Shown: piece by piece, positions 1-64,000 of the stretch
Layout: the number at the start of each line of letters is the position of its first letter
How positions within the stretch are numbered: the first letter of the stretch is position 1
Origin: Akanthomyces muscarius
Lineage: Eukaryota; Ascomycota; Sordariomycetes; Hypocreales; Cordycipitaceae
Assembly (NCBI RefSeq): GCF_028009165.1
Contig: NC_079246.1
Coordinates: 1,922,001 to 1,986,000, forward strand
Length of the DNA stretch: 64,000 nucleotides
Direction of reading: 5' to 3'
Position numbers and translations under genes: made by a program
Notes under the pieces: model-generated
Told to the model about the DNA's origin: nothing
The model's database searches: none
The model's input: the letters and a program-made list of their open reading frames with translations, nothing else

Positions 1-381
1 CGGGCCCTTGCTGCCTAAGTGGCGAGCACCACCGGGGTTTGTGTGTGTTTGGAGGGTTCTGAGCGTTTGCCAGACCTTCTTTCTAAAAGGCTACGCAGAA
101 GACTGAAAAGCTTGCAGAAACCCTCCTCACGTGGAAAAGAAAGGATTCACGAGATTGGCGATGGGGACTGGGAAACACTCCATGTTTGCCATTCTAGCTG
201 CTGCTCGCCCAAAAAAATATAAGCAAACCGAAACAGGCAGCTACTGAAAATTACCTTCCAAAAACGCCACGCTAGCGTAAAAAAATATCAATAAAGATGT
301 CAAATCATGGCATCGTCAACATCGACATGTGCCATCAAGATGCAAATGCATCCGTCGCATTCTGCTGGCTAGCAGAATGGC
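1..381. other. Gene-free window edge
   Basis: I see no supportable gene here. It is the 3' flank of the PRPP synthetase gene, which runs leftwards and stops at 382. A short open frame at 19-222 has no start context or family resemblance and is not called. An upstream gene could end before base 1, but nothing in these bases proves it. Confidence 0.5.
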
Positions 382-2006
382 CTAGTCCGTGTGCTGGTAC
401 AGAGGCGAGATTGACTCTCCGTAGTGGTTGCGTCGGATAGCCTCCGAAAGTAGAATCGACAAGTCGAGAATGACCAGTTTGGTGATGCCCTTGACGCGGT
501 CCTGGCTGATGGGGAAACTGTTGGTCACGACAATCGAGTCGATGCACTCGCATGCCTGTAGTCGCTCCAAAGTGTCCGCACCAAAAACGCCGTGCGTCGC
601 AATGCAGTACACCTTTTTGGCTCGGCCTCGCTTGACGACTGTCTCGGCGGCGGCAATCCACGATCCGGGCTTGTCGATCATGTCATCTATTAGGAAGACA
701 GTCTTGTCCTTCACGTCACCGACAAGGGTAATCATGTGCTCGGTCTTGGTGTCTTGGAAGACGTTGTCCTCCTCGTCAGAGCTAGCAGTGGGATCGCTGC
801 TCCCACCGAGCGCCTGCTTTTCCGGAACAAAGAAGGATGAAGCACGCGACATGGCCATAGGGTCCTCCTCAGCATCGCTCTGTTCTTGCTCGGGAGAGGG
901 GAAATCATCCTCAACAACGTGACCTTGAATGAGTCGTCCGCGAGTGACCTCCTGTGGCCGATGATCATCGTAGCCTTCTTCGTCCTGAGCAGCTGCGCCG
1001 GTAGAGCTTGTAGACGGGGTAGTGCTGCCATTGCGGGTCGGCGTCACGTTTCCGCTTTCGACCTTTTCTGCGGCAGCAGGCGACCGCTTAGGAGACCCTT
1101 GCGAGTCCGCTGAGATGACCGCTTTCCTGGCTTGGGCTTGCTGGGAGGCGAATACCTCTTCAGCATCACGGCTGGGGCGAATGCTGGCCGAGGTGGATGT
1201 CTCCAGGGCTGGTGAACGATTTTCTCTGTCAAAGTGATTCATAATCATGCTATGAGACATGTTCGTGGTTCGCTTTCGGTCCGTCGTCACCATGCCGAAG
1301 TTGAGCTTGAGCGCATCAGCCAGAGACGTCACACGTTTCGTGCCACCGGCGTTCTTGGACACGACTACAGCCTCCTTCCATTGTGGCACGTTGCGACGAA
1401 TCCAGCGAGCGATGATAGGCTCGGCGTGCAGGTTGTCGACCGGGCATCGAAAGAAGCCCTGCATCTGCGATGCGTGCAGGTCGACCGTGATAACGTGCTT
1501 GACGCCAGCGACGTTAAGCAGGTTGGCCAACATGCGGGCGGTGATAGCGCCTCGGTGAGACTTTTTCTTGGACTGGCGGCTGTAGGGAAAGTATGGAAGG
1601 ACAGCTGCAAAAAGGAGCATCGTCGTCAGCAAAACGAACACGACAACTTATTTGCAGCGCCTGTGACTCAGACCATACCTGTGATCTTGTTGGCCGAGCC
1701 GCCTTTGCAAGCATTGATCATGATCAGCAGCTCCATGATGGAGTCGTTAATCTTGGGACTGCCCGACTGGACGACAAAGACATCCTTTTCCCGGACGCTC
1801 GTGAGAATTCGTACGCTTGTCTCGCCCTTTGGACCGAAAGGTTAGCCTCGCCGCACGAGCTGTCGGGGCGGTAGAAGCAGGCTAGGGGAGCTCACATTGG
1901 AGAATTGAGTCAGCTCTGCGTCGGCCGGCGTCATGCCCAAGTTCTCACATATCTGCTTTGTGAGAACAGGGCACGAATTGCCCGCAAAGATGAGCGTGTT
2001 GCGCAT
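382..2006 (-). CDS. PRS5: Ribose-phosphate pyrophosphokinase, PRS5-like with insertion
   Basis: PRPP synthetase: transfers pyrophosphate from ATP to ribose-5-phosphate, feeding purine, pyrimidine, His, Trp and NAD synthesis in the cytosol. Model: complement(join(382..1604,1679..1826,1896..2006)), 493 aa. Both introns have good signals (GTGAGC...CTAAC...AAG and GTATGG...GCAG), and the frame runs on across each junction. Start is the ATG at 2006 giving MRNTLIFAGNSC, the family N-terminus. Family signatures read in order: KINDSIMELLIMINACK, ITAVLPYFPYSRQSKKKSHR (about residues 84-103), VDLHASQMQGFF, and the PRPP loop VFLIDDMIDKPGSW. An approx. 140-residue Ser/Pro/acid-rich insertion follows FGMVTTDRKR, splitting the domain as in yeast Prs1 and Prs5; total length is close to yeast Prs5. 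The symbol is inferred from this architecture; PRS1 is the alternative. Neighbour genes are unrelated. Confidence 0.9.
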
Positions 2007-2534
2007 TCTCTTTTTCAGGCTCAAACCATTGGCATAGACCGACACAAGAAAGCTGGGAGAGGCAAGAAAATTCGGGGCGAATTTTTTTTCCGCCTGGCGT
2101 AAACCTTTCCCACCAGCACGGATGGGGCACTGTGCGAAATCTTTATCTGCACGCTAACAATGGCTGCGTCAGGGGCCGCTCTGTTCTGCCATCGTTCACT
2201 GCAAAAATCGCTTCAGCGTATTAAACACAGTGCGCATTGGCCCCCGCTACAGGTGGGACTGTGGCTCGCGAACCCTGCTAGGCTGAGGGCCAATTCATTA
2301 TGACACCACGGTCTAGATGTTTCACGAGAAGGCGACTGAGAGTCTCAACCACAAATTGTCGGGTGGCCTGCGTTGAGACCCAAGGCATACACGACAGTGT
2401 CATGTGGCCTCTGTAAGTGCGAGACAGCTTTGCGTGCACCGGGTAGCCCTCCCCGATTGGGCGACCGACATTCTCTCCGCTGGAGAGCGCCCGCCCCAAA
2501 CTGAGAGTAGGCGCATATCCTTGTTAGCCTGATC

Positions 2535-4347
2535 ATGGGCATTCCACATCTCATCTCGACGCTCGACCCCTACGTGCAGCATGTGGTGCTGAAAGATGTA
2601 GATGTGGTGGTGGATGGACCTGGGCTTGCACATCATGTACTCCATGTGTGTCGCGTCAATGGCGTTGATCACCCTTCCTATCAATTACTGGGCAGAACCG
2701 CTGTGGCTTGGCTCGATAAATTGGCTTCCCAGAATGCAGTCATGTAAGACGTCACACTGGCTTCATTGCGAAGATGGTCCGCACATTTTATAGAGCCTGC
2801 GCTGACTTGTCCAATGTAGTAAGATGGTTTATTTTGATGGATATCTACCGAAGAGTAAACTGCCGGTTCGGATGCAAAGATCTGTAAAAAGCACGTCGCA
2901 GCTCGCTTCCTTTTGTGGCTATAACAGCCGCGGTTGCCCAAGATGCCACATTACGGAACCTGCTGAGACTGGCTCAGTAAAACCCTACAAGGATGGGAGA
3001 CCTGAGACCAAGCCGCTTGAGGCACCGAGCTTCTTGGTCCCTGCAGTTATCGAGGCATTACGGCGGTCCAAGCAATACAAGCCCATCGTCCAGGTGGTGC
3101 CCGGTGAGGCAGATGGCTACTGCGCCAGGACAGCCGTGGAAATTGGAGGAGTCGTGATCACGTCTGATTCCGATCTCCTGGTCCACGATCTCGGCGCGGG
3201 GGGTGTTGCGCTGCTACGAAACATATACGAAGACGACGGCGGTGTTGTACGAGCTGCCGTGTATCAACCCCGAGAAATCTTTCACACTCTCGGCCTCTCC
3301 GGGAGCGCGAACATTTGCCGTTTTGCCTACGAGCGTTCGTGCTCGGTACACGCTACTGCCGCAATGTTGGTACGGCTTTGTTCAGAACCCGTCAAGGATG
3401 AGCAAGGCTATAAAGAGTTTTGTATTCAATATAGCGAAGAAGAGCGGGCAGCGATTCCCACGTTCCACCTGGGAGATCGCCTCGCGCTGGATGGGCTTGA
3501 CCCGCGCTGGTCGGAGCTGCTTCTACAAATATCACAAAGCACGCCAAGCAACGAGACAGTAGACACGTTTCGCATGTTTCTTCCCGTGCTTATCGACAGC
3601 TCAGAAAAAGGTACGGCGTGGGAGAATAGCAGATACATCAGACAATTGGCGTATTCGCTCGCACGGAACATGTTGCCCGGCATCAGCGGCTCCGTACACG
3701 AGTACCGGAGAGTCCAGACCCGGGACCAAAGTGGCCGCCAGGTGACTCTGCTCTCCCAATCTGCCATCCACACTGAGGTCGCAGATCTGGCAGATACGCT
3801 TGAGCGGTTAGCTATACTCCTACCCGGAAAGCGAGACGCTCTGCATTGGCATCTGGCCTACATCATCCTCGACATTCGCGGATCCGCGGCAGACGCAAGA
3901 GCTTCCTTTGTCGTGGACATGCTGCAGCAAGCAAAGTGGCCAGGCGAGCACGCGGACACCATTCCATGGACCTTTGTCCATTTCGTAGCTCATCTACAAG
4001 CGATATACTACTCGCTACGAATGCTCACACAGCTGATACACGCAAGCAGGGCGGACGCGAAAGCACTGGCCGGCCCATCCTTTGCAAAGCTTGCGCAGGC
4101 ATTGGACAGATTGCCACTGCTGGAAGACTCGCCGGACGCGAGAGGCGTCAGCAAGCTGTTAAGAACTGTTCCGGCGGGCAAAATCTCTGGCATTTTGGCG
4201 CACTTTGTCGAGTTACCCAAGCCGCAGAAGGAGAACGAGAAAACTAGAAAGCGGACCAAGAAACAGAAAAATAACGGTGCCGTTTCAAAGAAACCAGCGA
4301 AGTCCATAGCAGCGAGTAACATGTTTGGGCTATTGCCGATGGATTAG
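2535..4347 (+). CDS. Asteroid-type XPG-domain protein
   Basis: Model: join(2535..2743,2820..4347), 578 aa. The intron is GTAAGA...TGTAG, and the AT|T codon joins NAV-I-KMVYFDGYLPKSK in frame. The start MGIPHLIS is the expected XPG N-terminal motif (MGI-L). The XPG-I-like block is PGEADGYCARTA followed by SDSDLLVHDLG (about residues 175-205), carrying the acidic metal-site residues of the FEN/XPG nuclease fold. The C-terminus has a Lys-rich stretch and ends NMFGLLPMD, as is usual for fungal asteroid homologues. The family is known as a divergent, often incomplete FEN1/XPG-like fold; catalytic activity is unproven, so a nuclease role is inference. It is convergent with the next gene, leaving only 188 bp between stops. 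Confidence 0.8.
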
Positions 4348-4535
4348 CCTGATGAAATCGCTCAGATCTTAATTCACGCTACTAAAAGTACAGTAACAAA
4401 GACACCCTGAACACATTTGCTTCATAAGCAGCCACATGAACCATGTACACCACTCTGCGCGACCTCACAAGCTTTTCTTGAACGATACTCATTTCCAAAA
4501 CAAGGGCAAGGCATATAATGACCATATCATACATT

Positions 4536-7500
4536 TCATGAAGTCTCCAAGCCATGAATTTCGTCAATAACCTTGACAAATTGATTTACACCTTCCTCGG
4601 CCTGATTCACGTCTCGCAGTAGGTCGTCGTGAGCAAGTCCTTGGCCTGCTGCCTGAATGATTCTCCAGGCCCTTCGAAATTCGTCTCGAATAGACACAAT
4701 ACCATTGTGTGTAACAGTGCGCGCGACATTATGATCAAGTTCAAAGGGGTCTTCGATTGCAAAGAGATATCGCAGTCGAATCTCTTTGACAGCTGCGCTC
4801 CTCGGGGCTGCCCCTGTGTGCTCGGGAACTGTGCCGCCCTGGGAACCGTCGGCGGCGGTTACTGGAGGCTTCGTCGATGTTTCGTCTGGTTCTTGCGCTT
4901 GATAAACCGTTCTTGCACCAGTCCAACCCTTTTCTTGCTTTGACAAAAGGCCACCAGGGGATCGCAGGCTCAAAACATCTCGACCCCAGTCGAATCCTCG
5001 CCCAGGCACAGTGCTCATTGGTCCGTTCTGCGCGTAGTACTCAAAGAATCCACGTAAGAGAAATCCAGTGCTTTGCCCATTTTGGTTGATCTGGTTGTTG
5101 TCGCCTAGTTGCTTGATGGCCATTTCGTCGCGCCAAAATTTAACATTGTAGCCCTTGCAAATAATTGGCTCTTCTGGAGGGCCTACTTGTTGCAGGTTTG
5201 GGCAAACAAATGGTGTTGCAATGTTGACAAGGTAGTGGAGAACCATCAATACGTAACCGTAACTAGATAGTGTGCCCCTATATCCAGAATTGATGCCGCG
5301 GACCTTGGCCCAGTGTTTGATGAACAGGACCATCTGTCGAACTCGCGGATCTGTCCAGGAATAACACCGAAGCAGAGCCGTGTTCTCCAAGGCGAGTTGC
5401 GCAGCAAAGTTTATATCGCACTGAACCCCGGCGCCGTCTTTGGGAAACTCGAGAGGATCGCGGTACCTGTCGCGTGGTTGATTTGGCGCCATTTTGTGAG
5501 GATCTGGCAGTGTTTTCATCTTGGCGACCAGCTGTAGCGTTTCCTCATCGCGAATTGGAATAATGAACGGGCTTTTTCCACCTTTCGCAGGCTGCGCTAC
5601 ACCTTGTTGAAGTGGCCGTCGCAGAAGTTCGATGTAGCGGGCCACATCTTTCGTAACAACATCGTCGTAGAGCTGCTTATTCAGAGCTCTCGACAATTCT
5701 CCAGCCAGGTGCAAGCATTTGTGCTTGTGGCTAACGATAGCCAGCTCCCCAATGTCGGCAGTTGACCACCATGACTTGACATCGTTGCGGACATCGTCGT
5801 AGCAAATGCCGGCAATATACTTATTGATGGTTTCGCAGTCAAGCCTGTGGGGACTGTCTTTGAGGGACATCTTAAGATGCCTAGTGATAGTTGACGTTCG
5901 TTGGTAGTACTGTGACACAGATTCTTGTTGGCCCTGCTCGAGCAGTAAAAGCTGAAATGACGGCAGCTTTTTTAGCCTTTCCAAAGCAAGTTGGAGCTCC
6001 TTTGAGTACCAAACAGGATCCTGGCCAAAGTTCTGCTCACGCTGTAGCTTGTACCATGAATCAATATTGCTCTCGATAGAAGGGTCAATTTGCACGAGAT
6101 CGCCGGCGAGAGACCAGTTTTGCCATAGGTGCATAATCTGTTCACCCTCAACTTGGACAGAAACACCAAGTAGCGAACGGTTATGCGGAAACTCAGAATC
6201 AAGCTCGAACGCAAGAGATGGATACCTGGACAAAGTTTTGCGCAAAGATGCGTCTGCAAGGCCGTGAACGAAGGCTTGACAAACGAGATTCAAGACTGTC
6301 CAATCGTAAGGCGAGAATTCTCGCATGTTAGACAAAGTGATATCTCGCCCGCCTGCCTTACGCAACACGCGTTTTGCCAACCCATAGTAGCCAGCGAGAT
6401 TGTGCTTGGGTGTTTGCCGCAGATGAAATTCGTGCAACTGTCCCTGTTCATCCGGAACCTGAAATGAGGTGAGATCAAGGGTGTTGGGGGCTTCGCCGGA
6501 TTGATGCTTGGATTCCTCGTCTTTTGCTCCGACTATCTGCTCACCATGTCGCTCGTCTTCGTCATGAGAGTCATTACTCTCTTGATCCAGCCCGGTCTCC
6601 CATTTTTCTCGCTGGGCGAGAAGGCCTTTTAGCAAGCTCTCTGGTGGAGATTCGCATAACTTGATAATTGGGACTCGGGTTCGGCTGAGGAGACGAGCCC
6701 CAATGCCAGCATCCAAGAATGCTTTCTCAATGAGCCGGGGGATTGGAGACCCAGGAGCGTCTGGCTGAAGTATTGAAAGGGGGGAAAGCAGCCCAAGGTC
6801 CATATCGGAAGTTTTAGTTGCGAACCCGGATGTTAAGCTACCGAAGCACTTAAGTTCCACGGATGGCGGTGGGAAATCCTGGTTGGCATTTGTGTTCCAC
6901 TCATGTTCTGTGACGACGTGACGGCAGATGGCCTCGATACGGTGACGAAAGTTGTGTTTCTCCAAAATTGCCGACCTATCGATTTCGGAGCTAGCCAATG
7001 TTTCAAAACATAACTTTTCGAGAAGCATAGACTGGCCGATGAGCTCCTCTTGCGTCAAAGGCTGTCTGCGATGTCCCTGTGACATGCCGGGATGGTGTCG
7101 CGGGCGCTGTTCAAAGTGACTATTCTGACCACGCTGTGGCTGATGGCCGAGATGATTGGAGCCGTTGTGTTGGAAAGAGTTGCCGCTGGTGGGGACTGCA
7201 AGGCCGTTGTTCCAAGGATTCTGGGCCTGCTGGCGTGGTCTGGAATGGTCTGCATTGGAGAAGGGGTGTGACATTGTGTGTTGGTGTCGTGGGAAAGGCG
7301 CATATTGGCCGCCTTGGTTTGGCCTATGGTCGGGTCCACGCCTATTGGATGGGGGATGTGTAGGGCGAGTATCGACAGGTATAGAGAGCTGTGAGCTCAT
7401 CTGTCTTCGCTGCGCTTGGTTGGGCCGTCTTCTGTAGGGCCCTGTCTGTCGGAAGCTACCGGCACTTTCATCTTGTATCGCTGCTGGTGAGATAGGATGC

Positions 7501-7730
7501 GCCCCCAGATCCATTTGTGACTGCTCACTCGGCACAGCGGAAGTATTATTCAGCGCGAGACTTTGAAAATCGCCCTCCAATCCAGTAGCAGGATGGTTAC
7601 TCCTCGGGGCTGCATAGTTGTTGCCCGCATACGAAGACATCGCGGCTGCGAACCCAGGCTGCGTTAAAGTATAGCGAACGCCGAAATGTAGAATGTCTGT
7701 GCGATGCCTCGGTGAAGTGCAGGAGCTCAA
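4536..7730 (-). CDS. Cid1/Cid13-type poly(A)/poly(U) RNA nucleotidyltransferase with large insertion
   Basis: Single-exon ORF of 1064 aa. The most upstream ATG is used; an internal ATG (residue 31, base 7640) is an alternative. Residues 1-225 are a Gln/Asn/Pro-rich disordered tail. The DNA polymerase beta-like catalytic core starts near 230: CFGSLTSGFATKTSDMDLGL holds the GS motif and the first two catalytic Asp (D309, D311), followed by the strand RVPIIKL (352-358). The third Asp (D772 in VQCDINF) lies about 415 residues further on, although in Cid1-type enzymes it comes about 10-20 residues after RVPIIK. The PAP-associated region follows (LFIKHWAKVRGINS, SSYGYVLMVLHYL, 802-834) and a PAP-assoc tail near 885-915. 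The family adds non-templated A or U tails to RNAs in cytoplasm or nucleus. The insertion (about 365-755) has its own helical, non-repetitive sequence that I do not recognise. Substrate and tail type cannot be predicted. Confidence 0.85.
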   Translation of the reverse strand: MSSCTSPRHRTDILHFGVRYTLTQPGFAAAMSSYAGNNYAAPRSNHPATGLEGDFQSLALNNTSAVPSEQSQMDLGAHPISPAAIQDESAGSFRQTGPYRRRPNQAQRRQMSSQLSIPVDTRPTHPPSNRRGPDHRPNQGGQYAPFPRHQHTMSHPFSNADHSRPRQQAQNPWNNGLAVPTSGNSFQHNGSNHLGHQPQRGQNSHFEQRPRHHPGMSQGHRRQPLTQEELIGQSMLLEKLCFETLASSEIDRSAILEKHNFRHRIEAICRHVVTEHEWNTNANQDFPPPSVELKCFGSLTSGFATKTSDMDLGLLSPLSILQPDAPGSPIPRLIEKAFLDAGIGARLLSRTRVPIIKLCESPPESLLKGLLAQREKWETGLDQESNDSHDEDERHGEQIVGAKDEESKHQSGEAPNTLDLTSFQVPDEQGQLHEFHLRQTPKHNLAGYYGLAKRVLRKAGGRDITLSNMREFSPYDWTVLNLVCQAFVHGLADASLRKTLSRYPSLAFELDSEFPHNRSLLGVSVQVEGEQIMHLWQNWSLAGDLVQIDPSIESNIDSWYKLQREQNFGQDPVWYSKELQLALERLKKLPSFQLLLLEQGQQESVSQYYQRTSTITRHLKMSLKDSPHRLDCETINKYIAGICYDDVRNDVKSWWSTADIGELAIVSHKHKCLHLAGELSRALNKQLYDDVVTKDVARYIELLRRPLQQGVAQPAKGGKSPFIIPIRDEETLQLVAKMKTLPDPHKMAPNQPRDRYRDPLEFPKDGAGVQCDINFAAQLALENTALLRCYSWTDPRVRQMVLFIKHWAKVRGINSGYRGTLSSYGYVLMVLHYLVNIATPFVCPNLQQVGPPEEPIICKGYNVKFWRDEMAIKQLGDNNQINQNGQSTGFLLRGFFEYYAQNGPMSTVPGRGFDWGRDVLSLRSPGGLLSKQEKGWTGARTVYQAQEPDETSTKPPVTAADGSQGGTVPEHTGAAPRSAAVKEIRLRYLFAIEDPFELDHNVARTVTHNGIVSIRDEFRRAWRIIQAAGQGLAHDDLLRDVNQAEEGVNQFVKVIDEIHGLETS

Positions 7731-9119
7731 ATCCTTGGGAAGCGGACAGCCTCTTATGGCTCGACTCTGGCGCTAAAAAGGGCTCCGGGCGCAATGTGAA
7801 AGTCTCAAAGAGATGCAACAAGGGAGTGTTCAGGAAGGATGGGCGATGAAGAGTGGATCAGTCCCTGCCGAAGGGCGTGGTCAGAGCAGCCAGGATAGAA
7901 GCCGAAACTGTAGCAGCGGCAAGAGCGCCATGAGACAGCTCGATGAAGTTTGCCGCCGAAAGTGATGAAGTAGAGCCGCGTCGCGTTGGAGAAAACCAGG
8001 AACGATGAAATGCGACGAAGAGAAAGTGAGCTAGAGACAGCTTATGCCCCACTGTGTAGCTCTCAAAATCCAGTCAACGTGGTGATAGGGCTGCAGTAAC
8101 GTGAAGTATAAAAACCAGGAGATCAAGTGCAGAAAAAGCAAAGAATGCCTCGAGTTGCTTTGTAGATGTTCGTTTGCAGTTCGTTTGCCCAGGGTGTTGT
8201 TGGCCCTGGCATCTACCGACTCGGGTGTAACAATTGGTTATAGGTTATGCTGGAAAATGCGGTTTATCCAGTGCGTCTTGGTATGATGATGTGGCGGACT
8301 AATAGGAGAGAACAGTACGCAGTGACTGCGCCGTGATACTTGCAATAGTGTTGTTATAAAACGTTTGAGGAACTGGGCAGCGTTTGTTTGCAGAACGGCG
8401 GATGTAAAGTGACTGTAGTCTGGCACGGAGTAGATGACCGGCTGTCTGGCGGTACCTATCACGTGGTGTAAATAAAGTGCGGACGGAAGTATCTCTCCGG
8501 CCTGGGACGGGGATGTCTCCCTGCAAGCGTTGAAATACTGTCTCTACCTAGGTATTTGTTAGGCCAGCAAACGCACCCCGCTAACGGCCCTGTAGTGCAG
8601 TGGGCGACTGACCGAGAGGTAGCTCTGATTTACAGCACTAACGTAACTCCCTGACGTAGATACCCTGGTCGCCTGGAAGTTTACCGGGGTGGTACGAAAA
8701 TGGCACTGGCCTTTTCCGACCAGCGCCTGTCGCAGAGTGTTAGCAGGCCAGGCAGGCTAAAATAACCAGCTGTTAACTACCTCGCCCCGATAGCGTGCTT
8801 CCCGTCAAACACAGCTGCTCCATCGTCATCGTCTGTTCCAACACTTTCCTCCAGGCGGACGCTTCTTCATCCTTCATCAAACAAGAACGACCAGCCGTCT
8901 AGGCTTACACCTCGCAGAGACATACGAGACGCATCTCGTGCAATTCGATTGCCATCGTAAATCCGTCACGTCGCGCAGGCGGTGCGACCCGAGCAGGCGC
9001 CGCCACGGGTTCACGCGTGAGCTTTTGATTCTGCCTGTTGCACTCTGCATCCGCGCAACGGCACCTTTCGCGTCCCATTCCATCTATTTACGCACCTTGA
9101 GCAGTTCCCGGCAGTCAAA
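7731..9119. other. Divergent intergenic region, nucleotidyltransferase / TFIIF alpha
   Basis: About 1.4 kb separating the starts of two divergent genes. No coding region is supported. An ACGCGT hexamer sits at 9013-9018, about 100 bp before the TFIIF alpha ATG. The rest probably holds both 5' UTRs and promoters. Confidence 0.5.
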
Positions 9120-11211
9120 ATGAGCGCCCCTCCGCCCAAGAACACAAATGGCCCTCCCAAGAGAAAGCCAAATCCCCTGCGCCCAATGCGCCCGAAGCCT
9201 CGCCCGAACCCTCTCGTGGCCGCCAAACGACCAGGCCAGAAACCCCCAACAAAGCCAGATGCTGCTGGTCCGTCACGATTAAACGCGCCGAATGGTAGTA
9301 GGCAGAGTCTTGAAGAGCTGCGCAGGCAGTATGGCGGATGGTCCGAACCGCCGCCACCGTATCAGTACAGCGACATCCCCATCATGACCACCAAGAAGGC
9401 TCTTCTCGATGGAATCCGCCATCATCTCATGAAGCTGTCTTCGACCAAAGCCGACGGAAAGCCCATCGACCCGACCGACCAGGAGGAATTTGCCCGGCCC
9501 GTTACTCTGCACCGGCGAGACGCCCGGTTGCCACCACCGGGGAGAGTGGTCAAGGAGGAAGCCCCTCAGCGACCTCCGGTCGACGAGCAAGAAAGAGAGA
9601 AGCTAGCGCAGGTCAAGGCTGAAAAAGAGGCGCAACGTGCCATCAACCAAGCCAAGATTGCGCCTGTCGCCAAAGAAGTTGTGCCCAAGAAACCAAAGAA
9701 ACAAAAGGAAGAACGAGCAGTGTTCAATAGAGGCCCTCGCACAGCGGCAGCAAAGAAAGAATCTGATTTGCGGTATGAAGAGGCACTGCCGTGGCATCTC
9801 GAGGATGTGGACGGTAAAAACGTCTGGGTTGGCTCGTACGTAGCGGCTCTCTCAGAATCTAGTGTCGCCTTTATGATTGACGGGGCCGTCTTCCGCATGG
9901 TACCTCTGGAGAAATGGTATCGCTTTACTGCAAAACCTCATTTTCAGGCCTTCACCCTCGACCAGGCCGAGGAGTACATGAACAGAAAGGTTGACGTTGG
10001 TCGCTGGGTCATGAAGGATGAAGAGAAGAAGGCTGGTCAGGAGGATCTGCAAGCTACACGAAGAATGCTGTACGGCGCGGGAATGATCAAAACCGAGAGC
10101 GATACCTTCAAGGCGGCATCTCGGGCGGAAAAGATGGAGCATGACGAGATTGACATGTCTGGGGATGAATTCCAGGACGATGACGAAACTCCCATGTTTG
10201 AACGGAATGACGACGAAGACACCAAAGATTCCAAGGATCGCATTCGTCGCGAGCAGCTTGGTGCCAACCTGTTTGGCGATGGTGATGAGGGTCAGGTTGA
10301 CCAGGAGCTTCAGCAGCAGCTGAGAGAAGAGCTGGAGCGCCAAAAGTTTGGCAAGGCCACTCGAAAGGCGCTGATCAAGAGAGATCGCGAAGATATTTAC
10401 GAAAGTGACGACTCGGAGGACAACCCTTGGAGTAGTTCTGTAAGAACCTTGCAACTGCTGATCTTTTTGCAATCTTACTAACGCGCTGCAGTCTGACGAT
10501 GACTCTTCAGATGAGGAGAACGAAGAGAAAAAGGATGATGAAAAGAAGGATGGTGAGAACAAGGATGACAAGGACGACAAGGGCAAGCCAAAGGGATCAG
10601 GCACGCAAGGCTCTACAACGCCCCAGGGCAAGCACAAGCACGGAGACAAGAAGAGCAAGTCCCTCAAGCGTGCAGGATCCCCTGCACTATCCGAATCTAG
10701 CGGTAACGAGTCGTCACGAAAGAAGATGAAGAAGACTGCGGCCACAGCCCCCGGCAGCCGCTCTGGTACGCCGATACCTGGCGCCGCTCGTAAAAAGAAA
10801 CTGGGTGCTGGATCCACTAGTGATGGCGAGGCTACTGCTGGTGAAATGTCGGACGGCGCCGGCCCCAGGAAGAAGATCAAGCTTGTTGGAAGCACCAAGG
10901 GAACACCGTCGGCGTCTCGAGCCGGAAGCCCTGCCCCTGCTGGTAAGTTTGCTGTTTCGTTGGTTACTTTGCCCCTTTCAACGCTAACGTCGACAACAGG
11001 TGCATCGCCGCCACCTTCATCCGCAGGTATAGAACCCTGGGAGATTCTTGAAAAGATTCCTGATGGCGGCATTAGCATTGTGGAGCTCATCAAGCCATTC
11101 CAGTCTCGTGTCGGCATCAAACCCGGCCAAATGGCAAAGGCCGACTGGATTAAGCTTGTCACGCGGCTCTGCGAGTATGGCCCAGATAAGTTGCTGCGCA
11201 AGCGCAAGTAG
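9120..11211 (+). CDS. TFG1: Transcription initiation factor TFIIF alpha subunit (RAP74/Tfg1)
   Basis: Large subunit of TFIIF, which escorts RNA polymerase II into the pre-initiation complex. Model: join(9120..10439,10492..10942,11000..11211), 660 aa. Intron 1 has GTAAGA, a TACTAAC branch site and GCAG; intron 2 has GTAAGT, GCTAAC and ACAG and is 57 nt, so it would stay in frame if retained. The N-terminal dimerisation region includes EEALPWHLEDVDGKN and SSVAFMIDGAVFRMVPLEKWY (about 218-265), typical of RAP74. The middle is a long acidic/Lys-rich charged stretch. The last 65 residues (ISIVELIKPFQSRV, WIKLVTRLCEYG, ending KLLRKRK) match the C-terminal winged helix. The gene is convergent with BUD13. 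Confidence 0.9.
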
Positions 11212-11474
11212 AGAATGCGTTGGGTGGTTTGAAAACTTGTGCACGCTCACAAAAAAGGTTCTGTTTCACGGCAGCGGCGTTGTCCTGGTTGGGGATTCCA
11301 ATATCATCATATCGTGATGCCCAGTTGGCTTTCGTAGGCACGGACGCTATACTAGAATTAATACATGCGATTTCTCTTCAATTTATATAATGCCATCATG
11401 ATGTTGTAAGCCAGCTCGACTGAGAGTACTATGCAACTGACAGCGGGTATCTATTATCCATCATCTCTGCTGCT

Positions 11475-12449
11475 CTACTCGTCCATCTGCCATGCGTAGT
11501 CGAGCCCTTCGTTCCGCTTCCTCCTGTTTAGAGCCTTGAAGCGCTCCGCCTCGAACCCTGTTCCTCTGTCCACGCCGTCCCAGCGATAGCCGGGCTTGAT
11601 GCCGTATCGGTTCGGCGGGGCCGCGCCTGTGTATACCGGCCGTCGTTTCGACTTGCCCTTGCCTGTCGACAACTCCTTGCCGCTCATGAACTGCATCATC
11701 GGGTCGTTCCACCTCTCCTGCTCCTTGAGCTCCCTGTTCATGTCCTCGTCGTCGGCTTTTCGCGCCAGGGGCATGAGCTTGGCGTCCTGCAGCTGCTCGC
11801 GGCGCCGGCGCGCCTCCTCCTGCTGTACCTCGCCCTTGAGCGCCTCCTTGGCGAGCCTCTCCTTCTCCTCGGCCTCGGCGGCCATGCGGCGCGCCTCGGC
11901 GCGCTTCATGGAAATGTCTATTCGTCGGCCGGTCGCGTCGCGGTACACCGTCTCTTCTTCCTTTGCGTTTTTGCGATGGCGCTCAAACTCGTCGCGCTCT
12001 TGTTGCTGGCGCTGGCGTAGCTGCGCCGAGACGGTGGCCGCGGACTGCAAGCCCGCGTGGGTTCCGTCGCTCATCTTGACGACGCTGGGGTCTTCCTCCA
12101 CCAGGGGCATCTCTTCGTCTTCGGCTCGAGCGGCTGCAGATTCAGCGGCGACCGAGGCTAGGATGGCGTCTGCGGCGGCGGCGTCATCCTTGTCCTTGCT
12201 CGCGTTGTCTCCGCCCAAGCTTTTCCAGTTGTTCTTCTTTGCTCGTCGGAATTCTGCGGAAGCACCCGTCACGGTAAGAGGTCCATCGTCGTCGTCGTCG
12301 TCCGGTCCTGTTTGGCCCCAGCCGCCATCGTCGTCGTCCGTTATGAGCAAGCCACTGGTCGCGGCGGCTTGCTTGCGCTTCTTCTTTTTTGGCTTCGAAT
12401 CGGCGACGAGATATTTCGAGGCGAGATAATTTGATAGGTCGGAAGGCAT
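11475..12449 (-). CDS. BUD13: Pre-mRNA-splicing factor BUD13 (Cwc26)
   Basis: Subunit of the RES (retention and splicing) complex, with Snu17 and Pml1, that stabilises the activated spliceosome. Single exon, 324 aa. Start chosen at the ATG at 12449 because it gives [14 protein letters not shown], the conserved N-terminus; the frame is open further upstream without an ATG. The order is Lys-rich NLS (KPKKKKRKQ, about 22-30), an acidic DDDDGGWGQ segment, a long charged helix rich in R/E/A (about 185-250), and the conserved C-terminal Bud13 box [21 protein letters not shown], ending in [13 protein letters not shown]. All are hallmark features. Divergent from TRS85 with 395 bp between the start codons. 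Confidence 0.92.
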
Positions 12450-12844
12450 TTTGACAGAATAAGCTTCTGCCAAGATAAGTCGCACGGCTGTTGATGCGCA
12501 ACTTGGCAAAAAAAAAATGCTGGAGCTGTTGCGACAGGCAGCTTTGATATGCAGCTATCAAGAAATGTTGGCCGCGGCTCTGCCCCGCTAGAGCAATGTG
12601 GGATTGGGTCGGGCGAGAGCTCACGCAGGAACGTGTTCCCAAAGATCGCCGGGAACAAGTCGCTTCCCGATCGCGCGCCATTCCATGACGTCTTTTGATA
12701 ATTTTCTCCTGCGAAATTAACATGCTAACTTGGCTGCACCAAGACGACACCGTGCAACTCTGCTTCTTTTCCTTGGCACACCACATGAGTCTCCCAAGCA
12801 CACTGCGAAGCTCGGCCCGGACGTAGCGCCGCCAAACCCGCCTC

Positions 12845-15160
12845 ATGCCACAACCTCCTCGAGATGAGCCGCCTACGGAACCGATCAAGGCACTCCCGAC
12901 GGCGGCCTCTGTGATTCAGGTATCGAAGAGAGGACAGTCTGTTCCGTCGGGTGACCCTCTTTCCATGTCGCAAAGCGAGCTCTCGCTGCCCTTTCGCAGA
13001 AGCAACCCATCAGCCGCCTCGCTGTATGCCTCGACGCTTTCGCCGCCCGGCTCCCGTTCCATGTCCCCGTCTGGCCGCGGCTCGCCTTCGAGATATCTCG
13101 CCAACACTGTATTTGACGTCAGCCAGGGGCGCGGTCTCCCTGAGGATGCTGGTGATAGCCCGGGGGAACCCCTCAGTCTGGTCCTAAGGGCCTTTGTCCC
13201 GCATGTGGCTATATACCCCTCGGCAGATACTGAAGTTCTGATGCGCGAAAAAGGTTTCAAGAATGGCCTATGGGAACTGCTGCGACCGTTTGGTGAGAGA
13301 ATACAAGGAAAGGTCAATGTGCGCGATAGCAATGGCGTTAGCCGCGTCGCAGAGGACTTCTCTATCCGCTTTACAAAGTTTGGTGACAACATAGAACACC
13401 CTGATCCAGCCATTTCGGGCCAACGACCATCCTCGACAGATGAAAAAAATGGGTTACCATCCACGTCGGCCAGGGACAGAACCATATTGTCTGATGTTGA
13501 GGCGGTAGTTGACAAGCACCTGGCATACGCCGAGCAGTCTTTTCAGGCGTCACCGAACCACGAGATCTTGAGAAAACAAGGCCTTGATGTGGACACTGCT
13601 TCTCCTTACTATGCTTTATACCTTCGCCGACTCTTGTCAGGTCTACCAATAACTCCACACGAAACCTTTGCACATCCAGTCGCTTGTGTGGTTGCCATTA
13701 GTTCACGCAACGAAACTCCCATTGAAGAACTGCGACGATTGTACGCCGAGACAAACCAGGGCGACCATAGATTGCCCCCTTGGGTTGATGGGGAATACTT
13801 ACGATATTATGTACTTGTGCACGATGAAGAAAACGGCGATATTACGAGGTCCATGGCACTGTTTGAGCAGATGAAACGACATCTTGGTCTACACTGCCAC
13901 CTCTTGCGACTGCGATCTAGCCAAAGCGCTGAAACAGATGATGACAGCATCCCATTACCTCGTAGTGATTGGATGACTGCAGCGGAAGAACTTTACGATA
14001 TTAAACGAAGCGAAGACGACGAGGATTTTGATGATCCATCGCACTACATTTTCGAATCTGACGCCACCGCTATCCGCACCTTTGTCAAAGAAATGGTCAC
14101 ACAATCTATCGTTCCTACCATGGAAAGACACGTATCTGTTTGGAATGATCAAGTGGCATCTCGTCGAAGAGGTATTACCGGCAAGTTTATGAACCTGTCG
14201 CGCAAATGGACCGGGTTTGGTGGAGGAGGACGAACGTCTGTTGGTGGCGGTGCTAGCAACAAGGACGTATATGACCCTGCTGGATTCTATCATGCAACCT
14301 CGGCGGAAGCAATCATGCGAAAACTGGCCGACTTTGCCTTTATGCTGCGAGATTGGAAACTGGCATATTCAACATACGATTTACTACGGCCGGATTTCAG
14401 CGAAGCGAAGGCGTGGAAGTACTATGCTTCAGCTAATGAGATGGCTGCCGTCAGCATGCTCATGATGCCTCAACAGCTGAGCTCGAAAACGCGCTCAGAA
14501 ACCATCGACCAGATGCTCGAGTCGGCATTCTACTCCTACCAGACGCGATGCAGTAGCCCATACGGTGCCTTGCGAAGTCTAACACTGGGTCTTGAGCTTC
14601 TGCGTTTGAGAGGAGGATCGAATGTCGACGACGCTGGCAGGTGGGGACTGCGACTGCTAGAGTCGAGAATTCCGGGCAGAATAGGCGACGCTCTCACCAA
14701 AGAACGTCTAGCCATATGTTATGCATCAAAGCCTGGCATCGGCAGCTGGAACTGGGGTAGTCGCCGGCGCAAGTCTGCCGCCTGGAGTGTCCTGGCAGCT
14801 GAGGCGTGGGCAGACCAGTCCAAGTTCATTCCTGCACAGCGCTGCCTTACTGAAGCGCAAAAGATGTACCGGTCCAAGGAGGCGCAAGATGGTGTTACAC
14901 AATTTGCCATTGCTATGGCTTACGTGGATGGCCTTCAACGCGAACTCGCGGATAGGCTTGGCCATCTAGACGAGGCAGCGGATGAATCTGCGCTTGACGA
15001 GTCTCAGAGCGAGATAGAAGAGGAGAGCGAGGCGCTCACAGATATGCGCACACGAAGGCCAAGTATAGTCGCTCGTGGAGGTCTAGAAACAGCACCGCTT
15101 CACACTGAGCAGTTGGACAGCTCGGCTCCTGATGCCACTCACCAAGAGGGCTTTAATTAA
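12845..15160 (+). CDS. TRS85: TRAPP III complex subunit Trs85
   Basis: TRAPP subunit that directs the Rab GEF complex to autophagy and ER-Golgi transport (vertebrate TRAPPC8). Single exon, 771 aa, starting MPQPPRDEPPTEP. After a Ser/Pro-rich head (about 1-110), diagnostic segments follow: LVLRAFVPHVAIYPSADTE, the LWELLRPFGERI block, HPVACVVAISSRNETPIEEL, LPPWVDGEYLRYYVLVHDE, and SDATAIRTFVKEMVTQSIVPTME (about 400-423). The central VASRRRGITGKFMNLSRKW and the TPR-like helices of the C-terminal half fit Trs85. Length fits filamentous-fungal members. The acidic C-terminus is likely unstructured. Confidence 0.88.
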   Translation: MPQPPRDEPPTEPIKALPTAASVIQVSKRGQSVPSGDPLSMSQSELSLPFRRSNPSAASLYASTLSPPGSRSMSPSGRGSPSRYLANTVFDVSQGRGLPEDAGDSPGEPLSLVLRAFVPHVAIYPSADTEVLMREKGFKNGLWELLRPFGERIQGKVNVRDSNGVSRVAEDFSIRFTKFGDNIEHPDPAISGQRPSSTDEKNGLPSTSARDRTILSDVEAVVDKHLAYAEQSFQASPNHEILRKQGLDVDTASPYYALYLRRLLSGLPITPHETFAHPVACVVAISSRNETPIEELRRLYAETNQGDHRLPPWVDGEYLRYYVLVHDEENGDITRSMALFEQMKRHLGLHCHLLRLRSSQSAETDDDSIPLPRSDWMTAAEELYDIKRSEDDEDFDDPSHYIFESDATAIRTFVKEMVTQSIVPTMERHVSVWNDQVASRRRGITGKFMNLSRKWTGFGGGGRTSVGGGASNKDVYDPAGFYHATSAEAIMRKLADFAFMLRDWKLAYSTYDLLRPDFSEAKAWKYYASANEMAAVSMLMMPQQLSSKTRSETIDQMLESAFYSYQTRCSSPYGALRSLTLGLELLRLRGGSNVDDAGRWGLRLLESRIPGRIGDALTKERLAICYASKPGIGSWNWGSRRRKSAAWSVLAAEAWADQSKFIPAQRCLTEAQKMYRSKEAQDGVTQFAIAMAYVDGLQRELADRLGHLDEAADESALDESQSEIEEESEALTDMRTRRPSIVARGGLETAPLHTEQLDSSAPDATHQEGFN

Positions 15161-15583
15161 GCGGCATAGCGCCTGCAACGGTTCAGGGAGGAGCGCTTCT
15201 GCATTTACATAGAGATAGAAAATCATTTCCTACCTTCTCTGGCACTTGCATAATAGATCGATCGTGTAATTCATATATTTTTTCTCAGGAAAAGATTTCC
15301 TAGTCTTGCGTGCTGCAGCCTATGCCGTGCCTTGATCTGCACGCTGGCGCATATGAAGTATGACGGTGGGCTGTCCGGAACGCGGACTAGTTTTCCAACT
15401 GTTGCTGGGAGACACCGTCATTCACAGAACAAACATGTCACTGCCGACCTCCAAGTGGCCATGAATATACCCGCACCCAGCTATTTTCAGTTTCTAGATG
15501 GTTGATAACTTTATTTGACTTTCGCGTGGCCCTTTTATTTGGCCCTTGGCGCCTCACTTTTTTACCACAGTCAGCTCGCCACC
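15161..15583. other. Intergenic, TRS85 terminator / CHMP7-like promoter
   Basis: Tandem-gene spacer. The AT-rich stretch after 15200 is consistent with the TRS85 3' end. I see no further gene. Confidence 0.45.
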
Positions 15584-16993
15584 ATGGGTGAGCTTGCCGA
15601 GTTTCTCGCCCAGAACGACGCCGCTTTCCGGAAGTGAGTTCTCCTCTGCACTGCATTACTTGCGCTGCTGCTCTATTCGCGATACTGACACTTCTTGTCG
15701 TCTTGCAGAGCCAGACTACCCGCCCTCTACGCCGACTTCCGACCGCAGCGAACGTTGAACCCCGATGGCTACAGCGCGAACGTGACGGCTTGGCGGCACG
15801 CGCTGTCGCTGCTGGCGAGCCGCGGCATGTTATCGCAGGGCGCCAACGCCAACGTGCTGATACTGAACCTGGAGGACACGCTACTTCGGAGGCTCGAGAG
15901 CCGGCAGTTTGGGCAGCCGCTGGCTCTCGGCACTGTGGTTCGCGAGTCTGTTGCGGCCAACGCCATGTTTCCCGTGCAGACATTTCTGCAGGCGCAGCAG
16001 AGCGTGTTCCAACGGAGCTGGTCCGGCGTACCTTGGGCCGTTATGGGCTGGACACTGCGGCAGATGGGCATCGTAGACCCTTCAAGGGGCGACGACACTC
16101 TGCCCAAGGGCCAGTACGTGCTGCTGGAGAATGTGGAGGCTGCGACGAAGCACTTCAACGACATTATGACCGAGCACACGTCAAAATTCGATCGCGTCTT
16201 CACAAAGTCGCAATTCTACAATACGTTTGCGTCCGACCTAATACCTGGTCAACGTCTCTCGGAGGCAGACGTGAATGTATTACTATGCTATCTGTCTCGG
16301 GACAAGGGAATTATTGAATACGACGGCAAAATCATACGGGTCAAGGGTGTTGGGGATCAGACCGGCATCACAGAGGACGACAAGGCCATCGCCTCGCTAA
16401 AGGACGTCACCGTCAAGGTCAAGCACCAAGCAGACCTGCTCAGCGCCCGGATCGACGAGCTAGAGCTCGACGCGAAAAAGGCGCTCGCGCGCAAGAACAA
16501 GGTCTCGGCGCTCGCCGCGCTGCGGCAGAAAAAGGTGGCCGAGCAGACGCTGTCGACGCGCTACGCCACGCTGAACCAGCTCGAGGAGACGGCCAACAAG
16601 ATTGAGCAGGCCGCCGACAATGTCGCCATTGTCCAGGCCATGGAGGCGTCGAGCGGCGTGCTCGCGAGCCTCAACGCGCAGGTCGGCTCCGCGGACAAGG
16701 TGGACGCCGTCATGGACGAGCTGCGCGACCGCGTTGCCGACACGGACGAGCTGACGGCCATCCTTGCCGAGTCGACGGACAGCCAGGCTGTCGATGAGGG
16801 CGAGATTGACGACGAGCTCGCAGCCATGGAGCGCGAGGCCGCGGAGAAGGAGGAGGAGAAGGAGGCGGAAAAGGCCAAGGACAAGATGGACAGGATCCCA
16901 GAGGTGCCGGCGTCACCGCAGAAGCAGACTCCGGGGAGAGAAAAGTCTCCCACGTCGGAAACAGGCATCGGGAAGCTGTCGCTTGCAGAATAG
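15584..16993 (+). CDS. ESCRT-III Snf7-family protein, CHMP7-like
   Basis: Model: join(15584..15633,15709..16993), 444 aa. Exon 1 is only 50 nt (MGELAEFLAQNDAAFRK); the 75-nt intron has GTGAGT and TTGCAG, and the AA|A codon restores the frame. The start lies in GCCACCATGG, a near-ideal initiation context. The N-terminal half (about 20-230) contains winged-helix-like sequence as in CHMP7 (WSGVPWAVMGWTLRQMGI; DKGIIEYDGKIIRVKG). Residues about 240-370 are the Snf7 coiled-coil core (KHQADLLSARIDELELDAKK, KNKVSALAALRQKKVAEQ), followed by the acidic helix DEGEIDDELAAMEREAAEK resembling an MIM-type C-terminus. Known role of the family: membrane remodelling at endosomes and the nuclear envelope. CHMP7 assignment rests on the domain arrangement; exact orthology is inferred. 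Confidence 0.82.
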
Positions 16994-17252
16994 ACGGGAT
17001 GAGGGTAGTGTGTAGTGGTCGTATAGAGGGCTGCGTCCCTGGAGACGGCACAAGTTGTAATATTAACACCATGTTCATGTAATGATTTTATACACTGCCT
17101 GCTGCGTATCCTGCAGCTTTGCAGCCCCGGTAGTCTTCGACCCGCTAACCAAAACTCCGGCTTGTCTCTATGCAAAGCTAAAACTAAATGCCATCCCGTG
17201 ATATGTTTGTATACCATTCCCTTTACGCCTCATGCCCGGTGACTTCCACGCG

Positions 17253-18566
17253 CTATGAATGTTGTTCTTGCATAAACCCACTGGTTTGACTTGATATCGG
17301 CGCCGCAGGCTCCTCGTACGCTGCCTTCATCGCGGTGTCGAGGTCCGGTGACGCCCGAATCAGTTCTTGATTCAGCCCACCATCATCACCATCATTCTCA
17401 CCGTCCGCCCTCTCCTCTTCCGCCGCCGCATCGTCCGATTTTTTCTGCGCCGCGAGCCTGCTCCGGCGCGCATCTGCAATCAGGTCCTTGAACGAGTCCC
17501 CGTGGCGGCTGGCCCACGCCGCGCCGTCAAAGTCCTTGTCCCTGATGGCGGCGGCCGCCTGCGCGGCGCGGCCCAGCGTCGCCGTCGGCGCCCTGCCGCC
17601 CTGCGTGCGCTCCCACACGTCCAGGTCGTGCAGCAGCGCGGCGCGCCGCCGGGGCTGCGCCGCGTCGCAGTTGGCGTTCCAGATGGTCAGCCACTCCTTG
17701 TGGCGGCGCTCCAGGAGCGGCCGCGGCCCCTGGTTGGAGATGCCCAGTTCGGCGAGCTTCTTGCGCAGGGCCTGCTCCTTGAAGATGGAGTAGCTGAGCG
17801 ACGGCAGCCGCTCGAGTGTCTTTTGCTGCTGGCGCTGCATTTGGCCGGTCGGCTGTGCTTGCTGCGTCTGGGTGGTGTTGGTGTTGATGTTTGGTTTTCG
17901 GGGGCTTGCGGCTGCGGCTGCGGCGTCCGGGCCTGGACATGACTCGAGATGGGCAAAGACTTGCCATTCCTTCATTCTCCGTTGGCACATGGGACAAGGT
18001 ACCAATCCGTCATCTGTGCGTGTCTTTGTTAGTCCCCGCGTTCACCCTTTCTGGGTGTAGCATGCCAACGTACTATTCTCTGGCTCAAAATCCTCGTCCT
18101 CGGAGTCCTCTACCACATCTATACTCGGCGCAGGCGGTGTAACGTCGGCACGGCTGCTCAGCCTAGCCGAGGATCGTAGGCGTTTCGACTGTGGCTCGGG
18201 CTGCGAACTCTCTTCGTCGTCTTCCGCCTTCCGCTTTGGCGACTGCTTCTTCTCGATACTGGCGCTGCGCGCAAATTTGAGCGCCTCGGCCCTGGTGTCC
18301 GAAAAGGCGGCGACGGTCTGCTCCATGGACCAATTGCTCCGTAGCTTCAGCTCCTGGTCGGTGGCGCGGCACAGCGGACACTTGCTGTCGTTGGCGAGCG
18401 CCCGGCGGATGCATATCGAGCAGAACGTGTGCGCGCACGACGTAATCATGGGCGTCTTGTAAAAGTCCTTGCATACTTCGCATCGCAGTGCCGATTCGAC
18501 CGCGTACAAGCCGGACAATGGCGTCGACAGCCAGTCTGTGGAATCGGCAACGTCGTCCGCGGGCAT
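17253..18566 (-). CDS. RAD18: Postreplication repair E3 ubiquitin ligase RAD18
   Basis: With Rad6, monoubiquitinates PCNA at stalled forks to start translesion synthesis. Model: complement(join(17253..18013,18074..18566)), 417 aa. The 60-nt intron has GTACGT, an ACTAAC branch site and GCACAG; the A|AT codon gives EPENNDGLVPCPMC. The start is the first in-frame ATG, at 18566. The RING finger runs about C29-C67 (CEVCKDFYKTPMITSCAHTFC, SKCPLC). The UBZ C2HC finger (CPMCQRRMKEWQVFAHLESC) is near 171-190 and the SAP domain (YSIFKEQALRKKLAELGI) near 227-262. All three domains are in canonical order. The start is 452 bp from that of POLD3 on the other strand, with MluI-box hexamers between them, suggesting shared S-phase control. 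Confidence 0.93.
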
Positions 18567-18903
18567 GTCGCCGGCCAGCGTGAACAAGATGTCTCTAGGA
18601 TAGGCTGTGGCGCAGACAGTCCGTTGACAGCCTGCTGCTCACTGACTCTCGCTCGTAGCGTCGGAGAACTGCTTCAGCTCGAAAAGAATTCGATCAGACT
18701 CTTTCTCTATGGATCCTGGCGCAAGCAGAGCTCGATTGGCGATATGACAATTCGCGTCGCGTGAGTGGACTCTTCACTTCTCAATCGGCCCACTGAAGTG
18801 GCGGATATTTAGGGATGACGTCCACTAAACGGCCTCTAGATAGCGCTCTTGTGGCATCTTTCGTTGCGGCCGCAGTGGTGGTGGACGATGGCGTCACGTG
18901 CGG

Positions 18904-18923
18904 ACGCGTTCCACTTCACGCGT
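18904..18923. promoter_or_regulatory. Paired MluI cell-cycle boxes (ACGCGT) between RAD18 and POLD3
   Basis: Two ACGCGT hexamers at 18904-18909 and 18918-18923, spaced 14 bp start to start. They lie 96-115 bp before the POLD3 ATG and about 340 bp before the RAD18 ATG. ACGCGT is the binding site of MBF-type (Swi6/Mbp1, Res) G1/S factors in fungi. The regulatory role here is inferred from motif and position. Confidence 0.5.
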
Positions 18924-19018
18924 GTCTGAGATGACTTGAACAATCTTGTCAACCTATCGTAGCCGTCTCGAATTGGTGCCATTTCTACCAGATACCTTGG
19001 ATTTCATTGACTTCCAAG

Positions 19019-20501
19019 ATGGATGAGCACAAGAAATTTCTGGCAGATCGCATCCTGAGCGAGGAGCGTCCAGTAAGTCTCGTTTACATTCTACCGGTAA
19101 CCCTCCGTTCTAACTTGGCCATAGATTACCTATCGCATATTGAGTCGCGCGTTGGACGTAAATGTCAATACGGCAAAAGAGTGCGCATTCAATCCCAGCA
19201 ACTATAAATCGACTACTGACTGTGTTTAGAATGCTCTATGATTTCTACAAGTATCAAAATGCGCTGCGTGCCGAGTCCGTCCACGCCACGTACCTGGCCT
19301 ATGGAGTCAAGGACCCCGTGCCGCAGCCTGACGTTGATGTTGAGATGGACAGCTCTCAGCCCGAAGCTCTCACCGAAAAGGTTCCAACTTTGACAATGAC
19401 TCTCTTCAGCGACGACAAACTCAAAGGTTTGCGTCCGTTTCTTCGTCATGCCCCCACCCCGCTAACAGTCTCTCTCAAGAAACTCTCTCTCTATATAGCA
19501 AAGTCACAGCTATCCACATTTACAGCCTGGCTCCCAATCCCCAGAGAGATTTCGTATTGCTGGCTGATGTAGCCAAGTCGATTTCCGAGTACACCACAAG
19601 CGAGGATGCTGCTACCTTGTCTAAGAAATACGGTACCATCTACAACCCTCACACCCGGCGGCGAGATCGAAAGAAGGGTGTCCCTGCGGCGGCTCCTGCA
19701 CCAGCTGCTGTTAAGAAGCCAGAGCCTACCCTTAGTCCTGCCGCCAACCCTGCCCCTGCCTCCGCTCCTGTGAAAAAGGAACCATCCCCAAGTGCGCCAG
19801 TCAAACGGGAGATCCAATCGTCTAGTTCAACAAAGAGTGCTCCAGCGCCCAGAAAAAGTGCTGGCGGCGGTATAATGCAGTCTTTTGCCAAGGCGGCGGC
19901 CAAGCCACCAAAGCCCAAGCCAGTCGTGAAGAAGGAGGACACCGCCATGGCTCTAAGTGACGACGGCGAAGCCGACGCCGACGACATGCCAGCTCCGAAG
20001 ACTGCTGCTGAAACAGAGTCGCTGAGGCAAGCCAAGAGGAAACGCGAAGAAGATCTGCGGCAGATGATGGAGGAAGACGATGAGGACGAGGAAGAGGAAG
20101 ACAATGAGCCCGAGGATGCCGAGATGGAGGAACCAGAGCCCGAGCCAGAGCCCGAGCCGGTAAAAGAAGAGGAGAAGGAGCCCGAGGAAGTTGTATCTGC
20201 ATCCGCTAATGGTCGCCGGCGTGGCAAGCGTCGCGTGATGAAGAAGAAGCGAATTTTGGACGACCAGGGTTACATGGGTAAGTTGATTATACACTATTGC
20301 CCTGCGCAAATAATCTCTAATAGAAAACTAGTCACGATCCAAGAGGCTGGGTGGGAGTCCTTTTCTGAAGAAGACGCTCCTGCGCCGGGGAAGAAGGAAA
20401 CGCCGAGCTCTACACCATCGTCATCTGGCGCAAAGCCCAAAAAGGCGCCGGCCGCCAAAGGCAGCCAAGGAAGCATCATGTCGTTCTTTGGAAAGAAGTA
20501 G
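19019..20501 (+). CDS. CDC27: DNA polymerase delta subunit 3 (POLD3/Cdc27/Pol32)
   Basis: Non-catalytic subunit linking polymerase delta to PCNA. Model with five exons: join(19019..19072,19125..19180,19230..19426,19480..20277,20332..20501), 424 aa. Every junction keeps frame: SEERP|ITYRILSRAL, NTAKE|MLYDFYKYQ, DDKLKE|TLSLYSKVTAIHIY, DQGYM|VTIQEAGWESF. The N-terminal Cdc27 winged-helix region (about 1-140) is followed by a Pro/Ala/Lys-rich linker, an acidic run of Glu/Pro (about 300-340), a basic patch (RRRGKRRVMKKKR), and a C-terminal PIP box QGSIMSFF that fits Q-x-x-I-x-x-F-F for PCNA binding, ending GKK. The 49-60 nt introns are easily missed, so simple ORF calls see only the large fourth exon. 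Divergent with RAD18, also a PCNA-related gene. Confidence 0.9.
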
Positions 20502-20593
20502 CCAGCGCATGGATAATAATGAGGATCACCTGCAGCTTCTTAGTCGAGGTCGACTGTCTATTTTCTCTTTTCTTTTTCCGGATAGTCCTTGGT

Positions 20594-22085
20594 CTATACG
20601 TGCTGCTTCATGTCCTTTTTACCTACCACGGATTTCTCCAGAGCTTTGTACTGCTCCTTGTTCTGCTCCATTCGAACCAAGACCTTTTCCAGCCTCTGAA
20701 TGCCCTCTTCCAATTCCTCCTCCGGCAGCCACGAGAAGCACAGCCGGAAGTGATCGTCAAAGACCGCCTTGGCCTCCTCCCCCTCCTCCTGCACAGCAAA
20801 CATGTTGCCGTAGCCAATGATGACGTTCTCCTCTTCGCTGGCCACATGCGCCACCAGATCCGCAGAGAAGCCCGTCCGCAGCTCCAGCCACAGAAAGTAG
20901 CCGCCAAAGGACGCGCCACCCGTCAGGCTGGACTCGCGGGCCGTGATGCCGTGGGGCGCCAGGCGCTTGTGCACCGCGTCCAGCAGCAGGCGATGGCGGC
21001 GCTGCAGCGCAGGGCGCAGGACCTGGTCGATGTTGCGCTCGAGCTCGCCGCTGTCCACCATGTCGGCGAGCATGGCGGCGCAGAGCTGGCTCGGCGCGCC
21101 GCCGGACCGTGTCGATCCCGTGCTGGCGAGGCCGGCCACGAAGGCGGGCGACGCCTCGGCCCAGCCGGTGCGGACGCCGGGGCCGGAGATTTTGCTAAAG
21201 GAGCCGTTGCTCACCGTGTGGCCGAAGCCGCGAGGGTCGTCATCTGCGCGCGGCATGGCGAGGTCAATGTCGCACAGGCGCGGGAGGCTCATCTCGGGCG
21301 GGCGCTCGACGGTGACGGGGCCGTGCAGCGGCCACTGCAGGAAGTCGTAGACATCGTCGCAGATGATGAGGGCGTCGTACTTGCGCGCCAGCTTGACCAA
21401 CGCCTCACGACGAGCGAAGGGCATGGATTTACCAGAAGGGTTGGCGCATGTCGGCACGACGTAGATCAAGTGGCGGTAAAACTTGCGCTTTGGGTGAGAC
21501 AGCTTGGTGGGCTTGTGACGAGACCTTTGTTAGTGAAACGGCCGCGAGAAATAAAATGGTCAACACCCGGAGGAGGAAAAACAAAAGTGCCAAGTAAATG
21601 AAATGACAGACCTTGCCGAAATCTTTCCCCTTTTCCTCCCGCTCCAGCGCCTGAATCTTGCTCTCCAGCGCGTCGACGTCGACGCCGTCGTCATCCTCGG
21701 GCGTCGCCCGCACGCGCCCCGCACCGAAGCCGGCGTCGCGAAAGATGGGCACGGCGAGGTGGTAGACGGGCGCGACGGCCCAGACGGCGCGCGTGGCCAC
21801 GGCGTCGCTGAAGCTCTGCAGGATGCACGCGAGGTTCTGGCTGGCGCCGCCGGTGATGCACAGGCGGCTCGGGTCCGGCGCCAGGCGGTAGTGCCGGGCG
21901 AGCCAGCCGGCCAGCCCGCGCCGCAGCGGCGCGTAGCCCTCGTCGGCGCCGTACTCGAGCACCGGCGTGTACAGCGCGGGCTCGTCCGCGCGCAGCACAC
22001 GCTGGCAGGCGGCCGCGAGCTGCGCGGCGGGCAGCAGCTCGGGGGCCGGCCAGCCGCGGAGAAAGTTGATTTGCGTCTTTTGCAT
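20594..22085 (-). CDS. PLP-dependent aminotransferase, class I/II fold (aminoadipate/aromatic type)
   Basis: Model: complement(join(20594..21511,21612..22085)), 463 aa. Start MQKTQINFLRGWP at 22085 is the first ATG in frame. Fold-type I signatures: GADEGYAPLRRGLAGWL near 55, ITGGASQNLACILQSF near 93, the Asn motif VVPTCANPSG (about 177-185), IICDDVYDFLQW (about 208-218) with the PLP-contacting Asp and Tyr, and the Schiff-base Lys in NGSFSKISGPGVRTGW (about K265). This set resembles the MocR-like/KAT II/Aro8-like fungal aminotransferases; the substrate is not determinable. The intron donor (GTCTGT) is weak and the 3' site is chosen because it restores PTKLSHPKRKFY in phase, so the junction is less certain than the domains. 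A CCA/GTG microsatellite lies just upstream of the start. Divergent from a beta-lactamase-fold hydrolase. Confidence 0.82.
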
Positions 22086-22096
22086 CTGGGGTGCGG

Positions 22097-22120
22097 GGTG
22101 GTGGTGGTGGTGGTGGTGGT
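22097..22120. repeat. (GTG)n microsatellite in aminotransferase 5' leader
   Basis: About eight tandem GTG units ending 12 bp upstream of the aminotransferase start codon on the other strand. In the transcript sense this is a CCA/CAC repeat in the 5' leader; read in frame upstream of the ATG it would give a His run, but no upstream ATG exists. Confidence 0.8.
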
Positions 22121-22651
22121 ATGCAGAGAGAACCCGGGTTACTGTTGCGCCGTGTGCTGGTTTCCGCAATTGGACAATCGGGGCAAGCTCACACGATCTT
22201 GGCCGAATACACGAGCGTCGGGGTAGTTAGTGTGTGGGAGCTTGACCGCTTAGTTTGAAAGTTGAAAACCCCGATCCTGCCACCCCCCAAGCTCGGGCTC
22301 TCGGTCGACGATTAGGAGTCCGGTCGTGGCGGCCCCAGGTTATCCACCTCTCCGCTTTCCCCCCAAGTTTGCGGACCTTGGTAGAAGTCCGATCGCTTTT
22401 TGCTACTGGGGAACGGCGTCTTTTTCCGCGGAGTAATGAGCCCTGGAACCTATGCACTGCGCCTGCTCTAGCACATCGTCGCCTGGCTAAGCTGCATTGG
22501 TGCACATGGCGACTAGTTTATGGCTGCCCCGACGTATTCGATGTATTGAACAAGCCGTTGCGTGTGGGGATTGGCCATGTTAGTGGTGCCGCGCGTTGAT
22601 TGATGAGCATTTCATTCCTACTTGCCGAGCCGAGGCCAAACTGGGTATTCT

Positions 22652-22658
22652 TATAAAT
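22652..22658 (+). promoter_or_regulatory. TATA box of beta-lactamase-fold hydrolase gene
   Basis: TATAAAT about 113 bp before the chosen ATG, followed by a pyrimidine-rich leader (CTTTTTTTGTTTCTC) typical of fungal transcription starts. Confidence 0.5.
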
Positions 22659-22770
22659 GCACTGGCCGCCCGTATTCCGGACACTATCCACGCCCTTGTC
22701 CTCACCTCTAAATCTGACCCTTTTTTTGTTTCTCTTTCTCAAGTATACTTATAGCAGCACAAGGCAAGAA

Positions 22771-23958
22771 ATGGCGCAGGTTCAGGGCACCAACGACGAA
22801 CGCTTTGCGGAGCTTCGAAAGATCTTCCAGGAGCACCTCGACTCTGGCGATGACCTCGGCGCCTCCATCACAGTCAACCTCGACGGCAAGAACGTCGTGG
22901 ACCTCTGGGGCGGCTACACCAGCAGCGAGCGCACCCAGCCGTGGCAGGAGGACACCATTGTCAACGTCTGGTCGTCGAGCAAGACCATCATCTCCTTTGC
23001 CATTCTCATGCTCGTGGACCGCGGCCTGCTCGACGTCCACGAAAACGTGGCCAAGTACTGGCCCGAGTTTGCCGCCAACGGCAAGGAGAACATCAAGGTC
23101 CGGCACCTGCTCTCACACACGTCCGGCCTCAGCGGCTGGGAGCAGCCGCTCACGCGCGAGGACCTGTACGACCGCGAAAAGGCGACGCGGCTGCTCGCCG
23201 CGCAGGCGCCGTGGTGGGAGCCCGGCACCGCCTCGGGCTACCACAGCCTCACCATGGGCTTCCTCCTCGGCGAGCTGGTGGTGCGTGTCGCCGGCAAGAC
23301 GATGCGGCAGTTCATCGCCGACGAGATTGCCGGCCCGCTCAAGGTCGACTTCCAGCTCGGCGCGGCCGAAAAGGACTGGCCGCGCGTGGCGACGCTCGAA
23401 ACGGGCGGCCAGGGCGACATGGTGATGCCGCCTGGCGCCCCGGAGCTCACCACCAAGTCGCTCCTCAACCCGACGCCCAACGGCAACAACGCCGGCACCG
23501 AGGGCTGGCGCCGCGCCGAGATTGGCGCCGCCAACGGCCACAGCAACTCGCGCGCGCTGGCCAAGATCATGTCGGCGATTGCGCTCGGCGGCGAGGTGGA
23601 CGGCGTGCGGCTGCTGTCGCCCGAGACTATTGACCTCATCTTCGAGGAGCAGTCGCACGGCGTCGACATGGTCATCCACCGCAACGTGCAGTTTGGCATC
23701 GGATACGGCATCTGCACGGCCGGCGACTCGGCCGTCAACGAGATCCTGCCCAGGGGCCGCGTCTGCTACTGGAGCGGCTGGGGCGGCTCCATGGTCGCGG
23801 CCGACACCGAGCGCCGGCTGACCTTTTCGTACACGATGAACAAGATGTGGATCAACGCGGGCACCCTGGGCAACCCAAACACCCTCGCGTACGGCCGGGC
23901 CGTGTACGCGGCGCTGGGCGTCAATGTGGGCACGCAGGACGGGCCGGCGAGCGGTTGA
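22771..23958 (+). CDS. Beta-lactamase-fold serine hydrolase (class C / esterase VIII type)
   Basis: Single exon, 395 aa. Start MAQVQGTNDERFAEL at 22771; the open frame extends upstream but the TATA box and leader favour this ATG. The SxxK nucleophile motif is S68-S-S-K71 in NVWSSSKTIISF, followed by LLSHTSGLSGW (about 113-123) and the Tyr motif GYHSLTMGFLLGEL (Y157) on the usual spacing. The C-terminal block CYWSGWGGSMVAADTERRL occupies the place of the KTG-like element. The family comprises carboxylesterases, D-aminopeptidases and acyltransferases as well as lactamases. No signal peptide is apparent, so a cytosolic esterase or transferase is more likely than antibiotic resistance. Very GC-rich third positions; no introns. 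Confidence 0.85.
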   Translation: MAQVQGTNDERFAELRKIFQEHLDSGDDLGASITVNLDGKNVVDLWGGYTSSERTQPWQEDTIVNVWSSSKTIISFAILMLVDRGLLDVHENVAKYWPEFAANGKENIKVRHLLSHTSGLSGWEQPLTREDLYDREKATRLLAAQAPWWEPGTASGYHSLTMGFLLGELVVRVAGKTMRQFIADEIAGPLKVDFQLGAAEKDWPRVATLETGGQGDMVMPPGAPELTTKSLLNPTPNGNNAGTEGWRRAEIGAANGHSNSRALAKIMSAIALGGEVDGVRLLSPETIDLIFEEQSHGVDMVIHRNVQFGIGYGICTAGDSAVNEILPRGRVCYWSGWGGSMVAADTERRLTFSYTMNKMWINAGTLGNPNTLAYGRAVYAALGVNVGTQDGPASG

Positions 23959-24763
23959 GAGTAGTCCAAGTCGATGCCAGGTTGGCGTGTTGTGTCGAAA
24001 GCAAGATAGATAATGGCAATAGGCTCTGAACCCGCACCTCGGGCAGTATAAGAGACTTCTGTGCATATGTTGAATTAATCGGTATCATATCAGCCTGATC
24101 GACAAGTCACTCGGTGCTGGGTGAGGTTGTGTTGGATCCCAAAGTTGCTTGTACTCCGAAGGGGGCAGTTTGGCCACGCTTCCGGGCAAGACACTGAGAA
24201 TTACCGATACCTTGTAGAGGCGCTTTGCATTTTTTTTTTCCAAGCCCACGCAATGGTTGTATTCCAGTATGTCAGTTGATCAGCCAGTTTAGAGGCGGCA
24301 ACTTCATGTACGTCGGGTTCAACCCGTCGCTGGCCGTGGTGCGCCCTGTCTCACTGGTCCCATTACAGCGGCAACGGTAGGCAGAAATGGCTGCCTTGTG
24401 CTGTATCATGGCCCAGGCACATGCGTCCCTTGATAAAGAAGCAGCAGCTTCCCGCAGAATCGCATTCTACACCTTGTGCAGAAATGGCCGTCTTCAGCCG
24501 CAGTACTCGAAAGTGGCCGGGCTGGGATGCATCCTCGAACAAGACAACTGCTCAGAACGGTAGTTGTGGCTAGGGAAAAGTCCTCTATCCTCACTCTCAG
24601 AAAAGGTTCCTGGCATGAGACATGTCGGCTCTTGAGCTTTCTGGGAGCGCACCCCTCAAGTACATAAAGAAGCGACCACCTCTCCCCGCTGTCCAGACCC
24701 TCACTGCATCAGCACAACCTGCAGGTCACCTTGACATGGACCAAAAACTCACTCGTCATCGGG
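23959..24763. other. Gene-poor intergenic region
   Basis: No coding region supported on either strand. A T-rich tract near 24230 and the sequence after the hydrolase stop fit a 3' flank. A TATA-like ACATAAA at 24662 could serve the small gene downstream. Confidence 0.4.
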
Positions 24764-25163
24764 ATGCTCAGTTCTGTACTACTTGCTCCCTTTACCGGCT
24801 CCGCTCTGGCACGGATGAGGGCAGATCCAGCGACGCTGAATGCCCGCGACGTCCAGCAAGAAGGCGCCTCTGCACCCGCAGGAGGTGTCGCCGCCGCCCG
24901 GTAATTACGCCGCTTCCCTCCCTGTAAATACCACAGCGGGAGCTCCAAGTAAAATTATCCCGTTATTCAGTGCCGCGACTGCCGCCGCGACAAGTCCACG
25001 CTCCTCAGGCCCTAGTTTACGACTACGAAGAAGGCCAGCCCAACGAGCAAGTCTCAAATTCTGGCTATGGTGACGGTGTAAGTCAAAAGAATAATTCTGT
25101 CTTTTTTTCAAGACTTTTCCAAGATTCTTCGTACAGGAGCATGCGGAACGAAACGTACCGTGA
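24764..25163 (+). CDS. Putative small secreted protein (three exons, tentative)
   Basis: Tentative model join(24764..24884,24971..25077,25137..25163), 84 aa. It begins MLSSVLLAPFTGSALA, a plausible cleaved signal peptide. The mature part is cysteine-free and polar, with QALVYDYEEGQPNEQVSNSG in the middle. Intron 2 has a perfect donor GTAAGT and acceptor TACAG. Intron 1 is uncertain: GTGTCG...TTCAG is used here, but GTAATT at 24901 is an alternative donor that leads to a different C-terminus, and without splicing the ORF stops after 46 aa. A TATA-like element lies about 100 bp upstream. No family recognised. Evidence is only the signal peptide, splice signals and protein-like composition. Confidence 0.3.
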
Positions 25164-25667
25164 TAAAGGTCCTAATATAAATTGTTTGGATCGTTCTGGT
25201 CGTCCTGTGGAATTTTCTTCCAGGAGTTTGCAACTCTACTCGATCGACTGGTTATTGCTCGTCTTTCTGAACTTCTCGTGGGTGCTTCCATTCGTCAGCT
25301 GTTCTGGGCAGTACCAACTTTCTTGTACCACATTGACGCACTCCATAAGCTCATCTTCCTTGTTGGACGTCTGGCCTTGGCGCAGCTGGCTTCCTGCCAG
25401 ACGTCACTCGTTACACCGCTTGGTAATTTTGGGGTTTTTGTTTTCAACCTCTCGTTCTTTCAATCATGACTTTTGTGAAAACAGAGCTTCTGTAGTCTCG
25501 CGCAATATAGTTACAACATTACTTATAACCTCTATCAAAGACTTGGGTCCGTACTGACCCATCTACACATGGCATTAGCGGCTGGGGGAGACGTGCGCGC
25601 AATTCCATGCCGCTGCCCGCCCTCGTTCCAAAAGCTGCGCATCCAAGCCTCTCTCGTCACTTTGCTG
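25164..25667. other. No supported gene
   Basis: Open frames of 95-195 codons exist on the plus strand but lack a start context, recognised motif or sensible composition. Nothing assignable. Confidence 0.35.
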
Positions 25668-26092
25668 TCACACCAGTACCAAAGATTCCAGTGCGCGGTA
25701 AACTAGCGGCTGCATCATCATCTCGCACAGGCCGCACTGCCATGGCTGCTTGCGACTACGACTCCGACTGCGGCTGCCGGGCGGGAGGGCCAGACAGACG
25801 AGAGGCGACAGCGAAAGCTCAGTACTCTGCAGAGGTTCCCTGGGCATGAAGTTAGCATCATGGCAATGCTATATACTCCTTGAAATTGCTGTCCTACATA
25901 CGACCTCATCTTTTCAAAACGTTTATCGGCTCTCGCAGTCTCCTGCTGACCCGGGTAGGACACAATCTCCGTCATGCGCTCGTGCTTCTCGGCCTGGGTC
26001 TCGCAGGAAGGAAGAGGAGGCGTCATGTAACACGACATGATGTCCAAGCCCGACGCGGGTCGCAGGGCAAAAGACAGCCCGATGCCAAACAT
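25668..26092 (-). CDS. Hypothetical protein, two exons
   Basis: Tentative model complement(join(25668..25839,25902..26092)), 120 aa. The 62-nt intron is textbook: GTATGT donor, GCTAAC branch site, CCCAG acceptor, and phase is kept (TC|G). Exon 1 ends with a charged, protein-like segment EKHERMTEIVSYPG followed by ARADKRFEKM; exon 2 contains an RSRSRSR tract and a CxxC pair (QCGLC). An in-frame ATG at 26038 (MSCYMTPPLPSC) is an alternative start, since the ATG at 26092 lies directly next to TATA-like sequence. Not recognised. The start is divergent from the Cys-rich secreted peptide gene 125 bp away. Confidence 0.4.
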
Positions 26093-26217
26093 CTATATAT
26101 ATTCCTCACAGTCCCTCCGAATGTCGGCACATTATCGCGGTCGACATCTTGATTTATATGCACCCCCTCTGGCACTCTGTCAAAAAAACAAGCCATCCAT
26201 ACTAGAAGTATTTGACA

Positions 26218-26534
26218 ATGCGCTTCCTCATTGCCCTCCTTCTTCCCACCGCCGTTTTCGCACGGTATGGTTTCCCGTACCAATGCGGTTCCGGCAACGT
26301 AAGTTATAGACAAGTCACACCTTCGTGTGCCTTTCCTACACTTCTTTAGCTGTCGTGCTCATGACACTGACCACTTTTCCACCGGTTATGTAGGGCGCGG
26401 TCTGGTGCAAGGCCCACGACTGCTGCAAGGTGACGGACGGTCAGGGGTCGTGCGCCCTTGTATGCTACAACACTGGCTGCTCCTGCGACACAGGGTTCTA
26501 CTGCGATGGCGAAGGGACGTGTACTGAAAAGTGA
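26218..26534 (+). CDS. Cysteine-rich small secreted protein (10 Cys)
   Basis: Model join(26218..26298,26394..26534), 73 aa. Exon 1 encodes a classic signal peptide MRFLIALLLPTAVFA, then RYGFPYQCGSGN; the donor is GTAAGT and the acceptor TATGTAG, phase 0. The other in-range acceptor at 26349 leads at once to a stop. The mature protein is about 58 residues with ten cysteines, including a CC pair, CSC and CDTGFYCDGEGTC near the end, suggesting five disulfides and a compact knotted fold. The family is not recognised; the tail loosely recalls trypsin-inhibitor-like or EGF-like spacing. Likely extracellular; defence-type peptide, inhibitor and effector are all possible. A TATATATAT run at 26094-26102 and TTTATATG at 26153 are candidate promoter elements. 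Confidence 0.7.
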
Positions 26535-26716
26535 CAATCTGTTGGTTCTTGTCTATCCTAGGAGTGTCGGATGACGGCCCAACAGACAGCGATTGCTATA
26601 GGCTGCCGTGAAAAGAAAGGAGGACACTAGAAGAAAGGCTTTTGGGGAATTTATATATCGTACCGAAGTGTTGGGTTATAGGGCAGTTCATCAAGGTCAT
26701 TTCTATTCTAAAAGGC

Positions 26717-28507
26717 TTATACTTTCCCTCCACCGCCGCCAATGTAGTAGGGCTCTGCGCCGGCCCCAAATATGAGGTGTGGTTTGCGCTGGGCCAGGTC
26801 AAGAATGGTCACGGCAAAGACACCGTTGGCCCAAGCAAACCAGCTGCGCGTAAATGAGGCAACGTAATTAACATCAATACTTTCGTGGACGAGGCCTTTG
26901 AGGGAGGCGCCGAGAACCATGTTGACGCACTCCATGATCTCTTCGTCATCGTCAGAAGTCTGGGCTTGAACCAGCAAGCTCATGGGCCAGGCATTCTTCA
27001 AGCCGATGTGCGGGCCTGTTAATATGTTAGAAATATACTGCAGAGTAGCTACACGCAGCTGCGCAATTTCTGTACTCACCTCCGATACCCTTAAACTTCC
27101 TACCACTAAGGTAATACGGGTTTCCTTTCTTGCTTAGAAGCATCTTGCGTGTATTTTGGTAAATTGGGTCCTTGACGTCGACAAAGCCCATTAAAGGCAA
27201 AGCCAGCAACGACGGGTAATTTGCATCGTCCATGATGATAGATGAGCCGAACCCATCCACTTCGTACGCAAAGACTTTGCCGAACGTCTTGTGCTCAATG
27301 ATTCCGTGCTCCATGACACCTTCGCGCATGGTTTTGCTCCACTTTTCGAGCTCAGCGCCAACGGTGGTCTTGCCAATCTTGTTGAGCATGGCAGCGGCGC
27401 GGCCCAGTTCAACCGACATCATGGCGTTTGCCGGGATAAAGAAGCCAAGGATGGTGGCATCGTCACTGGGACGAAAGGCGGATCGCACAAGGCCGGTACC
27501 ACCGTTGAGGGGGTTGCCCACGCCGGCCAAGTTGAGCGTTTCGGTGCCTATGTTGGTCGTGCGTTGAAATGTGTACCTATTTCTAACATAATTGCCATCT
27601 TCGTCGAACGTCGGTTTCGATTGCTCCTCCAGGACCGACAAGACGGCCTCGACTGCCAGCAGCCATCGCTTGTTAACAAACTCGGAGGATCCGGTGTGTT
27701 CGTAAAAGTCGTTGCCAATCTTGAGAAAGTGTGCGAGCGAGTCGAGCTCATATTTGCACTCAAAAACGGCGCTGGGCTCGTAGGCCGGGTAGACGACGTC
27801 GTCCTGGCCATTTGCCGTGACGGGCAGGTCGCTAATGGGCGGCGGCTGGAAAGCATTGCAGTATGGCGCCTTAATGACGTACTCGGACTGCGTGTTGATG
27901 GCGCCGAGGATCAGCTCGAAGATGGCTGGGTCCTTGCTCGCAAGCTCCTGGTACGGACGCAGCTGGTTTGTCGAGTCGCGCAGCCACTCGGCAATAATGT
28001 CACCGGTGATGACAAAGGACTGGGGTCCATTCCAGGCTTCGTCGTCCTCGGCCCATCGCAAGCCGGTCATGCGGACGAAGCCCTGGTCCTTGTCCTTGCT
28101 GTGGAACTTGACTGTTGTATCAGTGGTCGAGGGAAAGGCGTTCTCGAAGAGGCGGGCAAGGTCTGCGTCCTTGATACGCGAAGTGACGTCTTGGATGACT
28201 TGCTCGATGGCATCGGAGTGAAATGTTCGGCATTCGGGAGAAGGTCTTTGGAAGGGGAGCTTGAGCTTGCCGGTGCTTAGCGGGCGACTTTGGCGCGATT
28301 AGCCATGCCGGGACAACCTTATTTGATAATTTTGCACCTTTAGGTAGGCAAAGAGAAATACGGAGAGACTTACTGTGGAAGGCTGGCATAGCTGGCATAG
28401 TTGGGACAGGCCTTGCTGAGGGGAGCTTGCTGTTGCTTGTTGGCGTCTGCTTGAACAGCGACGACAACAGCGGCGAGCAAACCGCCGGCGAGCAATCGCG
28501 CAGCCAT
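26717..28507 (-). CDS. Secreted glycoside hydrolase family 125 (exo-alpha-1,6-mannosidase)
   Basis: Model complement(join(26717..27015,27080..28287,28374..28507)), 546 aa. Exon 1 supplies a signal peptide (MAARLLAGGLLAAVVVAVQA); introns of 86 and 64 nt have GTAAGT and GTGAGT donors and keep frame (LPH|RPLSTGK, KGIGG|PHIGLKNAW). GH125 (DUF1237) signatures: FVRMTGLRWAEDDEAW, FVITGDIIAEWLRDSTNQLRPY (about residues 125-150), ECKYELDSLAHFLKIGNDFY, GLVRSAFRPSDDATI, and C-terminal NAWPMSLLVQAQTS and SFTRSWFAWANGVF. The family removes non-reducing terminal alpha-1,6-linked mannose, acting on N-glycan or mannan fragments. Secretion suggests use in cell-wall or glycoprotein turnover outside the cell. 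Length is typical of fungal members. Confidence 0.9.
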
Positions 28508-29415
28508 CACGCAGGTTAAAACAGACGCCTTGCTCTAAGCCCAGCGGAGTCAATTTTTCAAGGTAGCCTAGACTTGGCAATGGCTGAGGTGTGATGCGAG
28601 GCTGTAGACGGGCCCGAAGTCGTTTGGTTGTAGCTCCAAGGTCCAAGATGGATGGTTGGCAGCAGAAACAAGCCTTGGCTCAGCGCCGCCGGCCAGGTAC
28701 CCGGCGGCGGGGCAGGTTAGCGGGTATAACTAACGCAGGAACGGCTGTAAATACTCAGCCAGCTACGTATTGAATTGATCCAGGCCCTCCGTTAATGGTG
28801 CTTATTTATATATACACATCTATAGTATAGCTCTGGAAAGAAAGAAAAATGAAATACTGAAAGGATAAGCAGTTTCTTTGCCCATTGTGGCTAACTCACG
28901 CGGATACCATCACCACAGAATGATGGCCCGTGTTATCACCGGCCACCGACACTACAGGTACTTGACTGAAATAATTCGTCCAGGGTTCACCTAAGTTTAT
29001 CAGTTTTCTTCCGATATTATACGCGCAGACACAACTGATATAAGACGAGTCACGACAGCAACTCCTTCATTGGTTCACCTGTAGGGTACCCTTCTGCGTC
29101 GGGTTACGCCCAAACTCTAAAAACGAATCACAAAGCGCTGTAACCGTGCTGCATTCCCGAAAAGTTCTGGGCTGCCAACCAAGGCTGCGAAAAACCTTCC
29201 GGTCGCCGTTGCTCGGGCCTCGAAAACGTGGTTGGTGGGACTCGCATCGGGAGGATGCCTTGAAGACGCTGCCGTCGGGGCCGTGAAAGATGCGAATACC
29301 GAGCTCTTTTGGTAGTATAAATGACGGGCGTACTTCGCGATTCTCAGCTGAAAGTGTTTCATCTAAACTCGAGAAAGTCGTACATCAGTTGACACTTACA
29401 CTTGCACCCACCATC
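28508..29415. other. Divergent intergenic region
   Basis: Upstream of the GH125 gene (-) and of the small secreted gene starting at 29416 (+). No coding region seen apart from the TATA box noted separately. Confidence 0.45.
29316..29322 (+). promoter_or_regulatory. TATA box of four-exon secreted protein gene
   Basis: TATAAAT 94 bp upstream of the ATG at 29416, the usual spacing in filamentous fungi. It supports transcription of the gene model that follows. Confidence 0.55.
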
Positions 29416-29989
29416 ATGCGGTTCACCAACCTTCTCACAAGCGTTGCCTCCCTTGCCGCTCTAGGTGCTGCGGACGATCTACCCAAAGGCGTTGCTGTAA
29501 AGACACCCTCATTCGTCCCTTGCCAATGTTTCAAGAAAGATACTAATATCGCATCGTCAGATCCGTATATTCCCCGTCACAGGCTCCGGACACTGGGACA
29601 TTGCCGCCGGCCAGCACTGCTCAAACCTCGGCCTACTTAAGTGAGTGCACCACACCAGCTGACACACCCAGAAGAATTGCTTCACTTTTCCGGGCGTCAC
29701 GAAACTAATGCTCAGCAGACGCCTCTTCAACGCTGCCACTGTCGCTCCTTGGGCTGAGTGTCGACTGTACCAGTACGTGGCTGCCCCCATTCTCCCAGTC
29801 TACAACAAGACGGCTAACATGACGCCAGACACCTTGACTGCTACGATGAATTCCGCGATCATAGATTGGAGGGCGGTGAGTATAATCTCACCGAAATAGA
29901 CTTCCAGTCTATCTACTGCCCGTTTCGCTAAGGTGACGTAGACCGCTGGCGCAGCTCGATTTGAGTATTCCGTGGCATTCTTCACCTAA
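29416..29989 (+). CDS. Small secreted protein of unknown function (four exons)
   Basis: Model join(29416..29496,29561..29640,29719..29875,29942..29989), 121 aa. Signal peptide MRFTNLLTSVASLAALGAA. All three introns (64, 78 and 66 nt) have good signals: GTAAAG with TACTAAT and TCAG; GTGAGT with ACTAAT and AGCAG; GTGAGT with CGCTAAG and GTAG. Phases agree throughout, giving IRIFPVTGSGHWDIAAGQHC, then KRLFNAATVAPWAECRLYQY, and the terminus TAGAARFEYSVAFFT. The mature protein has two cysteines (one disulfide possible), one NKT glycosylation sequon and mixed composition. I do not recognise a family. The unspliced frame stops after 75 codons, so automatic calls may truncate it. Confidence 0.65.
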
Positions 29990-30135
29990 CATACAGAACT
30001 CAATACACATAAAAATTGTCACTTTGGTAGCTACTGTATCCTCCTCAAAATTGACAAGTGGAATGGGTATCATAATATATTGAGCCTATGCTTAGAAAAA
30101 GCTTCCTAACTGAAGTCGAAAGAAGGCGCCCGTCC

Positions 30136-31635
30136 TTACCATCCCCATGTACGGCTAGATGCTGTAAAGATAGGCGGTTTCCACTGCACCTTGGCAGCGT
30201 CCAGTGTCCGTCTTGGTTTTAGCAGGCGCTTTTCTCGCTGCTGAATTAGCTTCTCCGGAATCACAATCTTGTGATCACTCTTGTGATAGACCTGCATCTT
30301 CATCGCTTGCAGCGTATGCTCCACATCCACAGTCGTCATCGCCAGCGCCGACGAAATCGCCTCAATCGTCACCTTCTCACCGCGCTCGCAGGCACCCACC
30401 AACAAGTCCAATATATTCTCTGCCCAGTACTGACGATAGCTCAGCAGTCCCAAATCGGAGAGCGGCTTCTCAGGGGAGCCCAGCTTGCCTTCAATCTTGG
30501 ATAGCTCGTACGAAAACTGGATCAACAGTCGCCCATAGCCTTTTCTTTGATATTGTGGTAATGTCAGGATACACGCAACGTTGTAACCATCTGCGCTTTC
30601 CTTTTCTTTAGAAAAGTACCCCACAAACGGGAAACCCTTGTCGGTGCGGGCAGCCATGACGTAGAAAAGGAATGGATCGACATCGTAGTATAGCGTCTTG
30701 TGATCCAGAAACATTTTTGACACCAAGCACAGGTTGCGACACCACGTCCGTTGACGTCTACCATCAATCTCGAAGAAGGATACGTAGTCGTCTCTATATA
30801 TTTCGTTGCCGGGCGGATGCTGCAGCGTGCACTTGTGGCGGTGGCGGTTAAAGGAGAACTCGTCTCCATAGTAGCTCAGGCAAAACTCGCAGATGAAGAT
30901 GATATCTTCGCCGCTGAACGATTCCGGGTAAGGTGAAAAGTACCATGGAAATAGGTCAAATTTGCCAAATTGGACCTTGGATATATTTCGAATACGGGAG
31001 ACTTCGGTCGGGTTCTGCGTCATGGAGCCGGATGTTCGAAGCTTCTCGATTTCCTCCTCGCGGCTAAACTCCTCCTTGTCGTCCTCCTTTTCGTCGACGT
31101 CCATCTCGTCGCCGCCTGCTGGTGTCGCGGGTGTCGTGCCTGGCCCCGCGCTGTCGGGAGCCTGCGAGTCGCCGTCGGGGCCGACAGAGGTAGACTTGCG
31201 CTGCGATTCCACAAAGTCGCTCCAGGGATGAGGCGTCGTCGCTTCGGATTTTATCGAGTCCTCTCGCTTGCCAGGCCGTTTTTGATTCTTCTTGGCCACG
31301 GCCGATTTTTTGATCGCGCCCGACGGCACTTTTTTCTTGTTGGCTTCCTTGGGCTTGTCTTTCTCGGGGTTCGGCCACTCGACCTCTTGCGACAGGTCGA
31401 TGCGCGCGAGAGGGACCCATTCGTCGAGGCGCTTGTTGAAGTTGTCGAAATTGCAGTAAAATTGCTTGCCGCTCTTGGTCTCCTTAATGCTCAAAATCTC
31501 GGCACGGCGCGGCTGGCCGTCCTTCTTGACCCATGCGATGACACCGGTAGCGAGGGTGTCAGCCGTGGCAAACGACTTGAGGCGCGGCACGTCAGCGCCG
31601 ACGGCCGGCTCTCCATTTGATGGGCCGGCAGTCAT
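30136..31635 (-). CDS. ESA1: MYST histone acetyltransferase ESA1
   Basis: Catalytic subunit of NuA4, acetylating histones H4 and H2A at promoters and DNA breaks. Single exon, 499 aa; the first in-frame ATG (31635) gives MTAGPSNGEPAVG. Chromo-barrel about residues 28-90 (KKDGQPRRAEILSIKE; NKRLDEWVPLARID). The linker is Lys/Ser/Asp-rich. The MYST domain begins near 210 with C2HC finger C249, C252, H265 and C269 (FICEFCLSYYG), the acetyl-accepting Cys C355 in YNVACILTLPQY, the acetyl-CoA loop QRKGYGR (363-369) and the catalytic Glu E389 in SPEKPLSDLGLLSY. All essential residues are present. The C-terminus extends about 20 residues beyond the core. Confidence 0.95.
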   Translation of the reverse strand: MTAGPSNGEPAVGADVPRLKSFATADTLATGVIAWVKKDGQPRRAEILSIKETKSGKQFYCNFDNFNKRLDEWVPLARIDLSQEVEWPNPEKDKPKEANKKKVPSGAIKKSAVAKKNQKRPGKREDSIKSEATTPHPWSDFVESQRKSTSVGPDGDSQAPDSAGPGTTPATPAGGDEMDVDEKEDDKEEFSREEEIEKLRTSGSMTQNPTEVSRIRNISKVQFGKFDLFPWYFSPYPESFSGEDIIFICEFCLSYYGDEFSFNRHRHKCTLQHPPGNEIYRDDYVSFFEIDGRRQRTWCRNLCLVSKMFLDHKTLYYDVDPFLFYVMAARTDKGFPFVGYFSKEKESADGYNVACILTLPQYQRKGYGRLLIQFSYELSKIEGKLGSPEKPLSDLGLLSYRQYWAENILDLLVGACERGEKVTIEAISSALAMTTVDVEHTLQAMKMQVYHKSDHKIVIPEKLIQQREKRLLKPRRTLDAAKVQWKPPIFTASSRTWGW

Positions 31636-31949
31636 TTTGATGAAGACCTGGTGGCGCGCTGGCAAAGTTGATGAAGATGATAATGGCTAGGTATGCAATG
31701 CGACGCGATGGAGCGAGATAATACGGCGACTTTCTTCTTGGTGGCGCAACGGCAGAAACTGCATTTTAGTGGCGGGGCCGACGAGTTGGGCAGGCGGTGG
31801 CGAAGGACGCCTGCTATCGCTCCTAGGTCGGTCTCTCTAGTAGACGTATTGAGATAGACAGGATTGAAGGATCGCAACCGACGAGACGCGTGGCAAAAAT
31901 GTGAACTGAAATTGGAAACCCACCCTCTTAGGACAAGCAGCTCCCCCCA

Positions 31950-33250
31950 ATCGTCATAGCGAAATTTCCCCAGCTTCTTTGGTCCTTGAGTTCGAGATCG
32001 AGCCACCTTGCTGTGCCAAGACCTCGAAGAGACTCATGACCTCCAGACTAGATCGCCAGTCACCGACTTGCCATTTTACCGTCGGTGCGGCGGCGTCGCC
32101 GCCCTTTTCACTTCGACCGGCCACGTACTTGACACCCCACCGTTGAGTCTTGGTGTCAATACCCTTCTCAGAGCCAACGCCGTACTCAGCTGCTCTACTA
32201 TGTGACGGGTGCCCACCACAGATAGGTACATGTGTCAGCAATCTCTAAACTCGGCATATTGTCATGAGCCAGCGCTTTGGCAAACGCTGCAAGGAGTGCC
32301 TCGATCCTCTCCCTGCACGGCTCTGCGGAATAAATCTGGCTCATAGTCAAAGTTCTTGCCGCCATTGGGGTCATCCTCCCACTCTTCGTCGAGTTCTTCG
32401 TCCTCTTCATTGTCATACCCACGAGGGTAGTGTTCTGACCCGGAAATTACAAACCCGCCTCCTTCAGAGTCATGCGGATCCTCACCACGAGGGCCAACAA
32501 GCTACCATCGTCCGTCTGGACGGAGGGCGTGGAACTCGTCGCGGAGACGCATTTCCGACCACTGCTGTCCCATTGACGCCTCAGGATCAGAGTCCAGGTC
32601 CTCAGTAATCAATACTCGCACATCGAATATGTGCAACTGCGCAGCCAAGCCCTATGGATAAAGAGTCCTTGTACGCTGGGTAGATCAAGTTTGGGTCTAG
32701 GCACGCCCTCATCCTCGTGTACAATCTGTTGCGGCGTCCAAATATACAACGCCGCTTTTGTTAAGCTCGCGGGGGTACTACGTCTAAGGAGGTATTTTTC
32801 AAGGTCTATAAGGGCGGTCACGAATTCGTGACGAGCATCTCATAGAGGCCCTTCCCAAGACCGCGGATTGCTCGCGCATCGCCCTGTTTGGTGCAGTAAG
32901 ACATGGGACGCTCCCACATCCAAGGGACCTTCAGTGCCTCCACTGCCGGCAACTTGACAAGACACTGTAGCGGCACGAGTGGGTGTAGATGACGGACTCC
33001 CTCCGACTCCTAGTCATAGCCATAGATAGGCTTCCATTCCATAGTCAGACTCGACACGAAGGGCAAGTCTGGAAGCGTCGCAGGCTCGTGGAGCTGTAGC
33101 AGGCGCGAGTGATGTTTTCGGTGGCTGCAGAATGGTGCTCCGTCAAAAGATCGGCCGGTGACTTGGTAGTGATTACTCTGCGGAGTGTAGGAGCAAAGGC
33201 AGCGTGACATCATATCTGATGGGTTCGAGAACCCCGTCGGGCGAGACACA
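31950..33250 (-). pseudogene. Decayed F-box-family protein gene
   Basis: No intact ORF, but successive minus-strand fragments read in the right order as one protein of a large Pezizomycotina F-box-associated family: LPDLPFVSSLTMEWKPIYGY, then a stop, VPLQCLVKLPAVEALKVPWM, then a stop and frame change, STPASLTKAALYIWTPQQIV, then RDEFHALRPDGRW followed by TAG and LVGPRGEDPHDSEGG, EEWEDDPNGGKNFDYEPDLF, then a frame change to IEALLAAFAKALAHDNMPSL, EKGIDTKTQRWGVKYVAG and VKWQVGDWRSSLEVMSLFEV. At least three nonsense codons and several frameshifts are visible. Family recognition is from memory of conserved phrases and is not database-checked. Residues upstream to about 33515 may be the 5' end. Not functional as a full protein. 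Confidence 0.6.
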
Positions 33251-33667
33251 GTTAGTTTTTTAACTGGCCCAAAGCCTGGTCCTCATAGTCTGGGTCGACC
33301 GCGCGGCACGGCTTGATTGCTGTGGAAGGTTGTGCAGAGGCTGGATGTCTGGACTCTTGTGGTGGGGAGAGAAGAGAGGACGTCGCTGTTGCCAACTTCT
33401 GCGCCTGCCCAACCATGACCGGCTTGTCAGTGTTCGTGGGCATTGACTCGCTTCGGAGAAGAATGCTGTTCACTGATTGGTTTGAGCCCCCGGGTTCGAA
33501 TTTGTTCCTGCCCACGCATGGCTCCCTCAGGCCTATGGGACTACAAACCCAGTACCTGGATTACACAACAGATACACTTATGCATTATAAAACGAATAGC
33601 CATACATCGCGCCATCATTCCCTTCCTTGCTGCTAAACAGTTTTCATACAAAATATCACATTTTAAA
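33251..33667. other. Flank between pseudogene and deoxyribosyltransferase-like gene
   Basis: May contain the eroded 5' end of the F-box pseudogene on the minus strand and the promoter of the plus-strand gene starting at 33668. No tRNA can be folded from the T-arm-like GGGTTCGA strings here. Confidence 0.35.
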
Positions 33668-34144
33668 ATGCCACTAGAAATAATCAGAGCGCCTTCGACA
33701 TCTGCAGCCCGACACCCGATATCCTTCTTTCTCGCTGGCATCACCCCCAGGATCGGTCTCAGCGCGGATTGGCGCCAACAAATATGCGCTTCTCTCACAG
33801 ATTGCCCCATCACTATATACAACCCCTGGAACCGGCGGATACATGCTCAAGAACCGCCTGGTGGAACTGAATCGTTTTTCAGAAGAAATGCGTGGGATAG
33901 GGAGAGACAAGAGAGTGCCGATTACATTGTCATATACTTCCACCCATTTGACTTATCGTACGAGAGCCTGTTTGAGGTATGCATGGCAACGCGCTATCCA
34001 GAAAAGACCATCATTGTATGCCCTCTGAGCTACATCAGGAGAGAGCATATCATATTGGTATGTCAGCGATTTGGTTTCAACATGGTTCATACTCTTGAGC
34101 AATTGACGGCATGCATTCGGAGGACTGTACAAGAGCGCTATTAA
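33668..34144 (+). CDS. Nucleoside 2-deoxyribosyltransferase-like protein
   Basis: Single exon, 158 aa, starting MPLEIIRAPSTSAA. The pattern fits the fungal and bacterial nucleoside 2-deoxyribosyltransferase-like fold: ISFFLAGITP (strand and loop; the family has FLAGs/gxi), DWRQQICASL, TIYNPWNRR where the family has NPRR, the segment WDRERQESADYIVIYFHPF, a YESLFEVCMATRYPEKTII helix-strand carrying the candidate catalytic Glu (family: E in LLELG), and a final Y/R-rich helix. The family cleaves or swaps the N-glycosidic bond of deoxynucleosides, or acts on NAD-like substrates; activity here is inference. Slightly lower GC than its neighbours. It sits beside a decayed F-box gene in a gene-poor patch, which would fit an accessory gene. 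Confidence 0.55.
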   Translation: MPLEIIRAPSTSAARHPISFFLAGITPRIGLSADWRQQICASLTDCPITIYNPWNRRIHAQEPPGGTESFFRRNAWDRERQESADYIVIYFHPFDLSYESLFEVCMATRYPEKTIIVCPLSYIRREHIILVCQRFGFNMVHTLEQLTACIRRTVQERY

Positions 34145-34489
34145 ATGTTGCGCCATGTGAGTTATTTTGTAAGTAGAGACAAAGAAGACGAAGAAAGCGG
34201 AAAATACAACAAAGAGCGGGTCAATCGTGTATATCATCTTCCAATAAACAAAGAAGCGATCATTTTTCGTCTGTGGTTCGCATTTCACTGTAGTTAGTCG
34301 CCGTGTAAATATAAGCCGCTGCGCAACGTTTACACCAGGCGTGGCCCACTGATATCCGTGGCTGGTGTGGCCCCGAAACCGAGATTTTTCTTGACTTTAC
34401 CTTGCGCAATGCGGATTTCGCAAACCACCATCGTCCACAGAATATTATTTCCAAAACAGCGCTATGAACTGAAGTCGCGGTACTCCATC
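34145..34489. other. Intergenic spacer
   Basis: Between two plus-strand genes; AT-rich 3' flank then the short REX4 leader. Nothing else is seen. Confidence 0.45.
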
Positions 34490-35494
34490 ATGGCCAGTCT
34501 GTCGTCCAACTGGAAAAAGCTCCAGGCAAAGCTCAAGGCCGAATCACAGTCCAAGCCCATTGCGAAGCGCAAGGCAGACGACGACTCACAATCCTCGGCA
34601 CCGGCCAAGGCAAAGAAGTTAAAGAGCAGCAGCAACAGCAGCGACGGCAAGCCCGGCACAGTCACAAAAAAGGGCCCGCGGGAATCTGTACCCAAAAAGT
34701 TAAACGGCATCGGCGGCCAGATGGGTGCCGCTCAGAGCACGCTCGCCAAGGGTGACCAGAAGCACGGCGTGAGCCCCTCGGCCGCTCTCTGGGGGGCCGC
34801 GAACGGCATCTCCCCCGAGGCCCTTGCCGAGGCCTACCAGCTCGGCGCGCGGGACAGCTCCATGATGCTGTCGACGCAAAACGACAAGATCAACCAGGGC
34901 CTCGCGCCGGGCCTCGAGCTGGGCAAGTACCTGGCCCTGGACTGCGAGATGGTCGGCGTCGGCCCGGGCGGCCACGAGTCGGCGCTCGCGCGCGTCAGCG
35001 TCGTCGACTTCCACGGGCGGCAGGTCTACGACTCGTATGTGCGGCCGCAGGAAAAGGTGACGGACTGGCGCACGCCCGTGAGCGGCATCGCGCCGCGCGA
35101 CATGCGCTTCGCGCGCGCCTTTGCCGACGTGCAGAAGGAGGTGGCCGGCTTGCTCGACGGCCGCATCCTCGTCGGCCACGACGTGCGGCACGACCTCGAG
35201 GCGCTCCGGCTGAGCCACCCGCCGCGCGACGTCCGCGACACGGCCAAGCACGCCGCGTTCAAGCGCCACGCCAACGGACGCAGGCCCGCGCTGCGCATCC
35301 TCGCGCAGACGCTGCTCAGCGTCGAGATCCAGGGCGGCGCGCACTCGAGCCTCGAGGACGCGCGCGTCACGATGCTGCTGTTTCGACGGCACAAGTCCGA
35401 GTTTGACGTGGATCACGCCAATCGCTACGTGCCCAGGCCGGTGGCGATGCCGGGCGGCGCAAATACAAAAAAGGCGAAGAAGAAGAAGCGGTAG
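34490..35494 (+). CDS. REX4: RNA exonuclease 4 (REX4), DEDDh family
   Basis: 3'-5' exonuclease for pre-rRNA processing in the nucleolus. Single exon, 334 aa; the start MASLSSNWKKLQ at 34490 is preferred over an upstream in-frame ATG at 34358, since SSNWKKL is the conserved N-terminus. A basic head (about 1-90) precedes the DEDDh domain: Exo I ALDCEMVGVGPGG (about 145-157), SVVDFHGRQVYDSYVRP, Exo II LVGHDVRHDLEALRL (about 227-241), and Exo III HSSLEDARVTMLLFRRHK (about 286-303) with the catalytic His and Asp. The C-terminus ends in a Lys cluster (KKAKKKKR), likely nucleolar targeting. All four acidic residues and the His are present. Confidence 0.92.
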   Translation: MASLSSNWKKLQAKLKAESQSKPIAKRKADDDSQSSAPAKAKKLKSSSNSSDGKPGTVTKKGPRESVPKKLNGIGGQMGAAQSTLAKGDQKHGVSPSAALWGAANGISPEALAEAYQLGARDSSMMLSTQNDKINQGLAPGLELGKYLALDCEMVGVGPGGHESALARVSVVDFHGRQVYDSYVRPQEKVTDWRTPVSGIAPRDMRFARAFADVQKEVAGLLDGRILVGHDVRHDLEALRLSHPPRDVRDTAKHAAFKRHANGRRPALRILAQTLLSVEIQGGAHSSLEDARVTMLLFRRHKSEFDVDHANRYVPRPVAMPGGANTKKAKKKKR

Positions 35495-35654
35495 ATTGTT
35501 TTTCAAAAGAGTCTATAACGACGCACAAAAAAACAAATCGTGTATATATAAGCTGCATCTCGATACCCCCAAATAGCACATTCGATTATATAGAAGCATA
35601 AACATTTGTCTAGAAAATGTACACAAAACAAAAGCAGTCGCTGTCGATCGGCCG

Positions 35655-37292
35655 TTACAAGGGGATGCCTTCCATGAATTCGAGTGTTCGCTCGCGTCCT
35701 ACAGTGATGATGACGTCGCCAAGGGTCTTTGTGAGGAACCCTGCTTCGCAGTAGGTAAAGTAGTACTGGTACGAGTTAGCACACACTGGGTCGCACAAGA
35801 TGGCGATTGTTAAACTCACCTCCCACTTTCTCTTGAACACATTTACAGCCTCCTTTGTCATGTCGGGGTGCTGCCTGAGAAGAGCGGGGCGGATCTTGCT
35901 CTCAAAGGTGCCCATGAATTGCTCGCGCCACAGACGCAACGTTCTCGCGTAGTGGCCGCCAATGTTTTCAATGTTTTCGATGATGAGCGTGCCCTTGGAC
36001 TGTGTGGTGATGTGGTTGAGAAGCTCGGTGATAGAGGGGAGATAGCCACCGGGGAAAATGTAATGCGAAATAAAGCTAAGACAGCAGTTAGCAACGAGGG
36101 GGTGGGTTACAAGTCATGTTGATCAGATGGACTCACTCTTCCGATTTGGCGTAGGCGTCAACTCGGCCTTCTGGCATTGTAATGCACTGAAACATGGCTA
36201 CGCCGCCGTCTTCTTTTAGCAGCCTGTCAATACAGCCAAAGTACGTCGCTAGGTATTCCCTTCCTACAGCCTCCAGCATCTCAATTGAGACGATCTTGTC
36301 GAATCGTTTTCCCTCGGGGAGCTCGAGCTCTCTGTAATCGCACAGTAATACCGTGATGCGGTCTTGCAAGCCGGCCGCCTCTATGCGGTCTTCTGCAAGG
36401 GACTTTTGCTCCTTGGAAAGCGTCAGGCTAGTAACACGGCACCCCGTCTTCGAGACAGCCTCAATGGCAAGGGAGCCCCATCCGGTGCCGATTTCCAAGA
36501 CATGGTCGTCGGCTTTTATTTTGCAGCCGTCGATGAAGCGGTGCAGCTTTCGTAGCTGTGCGCTCTCGAGCGACTCCCTACTATCCGTCTTGGTGATGTC
36601 ATCGAGGCGGTCCCACACGGCGCAGGAATAAGTCATGTCGGGGGAGAGAAAGGCGGCAAACATTTCGTTGCTGATGTCGTAGTGGGCGGAAATGTTGAGA
36701 AGGGCGTTGCCAAGGGCATTATTGGCACGGGCTACGGCTGAAAGCGCGGCTGAGAGGCTGGAAATCCAAGTCGCACCGTTTCCTAACTGATCTCTGTTGA
36801 CGATGAAGAGCTACACGTTGTAAATTAGGCTTCGCACTCTCGGGAATGAGGATTTATAAAAATAAAATAAAAGTGTAAGTGCAGTCGTACCTGGAAGAAA
36901 GCTGTCAAATCCTGGCATTCAAAGTCGCCGAGCATGTAAGCCTCGGAGAATCCCATGTCGCCAAACAGAAACAGGCGCATCCAGAACGCGTCGTTCTTGA
37001 CCACCACCTCGACCCGAGGCACCTTTGTGGCGCGGCGAGTTGCGCTCGCCTCGACATTGGACAGATCCGCCGTGTTGTCGAGCTTCTGGCCAAAGACGTG
37101 GCGGGTGCCAGCCGGCTCGTCGACCAGGAGAAGGGTGCCGATTTCAATGTTGGACAGAATGGAGAGCAGCGTCGGACGCGCGATGGCCAGCGCCGGCTTC
37201 CATGTAAAGCCGCCAATGGTGCCTCGGGCTGCCTCGACGGCGCGGGTCGCCGGCGCCGTGATGACGGCTGGCAGCGAGGGAAACGAGACCAT
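35655..37292 (-). CDS. Cyclopropane-fatty-acyl-phospholipid synthase-like methyltransferase
   Basis: Model complement(join(35655..35765,35820..36075,36137..36810,36891..37292)), 480 aa. Three introns of 54, 61 and 80 nt, all with GTRNGT-type donors; junctions AFFQ|LFIVNRDQL, AYAKSE|DFISHYIFPGG and KRKWE|YYFTYCEAGF keep frame. The N-terminal domain (about 1-175) is as in CFA synthases. The catalytic domain: NISAHYDISNEMF and MTYSCAVW, the SAM motif DHVLEIGTGWGSLAIEA (about 236-252), EMLEAVGREYLATYFGCIDRLL, and the family-specific DFISHYIFPGG. The reaction is methylene transfer from S-adenosylmethionine to acyl-chain double bonds of phospholipids. In fungi this fold is also used by sphingolipid C9-methyltransferases, but those carry N-terminal membrane spans that I do not see. 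Product identity is unproven. Confidence 0.85.
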
Positions 37293-38655
37293 TTCTTTCG
37301 AGGACACACGCAACGGCAGAACGGTAGAATAGAGTCCAATTGCTTTGCTACAACCTTGTTTGGTTCAAGAAACTGACCGACAGGAACTGGCCAGTAGCTT
37401 GGGGGGCACGGAGAGGAGAGAGAGGGAGGGATGTGACGAGCACATATACTGGGTCTGGCCGGTCCCGAAGCTTCGGTGCAAAGTCCCCGGTTGGGGGAGG
37501 GTAGGGGAGCTTGGACGCAGCCTTCTCTGACAAGCCGATCCCCGGAAACCTTTGCCCATCTTACATGTTGGGTAACGCATCGCAAAATGTGATGGGGGAA
37601 ACTGGGCTGCCTTAGCGATGTGGGTTTGCGCCGGCTCAAGCTGCGATCGGGGACAGACTCGCCCCAATCAGACACTTTCGGAAACTCTGTAAGCCCGAAT
37701 TACACAACAAAATGAAATAAGAAAAATAAGTGGGAAAGGGAAGCTAGCCCGTTACTTCTAACGTTCTAGCGTGTAGATTGATTCCAAAGCGTCATTGATT
37801 AAAAAAGAGGCACCGCAGATTGATAGCGGCTCGACTTGATTCTCTGATTTGTCCAGCGAGGGGCAGAGAAATACCCGCCGCCACCCCCGTCGTAAACCTA
37901 TCCTGATGCAAGACAGGGAATGCAGGCCACGGGCATCGGAGCGGAAACACTGATTGCGGCGCGCGAAGTGGGCGAACCGTGCGTGTCGAGACAGTGTGAG
38001 AAGAGGGTGCGAGTCCCTGAAACTGTCCATGTTACTGGGTGGCGATGTACTTGACACGATTCACGAACGGGGAGCTCGTCTCGTCATAGCGGCCGCAACG
38101 TTGGAGCCGAGATGTATGTACCGGTAGTTAGGACATGACGCCCGTGTGCCTGGTTCGAATCGGAATGCCGTTGCAATGGCCACAATTCGTCCCTGAAACT
38201 GCGACAAGAGTAGATTTGGGGCCTGTTCTTAAAGGTTGGTTGGTTCGTAGACTTGACTGTACCGGGGAGCCGGGACGGCCGTCCACGGCACACAGAGACG
38301 GCCGATGACATGGCACGAGACTCGCGTGCGGCGACATCGGTCAACTCGACCGTCCAATGTCGCTCTGAGTGGTCAATGAAGCAAGGTGGCAGGCTGCAGG
38401 CAAGCTGTAGCATGAAACTCATCGGGGCTTGTGCATTCAATGCGAGTACAACTTGTGATGCAGCGGATGGTCCGGGAATACTGCCGCTGGTCAGCCACCA
38501 AGTGGCTCATCTGCTCGACCCGTCCTGGTGGGTCAAGACGCGGTGCGCGCCACGTCCCAAGTCAAGCTGTGTAGAGAGCCTAACAGGGACAACGACCCAG
38601 CAGGTAACATCACATATAACCAAATATACGTCATTCAAACCCAATTCGCTCCAGA
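37293..38655. other. Gene-free divergent region
   Basis: Lies between the starts of the CFA-like gene (-) and the RNase H2C gene (+). Several 60-120-codon open frames exist but none has recognisable content or splice-supported extension. No tRNA or repeat seen. Confidence 0.45.
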
Positions 38656-39293
38656 ATGGCTGCTCTCCCAATGCTCTCTCTGAAGGAAGCCGGCGAAACG
38701 AAAAAGATGACGGCCAATCTGCTGCCCTGCCGCATCCATCACGACGGCTCAATCGACCCCGTCGGCGCATACTGGATGCCCGTGGACAGCACCGGTACTT
38801 GCTCACCCGCGCAGATTATTCTTGCAATGAACGAAGAAAAAAGAATCGAAATTTACCAACTAACGCGTTACTGTTTTACAGACAATAGCAAAGAAGCATA
38901 CTTTCGCGGCCGAAAACTAAAGGGCAAGACGCTGCCCCTGCCCGAAGGCTACCGGGGTGTAGTCGTGGAGCGCACTGCCGACGAGTTGAAAAAGGAAACA
39001 AAACTGCCCGAAGACGACCAAGAAGACAATGGAGACGATGTCGTCGCCATGGAGACTATTGGAACGATGCAGACCACGGGCGAGTTTGACGAGATGGTGA
39101 TTTGGTCCCACGAGTCCATGGCCTCGGCGGCGGCAGACCCCTACGTGCGAAGCGTTGAGGAGTGGCTACAAGTATCCGGAAAGGCAAGAAGTGCAATCAT
39201 ACGCCAATGGTATATACATCTTGCGAGGATGCAAAGCTAACATCAATGCAGATTCACAGCTTTGAGGACGAGACGAGCGGCAAGACGAAATAA
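38656..39293 (+). CDS. RNH203: Ribonuclease H2 subunit C (Rnh203)
   Basis: Accessory subunit of RNase H2, which removes ribonucleotides from DNA. Model join(38656..38794,38882..39183,39252..39293), 160 aa. Start MAALPMLSLKEAG. The family motif is NLLPCRIHHDGSID, followed by an 87-nt intron (GTACTT, CTAACG branch, TTACAG) that is a multiple of three and would stay open if unspliced. Splicing gives DNSKEAYFRGRKLKGKTL, the second core motif. Intron 2 appears to use a GC donor (AAG|GCAAGA) with GCTAAC branch and GCAG, joining EEWLQVSGK to IHSFEDETSGKTK; a GT donor nine bases upstream would give EEWLQ|IHSF instead. Unspliced, the protein ends in an unrelated tail, so the last exon is well motivated. 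Confidence 0.82.
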
Positions 39294-40108
39294 AGACAAG
39301 CCCTCTACTACGTCTCGGTATACAGAGCCTCACAGAGTCGGCGAAGAATCATGTCCACACCAAAAAATAAAGTTGTAGACTGCCGGCGGCAGGAAAATGA
39401 CTGGGCAGCCGACAAGGCAGACGCGACTATAATCATGAGCGTGGGACCTGTTGCAGCATTCTCCCGGACTGTCATCGTCCTAACCCCGATCTCTGAGTCG
39501 TTGCGGCCGCGTCAAAATGGCACCCGATAATTGCTATGCCTAGCCAGCACCTTCAAACACAACCAGCAGAAAAGGCATGACAGCCGGGCATGGTCCTGGC
39601 GGTAGTGCTGCACAGGCCATTTGGCACGACTGGGCAACCTAGATGACGCGATTCTCTTTGTGACGGCCACAGAGAGAAACAGATAGGACAAATTCATCAA
39701 ATGTATATAAAAGTAAAGCACAGCCTCGAATTAACCACTCTCCCACGCAGAATACTCTTTGACACTGGTGCCGCCGTCGAGAGCGCCCCACGCTTTCTGC
39801 CCTTGTGGTCGCTCCCTAGCAAATCAATTAAAAATCGCGTCAAGCGCTGCCCCTCGAACGCGACTCGGACGCGTTTTCGCGTAAAGTGCTTCCCGGATGT
39901 CCCACCCTCCCGCAGCTACCCCATCGCATTTCACACATTTGCATTGGGCTTCATACATTTCTTCGCCTCTAGGAAATTTGATCACCGGCATCACATCTAC
40001 AACCGTCCAGATTGCTGCTGAAATCCCCTTGCGCCCCCTGTCCACCGAACACCTTTCATACGAGCCGATATACGCAGCGCACACCCGTTTACCCCCCAAC
40101 CACACATC
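39294..40108. other. MCM6 upstream region
   Basis: No gene found. A TATA-like element (TATATAAAAG) at 39704-39713 is 400 bp from the MCM6 ATG and could serve it or an unseen short transcript. A MluI box is annotated separately. Confidence 0.4.
39869..39882. promoter_or_regulatory. MluI box plus E2F-like site upstream of MCM6
   Basis: ACGCGT at 39869-39874 runs directly into TTTTCGCGT, overlapping an E2F/SBF-like core. It lies about 235 bp before the MCM6 ATG. ACGCGT elements drive G1/S expression of MCM genes in yeasts; that it does so here is inferred. Confidence 0.45.
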
Positions 40109-43064
40109 ATGTCGAGCGAAGCCGGCTTCATGATGTCGGACGCTCCGTCCATGGCGCCGCACCGGCGCAACCTGGGCTTCCCCTCTTCCTCGTCTGCGCG
40201 TCCTCGCGGGCCGCCCTCGGAGAACCTCGGCGCTCCCAGCGAAGATGGCACCGACGGCTTCGCCGACGACCAGATGCCTGGCAGAACCCGCGCCAACGGC
40301 CAAGCCCACGTCCCCCGCGTGCAGGATCGCATCGGTGTCCTTGTCCAGGAGCACTTTGCCGCTTTTGTTGAAAGGTCAGACTTCCTTGCCAACGGGCATG
40401 TATAACGATGTTTCATGCTGACACGACTGGGCACACAGCTTCGCCGAAGAGCCCATTTCTTCAGGCGCCCCCGCGTCCAGCGCCGTCACCACCGACAAAT
40501 TCTACATTGCTCAAATAAGAGCTCTGCGCACATACTCGCTGTCGACATTCTACGTCGACTTCAAGCACCTGGCGTCCTGGGAGAATGGCAGTTTGGCCGA
40601 CGGCGTCATGCGCCAGTACTACCGATTCCTGCCGTTCATCACAGCTGCCCTCAATGAGCTCATCGCCAAGTACGAGCCTCAGTACTACCGCGACCACAGA
40701 CAGCCCACGTCCATGTCGAGCGCCGTGTCCACCTCGGCCGCCAGCCAGATGGGCTCTGGCAGCCAGTCCGACTCCACACACCGCATGAACGAGCACCAGC
40801 AGACGGACAAGCTCTTCTCCGTTGCCTTTTACAACCTGCCGCTCGTCTCGCGCGTCCGCAGCCTGCGCGCCGCCAACATTGGCCAGCTGCTCTCCATCTC
40901 CGGCACCGTCACCAGGACCTCCGAGGTGCGGCCGGAGCTTTCCCTCGCCACCTTTGTCTGCGAGGCCTGCCGCGCCATGGTGCAGAACGTCGAGCAGACG
41001 TTCCGCTACACCGAACCTACACAGTGCCCCAACACCAACTGCCAAAATCGCCTGGCCTGGCAGCTGGATATCCGCCGCAGCACCTTTGTCGACTGGCAAA
41101 AGGTGCGCATCCAGGAAAACAGCTCCGAGATCCCCACGGGCTCCATGCCCCGTACTATGGACGTTATTCTCCGTGGTGAGATTGTCGACCGCGCCAAGGC
41201 TGGTGAAAAGTGCATCTTTACCGGCGCCCTGATCGTCGTCCCCGACGTCAGCCAGCTGGGTCTCCCTGGCCTGAAGCCTAGCGCAATTCGCGACGACCGC
41301 GGTGCGCCACGCGGTAGTGAGGCTGGTGGTGCTGGCATCAGCGGTCTCAAGGCCCTTGGTGTCCGCGATCTTACCTACCGGTTGGCTTTCCTCGCCTGCA
41401 TGGTGAGCCCCGATACGGCTGGTCGATCTGCCGCTGCTGGTGCCGCGGACGCCATTGCTTCCATGACCCAGAACATCGACCCCGACGATAAGCAAAGTGT
41501 CGAGCAGGCGCAGGCTACCATCCTATCTTCCATGAACCACACCGAAATCGAAGACCTCCGAGCCATGGTGCACGGCGACCACATCTACTCCCGTCTAGTC
41601 CAATCCATCGCGCCAATGGTGTATGGTCATGAAGTCGTCAAGAAGGGTCTCCTGCTGCAGCTCATGTCTGGTGTCAGCAAAACCACCCCCGAGGGCATGC
41701 AGCTGCGCGGTGACATCAACATTTGTGTCGTCGGTGACCCGTCCACCTCCAAGTCCCAGTTCCTCAAATACATCTGCTCCTTTGCCCCGCGCGCCGTCTA
41801 CACCTCTGGCAAGGCCTCGTCCGCCGCTGGTCTGACGGCGGCCGTGATCAAGGACGAAGAGACGGGTGAGTTCACCATTGAGGCCGGTGCGCTGATGCTG
41901 GCCGACAATGGCATCTGCGCCATTGACGAGTTTGACAAGATGGACATTGCCGACCAGGTCGCCATCCACGAGGCCATGGAGCAGCAGACCATTTCCATTG
42001 CCAAGGCCGGCATCCAGGCGACGCTCAACGCGCGCACCAGCATCCTCGCGGCCGCCAACCCCGTCGGCGGGCGCTACGACCGCAAGGCCACGCTGCGCTC
42101 CAACATCAACATGTCGGCACCCATCATGTCGCGCTTCGACCTCTTCTTCGTCGTCCTCGACGAGTGCAACGAGCAGGTCGACCGCCACCTTGCCAACCAC
42201 ATTGTCGGCATCCACCAGCACCGCGACGAGGCCGTCGAGCCCGAGTTCAGCACCGAGCAGCTGCAGCGCTACATTCGCTTCGCGCGCACGTTCCGCCCCG
42301 AGTTCACCGACGAGTCCAAGGAGGTGCTCGTCGAAAAGTACCGCGAGCTGCGCGCCGACGACGCCCAGGGCGGCATTGGCAAGAACTCATACCGCATCAC
42401 CGTCCGCCAGCTCGAGTCGCTGATTCGCCTCTCCGAGGCCATTGCCAAGGTCAACTGCGTCGAGACCATCAGCAAGGACATGGTCGTCGAGGCCTACAAC
42501 CTGCTCCGCCAGAGCATCATCTCGGTCGAGCACGACGACGTCGAGATGGACGGCGTCGAGGATGACGACGAGCAGCAGCAGCAGCAGCCCGAGAGCGGCG
42601 ACGCCCTCCGCCGCGCGGCGGCTGCCGCCTCTGGCATGGACATCGAAAACGACGACGCCGACGACGCCATGGACGACGGCAACGCCGCAGCGGCGGACGG
42701 CTCCGCCGCTCCATCCTCAGGCCGCCCCAAGCGCAAGATTACGTACGAAAAGTACATCAAAATGGTCAACCTCTTTGTGCACCGCGTCAACTCGGACGAG
42801 AGCGGCAGCGGCGACGGCGTCCAGGGCGCCGCCCTCATCGCCTGGTACCTCGAGCAGATGGAGGCCGAGCTCGCCGGCGAGGACGACTACCACGCCGAAA
42901 AGGCGCTCGCCACCATGGTCCTCAAGAAGATGGTCCGCGAGAACATACTCATGGCGCTCCGCGGCGAGGGGCTCGCCGCGGCCGACTCGGCGGCCACGTC
43001 GTCGGCCGTCGACGAGAACATTGTCTACGTGCTGCACCCCAACTGCGCCGTGGAGGATCTGTAA
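40109..43064 (+). CDS. MCM6: DNA replication licensing factor MCM6
   Basis: Subunit of the MCM2-7 replicative helicase. Model join(40109..40374,40439..43064), 963 aa; the 64-nt intron is GTCAGA...CACAG and the AG|C codon joins AAFVE to SFAEEP. N-terminal A-domain (FYIAQIRALRTYSLSTFYVD), zinc finger C263/C266 and C285/C290 (FVCEACRAMV; CPNTNC), OB fold including LLSISGTVTRTSEVRPEL. AAA+ core: Walker A GDPSTSKSQ (521-529), Walker B CAIDEFDKM (582-590), Arg finger MSRFDLFFV (about 653). An acidic Asp/Gln linker with a CAG-encoded Gln run precedes a C-terminal winged helix (YEKYIKMVNLFVHRV). All helicase motifs are intact. MCM6 is told from its paralogues by the zinc-finger and C-terminal sequences. 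Confidence 0.95.
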
Positions 43065-44196
43065 AGCACGTCCGCCCGCTAGGGGTTCATGTGCACACGG
43101 AGTATGGTTTGTTTAATTTGGGTATGATCTGGCGCCCGTTGCGGTATATTTTTTTTTTCGGTTGGTTTCTCGCGTGACTCTTACGGGATATGAGCTTTTT
43201 GTCGATGAAGGTGAAATGTAATTGCAAGGGGGGTGTGTGGCCTACATATGAGCACAAACGTACTATTTCATTTCAAAGTACATTCTGACAGGGCAACGAC
43301 AATGGTTAGTGAAACTTGACGGCGTTGGTGAGATTTCTTTACAGCTGTAACAAAGACAAAAATCTATTCTTCCTTATTCTTCTTCTCTTGCAATGACGCG
43401 TCTGTGTACCATGTGTCGGCATGTCCATGCTATTTCGAAACCAACATCACAAGCCACAAGAGGGACAGGGGTGAGCTGGCATACCCAACGAGGACTTTCT
43501 TCTCTCTCAGTCTCTCCGACTTTCTCTCCGTCTTTCCAGCTCGCCCTCGAGACACCAAGCTACTACCGTAGTTCCAAAAAAAACTCGCGTATATCATCCC
43601 TTCTGTATTCCATTGGCATTTGCCCACTTGCCTTGCCCCCTTCCACCTCCCATTTCCACGCCAGGGATGATATCAAGGTTTCTTCAAGAACCTGCTGATT
43701 TGTGTCGAAGAAGAAGAAAAATTTAAGGAACCAAGCAATATTAATACTTGAAAATAATAGTTTTGTCCTGTTCCGGTTCATGTAGTATCAAGACGAAGAA
43801 CAACATCAAAACTCTCAGATAAAAAAGGAAACAGTCAGTAAAAAATGAGAACAGGTCCTCATCGTATAAGAGTCTTGCTAAACATACTGCGCCACTTCCA
43901 ATTCGTAGTCGCAACATGAATAAGGGGGCCAATAGCTCACAGTGCAAAGCTAACAATCGGAACAATTGATCCATTTCGAACGAGTACATGTTCACAGTAC
44001 TCAAAAGTTGTACATTTCAGCTGGCTAATCTTGGTCGGAGAAGCAGCATCGTTTTGCACCTGGGTGCGATTGGTATTGGTGGTTGGACGGTGATCCCGCA
44101 GCGCTTTCTTGTGCAGACATCATGCCACATGACAAGTGATTGATGCCCTGAAAGCCGCATGATCCAACGCCGCGGAGCTATCAGCCGGACAGTTCA
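43065..44196. other. Convergent 3' region
   Basis: Between the stops of MCM6 (+) and the RGG-rich gene (-). T-rich and A-rich tracts fit 3' ends. No coding content recognised. Confidence 0.5.
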
Positions 44197-47100
44197 CTAA
44201 GCCGAGAGCGGCGGTTGAGCGCGGGTCGAGGCAGCGTTGCGGTTCCAGTTGTCGGAGCCTTTTCCGCGGTAGCTTCCACGGCTGCCACGACTGTGAGTTG
44301 TAGGCGACTCTCCGTGAGAGCTCGAAACCTCTCGTTTGCTCCCTCGTCCACTACCACGAGGGCGAGGAGATGGTCTGCCATTACCACGACCGCCACGGGA
44401 AGAGCTTGTTATTTGGGGAACAGCGACGGTCTTTTGCTCTTGCATGCCTGGAAGATGCACGCGAATGATGCTGGAGTTGCCGGAGTGCTCATCAGCGATT
44501 CGAAAAGGCTCCATGATAGCAGCGTGAACAAGGAATCGTTTGGGCAGGGATTTGAACTGAACAACAACCGGTTGCCAAGCAGCATCAGGAGTCTTGGTAG
44601 GAAAGCGAATAATAGGAAGAGATCCCATCTCCTGTTCTTCAAAGCATTCCTCTGCCATAGGCTTGGATTCGGGAGGCCTCGAAGTAAAAGCGGCTTGCTG
44701 ACAACGGCGTGGGACCCCTGGAAGCATAACTGTTGCTGCAGTTCCTGGAATGTTGTGTTCATAGCCAGACCGGCTTGCAACATTGACAACATCCATTCCA
44801 ATAGTTGCCTTCGGAGGCGATGCCTTTTGGTGTAGCAAGCTGTTGATACGATCTTGCCATTGTTCTTGAGAGCTCTCCGCGCTTCGTTGGGATTGATGGG
44901 CGTATGGCTGAGGTCCCCGGCCGTTGGCCTGTCCTCTGTTACCCCAAGCAGGTTGCTGTCGGTTGGTGGGGCCCTGATGCTGAATGCCGGCCGGTGGAAG
45001 CTTTACAATCGGCTGCGGCTTGGGTAGCGAAACTTGAGGACGCTTGGCATCACCTTCATACGCCGGATGACCCTCCATGGTAGGGGGAGGAGCTGACGGC
45101 GACGGCGGTCTAAGTGTCCCCGGCGGCGAGTCGAGGCGCTGCTCTCTTGTTGGAAAGAAGCGAGAAGTCCGTGGCTGCGAAGATGCGTTGGCATTTTGCG
45201 GAACCACATGTGGCGGCGCAGATCCGATGACTCCAGCAGGAGCTGCAGGGCCTGCTTGTTTCGAATGCCTCAAGTCTTCTCTGGCGGATTTCCAGGCATT
45301 GGGAGCATGCATTTGCACCTCAGAGGCATTGATGACTTGACGTGTGCCATCGCCAGGTGCATGAACTTGTCGCCAAGTTTCCTTAATCACAGGCTGGGCA
45401 TCGTCGGCCGAAAGACCTCTTTCTGCCAGCTGGCGTTCCATGCTGGCGAGCTCAGCTAATCTAGCCGCACTCAGCTTCTTGTCGGTATCGGCAACTGCAG
45501 CAACCCATGTACTGGCAAGATCTGTCCTGGGGGCGTCATATCGAGAAGCCCGAGATCCGATGGGGGCCGTTTGCAGCGCTGCAGGCAATGAGAGTGGCTG
45601 CGGGCCATTGCTGGGTTGAATTGTTGTGCCTGTCGCACCAGGGATCCGGCCCAAGTCAGGATTGAACGTTCCATTGCCAAGGCCACGGTCGTTATCCGGA
45701 GAACCCCACACATTTCTTCCCAGGCCATTTGCTCCAGCTGCCCAAGCAGACAATCTGTCTGGCCGAGGACTAGTGCCAACCCAGGGTTCGGCAGGTTGTT
45801 GCTCCTGATTCTGAGAAAGGCGTCTCGATCTCGGGTCATTGGGGCTCGCAGCAGCATGCTGTGGAGACTGTCCATCAATAGGACCTTCACGACGATGGAT
45901 TTGGGTTGGCCTGGTGTCGTCACGAATCACACCTTCCTTCTTCTCGTTCTTCTTCTCCGGTGCAGGGCCAAGTGCTTCGAGTTTCTTCTGGATGCGTTCC
46001 TTGCGCGCCGCCTCCTCACGAGCGACTTCTTCTTGTCGACGTTTTCTGGCAAGCTCAATGCGCTCCTTCATAAGCTTCTTCTGGTACTCGACATCGTCTT
46101 CGTCTGGCACTTGAGATTCCATTGACGTCAGATCTGGCATATCCAAATTGTTCCAGCTTGGATGTTGGCGATTGGGGCCATTCATGTTTTGATGGCTAAA
46201 TCGACCTTCAATTGAACCAGAGAAGGATGGACGACGAGGGCCACGATCGTCGGTGGGTACCTGTTGCTGCCCATCACTAGCACGTCCACCACGTTGGAGA
46301 AAACCACTGCCGCCGCTAACGTTAGATGATGCTCTTCTTCGGTTGAAGGAGCCCTCTTGGTTGGTTCGGTTGGTTTGGAAGGCGCTGGATGGCTCTGGGT
46401 GGTCCATGGCTTGTCGCTGGAGAACAGCGGGCTGTCTGCTTGAATGGTCGGAAAGCATAGATCCGCGGCGGTCTGCGACGGGTTCAAGTCGTCCAGACTG
46501 GGAGTTGTAAAGTTCACGGCCACCACCACCGTGGCTATCTCTCCAAGAAGATCTGTTAAAATCATCTGCGGCGATTTCTTTGGGCGGGTGGCCCATCATC
46601 TTCAGCGGCGATGGCTCCTTGTAGGAGCCCCGAGGTGAGCCCGTCGATTCACTCCAGGGCTGCTGCGGCCGCTCGACGGGAGGCAGCGAGGCCCAAGGCG
46701 ACTTGGCGGGAGCAGGTGGTTGTGGTGGCTTTGCAACAAGGGCCGGGCGGTCCTGAGATGCGCCTTTAAGCACGAGGCCTTTTCCAGAAGGTAGCCCAAC
46801 AGGCTTTGGTGCAGAGTACTCTGGTTGAGGGGCTTGTCCCGGCATCTCATGCTGCGAATGAAATCCTTCCTCTGAGGCCTGAGGAACTTCGTCATGCGGC
46901 GGCTGTTCATCGGGATGTGGCAGTTTCGTTTTTGTTCCATCCCCCCATGTGATTGCTTCTGGTGCCCAGTCATCGTCATCATCGTCAATATCGGCCCACT
47001 TGTTTTGCCCTTGTGCATCGTCTTCGTTCAGGCGACTAGCCATATGAATGCCGTACTTCTTGAGCTCTTCGTCTGTGAATTTCTTGGGCTCCGGCGCTAT

Positions 47101-47845
47101 TACGCAGGTTAGTAACAGAGTATAGGATGTTTGGAAGATGAGTGATGCTGGTGATACGTACGTCGGTTCTTGTTCCAAACTGCGTTTGCATCTGGTACAG
47201 ATCCTGACTTGCCACCATTCATGGCAGAGAAACGCGGCATTGATTCTCGCGCGCCAACGCCAGCTTTGGCGACAAGCCTAGGTCTAGATGCTGATAACGC
47301 TGATGACCTGGGAGGAGGTGTGCTGGAGCCTCCCGAGGGTCGTTCTGTCGTCTTTGAGGCTATACTCGAGCTGTTCGCCTTGGCGGCCAAGAACGTCTTG
47401 TTGACAGAGACGGCCTTGAACGTGGACGGTTTCCTGGCGGCAGAGCCGGTTCGGCTATGGCTGTTGTCGCCATCTTTTGCACGTGAGGTTTCCGTGTCGG
47501 ATCCGCCGCTTACACTAACGTCGGTGGAATGTAATTGCTCTTCGACACTGGTGATGCGTTTGTTGGCTATATCCTCGTTGTTGTGGAAGCTGCCATTTAA
47601 AGCAGAGTAATCGACGCCATGCTGGGCACCGTTGGGAAGCTAAGAAGAACAAAGTGGTCAGTTTTTCCCCTGCCGTTTGTCATGATGGCGGAGGTTGCTG
47701 CCCAGCCGTTTGGAGAAAATGGGCGGCTGGCGCAAACCGCGAACGAGGATCCGCCTTGGCAACGGGATGCACTCACGTTACTCAGTGAATGGTGCGAGAC
47801 AGAAACTTCAGCTAGCTTGTCAAATACAGGCTCTGTGGCCATCAT
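44197..47845 (-). CDS. Large RGG-tailed conserved fungal protein of unknown function
   Basis: Model complement(join(44197..47096,47162..47639,47777..47845)), 1148 aa. Start MMATEPVFDKLAEVSVSHHS; introns of 137 and 65 nt (GTGAGT...CTTAG; GTACGT...AATAG) join LSN|LPNGAQHG and NKNRP|PEPKKFTDEEL in frame. Conserved-looking parts: NAVWNKNR, KKYGIHMASRLNEDD and KWADIDDDDDDWAPEAITWG (about 180-260), an R/E/K-rich helix (EYQKKLMKERIELARKRRQ) near 560, and a C-terminal segment LPKRFLVHAAIMEPFRIADE before an RGG/RGS-rich tail (SSRGGRGNGRPSPRPRGSGR). The rest is Pro/Gln/Ser-rich and probably disordered. RGG tails bind RNA, and a translation or mRNP role is a guess. I do not recognise a named family. Confidence 0.75.
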
Positions 47846-49389
47846 CCGTCTTCGATACAGGCGTGCGCCGCTCGCGAGGGGGACGACGACTGCTGGGCCA
47901 AGTCGTCGGTCGACAGGAAAGCTTCTCAGCTGCAGGTGGTTCAACGGCGTAAACGGGGGCGTTCAGGCGGGACGAGGGAGCGGCTGCAGAAGGATTTGCC
48001 GGTCGGCGATTGCTGCGTTTCGTTCTAGTGATGCGGATGAACGGCGTCAAGAGGATGGAATAGGTAGGATAGCGCGTGGCCAGGCAGTGCCGCTGTTCGA
48101 GAGCCTCGAATTGGTTACCTATGGGGTATGTCGCCAGGTGTGACTAAGGCAGGGTGAGATATGGCTGCCGTGGAGGTTCCTGCTTTTACTTGCGGCTGGC
48201 TGGACGCTTGGGGCTGCTGGACGAACAAGGGTTAGCGTCAAATCTTAGCTGCTTCAAGGCTTCAAGCTGCGCCGCCCAAAGCATCCCTTAACGGCAGTCA
48301 GGTGACACCGCTGTACTGAGTTCAGTCCGCCTAATAATGAGCCACTACCCACTGTAGGTAATATGTGCAAGGCGCAAGTTTAGCAGGCCGCGTTCTCGCT
48401 CTTAACGGCTGGCCGCAGCGATGGGGACAGCTTGGGCAAACAGTACACTGCGCCACTCACCTATATTATGTTCGTGTTGTTTGATAGCAGAAAATGTATC
48501 AGTAGAATATCGCTTTCGGTTGTCCAATGAAAGTCTCTGAAGGAATCCAGTCAAAAAATTTCTCTTTTCCTATATTCCTCTTCTTGCGTGTTCGTGAATC
48601 ATCCTCAGCTTCACACCGCGTGTCCTGCATCGTTTCACTGTGCTGCCTCAGCCACCGACTTTTGTGCACTTCTGCCGATGCACTGCTGCACTGGCAGTCT
48701 GCAGGTCTCGATTGAAATTCTGCTTTATGGGTAGTTATTTGCCAGCAGCGGTGTACTATGCGCGCATCATGGCCCATTTATTGCCAAACTATTGCGGCCT
48801 AAATGTGGCGTCGCTGCAGTCACCAGCGCCCAGTCAATGGTGGACAGCAAAAAAAGACACCGACGGCTTTGGGCTGCTATAAAAGAAGGAAATTGAGAGA
48901 ATGCGAGAAGGAAAAATAAGAAAACATAAGAAAGCAGAATGGAACAAAAAAGTAAAACACACACGTCACTCACTGCCTCTACTATTTGAGCGGCGTCTTT
49001 TTTTATCACCTACTTGAGTGCCCAGTGCCCAGTGCCCAGCTCCACGCAAGGAAGCAACTCATACTCGATGACCTATACCTACAGAAAATGCTGCCAATTC
49101 CAACACTTATTTCCCCAGTTCAAGGATAGTCAATCCTTCACGCTTAGCTCCCGTTGCCCTCCAGCCAAACGCAAGGCGATGGTCCCAGTCCACGTCCACC
49201 ATCGAACGCAGCCACTACTTAGGTATACAACATGCACGAGCCAAACCACAACAGAGTCCAGATGTTTTGAATAATGTTTGAGTTGTTACAAAAGGAAGTA
49301 CAGGTGTGGAATGACAACACCCTCTAAGAGTCTATTTACACAGCCCCTCCGTTGCCACCGAATGTGCTTCGCTTTACCGAGGGAGCTCT
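47846..49389. other. Gene-free region
   Basis: Upstream of the RGG gene and downstream of ATP17 (convergent strand relation: both minus). Only short shadow frames; one 7-bp tandem repeat is annotated. A hidden multi-exon small gene cannot be excluded. Confidence 0.4.
49017..49037. repeat. Short tandem repeat, AGTGCCC x3
   Basis: Three perfect head-to-tail copies of the 7-mer AGTGCCC in the non-coding region downstream of ATP17. No function is evident. Confidence 0.8.
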
Positions 49390-50101
49390 TTAGTGAGCGT
49401 TGTTCTTGTGGTGACCTGCAAGTTTTAAGTTAGCCATGTTTCTTTCAGCAGTCGTCAACAATTGATTGCAGGGTCGTCTTACGCAGGTGGAAGTAGTAGT
49501 TCTGGGCGTAACCAATACCGACGAGGAAGACAATGGCGTGAATGATGGCTAGCAGCATGTTAGCGAGAACTGTCCTGCAAAACAGTACCAGTGCTTCTCC
49601 TTAGAAGCCCGGCCCTCGGAGCGAGTATCCATACGGGTAGCAGAGGCCTTCTTGCCAAAGTAGCGGGCCTGGTAGCGACCGAGAAGGCCCTTGGCCTTGG
49701 CCTCAGGGGCGGCGCCACGAGGAAGCTTCTCGTAGAAGCTGACGACACGCTGCATACGCATAGCGTCGGGGGCACCACCAATAGCCTAATAATTTTCCAA
49801 TGTCAGCGTCGTCGGTTTCAATGTCGGGGCGCCTGCGCTCGAGCTGTAGCATGTTCGGCGCGTCTCGGCGATAGGTCAATCGGCCATTGGGAAGCGTTTC
49901 GCATCGCGACGATGGCGAAAAACTGGTCGGATATGGGGTAGTTGGCTTCGTACCTTGGGAGAGGCGACCTGTTACGATTTCAGTTAGCAATTGACTATCA
50001 AGGCGAGCTCCGGGTCATCACGGGGGAGGCCAGCGAAAAATGGCGTTGCTTACCTTGGGAGGGATGAGGGTGGAAAGACCACGGCGGGTGACGAAGCTCA
50101 T
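49390..50101 (-). CDS. ATP17: Mitochondrial F1Fo ATP synthase subunit f (ATP17)
   Basis: Small inner-membrane subunit of the Fo sector. Five-exon model complement(join(49390..49415,49483..49548,49635..49785,49954..49968,50054..50101)), 101 aa. Protein: MSFVTRRGLSTLIPPK, then a 15-nt exon giving VASPK, then AIGGAPDAMRMQRVVSFYEK and LPRGAAPEAKAKGLLGRYQA, TPIIHAIVFLVGIGYAQNYY and FHLRHHKNNAH. STLIPPKV, VVxFYxxLP, ARYF and the YYFHLRHHK end are the family hallmarks; the last but one segment is the single membrane span. Introns have GTAAGC/GTACGA/GTATGG/GTAAGA donors and CTAAC branch sites. A simple ORF reading of exon 3 runs into the intron and ends falsely in FSLTCC. The import signal is short, as in yeast. 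The promoter is shared with NDUFS4. Confidence 0.88.
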
Positions 50102-50433
50102 GATGTCGGTTGTTGGCTGAACCTGTGTATGATGCAGTCAAGTTGATTTTTTCCTGCGACTTCGTTCCGTCGACGGTCGTGCGGGCTGTTCAATTTCAAG
50201 AAGTTGAAGTGGTGGTGGTGCTCTACCAGGCTAAAGAGTCGCCGTTCCGAAAAGCACTCGTCTCGGCAAAACGTCGCTCCATTGCCAGCCAATCAGCACC
50301 CGCCCTAAGCTGCTTTGCATGCCGCCAGCCTGCAACTGTGCTCCAGTTTCCATCGACGCCGCACTGCTCATCTCAAGAGAGAGAAAAAAAAAGACTCGCT
50401 TCGTCGTCAATTGCGCAGCAACAACAATCCATC
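50102..50433. promoter_or_regulatory. Bidirectional promoter of ATP17 and NDUFS4 with CCAAT box
   Basis: Only 332 bp separate the divergent start codons of two respiratory-chain genes. A CCAAT pentamer at 50289-50293 (GCCAGCCAATCAGC) is the core site of the HAP/CBC complex that activates respiratory genes in fungi. Co-regulation is inferred from arrangement and motif. Confidence 0.5.
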
Positions 50434-51164
50434 ATGGCTGCTCTCCGATCCCAGGGCGTTGCCCGCATTCTGCGAAGCGCCGCCGCGCCCCGTCTGGCGG
50501 TGCCTATGACCGCCCAGCGCTTCCAGAGCTCTATCGCCAAGCACAGCGAGAAGGAAGTTACTGGCACGCCCAGCGACGCCAACCAGCCCGACTTCGACAC
50601 TCCCCACGACAAGGCTACCTCGTGAGCGCGCCCGAGCCCACATCCATGACAGAACTTGCAACTGTGTTAACCGCTGCCGCAGGACCTTTACCCCCGTACC
50701 GAGAACCATCCAGGACGGCACTGACGATGTTCGCTCCGCCGCCGTCACCTCCGGCGCTCCCATGGAGCTTCAGGCTCGTACCGTCAGGTAAGCCTCCCGA
50801 AAACTTCGATTCGGGCTTCAACCTACCGAAAGGATTGGATGCTAACCTATGCAGAATATACAAGGAGTCCAAGGCCGCCACGCAGTCTGGAACCTGGAGG
50901 GGCCACGATTGGCGCATGGACTGGGATATTCTTCCCAAGGGCCACCGCTGGGAGAACCCTCTGATGGGATGGCAGTCGTCTGGTGACTACATGCAGGGCA
51001 CACATCTCAGCTTCGAGACCAAGGAGGATGCCATTCACTTTGCTGAGAAGCAGGGCTACGAGTTCTTCGTGCAGGAGCCGAACACCCGGAAGTTCACCCC
51101 CAAGGCTTACGCCAACAACTTCCTCTACAGCGCCCGCAAGCTCAAGCATATTCGCACGAAGTAA
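50434..51164 (+). CDS. NDUFS4: NADH:ubiquinone oxidoreductase 21 kDa subunit (NDUFS4)
   Basis: Peripheral-arm subunit of mitochondrial complex I (Neurospora NUO-21 type). Model join(50434..50621,50683..50787,50855..51164), 200 aa. The N-terminus [20 protein letters not shown] is an arginine-rich, acid-free import presequence. Introns of 61 and 67 nt (GTGAGC...CGCAG and GTAAGC, GCTAAC, TGCAG) keep frame: [14 protein letters not shown] and [18 protein letters not shown]. The conserved NDUFS4 core is [54 protein letters not shown] (about 150-170), ending [14 protein letters not shown]. Length is normal for fungi. Divergent from ATP17. Confidence 0.93.
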
Positions 51165-51519
51165 GAGCGTGGTACCATTTGTTTTGTTACAATAGACTCT
51201 GTAAATATCCCATTTGTTCTCAATCAACAAATTACTTTCCCATGTGTTCTATTGAGATGCTGTGCGATCATCACACCGCTACGTCAGAATCTGCGTAGTG
51301 TTTGATAAGCAGAGGATAGCAAATAAATGTTGCCAGTACGGCAATGAGGTATCAGGTATAAAAATCAGGCTACACCTGTAGCAATCACGGACTGCCGTGA
51401 ACGTGTAGCCAACTGAAGACTCCAAATCAAGCGCCGCGCAGAAACTTTACAAATTACATGGTCGGATCACAGATCCTGGGTAAACAATGAAACACCTGTC
51501 CCGTTCATAATCATAATCA
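51165..51519. other. Convergent 3' spacer
   Basis: Between the stops of NDUFS4 (+) and GID8 (-). AT-rich and non-coding. Confidence 0.5.
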
Positions 51520-52717
51520 TCATACCGTCACCATAGGTTCGTGCCCGTTTTCAGGGTTTGTGTGGCGTCGATCAGCGTCGTCGGCAGTTAGGCCAACATC
51601 GAGGCGTTCCGGCAAGCCGATGTTACGCTCCCGGGCCGCAGACTCTGCCCAGGCCCGCATCTTTACAAGCTGACGAATCGCTGCCTCACGTCTCGTTGAC
51701 TGTCGCTCTAGAATCGCACGGTTGACGCTGTCCGCCGCATCCCGCCGAAGCTCAGGATTCAACAATGCGGCTAATTGCGGCTCGAGAGTTTCTGGCGGAA
51801 AAAGCAGAAGAGCCATGGTCTTCTCCAGCTCTTCAAGAAATTTGGGGTTTGTGGGGGCACGTGGGCCCAGCTGCTCAGTGGCAAATTTCAGTGCCGGACT
51901 GATGTCACCTCCCGAAGCATTGCAAGCCCGGATTAGCTCGACAAGCTGCAAACGCAGGAGAGAAAAGTGCAAGGCTTTATCTGCGTCGAGTATCTTTTGT
52001 CTTTCGTCAGCGTTGGCTCGTCAATGGAAGCAGGTACATGAGGGTTAAGTGAAGAGATGAAATCATGAAGTAAGTGGTTGTTTATCATCACGGACCGATG
52101 CCGGCCCATATGCGTGGTGCATGTATAACTCGTGTTTTAATCATTTCGAAAGGGAGATGCCAAAAGTGATGTGTCTTACCTCGGGGTCTAACTCATTGAG
52201 CATCTCAATGGCAGACTGTATATTTCCACTGTGAATGCAGTTCTGTATTGCCTGTCGGGTACGAATGGAAGCTATATCTTGCTGAGGTTGCAGATTTGCC
52301 TCTTTGGAAAATCTTGCAGCAGCATTGGGGTAGCCTTCCATGGTCAAGTAGTCTAGGATCAAGGCATTGATATCACTAATGATGCAATTGTTAGCTGCGC
52401 CGTTGGGAAGATGCGAGAGTATGAAGAAGTTTTGAAAATTTTGCCTGTCAGACAAGAAGAAGATAAATATCGGTTTCTCCGCATTAAAATCTAGGAGAGA
52501 TTCCCATTTGATAAAATCATCATATAAGGCGAGCGTGCTGGGTGGAGTTGTTGCAAGGTGCGAGAAAAAATTGTCTTACCTTTTGGGCGACTTGATTTCG
52601 TCGACGCGCCTTTCGAAGGGATGCTTCGCCGGAGTGGCGGTAGAAACTGAAGATGTCTGTACGGAAGACAACAGTGAGCCATTGTTCATCAGGTCGTTAG
52701 GAAGAGGCTCGTACCAT
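51520..52717 (-). CDS. GID8: GID/CTLH E3 ligase complex subunit Gid8
   Basis: Scaffold subunit of the GID ubiquitin ligase that degrades gluconeogenic enzymes (human TWA1). Model complement(join(51520..51993,52180..52375,52580..52656,52715..52717)), 249 aa. LisH about residues 28-60 (SDINALILDYLTMEGYPNAA, RFSKEAN), CTLH about 65-125 (RQAIQNCIHSGNIQSAIEML; ALHFSLLRLQLVELIR), CRA to about 215 (LEELEKTMALLLFPPE, LVKMRAWAESAA). The 204-nt and 186-nt introns interrupt LisH and CTLH. The start is ambiguous: either a 3-nt first exon (ATG, then a 58-nt intron with GTACGA, CCTAACG and TACAG) giving MTSSVSTATPAKHPFE, preferred for its resemblance to homologues, or the unspliced ATG at 52689 giving MNNGSLLSSVQ ahead of the same frame. 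Confidence 0.88.
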
Positions 52718-54442
52718 GATGACGAATTCCGCTGACAGCTGGGAAAGTGGACAAAACGCGCGGCAGTTCCTCACAAGGCCAGCTGGCGGGGTCGCACGGT
52801 TCTATCGACTTTGCATGTGTCAAAGCTGAAGAGGAGAGTTCTGCAGCACGCAGTCGTCCTCTCAGGTCATGGGTATGCTTTGGGGATTCTGAACCAAGTA
52901 GTTCGTAGAGGTGAAAAGCTGGTTAGGAAGAGGAGTGAGCTCGCCGCGCAAAGTGGATTGAAGCGATAGAAAATCCGGAAGGCAAGTTAAAGCGTTCCGT
53001 GGTGAAGAGGGCAAGATCCACAGTTTACCGAAAGCCGTGCACTGTGTGGCAGTGTGCAGCCACCAGCCACCAGCCACCGACTAGCCGAGGAGCTGATCAT
53101 CAGTGAGGCGATGGCCAGGAAACTGACGCGCATGTACTTGGTAGGGCTGAGGATGGCGGTCATTTCAGAGAGTTTGAAAAAGCCCGAAGTGAGGCTTCGG
53201 ACTGGTCGCAAATCTTCGCGCCGCGTGCTGTAACCGCGAACTACTGCGCACCTCTAGCCATACGAGCGCAATTTGCAATCAGCGAAACAGGAGATGGCCG
53301 TTTTGGCCAATTACGGAAACCCCATCAAGAAAGCTGAAATTTTTTAAGTGATTCAGCGAGAATTCGCAACAAGGCTGATAAAATAACCGACCGCAGATAC
53401 AGTCACGAACGCAATGGGCCCTCGTCTCAGACAAAGGCCCCAGGGCTGAAGCAAGCACGTCACGTCCACTGTAAATCGTAAGAGAAGTGCATGAACCGAC
53501 GCGTCAGCCAGCAATGTTCACTAGTCTCAACGAGATTGCGGAAGGACGATGCCAAGATCAGCCATGCCGTCCCCACCCGCCCTGAAAACAGACCTCGGCA
53601 CATTCTGAGCAACGCGCGGAGGGACTCGTAAAACGAGCTACGTTATCATACTTTGTTCTTGGGTTAGGTATACGCACTCAGCCTGGCCGTTGATCTGTTG
53701 GCACCAGTTGCGGCTTACCCCCGCCACTAACAGCCCTGCGGCTCCTCTCGCAACATACTAGCTAGCCCTATCAAGATGTTGTCATTGTGTTTGCTGGAGA
53801 CAGCACAAGTACCATCGCATACCGCAACAAGTAATACGCATCTATGGCCTCATTTCATATACTATCTAGTTATCACTCATACACTTGGACTACGGAGCTG
53901 AGTGCTAAGGTGGCAGAGTAGAAGCTGTCAAAGCAAGCAAGTTACAGGGTAGTTAGCCAGCATCGCCACTCGGATGAATTTGGGGGCCAGACACGAAGAA
54001 GAAAATTTTCTTCTTCTATCTCTGGGTTGCATTAGAGCAATCTTATCTCAAGATTACGCAAGGGGTCTGGCCAGGCTAACTGTCGACGTCTTGATACCCA
54101 ACCCATTGTCGAGGGGTTGCCGATCAGCATGCCGAGGCACTACATGTGATGGTACCGAGACGTCGACACCCGAGCAAATGCGACTATTACGTGTGGCGAC
54201 ACGTATGCCTCGGTGAGGAGACCAAGGTATGTGAGAATTATGAAGTCTGTATGGCAGAGCTCTTTTATTGCAGAACATAATTGCGCGTGGTTTGCCGTGG
54301 ATATAAGGGTGTTGTGGCGACCCGAGGTGGCAAATGCTGGCTTCATAAAGGCCGCCTCTTTTCCCCTTTGCGTTCGCTCGGAAAGAACGTCTAGACACTT
54401 TGGTTTCTATTCAATTTACGAATCAAGAGACAGCTACACAAG
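52718..54442. other. Long gene-free region
   Basis: About 1.7 kb with no supported gene on either strand. Contains a 7-bp tandem repeat (annotated), an ACGCGT at 53499-53504, and a TATAAG at 54302-54307, about 140 bp before the desaturase-family gene. Confidence 0.45.
53057..53077. repeat. Short tandem repeat, CAGCCAC x3
   Basis: Three perfect head-to-tail copies of the 7-mer CAGCCAC in non-coding DNA upstream of GID8. Confidence 0.8.
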
Positions 54443-55489
54443 ATGAGCGCGCAGCGAAACCCCAAGGACTCCATAGCGTCCACCTGGCGGCAGAAAGACC
54501 GCTCGGAATGGAACATTGTCCATTGGTTTTACGAAATCTTTCGTCTTCACCACGTCGATCTCGACAAGCAGATACCGGTGCACCCAAAGACCGACAAGGT
54601 GCCCTACCTGAATGACTGGTATCAGCATCGGTGGATTCTTGCGCATGCCTTTGCGCCGATCTTGCTGCACCAGCTATACTACACCTACACCGGCCGCAAC
54701 TTCACCACCTTACAGGCAGTTGTGTTTTACGCTCTTGCCTTCAAGCTCAATGCCATTCGCGAATTGCATCTCTTGCGCAAGATTGGTGAGCAGACAGGCT
54801 TTCTCGATGGCGATGTTCATGAACGCGATGGTGTCCCAGACTCTAGTGTCATCAAAGTGTTTCGATCGCTCGTGTCGACCTCTACTTTCCGACCAGTCTT
54901 TACCGTTTTCTTGGCCTATCAAGTCGGCAAGGTTCCTGCATCCATGAATCTATATCTCCTGCCGCTCGAGACCGGTCTTTACGCGATCATCCTCGACTTT
55001 TGGTTTTATTGGTACCACCGGCTGATGCACACTGTGGAAAGACTCTGGCAGTACCACCGCACCCATCATTTGACCAAGCACCCAAACCCGCTCCTCACAC
55101 TATACGCCGACACTGAGCAAGAACTCTTCGACATTGCTGGTATCCCCTTGTTGGCCTACTTTACTATGAAGTTCATAGGCTTTCCGATGGGATTCTACGA
55201 GTGGTGGGTGTGCCATCAATACATTGTCTGGGCCGAACTTGCTGGCCACAGTGGTCTCCGCATGGCTGCAACACCCCCAAATCCATTCAACTGGCTACTT
55301 CGCATGTTCGCGGCCGAGCTCATCATTGAAGACCATGATCTGCATCACCGCAAGGGATGGAAGACCAGTGCCAACTATGGCAAGCAGACCAGACTATGGG
55401 ACCGCATTTTCGGCACTTGCCGCGACCGTGTCGAGTGTTATCATGCCAATATCGAATGGAATGAACAAGTCACGATGCCAATCTTTTAA
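54443..55489 (+). CDS. Fatty acid hydroxylase / sterol desaturase family protein
   Basis: Single exon, 348 aa. Di-iron membrane oxygenase family (C-5 sterol desaturase, C-4 methyl oxidase, sphingolipid hydroxylases). The three histidine boxes are present: HRLMH in FWFYWYHRLMHTVERL (about 190-205), HRTHH in QYHRTHHLTKHPNPL, and HDLHH in IIEDHDLHHRKGW (about 295-307). Hydrophobic spans include WILAHAFAPILLHQLYY, LQAVVFYALAFKL, FRPVFTVFLAYQVG and IPLLAYFTMKFIGF, consistent with an ER membrane protein. The N-terminal 50 residues (WRQKDRSEWNIVHWFYEIFR) are not typical of ERG3 or ERG25, so an uncharacterised subfamily is likely. The substrate is not predictable. Confidence 0.82.
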   Translation: MSAQRNPKDSIASTWRQKDRSEWNIVHWFYEIFRLHHVDLDKQIPVHPKTDKVPYLNDWYQHRWILAHAFAPILLHQLYYTYTGRNFTTLQAVVFYALAFKLNAIRELHLLRKIGEQTGFLDGDVHERDGVPDSSVIKVFRSLVSTSTFRPVFTVFLAYQVGKVPASMNLYLLPLETGLYAIILDFWFYWYHRLMHTVERLWQYHRTHHLTKHPNPLLTLYADTEQELFDIAGIPLLAYFTMKFIGFPMGFYEWWVCHQYIVWAELAGHSGLRMAATPPNPFNWLLRMFAAELIIEDHDLHHRKGWKTSANYGKQTRLWDRIFGTCRDRVECYHANIEWNEQVTMPIF

Positions 55490-56333
55490 GACTTGTTCTG
55501 TGGCGAGGAAAACTGCAATGCGCATGTAGCAAGCAAGCTTCTGCGCGGCTGGCAGTAATGTGGTTTTGAGGGTTGTCCGGGTGGCCAACTGGAGGCGCTT
55601 GATGCTGCAAGAGGCCGCTTAATCACGTTATAGAGCAACGCATAGAAACTCAATAGAAATTTTCATTATAGAAAAGACTAGCTAATGGATAATGAATACC
55701 ATCTAAACATTGTTTCATCGTCGATGGGTATAGACACTATGGCTCCGACCAGCGCAAAGATTAGTATAACACTTCGTTGTGCAGATAGTTTTGTACGGAT
55801 CAACCAACGAATGCTTTTTAATGTAATGTATGTACGTGTAAGACAAGTTCAAAGAGTAAATGTCACGTCAAATGCGGTTGAGTAGCGTGGCCAAAATGAG
55901 CCGAACTTGCTCGGGAGAGTGATGGCAATTGCCGCGGGTATGAAGGAAATGCAGACACGTGATATGACTCACCGAATGACACGATAAGAAAGTCATTCTA
56001 AACACATGTGATGGGAACCATGAAAGCAGCCCATAGCACCCAGAAAATGACGCGGCAGCAATCTCTTGATCCGAAAACACAAGGCGGACGCGTAGGGCAA
56101 CACGCACACGCCTGTGTACCTCAACAATTCGAAAGACGAGTGTTGAGAGTGCTTGAGATGACAGCCATCACTTAAATAGCTGTATATATAATATATTACT
56201 CGTACACTTCTTTTAAGCTTTCACATTATTACTGCATCACCTCGCGACCGAAAGCTATTTCCTCAGGTACAGCTCTGACTGCTTCTAAAGAATATACGCA
56301 GCTTTGCGACAAGATTCTTTAGTTCTTGTCAAA
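55490..56333. other. Gene-free spacer
   Basis: AT-rich; a TATATATAATATATTA stretch near 56182-56197 is about 140 bp upstream of the DUF3712 gene start and is its likely TATA region. Nothing else recognised. Confidence 0.45.
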
Positions 56334-57110
56334 ATGAACGCCATTACTCAAGCAATTCTGAACAAGAGCAAGTTGGAGATCGAACTGATCAAAATCACCA
56401 AGGCTACTGAAAGGTGAGCTACCAAAGCTTATAGAATACACACAAACTAATACGTGACCAGCTCTTTCTCGATGTCTATGAAAGGCAAAGCGACCAAAAT
56501 TGGTGTGGCGACGGCTACCATTTCGGCGATGACGGTTGACTTGGTAGGACCTCGCGGTGCGTTTGGCCGTTTGGATGTGCCCTCCATAAAGATGGGCTCT
56601 TTTGGTGCCGATGTCACCATCGTTGAGCAGAAGATAGGCATCATAGACATGGACGCTTTCAAAGCGTTCGTTGAAGCCATCATGAAAGATGAAGATTTGA
56701 TCCTACGACTAGAAAACGGCCACACCACAGTCAAGTCCATGGGCATGAAGTCTACCATTGTTTATAACAAGGTGATTCATCTCAAGGGTCTCAAACTACT
56801 ACAGACAACACTACTCAAAATGGAACCAGACGCGGGTGGCATGAAAAGCACCATCTCGATGATGAATCCGTCCCAGTTCGAAGTTGATCTCGGAACTGTG
56901 ATATACGAAGTGCAAGATAAAGACGGACGCCGGATTGGAGAGCAAAAGGGGGCAACACATGTACAACGCGGACAATCAAGCCTGACTCTGCATGGGTCTA
57001 TTGCAGGTGAAGTGTCAAGTGGCGAGACAAAGTTTGTTGGGGTGGATGTCGAGGAAGAAAACTGGCTGAAGCAGATTATGGGCAGTATTGATGTAGTAGT
57101 GACCGTTTAG
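56334..57110 (+). CDS. DUF3712-type fungal protein
   Basis: Model join(56334..56413,56462..57110), 242 aa. The 48-nt intron (GTGAGC, ACTAAT, GACCAG) joins KATE|SSFSMSMKGK. The protein reads as a beta-rich single domain: ATKIGVATATISAMTVDLVG, FGRLDVPSIKMGSFGADVTI, NGHTTVKSMGMKSTIVYNK, HLKGLKLLQTTLLK, then TLHGSIAGEVSSGETKFVGV, which matches the repeated strand layout of DUF3712, a LEA-2-like fungal domain common in tandem in larger membrane proteins. Here only one domain is present, with no signal peptide and no transmembrane helix, so it is a short soluble version. Function is unknown. It adjoins the HsbA-like cluster without an obvious link. Confidence 0.65.
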
Positions 57111-57322
57111 AAACGAGAGTATCAATAGTTGTAATTCACAGGCAATAAGGAGAAATGTATTCAGAAAATATGTATTCATAAACTCTGTGTCTTTTGTATA
57201 AGTTGATCCGCCACAGCACTAAAACTTTCTGGCTCGCCCAAACTCAACATGTAACTCTCATCTAAACAAAACTCACAAGGAACTATCGCGCAGCCAAGAA
57301 ATAGAACCCATCAGTGCATCTT

Positions 57323-58156
57323 TTAGAAAGGCAGCTTAGATCCAGTAGGGCAAGCCTTGGTTGTAGTCGTCACGGTGACGGGGGCAGTCTTGGTGCAAGT
57401 CGGAGTGGGAGTGCAGTCCTTGGTGTCGGTAGAGGTGACAGTGACAGTAGAAGCAGCAGGGCAGGTTCCGTTGCCGGGGCCAGGCTTGGTGGTGGTGGGA
57501 GTAGTTCCAGTCGTTGTAGCGGGAGGAGTAGTAGGAGCCGACGTAGTGCCAGGCGGCTTCGTGGAAGTGGGAGCCGCAGTGGTGGTGGGAGCCGCAGTGG
57601 TGGTGGGCTGAGTAGTCGGGCTGCCGCCGCCGCCACCGTTCTGGCAGTTGGCAGGGCTGAACAGGTCCTTAGCTTCGGCAAGATCCTTCTGGAGAGGAGC
57701 GACAAGGCTCTGAGCAATGGACTGCGCAGCCGCGGGGACCTTGGAGACGACTGTCTTGATCAGAGCGTCAGAGGCATTGCTGAGGTCGGTGACCTGGAGC
57801 AGGGTGACGTCGCACAGGCCAGCGGCGGCCAGGGCGCTCTTCTTGTCCTTGATGGCAGCGAGGAGAGCGTCGCCCTTGGTCTGCAGATCCTTGGCGGGCC
57901 CGGTGAGACCAAGAGCTTCGTTCAGGGTCAGAGCAGGTAGAGGCTGAATCTTGGCATCGCCATCCTTCAGGTCCTGGATGACCTTGTTGGAGGCATCGAG
58001 AAGCGCAGAAGGGTCTCCAGTGAAGCCCGTGGTGGCAGTGGTCAGGCCTTGAAGGTCAGCACCAACACCGTTGAGGACGCCTTGGATGGTGGCGAGATCA
58101 CGGGGGAGGACGCCGGCAGCAATGCCGGTGGCGAAGAACAGAGAGAGGAACTTCAT
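57323..58156 (-). CDS. HsbA-like secreted protein with Thr/Pro-rich tail
   Basis: Single exon, 277 aa. Signal peptide MKFLSLFFATGIAAG, then a Kex2-like PRD site. The HsbA/galactomannoprotein-type helical domain spans about 18-170 (LATIQGVLNGVGADLQGLTT; SNASDALIKTVVSKVPAAAQ, SIAQSLVAPLQKDLAEAKDL), followed by a Gly stretch and a Thr/Pro-rich tail (about 178-235), then a six-Cys-poor end with CPAAS, CTPTPTC and CPTGSK. HsbA of Aspergillus oryzae binds hydrophobic surfaces and recruits a polyesterase; other members are cell-wall mannoproteins. The tail suggests heavy O-glycosylation and wall attachment; no clear GPI signal at the end (KLPF). A TATA-like element (ATACATAAAA on this strand) lies near 58268. 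Confidence 0.8.
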   Translation of the reverse strand: MKFLSLFFATGIAAGVLPRDLATIQGVLNGVGADLQGLTTATTGFTGDPSALLDASNKVIQDLKDGDAKIQPLPALTLNEALGLTGPAKDLQTKGDALLAAIKDKKSALAAAGLCDVTLLQVTDLSNASDALIKTVVSKVPAAAQSIAQSLVAPLQKDLAEAKDLFSPANCQNGGGGGSPTTQPTTTAAPTTTAAPTSTKPPGTTSAPTTPPATTTGTTPTTTKPGPGNGTCPAASTVTVTSTDTKDCTPTPTCTKTAPVTVTTTTKACPTGSKLPF

Positions 58157-59181
58157 TGTAGATATGAGAATTTCTGTAAGTGAAGAAAGAGTGTTCGTTG
58201 AAGTGTGATCTGCGAAGCTGCCAGAGGATGCTGCTGATTTGGAAATGAAACCAGCTGATCCATGCCTTTTTATGTATCCAGTTCAATGACTGTCAAGGCC
58301 AACCTTGGCACATGTGTGGTTCTTCGAAGCCGAGCAATTAAGCCAATTGATTTCAGCTGAGAGATATAATTCATATTGCAAGTGTTTGCCGTTCTGTCAT
58401 TGCACACCAAGCGCAGGACCAAGGCACGGTCCTCCGGTGTCATGGCGGAATTTTGGTGGCTGAAATGCGGCTCATCGGCAGTTCATTGTTTAATAACAGC
58501 CTGCAGTCTCCAACTTTTGGTCAATAGCGTATTATCTTGCAGAATGCGGGGAAATGGAGTGCAATGAGGGGGAGAGTCTGGGGAACGACCACATATGATC
58601 AGCCATGCAGAAGCGGGCCGCATATTACTCCAAGTTCGAGAACGCCTGAACTTACACGAGCCTTGATTTCGCTGCATTTAACGACGCCACAAAATGAACA
58701 ATAAATTAAAGAGCTAGCGACTAATCCAATTAGGTACTGGCGTGGTATGGTGTCAATGGAGGTGCCTCGATTTGGCCCTGGGTACATATGTATGGGCACA
58801 CATGTCTTAGTTCGTCACCACATATGTGACAGCAAACGTTTGATCGCCGAGGTACGGTGGAGCAAATGCAACCATAACTCTTTCCTAGTCTAGAGACACT
58901 TGTTCAATTTGAACATTTTGGGGTTTGTTTTTGTCATCTCATCCTCCAGAACAGGGTTGCCATGTTCAATGGTCATGGGGATGATGAACGCATGTAGTGT
59001 CGACATTCCGTACGAACTAACACAGAATTACATCAGCGTAACCTCAAATTACTGGTACATGTCAACGTTGGCTTGAGTAAAGATCATCTATAAATACTCC
59101 TGATGCTCTCGAATGGTCCTGATTTAGAAGCTGATCATCACTCACTGACCCCATTCACCTTATCTCTACCTCTTTGCCAAA
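58157..59181. other. Divergent promoter region of two HsbA-like genes
   Basis: About 1 kb between the starts of the minus-strand and plus-strand HsbA-like genes. No coding region; TATA elements at both ends (near 58268 and at 59089). Confidence 0.5.
59089..59095 (+). promoter_or_regulatory. TATA box of second HsbA-like gene
   Basis: TATAAAT 87 bp before the ATG at 59182, followed by a CT-rich leader ending CCAAAATG. Confidence 0.55.
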
Positions 59182-59769
59182 ATGCTCGTCTCCAAGCTCA
59201 TTGCCCCGGTCGCCTTCGCCGCCACGGTCTTCGCCGATGGCGCGGCCATCAACGACGGGCTGAAGACTGTCGACGCCGACATCAAGGCTCTCACTGCTAG
59301 CCTCACGGGATTCTCAGGCGATCTCTTCGCCGCCATTCCCGTCCTCGGCGCGACCTTGACCCTCAAGTCTGCCATTGACAAGACTACCAAGACCGCCAAT
59401 AGCTCCGAGCCTCTCTCTTCCGATGACACTGTCGGTCTTGCCGACACTGTCGGCACAATCATCACCGATGCAACTGCCGCGATTGATGCCTTCATCGCTG
59501 TCAAGCCCAAGTTTGACAAGCTGTTGATTGTCACCCCTATTGCTGCTGGTCAGGTCAAGGGCCTCAAGACGTCGACCGCCGCGCTTGGCGACGCCATCAT
59601 TGCCAAGGTCCCGGCCGACTTCAAGGACGTCGCCACCCAGCTCGTCGGCCAGATCAATGCCCAGTTCGACAGAGGTATTGCTGCCTACGGCGGCGCTGCT
59701 GGTGGCGCCTCGCCATTCCCTGGCTTCCCTGGCACTCGCCGATCCACTCGTCTGGACCGCCACTACTAA
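59182..59769 (+). CDS. HsbA-like secreted protein
   Basis: Single exon, 195 aa. Signal peptide MLVSKLIAPVAFAATVFA. The helical domain follows: INDGLKTVDADIKALTASLT, FSGDLFAAIPVLGATLTLKS, TVGTIITDATAAIDAFIAVK, ALGDAIIAKVPADFKDVATQ and LVGQINAQFDRGIAAYGG, matching the HsbA pattern of an N-terminal helical hairpin and an amphipathic C-terminal helix. A Gly/Ala/Pro-rich tail ends RRSTRLDRHY. No cysteine. Compared with the first member it lacks the Thr/Pro tail and is close to the minimal HsbA. Probably secreted and surface-active; role inferred from the family. Confidence 0.78.
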   Translation: MLVSKLIAPVAFAATVFADGAAINDGLKTVDADIKALTASLTGFSGDLFAAIPVLGATLTLKSAIDKTTKTANSSEPLSSDDTVGLADTVGTIITDATAAIDAFIAVKPKFDKLLIVTPIAAGQVKGLKTSTAALGDAIIAKVPADFKDVATQLVGQINAQFDRGIAAYGGAAGGASPFPGFPGTRRSTRLDRHY

Positions 59770-60265
59770 TATCCCAGTAAGCAAGGTCAGTGATGGGGAT
59801 CATTGATCGTGCCTGCTGGTTTCATTAATGCGCCGGAAGTATAATAGCTTGGCAACATAGATAGCATTAAATGGAATCTGATACAACAAAAATATGCTCA
59901 TGTGCCATGTTTGTATCTTGACTCTCGCGTACTTTGATTTTTCAATTCAACTCGAAAAAGTTGAGTAAATATGTCCGGCCCGTAGCTGCCCAATACCATT
60001 TCCGAGACTGGCGCCGATGATGAAACTCTTGCCAGCAGCCACAATATGTTCGACGAGCAACATCGAGAACTAGAACTATGCTACAATCTGGCGTCAGTTG
60101 ATTGGGAAAATTAAGTGCTTTAAATGCAATTGAGATCCTGATATGAGAAATCTAGATATTGTGCCTCTTTTAATTGTACGCAAGAAAGTATTCATGGCTA
60201 ATCGCCGGGACTATGCGTGTCGCGGCGGCGAACGAGCGGTCGCTGCGGCAGTCAGGCTCCCCAAC
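59770..60265. other. Convergent 3' spacer
   Basis: Between the stops of two HsbA-like genes on opposite strands. AT-rich; no gene seen. Confidence 0.5.
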
Positions 60266-60802
60266 CTATTTCACATAGACTTGAATGGTCTGATAAAAAT
60301 GAAAGTCCAGCGCCGAGACAAGAAGGGGCGCAACATCCTGAACAGTCTTGACAAATTTGCCTGTCAATGCTGCCGCGAACGCATCCGTGGTGTTTTGAAG
60401 ACCTTGCAACTCATCCCGCACAAAATCAGTAATAGCGCTCCCGCCCAGTTGATCGAAAACGTCCCGCTTCGCCGTCACCTTCCCAAGCACCGCGTATGTA
60501 ACATCAGTAATTCCGACAACGGAGTAGGCAATAGTGGACGAATCCTGGTCACTGAAGGCCGTCGAATTCTTGACAGAGTCCGTGGCTGTCTGAAGCTCAG
60601 TCTGCAGCTCCATGGCCTGGTTTTGAAAGTCCACAGCTGCTTGAGCGTCGTTGGGGCCCTGGATCTTGTCGAGTGTCGTATTCATGGTCTTGAGCTGGTC
60701 AGTTATTTTTGATATAGTGCTGACCACACCTGTCACGTCGCGTTGTAGCAGATGGCCGATGGCCGGCGCGACGAAAAATGGGAGGAGTGTCTTGAACTGC
60801 AT
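60266..60802 (-). CDS. HsbA-like secreted protein
   Basis: Single exon, 178 aa. The ATG at 60802 gives the signal-peptide start MQFKTLLPFFVAPAIGHLL; an upstream in-frame ATG (60844) would mask it and is not used. HsbA-type helical content: VTGVVSTISKITDQLKTMNT, DFQNQAMELQTELQTATDSV, YSVVGITDVTYAVLGKVTAK, LQNTTDAFAAALTGKFVKTV, QDVAPLLVSALDFHF. Two or three NxT/S sequons; no cysteine. A possible Kex2 site (QRD) follows the signal peptide. The third member of the cluster and divergent from the others, with weaker similarity to the consensus. Confidence 0.7.
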   Translation of the reverse strand: MQFKTLLPFFVAPAIGHLLQRDVTGVVSTISKITDQLKTMNTTLDKIQGPNDAQAAVDFQNQAMELQTELQTATDSVKNSTAFSDQDSSTIAYSVVGITDVTYAVLGKVTAKRDVFDQLGGSAITDFVRDELQGLQNTTDAFAAALTGKFVKTVQDVAPLLVSALDFHFYQTIQVYVK

Positions 60803-61737
60803 TTTGGTCCAGGTGCTGGGGTTTCGCGGATTCAACGAGGTCAAACGATGCGTCCAGTAGGGTAGAAAGACGGCAGAAAAGTTTGAATAGGCGGCCTTTC
60901 AAGAATGACAGAATATTGTTTATTTACTAATATCTCGCAAAATGGCGGGGATTGGCATAAATGAGCGTGTGTGAGCTTGGTCCTCGGCTTCCCACTGCAG
61001 CATTTACCTTGTGCTCGGAAAGTAAATAGACAGCGAAGTCCAAAATGGAAAGGCTGCCACACAGTGGAGAACTCACGGCAGTTACCCAGTAGAAAGTAAT
61101 AACATTCTGCATCAGTCCGGTACATATGCTGCAGTGCATCCATAAAAGGATGCGGAGTACATGTGAGAATCTCTCGGCATCGACCGTGCTGATCTCTCCA
61201 CTCACACCGATGCAGGTACCTGCCCATCCCGCCACCTACCCCAGAAAAGGACATTCCGTGCTTTTGGGTAGTCTGCTGCATACAATGACTGGTCTAGTGT
61301 GGCGGACCATTCCTACAGCAGTTGCACGGGCTGTCTCGGCACCAAGAAGTAGCCCGACATTGGAGAGGCCTAGACGGCGCTGATCAAGAGCCCATCTTCC
61401 GTCTGCCGTAGCGAAAGAACGCTGTAAGTAGAGTTACGCAACTTTCTAAAATGCAGATAGGAAAATCGAATAGATTGTGCCATGCAATTTTTGCAATGGC
61501 TTTTGGGAATGCAACAATTTACAGGACAGCTTTCGTATTACAAGCCTCCAACTAGATAGATCTTAATCAAAAGGTATTTACCGCAGGAACCTAATACTGT
61601 CTTCTCTATCCAGACTTTTCATTTTGTACAATTACTGAAAGAATAAACTCGATGCAATTGTACGATTTACTGCATTATCGCTGATATTCTATTAGCCGAG
61701 CTAGCCTCTCTTTCGATCGGCACACAGCACATCCCGT
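60803..61737. other. Spacer between HsbA-like gene and lipase gene
   Basis: About 0.9 kb upstream of one minus-strand gene and downstream of the other. No supported gene. Confidence 0.45.
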
Positions 61738-62801
61738 TCAGGGCCACACTGCGCCACACGCAGGAACAAACAAGACACTACCAATCACGGTGTTGCTGTA
61801 TGTGATGTGTGCATTATTGATCAGAGTGCTTCCGAAATCTTGACCGGCGTTGCATTTCTATACGCAAGCATGTTAGACTCGTAAAGCAGATACAGCTCCA
61901 CCTCACTCAAGGAGGGGGCAGCAAGTGAGTGTCTTACCGGGGAGTCAATTTCGCATTTCAAAGTGGTTTCAGCCGAGTTGTTTGTCTGCTGGCTTTGGAA
62001 ATATTCCGGAGAATGGTGGGCATATCCCAGCACCGTTGGCGGAATCTGCGGTACTCCGTCTGAAGAGTGCGTCACACGGTAGTAGTGGTCATCCGAGATC
62101 ACTGAGTTGTAGTGTTTGGCCCAAGCCGCATCGCCGTTGCGCGGCTCACCAAAGGTGAATACTTCGGACACCTGGAAGCCCATACCCGCGAAGGAGGTTG
62201 CCGCGATAGAGGCAATACCCCCGCCAAGGGAATGACCGGTAACAACAAATCGCCAGTCTTCCTCGCAGAGCAATCCCTGCAGAGTGGTTCCAATTGGCTT
62301 CATGACTGAGGTGTAAGCGCTTTGAAACCCATTGTGGACCTGTAGGAATTGAGTTTTATCAGTATTGATTGCAGACTTCAGCGAAGAATTCGCGTCCTAC
62401 CTTGCAATCGGAGCAATTCGTGCCAGGGGCACTGAGGGGGACAAGCGCGAACGCAAGGTCCGAGTCGAGCTCCTTAGGCGAGGAGGTACCCCGAAACGCA
62501 ACAATTATTTCCTTCGCTTTATCGTCGCGGAAGATTGTAGCATGAGTACCCGTAGTGGCATCGTCGACACCCTTGACAATGGTAGAGCCAAATGGTGGTG
62601 TTCCGCAATCTTCCTGATACGCAGCGGCAGAAAATGCCGTGTATCGCACCAATTTGTCGAACAGGTCCGATGATACTTCAAGGACACTTTTTAGCCATCT
62701 TTGCGACACATTTCAAGAGACGGAGTGAGAAGCTTACCTGGTGTCTGGGCGGAGACAACTGCCTGTGTGAGGCCAATCGACGCGAGAAAAAGCCAACGCA
62801 T
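61738..62801 (-). CDS. Secreted class-3 lipase (alpha/beta hydrolase)
   Basis: Four-exon model complement(join(61738..61857,61938..62339,62401..62675,62738..62801)), 286 aa. Signal peptide MRWLFLASIGLTQAVVSA. Introns of 62, 61 and 80 nt keep frame: QTP|VSSDLFDKL, CSDCK|VHNGFQSAY and EIDSP|KCNAGQDFGS. Motifs: VRYTAFSAAAYQEDC, EIIVAFRGTSSPKELDSDLA (oxyanion region, lid), VVTGHSLGGGIAS with the nucleophile Ser near 150, SSDGVPQIPP with Asp near 207, GYAHHSPEYF with His near 221. The last exon (CNAGQDFGSTLINNAHITY, ending GAVWP) is a typical filamentous-fungal class-3 terminus and is missed without splicing. Hydrolyses acylglycerols or feruloyl-type esters outside the cell. It lies amid HsbA-like genes, which may help it adsorb to hydrophobic substrates. 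Confidence 0.9.
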
Positions 62802-63210
62802 TTTGAGTGATTGCAAGTACAGAGTTTTGTGAGTTGAAGTGTCCGAAGTCGAGACTTAGTATACAATCCAATGATGGCCACCGAGTCTTAGGCTGGCTTA
62901 AATGACCTATCCGCCATAGACCATGCTACTCCCACTACTGGTCATACGTATTGATGCATGTGTCACGGCATTGGAATCCGAGCTGGGGAAGCTTTTAGTC
63001 ACCCTCGGTAGAATCGGGAGCGTGCTGGTGCACATATGTGTGCACAGTCCGCCAATGTAACGCCTTGACAGATGGGGGTGTGGTGGAGTGGTAGGCCGCA
63101 CTAGACAGCGCCGGCGGCGGATCGTCTTGGTTTAATTGAAGACAATCCGTCGACGTACCCATCTTCGCATCTCTCCCAAATATTCCAAACTTTTTGCAAG
63201 AAAAAACAAC
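62802..63210. other. Divergent promoter region, lipase / fourth HsbA-like gene
   Basis: 409 bp between divergent starts; the arrangement would permit co-regulation. No strong TATA near the plus-strand gene. Confidence 0.45.
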
Positions 63211-63735
63211 ATGCGGTTTCTGGGTTTATTCGGCGTGTTCGGGCTCTTCGTCGCCGCAAAGGCGGCTGATTTCCAAACCGTGCGAGACGACATCGCCAAC
63301 ATTAGCGCCATTCTTCAGCACCTGGACACCGATGCCAAGGGCATCCAGGCTGGTTCAGTAGGCATTGCCCGGTCGCTCCAGCTCGAGGTCGATTCTGTTC
63401 AGGTGCACAAATTGCTTTTAAGCACTACAGACGACACCAAAGCATCGCCTCCTTTTGAGGATCATTCCATTGATGTCGGCGGCGACTTCTTGAACCTGCA
63501 GCCCGTCATCAATGGTGTGCTGAAAACGATTACCGATCTCCAACCCAACTTGAAGGAGCTCAGCCCCGTGGTGGTGGCGATCCTGTATCAGTTGAAGCAG
63601 GACTCGGATGTGCTTGGAAAGGAAGTGTCGGGCAAGCTAAGCGCAGATTTCCAAGCGGTGGCACAGCAGGTTCTCGGGGAAATTGACGATACATTCAATA
63701 CTGCAATCACGACATACGGCGGGAAAAGTAAGTAG
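63211..63735 (+). CDS. HsbA-like secreted protein
   Basis: Single exon, 174 aa, start MRFLGLFGVFGLFVAAKAAD (signal peptide cleaved near AKA). The start at 63211 is chosen over an upstream in-frame codon because it begins the hydrophobic signal. HsbA pattern: FQTVRDDIANISAILQHLDT, LNLQPVINGVLKTITDLQPN, LKELSPVVVAILYQLKQDSD, VLGKEVSGKLSADFQAVAQQ and VLGEIDDTFNTAITTYGG. The terminus is ambiguous: read through, it ends GGKSK at TAG 63733-63735; a GTAAGT donor at 63729 with a CTAACT branch site and GAAGTAG acceptor (63787) would give GGKKT ending at 63795. No cysteine, no tail. Confidence 0.75.
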   Translation: MRFLGLFGVFGLFVAAKAADFQTVRDDIANISAILQHLDTDAKGIQAGSVGIARSLQLEVDSVQVHKLLLSTTDDTKASPPFEDHSIDVGGDFLNLQPVINGVLKTITDLQPNLKELSPVVVAILYQLKQDSDVLGKEVSGKLSADFQAVAQQVLGEIDDTFNTAITTYGGKSK

Positions 63736-64000
63736 ACAGTGTTCTGTTTCTTTGTTCTCCTTGGATATTACCTCTAACTTGAAGTAGAGACCTGAGGAAT
63801 TTGGTTGGGGAAACGGCAGCTCAGACAATACGATAGTTTGACTTTTTGTAGAGAAGATTAGCAGCTAGATAACCCAATTAAATTATCAAAGCTTCAAAAC
63901 TAGGAATTAGTCCGTCATAATACGGTTTACGTCGTTGATTACGCGCACCTCGCTCTGGCCTGTCTTTTTTGGGCTGTCCTGTGCAGCACAATGAAAACGC
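63736..64000. other. 3' flank at window end
   Basis: AT-rich, no gene recognised. A further gene could start beyond the window. Confidence 0.4.

Follow-up and report, generated by a model that had tools for sequence, protein, structure and literature searches.

A seven-gene HsbA cluster with a class-3 lipase in Akanthomyces muscarius, probably co-induced by fatty acids or oily surfaces

The genome of the insect-infecting fungus Akanthomyces muscarius, which protein identities place near Akanthomyces lecanii, contains a cluster of seven HsbA-domain genes with one class-3 lipase gene. Half of it is carried by the window (the whole 64,000-nucleotide stretch of DNA that was analysed), and its promoters suggest that fatty acids or oily surfaces on balance probably induce the genes jointly. 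A genome-wide HsbA profile search returned 22 matches, 18 of them above the cut-off, and seven of these 18 are packed into 14.8 kb; a 15.8-kb stretch around them would be expected to hold 0.008, so that the grouping is far from random. An earlier note on this DNA had described four such genes around a secreted lipase; the four reading frames are uninterrupted and have exactly the lengths and positions it gave (Table 1), as has the divergent lipase/hsbA4 arrangement, but its count of four was too low, as the array runs past the window end, with a gene for an MFS-type transporter sitting between hsbA4 and hsbA5. No physical cluster of HsbA genes is described in the available text of the open-access literature searched.

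Table 1. Genes and promoter elements of the HsbA/lipase cluster; positions are those of the window, except that those prefixed C6 lie past its end.
Feature	Position	Strand	Description
hsbA1	57323-58156	-	277 aa; HsbA domain 22-138, 2 Cys inside domain; intact ORF
hsbA2	59182-59769	+	195 aa; HsbA domain 21-140, Cys-less; intact ORF
hsbA3	60266-60802	-	178 aa; HsbA domain 26-147, Cys-less; intact ORF
Class-3 lipase, predicted secreted	61738-62801	-	286 aa, GHSLGG at residue 148; 4 exons: 62801-62738, 62675-62401, 62339-61938, 61857-61738
hsbA4	63211-63735	+	174 aa; HsbA domain 22-140, Cys-less; intact ORF
hsbA5	C6:1988870-1989511	+	
hsbA6	C6:1991951-1992760	+	
hsbA7	C6:1993608-1994144	-	
Divergent promoter, lipase/hsbA4	62802-63210		409 bp
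Composite, hsbA1/hsbA2 divergent promoter	58819-58852	-	CCTCGG 58852-58847, then CACATATGTG 58828-58819
Additional ACATATGT, hsbA1/hsbA2 promoter	58784-58791		
CCTCGG, 180 bp upstream of hsbA3	60982-60987	+	
Composite, lipase/hsbA4 divergent promoter	63003-63040	+	CCTCGG 63003-63008, CACATATGTG 63031-63040; CCTCGG-N23-ACATATGT(G)
TCCGCCA, lipase/hsbA4 divergent promoter	62910-62916 and 63048-63054		

Membership of the HsbA family was defined as a whole-protein score above the curated cut-off of 33.5 bits for Pfam PF12296. The products of hsbA1 to hsbA4 score 88, 92.6, 68.2 and 57.5 bits, and therefore a lack of profile hits cannot be held against the assignment made in the earlier note; those of hsbA5 to hsbA7 score 55.5, 79 and 96 bits. 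The hydrophobin family is absent from the Pfam matches of all seven proteins. Signal peptides were assessed by eye, as was the long, Ser/Thr/Pro-rich tail of hsbA1. As the note had also held, the members are diverged, with 16 of the 21 pairs in the cluster less than 30% identical, while hsbA1, A6 and A7 share 39-43% identity among themselves, and the nearest relatives of hsbA2, A6 and A7 lie elsewhere in the genome. Together with the lack of any long DNA repeat in 57300-64000, the window part of the cluster, this divergence led us to reject a recent tandem array. The argument is based on identities because the HsbA tree is weakly resolved, with good support for 3 of its 17 inner branches and a single firm pairing among cluster members, that of hsbA7 with C5:3680099.

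A rare composite element, CCTCGG-N15-23-ACATATGT, is common to the hsbA1/hsbA2, lipase/hsbA4, MFS/hsbA5 and hsbA6 promoter regions, its two halves always being oriented in the same way to each other. It contains the fatty-acid-response motif published in the available part of PMC5068947; its word lengths and gap range were set after the motif had been noticed. The exact composite is missing from the hsbA3 and hsbA7 promoters, the former having ACATATG in the absence of the full ACATATGT. Neither half carries the same weight. CCTCGG occurs in 7/8 cluster promoters versus 9/13 other HsbA promoters, which is about chance level, and by itself was therefore rejected as a sign of Far control. The shared 8-mer alone, found in 5/6 regions, was equalled in only 1/300 trials under a Markov null, but real-sequence controls were less favourable (8/500 real slices and 34/500 draws of dispersed promoters) and it was downgraded for this reason. 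Only the combination with ACATATGT is special. Such a combination fits a module for hydrophobic lipid substrates, in line with the earlier note, which had named insect cuticle wax, plant cutin and plastics as candidate surfaces. A search of the open-access literature found no mention of CACATATG as a fungal promoter motif.

Outside the cluster the genome holds 26 CACATATGTG sites, including two pairs (L038 with L039, L040 with L055) that are copies of one repeat, and just one of the 26 has CCTCGG within 45 bases. That single site belongs to one of two fungal-rhodopsin loci with CACATATGTG in the 2 kb preceding the matched domain, among 47 merged loci of this family (PF20684) above the cut-off (0.07 expected, P 0.002), an association that is exploratory because it was spotted after all 26 sites had been viewed. 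Inspected by eye, both of these putative receptors have a cysteine-rich N-terminus resembling CFEM, yet neither locus is among the matches listed by a CFEM search. The L036 reading frame matched no family when scanned. A sixth composite lies at C1:4005447 (L029), where there is no assignable gene.

The linkage of hsbA2, the lipase and hsbA4 is retained in several Cordycipitaceae and related genera, and a gene model of Aphanocladium album joins the lipase to an HsbA part that shares 70% identity with hsbA3. The genes can nevertheless part, since in C. militaris hsbA2 and hsbA4 are found with no lipase among the matches listed (120 of 167), and in Pochonia hsbA2 and the lipase are on separate contigs. 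Beauveria supplies 8 of the 27 hsbA2 matches, none of the 17 hsbA4 matches and none of the 120 lipase matches listed. This retention of hsbA2 by distant relatives without its cluster partners, the annotation of orthologues as cell wall galactomannoproteins and the mutual similarity of hsbA1, A6 and A7 would be expected if the locus were a plain neighbourhood of cell-wall mannoproteins, built by old local duplication, with promoter words kept by descent and the lipase a bystander. We regard this as unlikely given the low identities, the relatives outside the cluster and the lack of a long repeat in the window part, all described above. Moreover, the spacer between the half-sites is different in each of the four cluster composites, and the 13 dispersed HsbA promoters contain ACATATGT once and the composite in no case, so that descent alone is insufficient to account for the common element.

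What the HsbA proteins might bind is suggested by their fold. Models of hsbA2 and hsbA4 closely match the five-helix bundle of the Mp1p/Afmp4p lipid-binding type (PDB 5j5k, 5j5l, 5e7x, 5ecf, 5csd, 5fb7, 3l1n and 6j6f); both modelled proteins are Cys-less, unlike the canonical Cys-bearing members A1, A5, A6 and A7. Profile similarity to these domains holds across the whole HsbA set, although the hsbA4 sequence alone retrieves no Mp1p sequence in the PDB. Profiles and models together place the HsbA proteins in a family whose solved representatives, the Mp1p/Afmp4p domains, are fatty-acid-binding helical bundles, palmitate or arachidonate being named as ligand in the PDB titles. The cluster proteins differ from these in that 4/7 (A1, A5, A6, A7) have at least two cysteines in the compared part and 3/7 have none, and from Mp1p in having one domain, in all seven cases, rather than two in tandem. 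The link between HsbA and the Mp1p fold is not new, because HsbA domains were already modelled on 3l1n in the paper on MoSVP, an HsbA-domain effector of Magnaporthe oryzae (PMC6859710, available part); MoSVP is likewise a secreted HsbA-domain protein, studied there as a single gene in a plant pathogen.

The modelled fold thus favours fatty-acid binding first, ahead of the role that the earlier note had proposed, in which HsbA proteins attach to a hydrophobic surface and bring in the lipase encoded beside them, in the manner of A. oryzae HsbA, which, in the part of PMC9394342 available, binds PBSA with Ca2+ and recruits the cutinase CutL1. A dedicated adaptor would suit the single divergent promoter serving the lipase and hsbA4 and the linkage of both in relatives. 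The partner published in that text is, however, a cutinase and not a class-3 lipase, none of the genome's 24 cutinase matches falls inside the cluster, and seven diverged HsbA genes to a single lipase would be an unusual number if they encoded dedicated adaptors. We therefore consider recruitment doubtful; the grouping and the shared composite uphold the broader idea of a module for hydrophobic substrates. Alternatively, the proteins could be released within the insect to sequester host signalling lipids of the arachidonate type, a role proposed for Mp1p in animals, while the lipase would be a passive neighbour or a supplier. This is decidedly unlikely: the 13 Mp1p homologues with a single domain, as in all seven proteins here, are reported not to be virulence factors, and the Far/CTF1 motif and the lipase linkage fit nutrition or surface lipids better.

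The lipase itself, identified as class-3 in the earlier note, scores 108 bits against a cut-off of 22 for Lipase_3 (PF01764), with GHSLGG as its nucleophile elbow. Its splice sites were picked by eye and are backed by a 99% identical database protein of equal length. Asp207 and His264 are presumably its triad partners, as read from the alignment at the triad positions of FaeA. Feruloyl esterase A belongs to the same fold family (PMC1660568, available part) and is the nearest solved structure (1uwc, E 3.1e-44; Thermomyces lipase, 7.6e-30). Positions 71, 75, 78, 80 and 100 of FaeA (D, Q, T, Y, Y) are called positively selected in that text, which gives F at position 100 as the lipase state; the window enzyme has P88, D92, L95, F97 and F118 there. 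Position 75 remains polar (D vs Q). Sequence comparison thus shows a predicted complete class-3 lipase, of lipase type and not FaeA type at the five diagnostic positions, and it is very unlikely, even with FaeA as best solved relative and with many homologues annotated as ferulic acid esterase A, that we are dealing with a genuine feruloyl esterase A in a cluster serving plant cell-wall or endophytic growth.

Co-induction by fatty acids or oily surfaces is therefore the reading that we prefer. The composite, in four promoter regions and in fixed orientation, strongly suggests that a Far/CTF1-type Zn2Cys6 factor and a second factor on an E-box-like palindrome would co-induce the genes concerned. 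The lipase would free fatty acids from lipid on a hydrophobic surface; the soluble proteins A2, A3, A4 and A7 would take up these products, which dissolve poorly, and may also form a coat on the surface, and A1, A5 and A6, with Ser/Thr-rich or hydrophobic C-terminal tails, would hold the ligand at the wall for uptake. Freed fatty acid would feed back onto the Far/CTF1 element. The nearest known system is the FarA regulon of A. oryzae, which includes hsbA, the cutinase gene cutL1 and the lipase gene mdlB (PMC4117967, PMC8180590) and also couples an HsbA protein to a lipolytic enzyme under a fatty-acid regulator reading CCTCGG. As far as the available parts of these reports go, it is described as the regulation of separate genes, with no cluster mentioned, whereas the present locus groups seven HsbA genes with a lipase gene and couples CCTCGG to ACATATGT.

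More tentatively, CCTCGG-N15-23-ACATATGT could be a new two-factor switch, combining a Far/CTF1-type fatty-acid regulator with an E-box-like-palindrome factor, and could mark out a small regulon for oily surfaces in Cordycipitaceae. Its members would be the seven lipid-binding proteins, the lipase, the transporter and, from a different contig, a gene for a Pth11-type receptor; we hold this to be possible and rather unlikely. If true, the receptor would sense the same surface, and sensing, hydrolysis and lipid capture would come under one promoter code. Proteins with an HsbA domain are common among fungi, several of them having been connected with infection. The locus offers a natural set of seven diverged HsbA genes and one lipase with a common promoter element and with linkage in several genera, and it bears on whether HsbA proteins carry fatty acids or serve enzymes as adaptors, and on whether a Far/CTF1 motif with a second site may serve to tell oily surfaces from intracellular fatty acids.

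The arrangement described in the earlier note, four secreted HsbA-like proteins around a class-3 lipase, is confirmed and extends past the window. The four open reading frames lie exactly where that note placed them, all four exceed the Pfam HsbA (PF12296) cut-off in a profile search, the secreted enzyme amid them matches Lipase_3, and it diverges from the last of them, hsbA4, with a start-to-start gap of 409 bp. The window ends just past hsbA4 and the HsbA array continues in the genome. A six-frame search of the source genome (36.19 Mb, 12 contigs, the window being C6:1922001-1986000) gave 22 HsbA matches, 18 exceeding the cut-off, and seven of these 18 (hsbA1 to hsbA7, three outside the window) fall in one stretch, against 0.008 expected when 1 kb is added for the last promoter. 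The gene order is hsbA1(-), hsbA2(+), hsbA3(-), lipase(-), hsbA4(+), MFS-type transporter(-), hsbA5(+), hsbA6(+), hsbA7(-).

Features in and around the cluster and elsewhere in the genome (C, contigs; L, genome stretches)
Feature	Location	Strand	Details
Fatty acid hydroxylase family protein, flanking cluster	window:54443-55489		79.1 bits
CACATGTG, similar to cluster word	window:56003		upstream of DUF3712 gene
DUF3712 protein, adjoining hsbA1	window:56335-57110		second exon 51.7 bits
Lipase	window:62801-61738	-	four exons, 286 aa, Lipase_3 108 bits
Seven HsbA genes	C6:1979323-1994144		14.8 kb
MFS-type transporter, between hsbA4 and hsbA5	C6:1986166-1988016 (L012:166 to about 2016)	-	called from a single 178-aa exon ORF, Sugar_tr 27.7 bits
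Composite, MFS/hsbA5 shared intergenic region	C6:1988513-1988543		gap 17
TGGCGGA/TCCGCCA copies	window:58443, 61300, 62910, 63048; C6:1988182		
Fifth composite	C5:1185791-1185821 (L030:2992-3022)		~600 bp upstream of receptor gene's apparent start
CACATATGTG upstream of second receptor gene	C2:1016098 (L036:1699)		CCTCGG not nearby
Short secreted Cys-rich protein	L044:3207-3401 (C4, near 377.8 kb)		hydrophobin-like by eye
Second, looser HsbA trio	C2:165-170 kb (L014)		third match under cut-off
Weak HsbA-like match	C8:632857-633216 (L026)		26.2 bits (under cut-off), near end of 981-aa frame

The cluster is apparently co-regulated, judging from its promoters. The recurrence of CACATATGTG (29 copies genome-wide, control pattern 15, three of the 29 inside the cluster) was spotted while reading the DNA, so that the promoter tests are post hoc and controls were therefore added. 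Within 800 bp upstream (divergent pairs sharing sites, and one comparison gene having only 344 bp), ACATATGT precedes 7/8 cluster genes (the lipase and seven hsbA) vs 1/13 other HsbA genes and TGGCGGA 6/8 vs 0/13; the Far/CTF1 site CCTCGG, at 7/8 and 9/13, is near chance. TGGCGGA/TCCGCCA, with five copies in 5.2 kb of cluster promoters vs six in 69.7 kb of other noncoding DNA, is a possible third shared element.

The composite CCTCGG-N10-30-ACATATGT has six genome sites (reversed control, none), four of them in the cluster, all in one relative orientation: in the hsbA1/hsbA2, lipase/hsbA4, MFS/hsbA5 and hsbA6 promoter regions (gaps of 19, 23, 17 and 15). The opposite orientation has five genome sites, none in the cluster (control, one). 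A uniform genome predicts 0.0026 composites in 15.8 kb (P = 2e-12), a value that is generous because such words are unevenly spread, and that becomes about 1e-4 once multiplied by all 6-mer x 8-mer pairs. In an exhaustive 6-mer/gap/8-mer search of six regions, CCTCGG with ACATATGT was the sole best pair (4/6); 4/6 was reached by none of 300 random draws of real slices and by 3/200 draws of dispersed HsbA promoters (12 of 13 used), via a GAAGAA repeat. The hsbA7 promoter has CACATATGTG without an exact CCTCGG alongside, and that of hsbA3 has CCTCGG and ACATATG, separated.

Outside the cluster, the gene below the fifth composite matches PF20684, the fungal rhodopsin domain, with 131 bits when a single exon is scored and 175.8 bits genome-wide, and encodes a receptor that we take to be Pth11-type; its N-terminus is CFEM-like by eye, at a place not listed in the CFEM search. 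Another PF20684-family receptor gene lies downstream of a CACATATGTG, and no gene could be assigned to the sixth composite. Pth11 of M. oryzae is studied as a receptor for surface cues (PMC5491321). Separately, the Cys-rich protein of L044 lies about 1.5 kb from a CACATATGTG; its 65 aa, the stretch ending inside the gene, gave no Pfam family.

A fresh tandem array is ruled out, since 16 of the 21 cluster HsbA pairs are <30% identical and the best reaches 43%. For hsbA2, hsbA6 and hsbA7 the nearest relative of all is on a different contig (43, 47 and 57% identical), and a tree of 20 HsbA proteins is mostly unresolved. In the compared part, cysteines are present in hsbA1, A5, A6 and A7 and absent from hsbA2, A3 and A4. 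By eye, hsbA1 has a Ser/Thr/Pro-rich tail, and hsbA5 and hsbA6 have hydrophobic, anchor-like ends. Elsewhere, the trio on C2 includes a 430-aa protein in which Gly-Ser is repeated over a long stretch and whose end resembles an anchor, and ACATATGT is absent from all three of its HsbA promoters; the frame on C8 has long Gly/Asn/Pro-rich repeats and an end that seems, by eye, to be two similar helical units.

The source fungus probably belongs to the Akanthomyces lecanii complex, insect pathogens of the Cordycipitaceae: among the matches listed the closest named proteins are from A. lecanii RCEF 1005 (hsbA4 99%, lipase 99%). Linkage was judged with hsbA2, hsbA4 and the lipase as queries, from locus tags and from equal-sized contigs, which imply rather than prove a shared contig. 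By locus tags, the genes are close in Lecanicillium saksenae (hsbA2 NLG97_g314, lipase g316, hsbA4 g317), Aphanocladium album (hsbA2 PWT90_00456, lipase and HsbA joined 00455, hsbA4 00454) and A. lecanii (hsbA2 LLEC1_00544, hsbA4 LLEC1_00547). Equal-sized contigs hold all three in C. fumosorosea (594755) and one further genome (26881), lipase and hsbA4 in RCEF 1005 (1294879), and hsbA2 and lipase in C. javanica (935885). The HsbA part of PWT90_00455 is 70% identical to hsbA3, whose counterpart was found in this relative only; the joining is probably a fused gene prediction, because a signal-like start lies mid-model. Linkage is kept in several relatives; against it, Pochonia has hsbA2 and lipase on contigs of 841546 and 1247910. 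Beauveria supplies 8 of 27 hsbA2 matches and is absent from the 17 hsbA4 matches and the 120 lipase matches listed (of 167); Cordyceps militaris has hsbA2 and hsbA4, with no lipase among those 120.

The solved structures nearest the lipase are feruloyl esterase A (1uwc, E 3.1e-44) and then Thermomyces lipase (7.6e-30), and FaeA annotation is common among the homologues listed. According to one study, FaeA positions 71, 75, 78, 80 and 100 were positively selected for new function (PMC1660568). The corresponding residues of the enzyme described here are P, D, L, F and F; Phe100 is the lipase state, and the residue at position 75 is still polar. We read the enzyme as a lipase rather than FaeA.

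Beyond the promoter and fold evidence, we infer a mechanism in which fatty acids or oily surfaces would act through a Far/CTF1-type factor and a second factor on the cluster promoters, the lipase would release fatty acids, and the HsbA proteins would take these up and may coat the surface, with the tailed members (hsbA1, hsbA5, hsbA6) retaining them at the wall. The regulator has precedent in A. oryzae (PMC4117967, PMC8180590). The earlier suggestion of HsbA adaptors working with the lipase on hydrophobic surfaces is partly supported, lipid capture now ranking ahead of enzyme recruitment. The locus appears to be a version of the known pairing of HsbA with a lipolytic enzyme that differs in its genes being clustered and apparently co-regulated.
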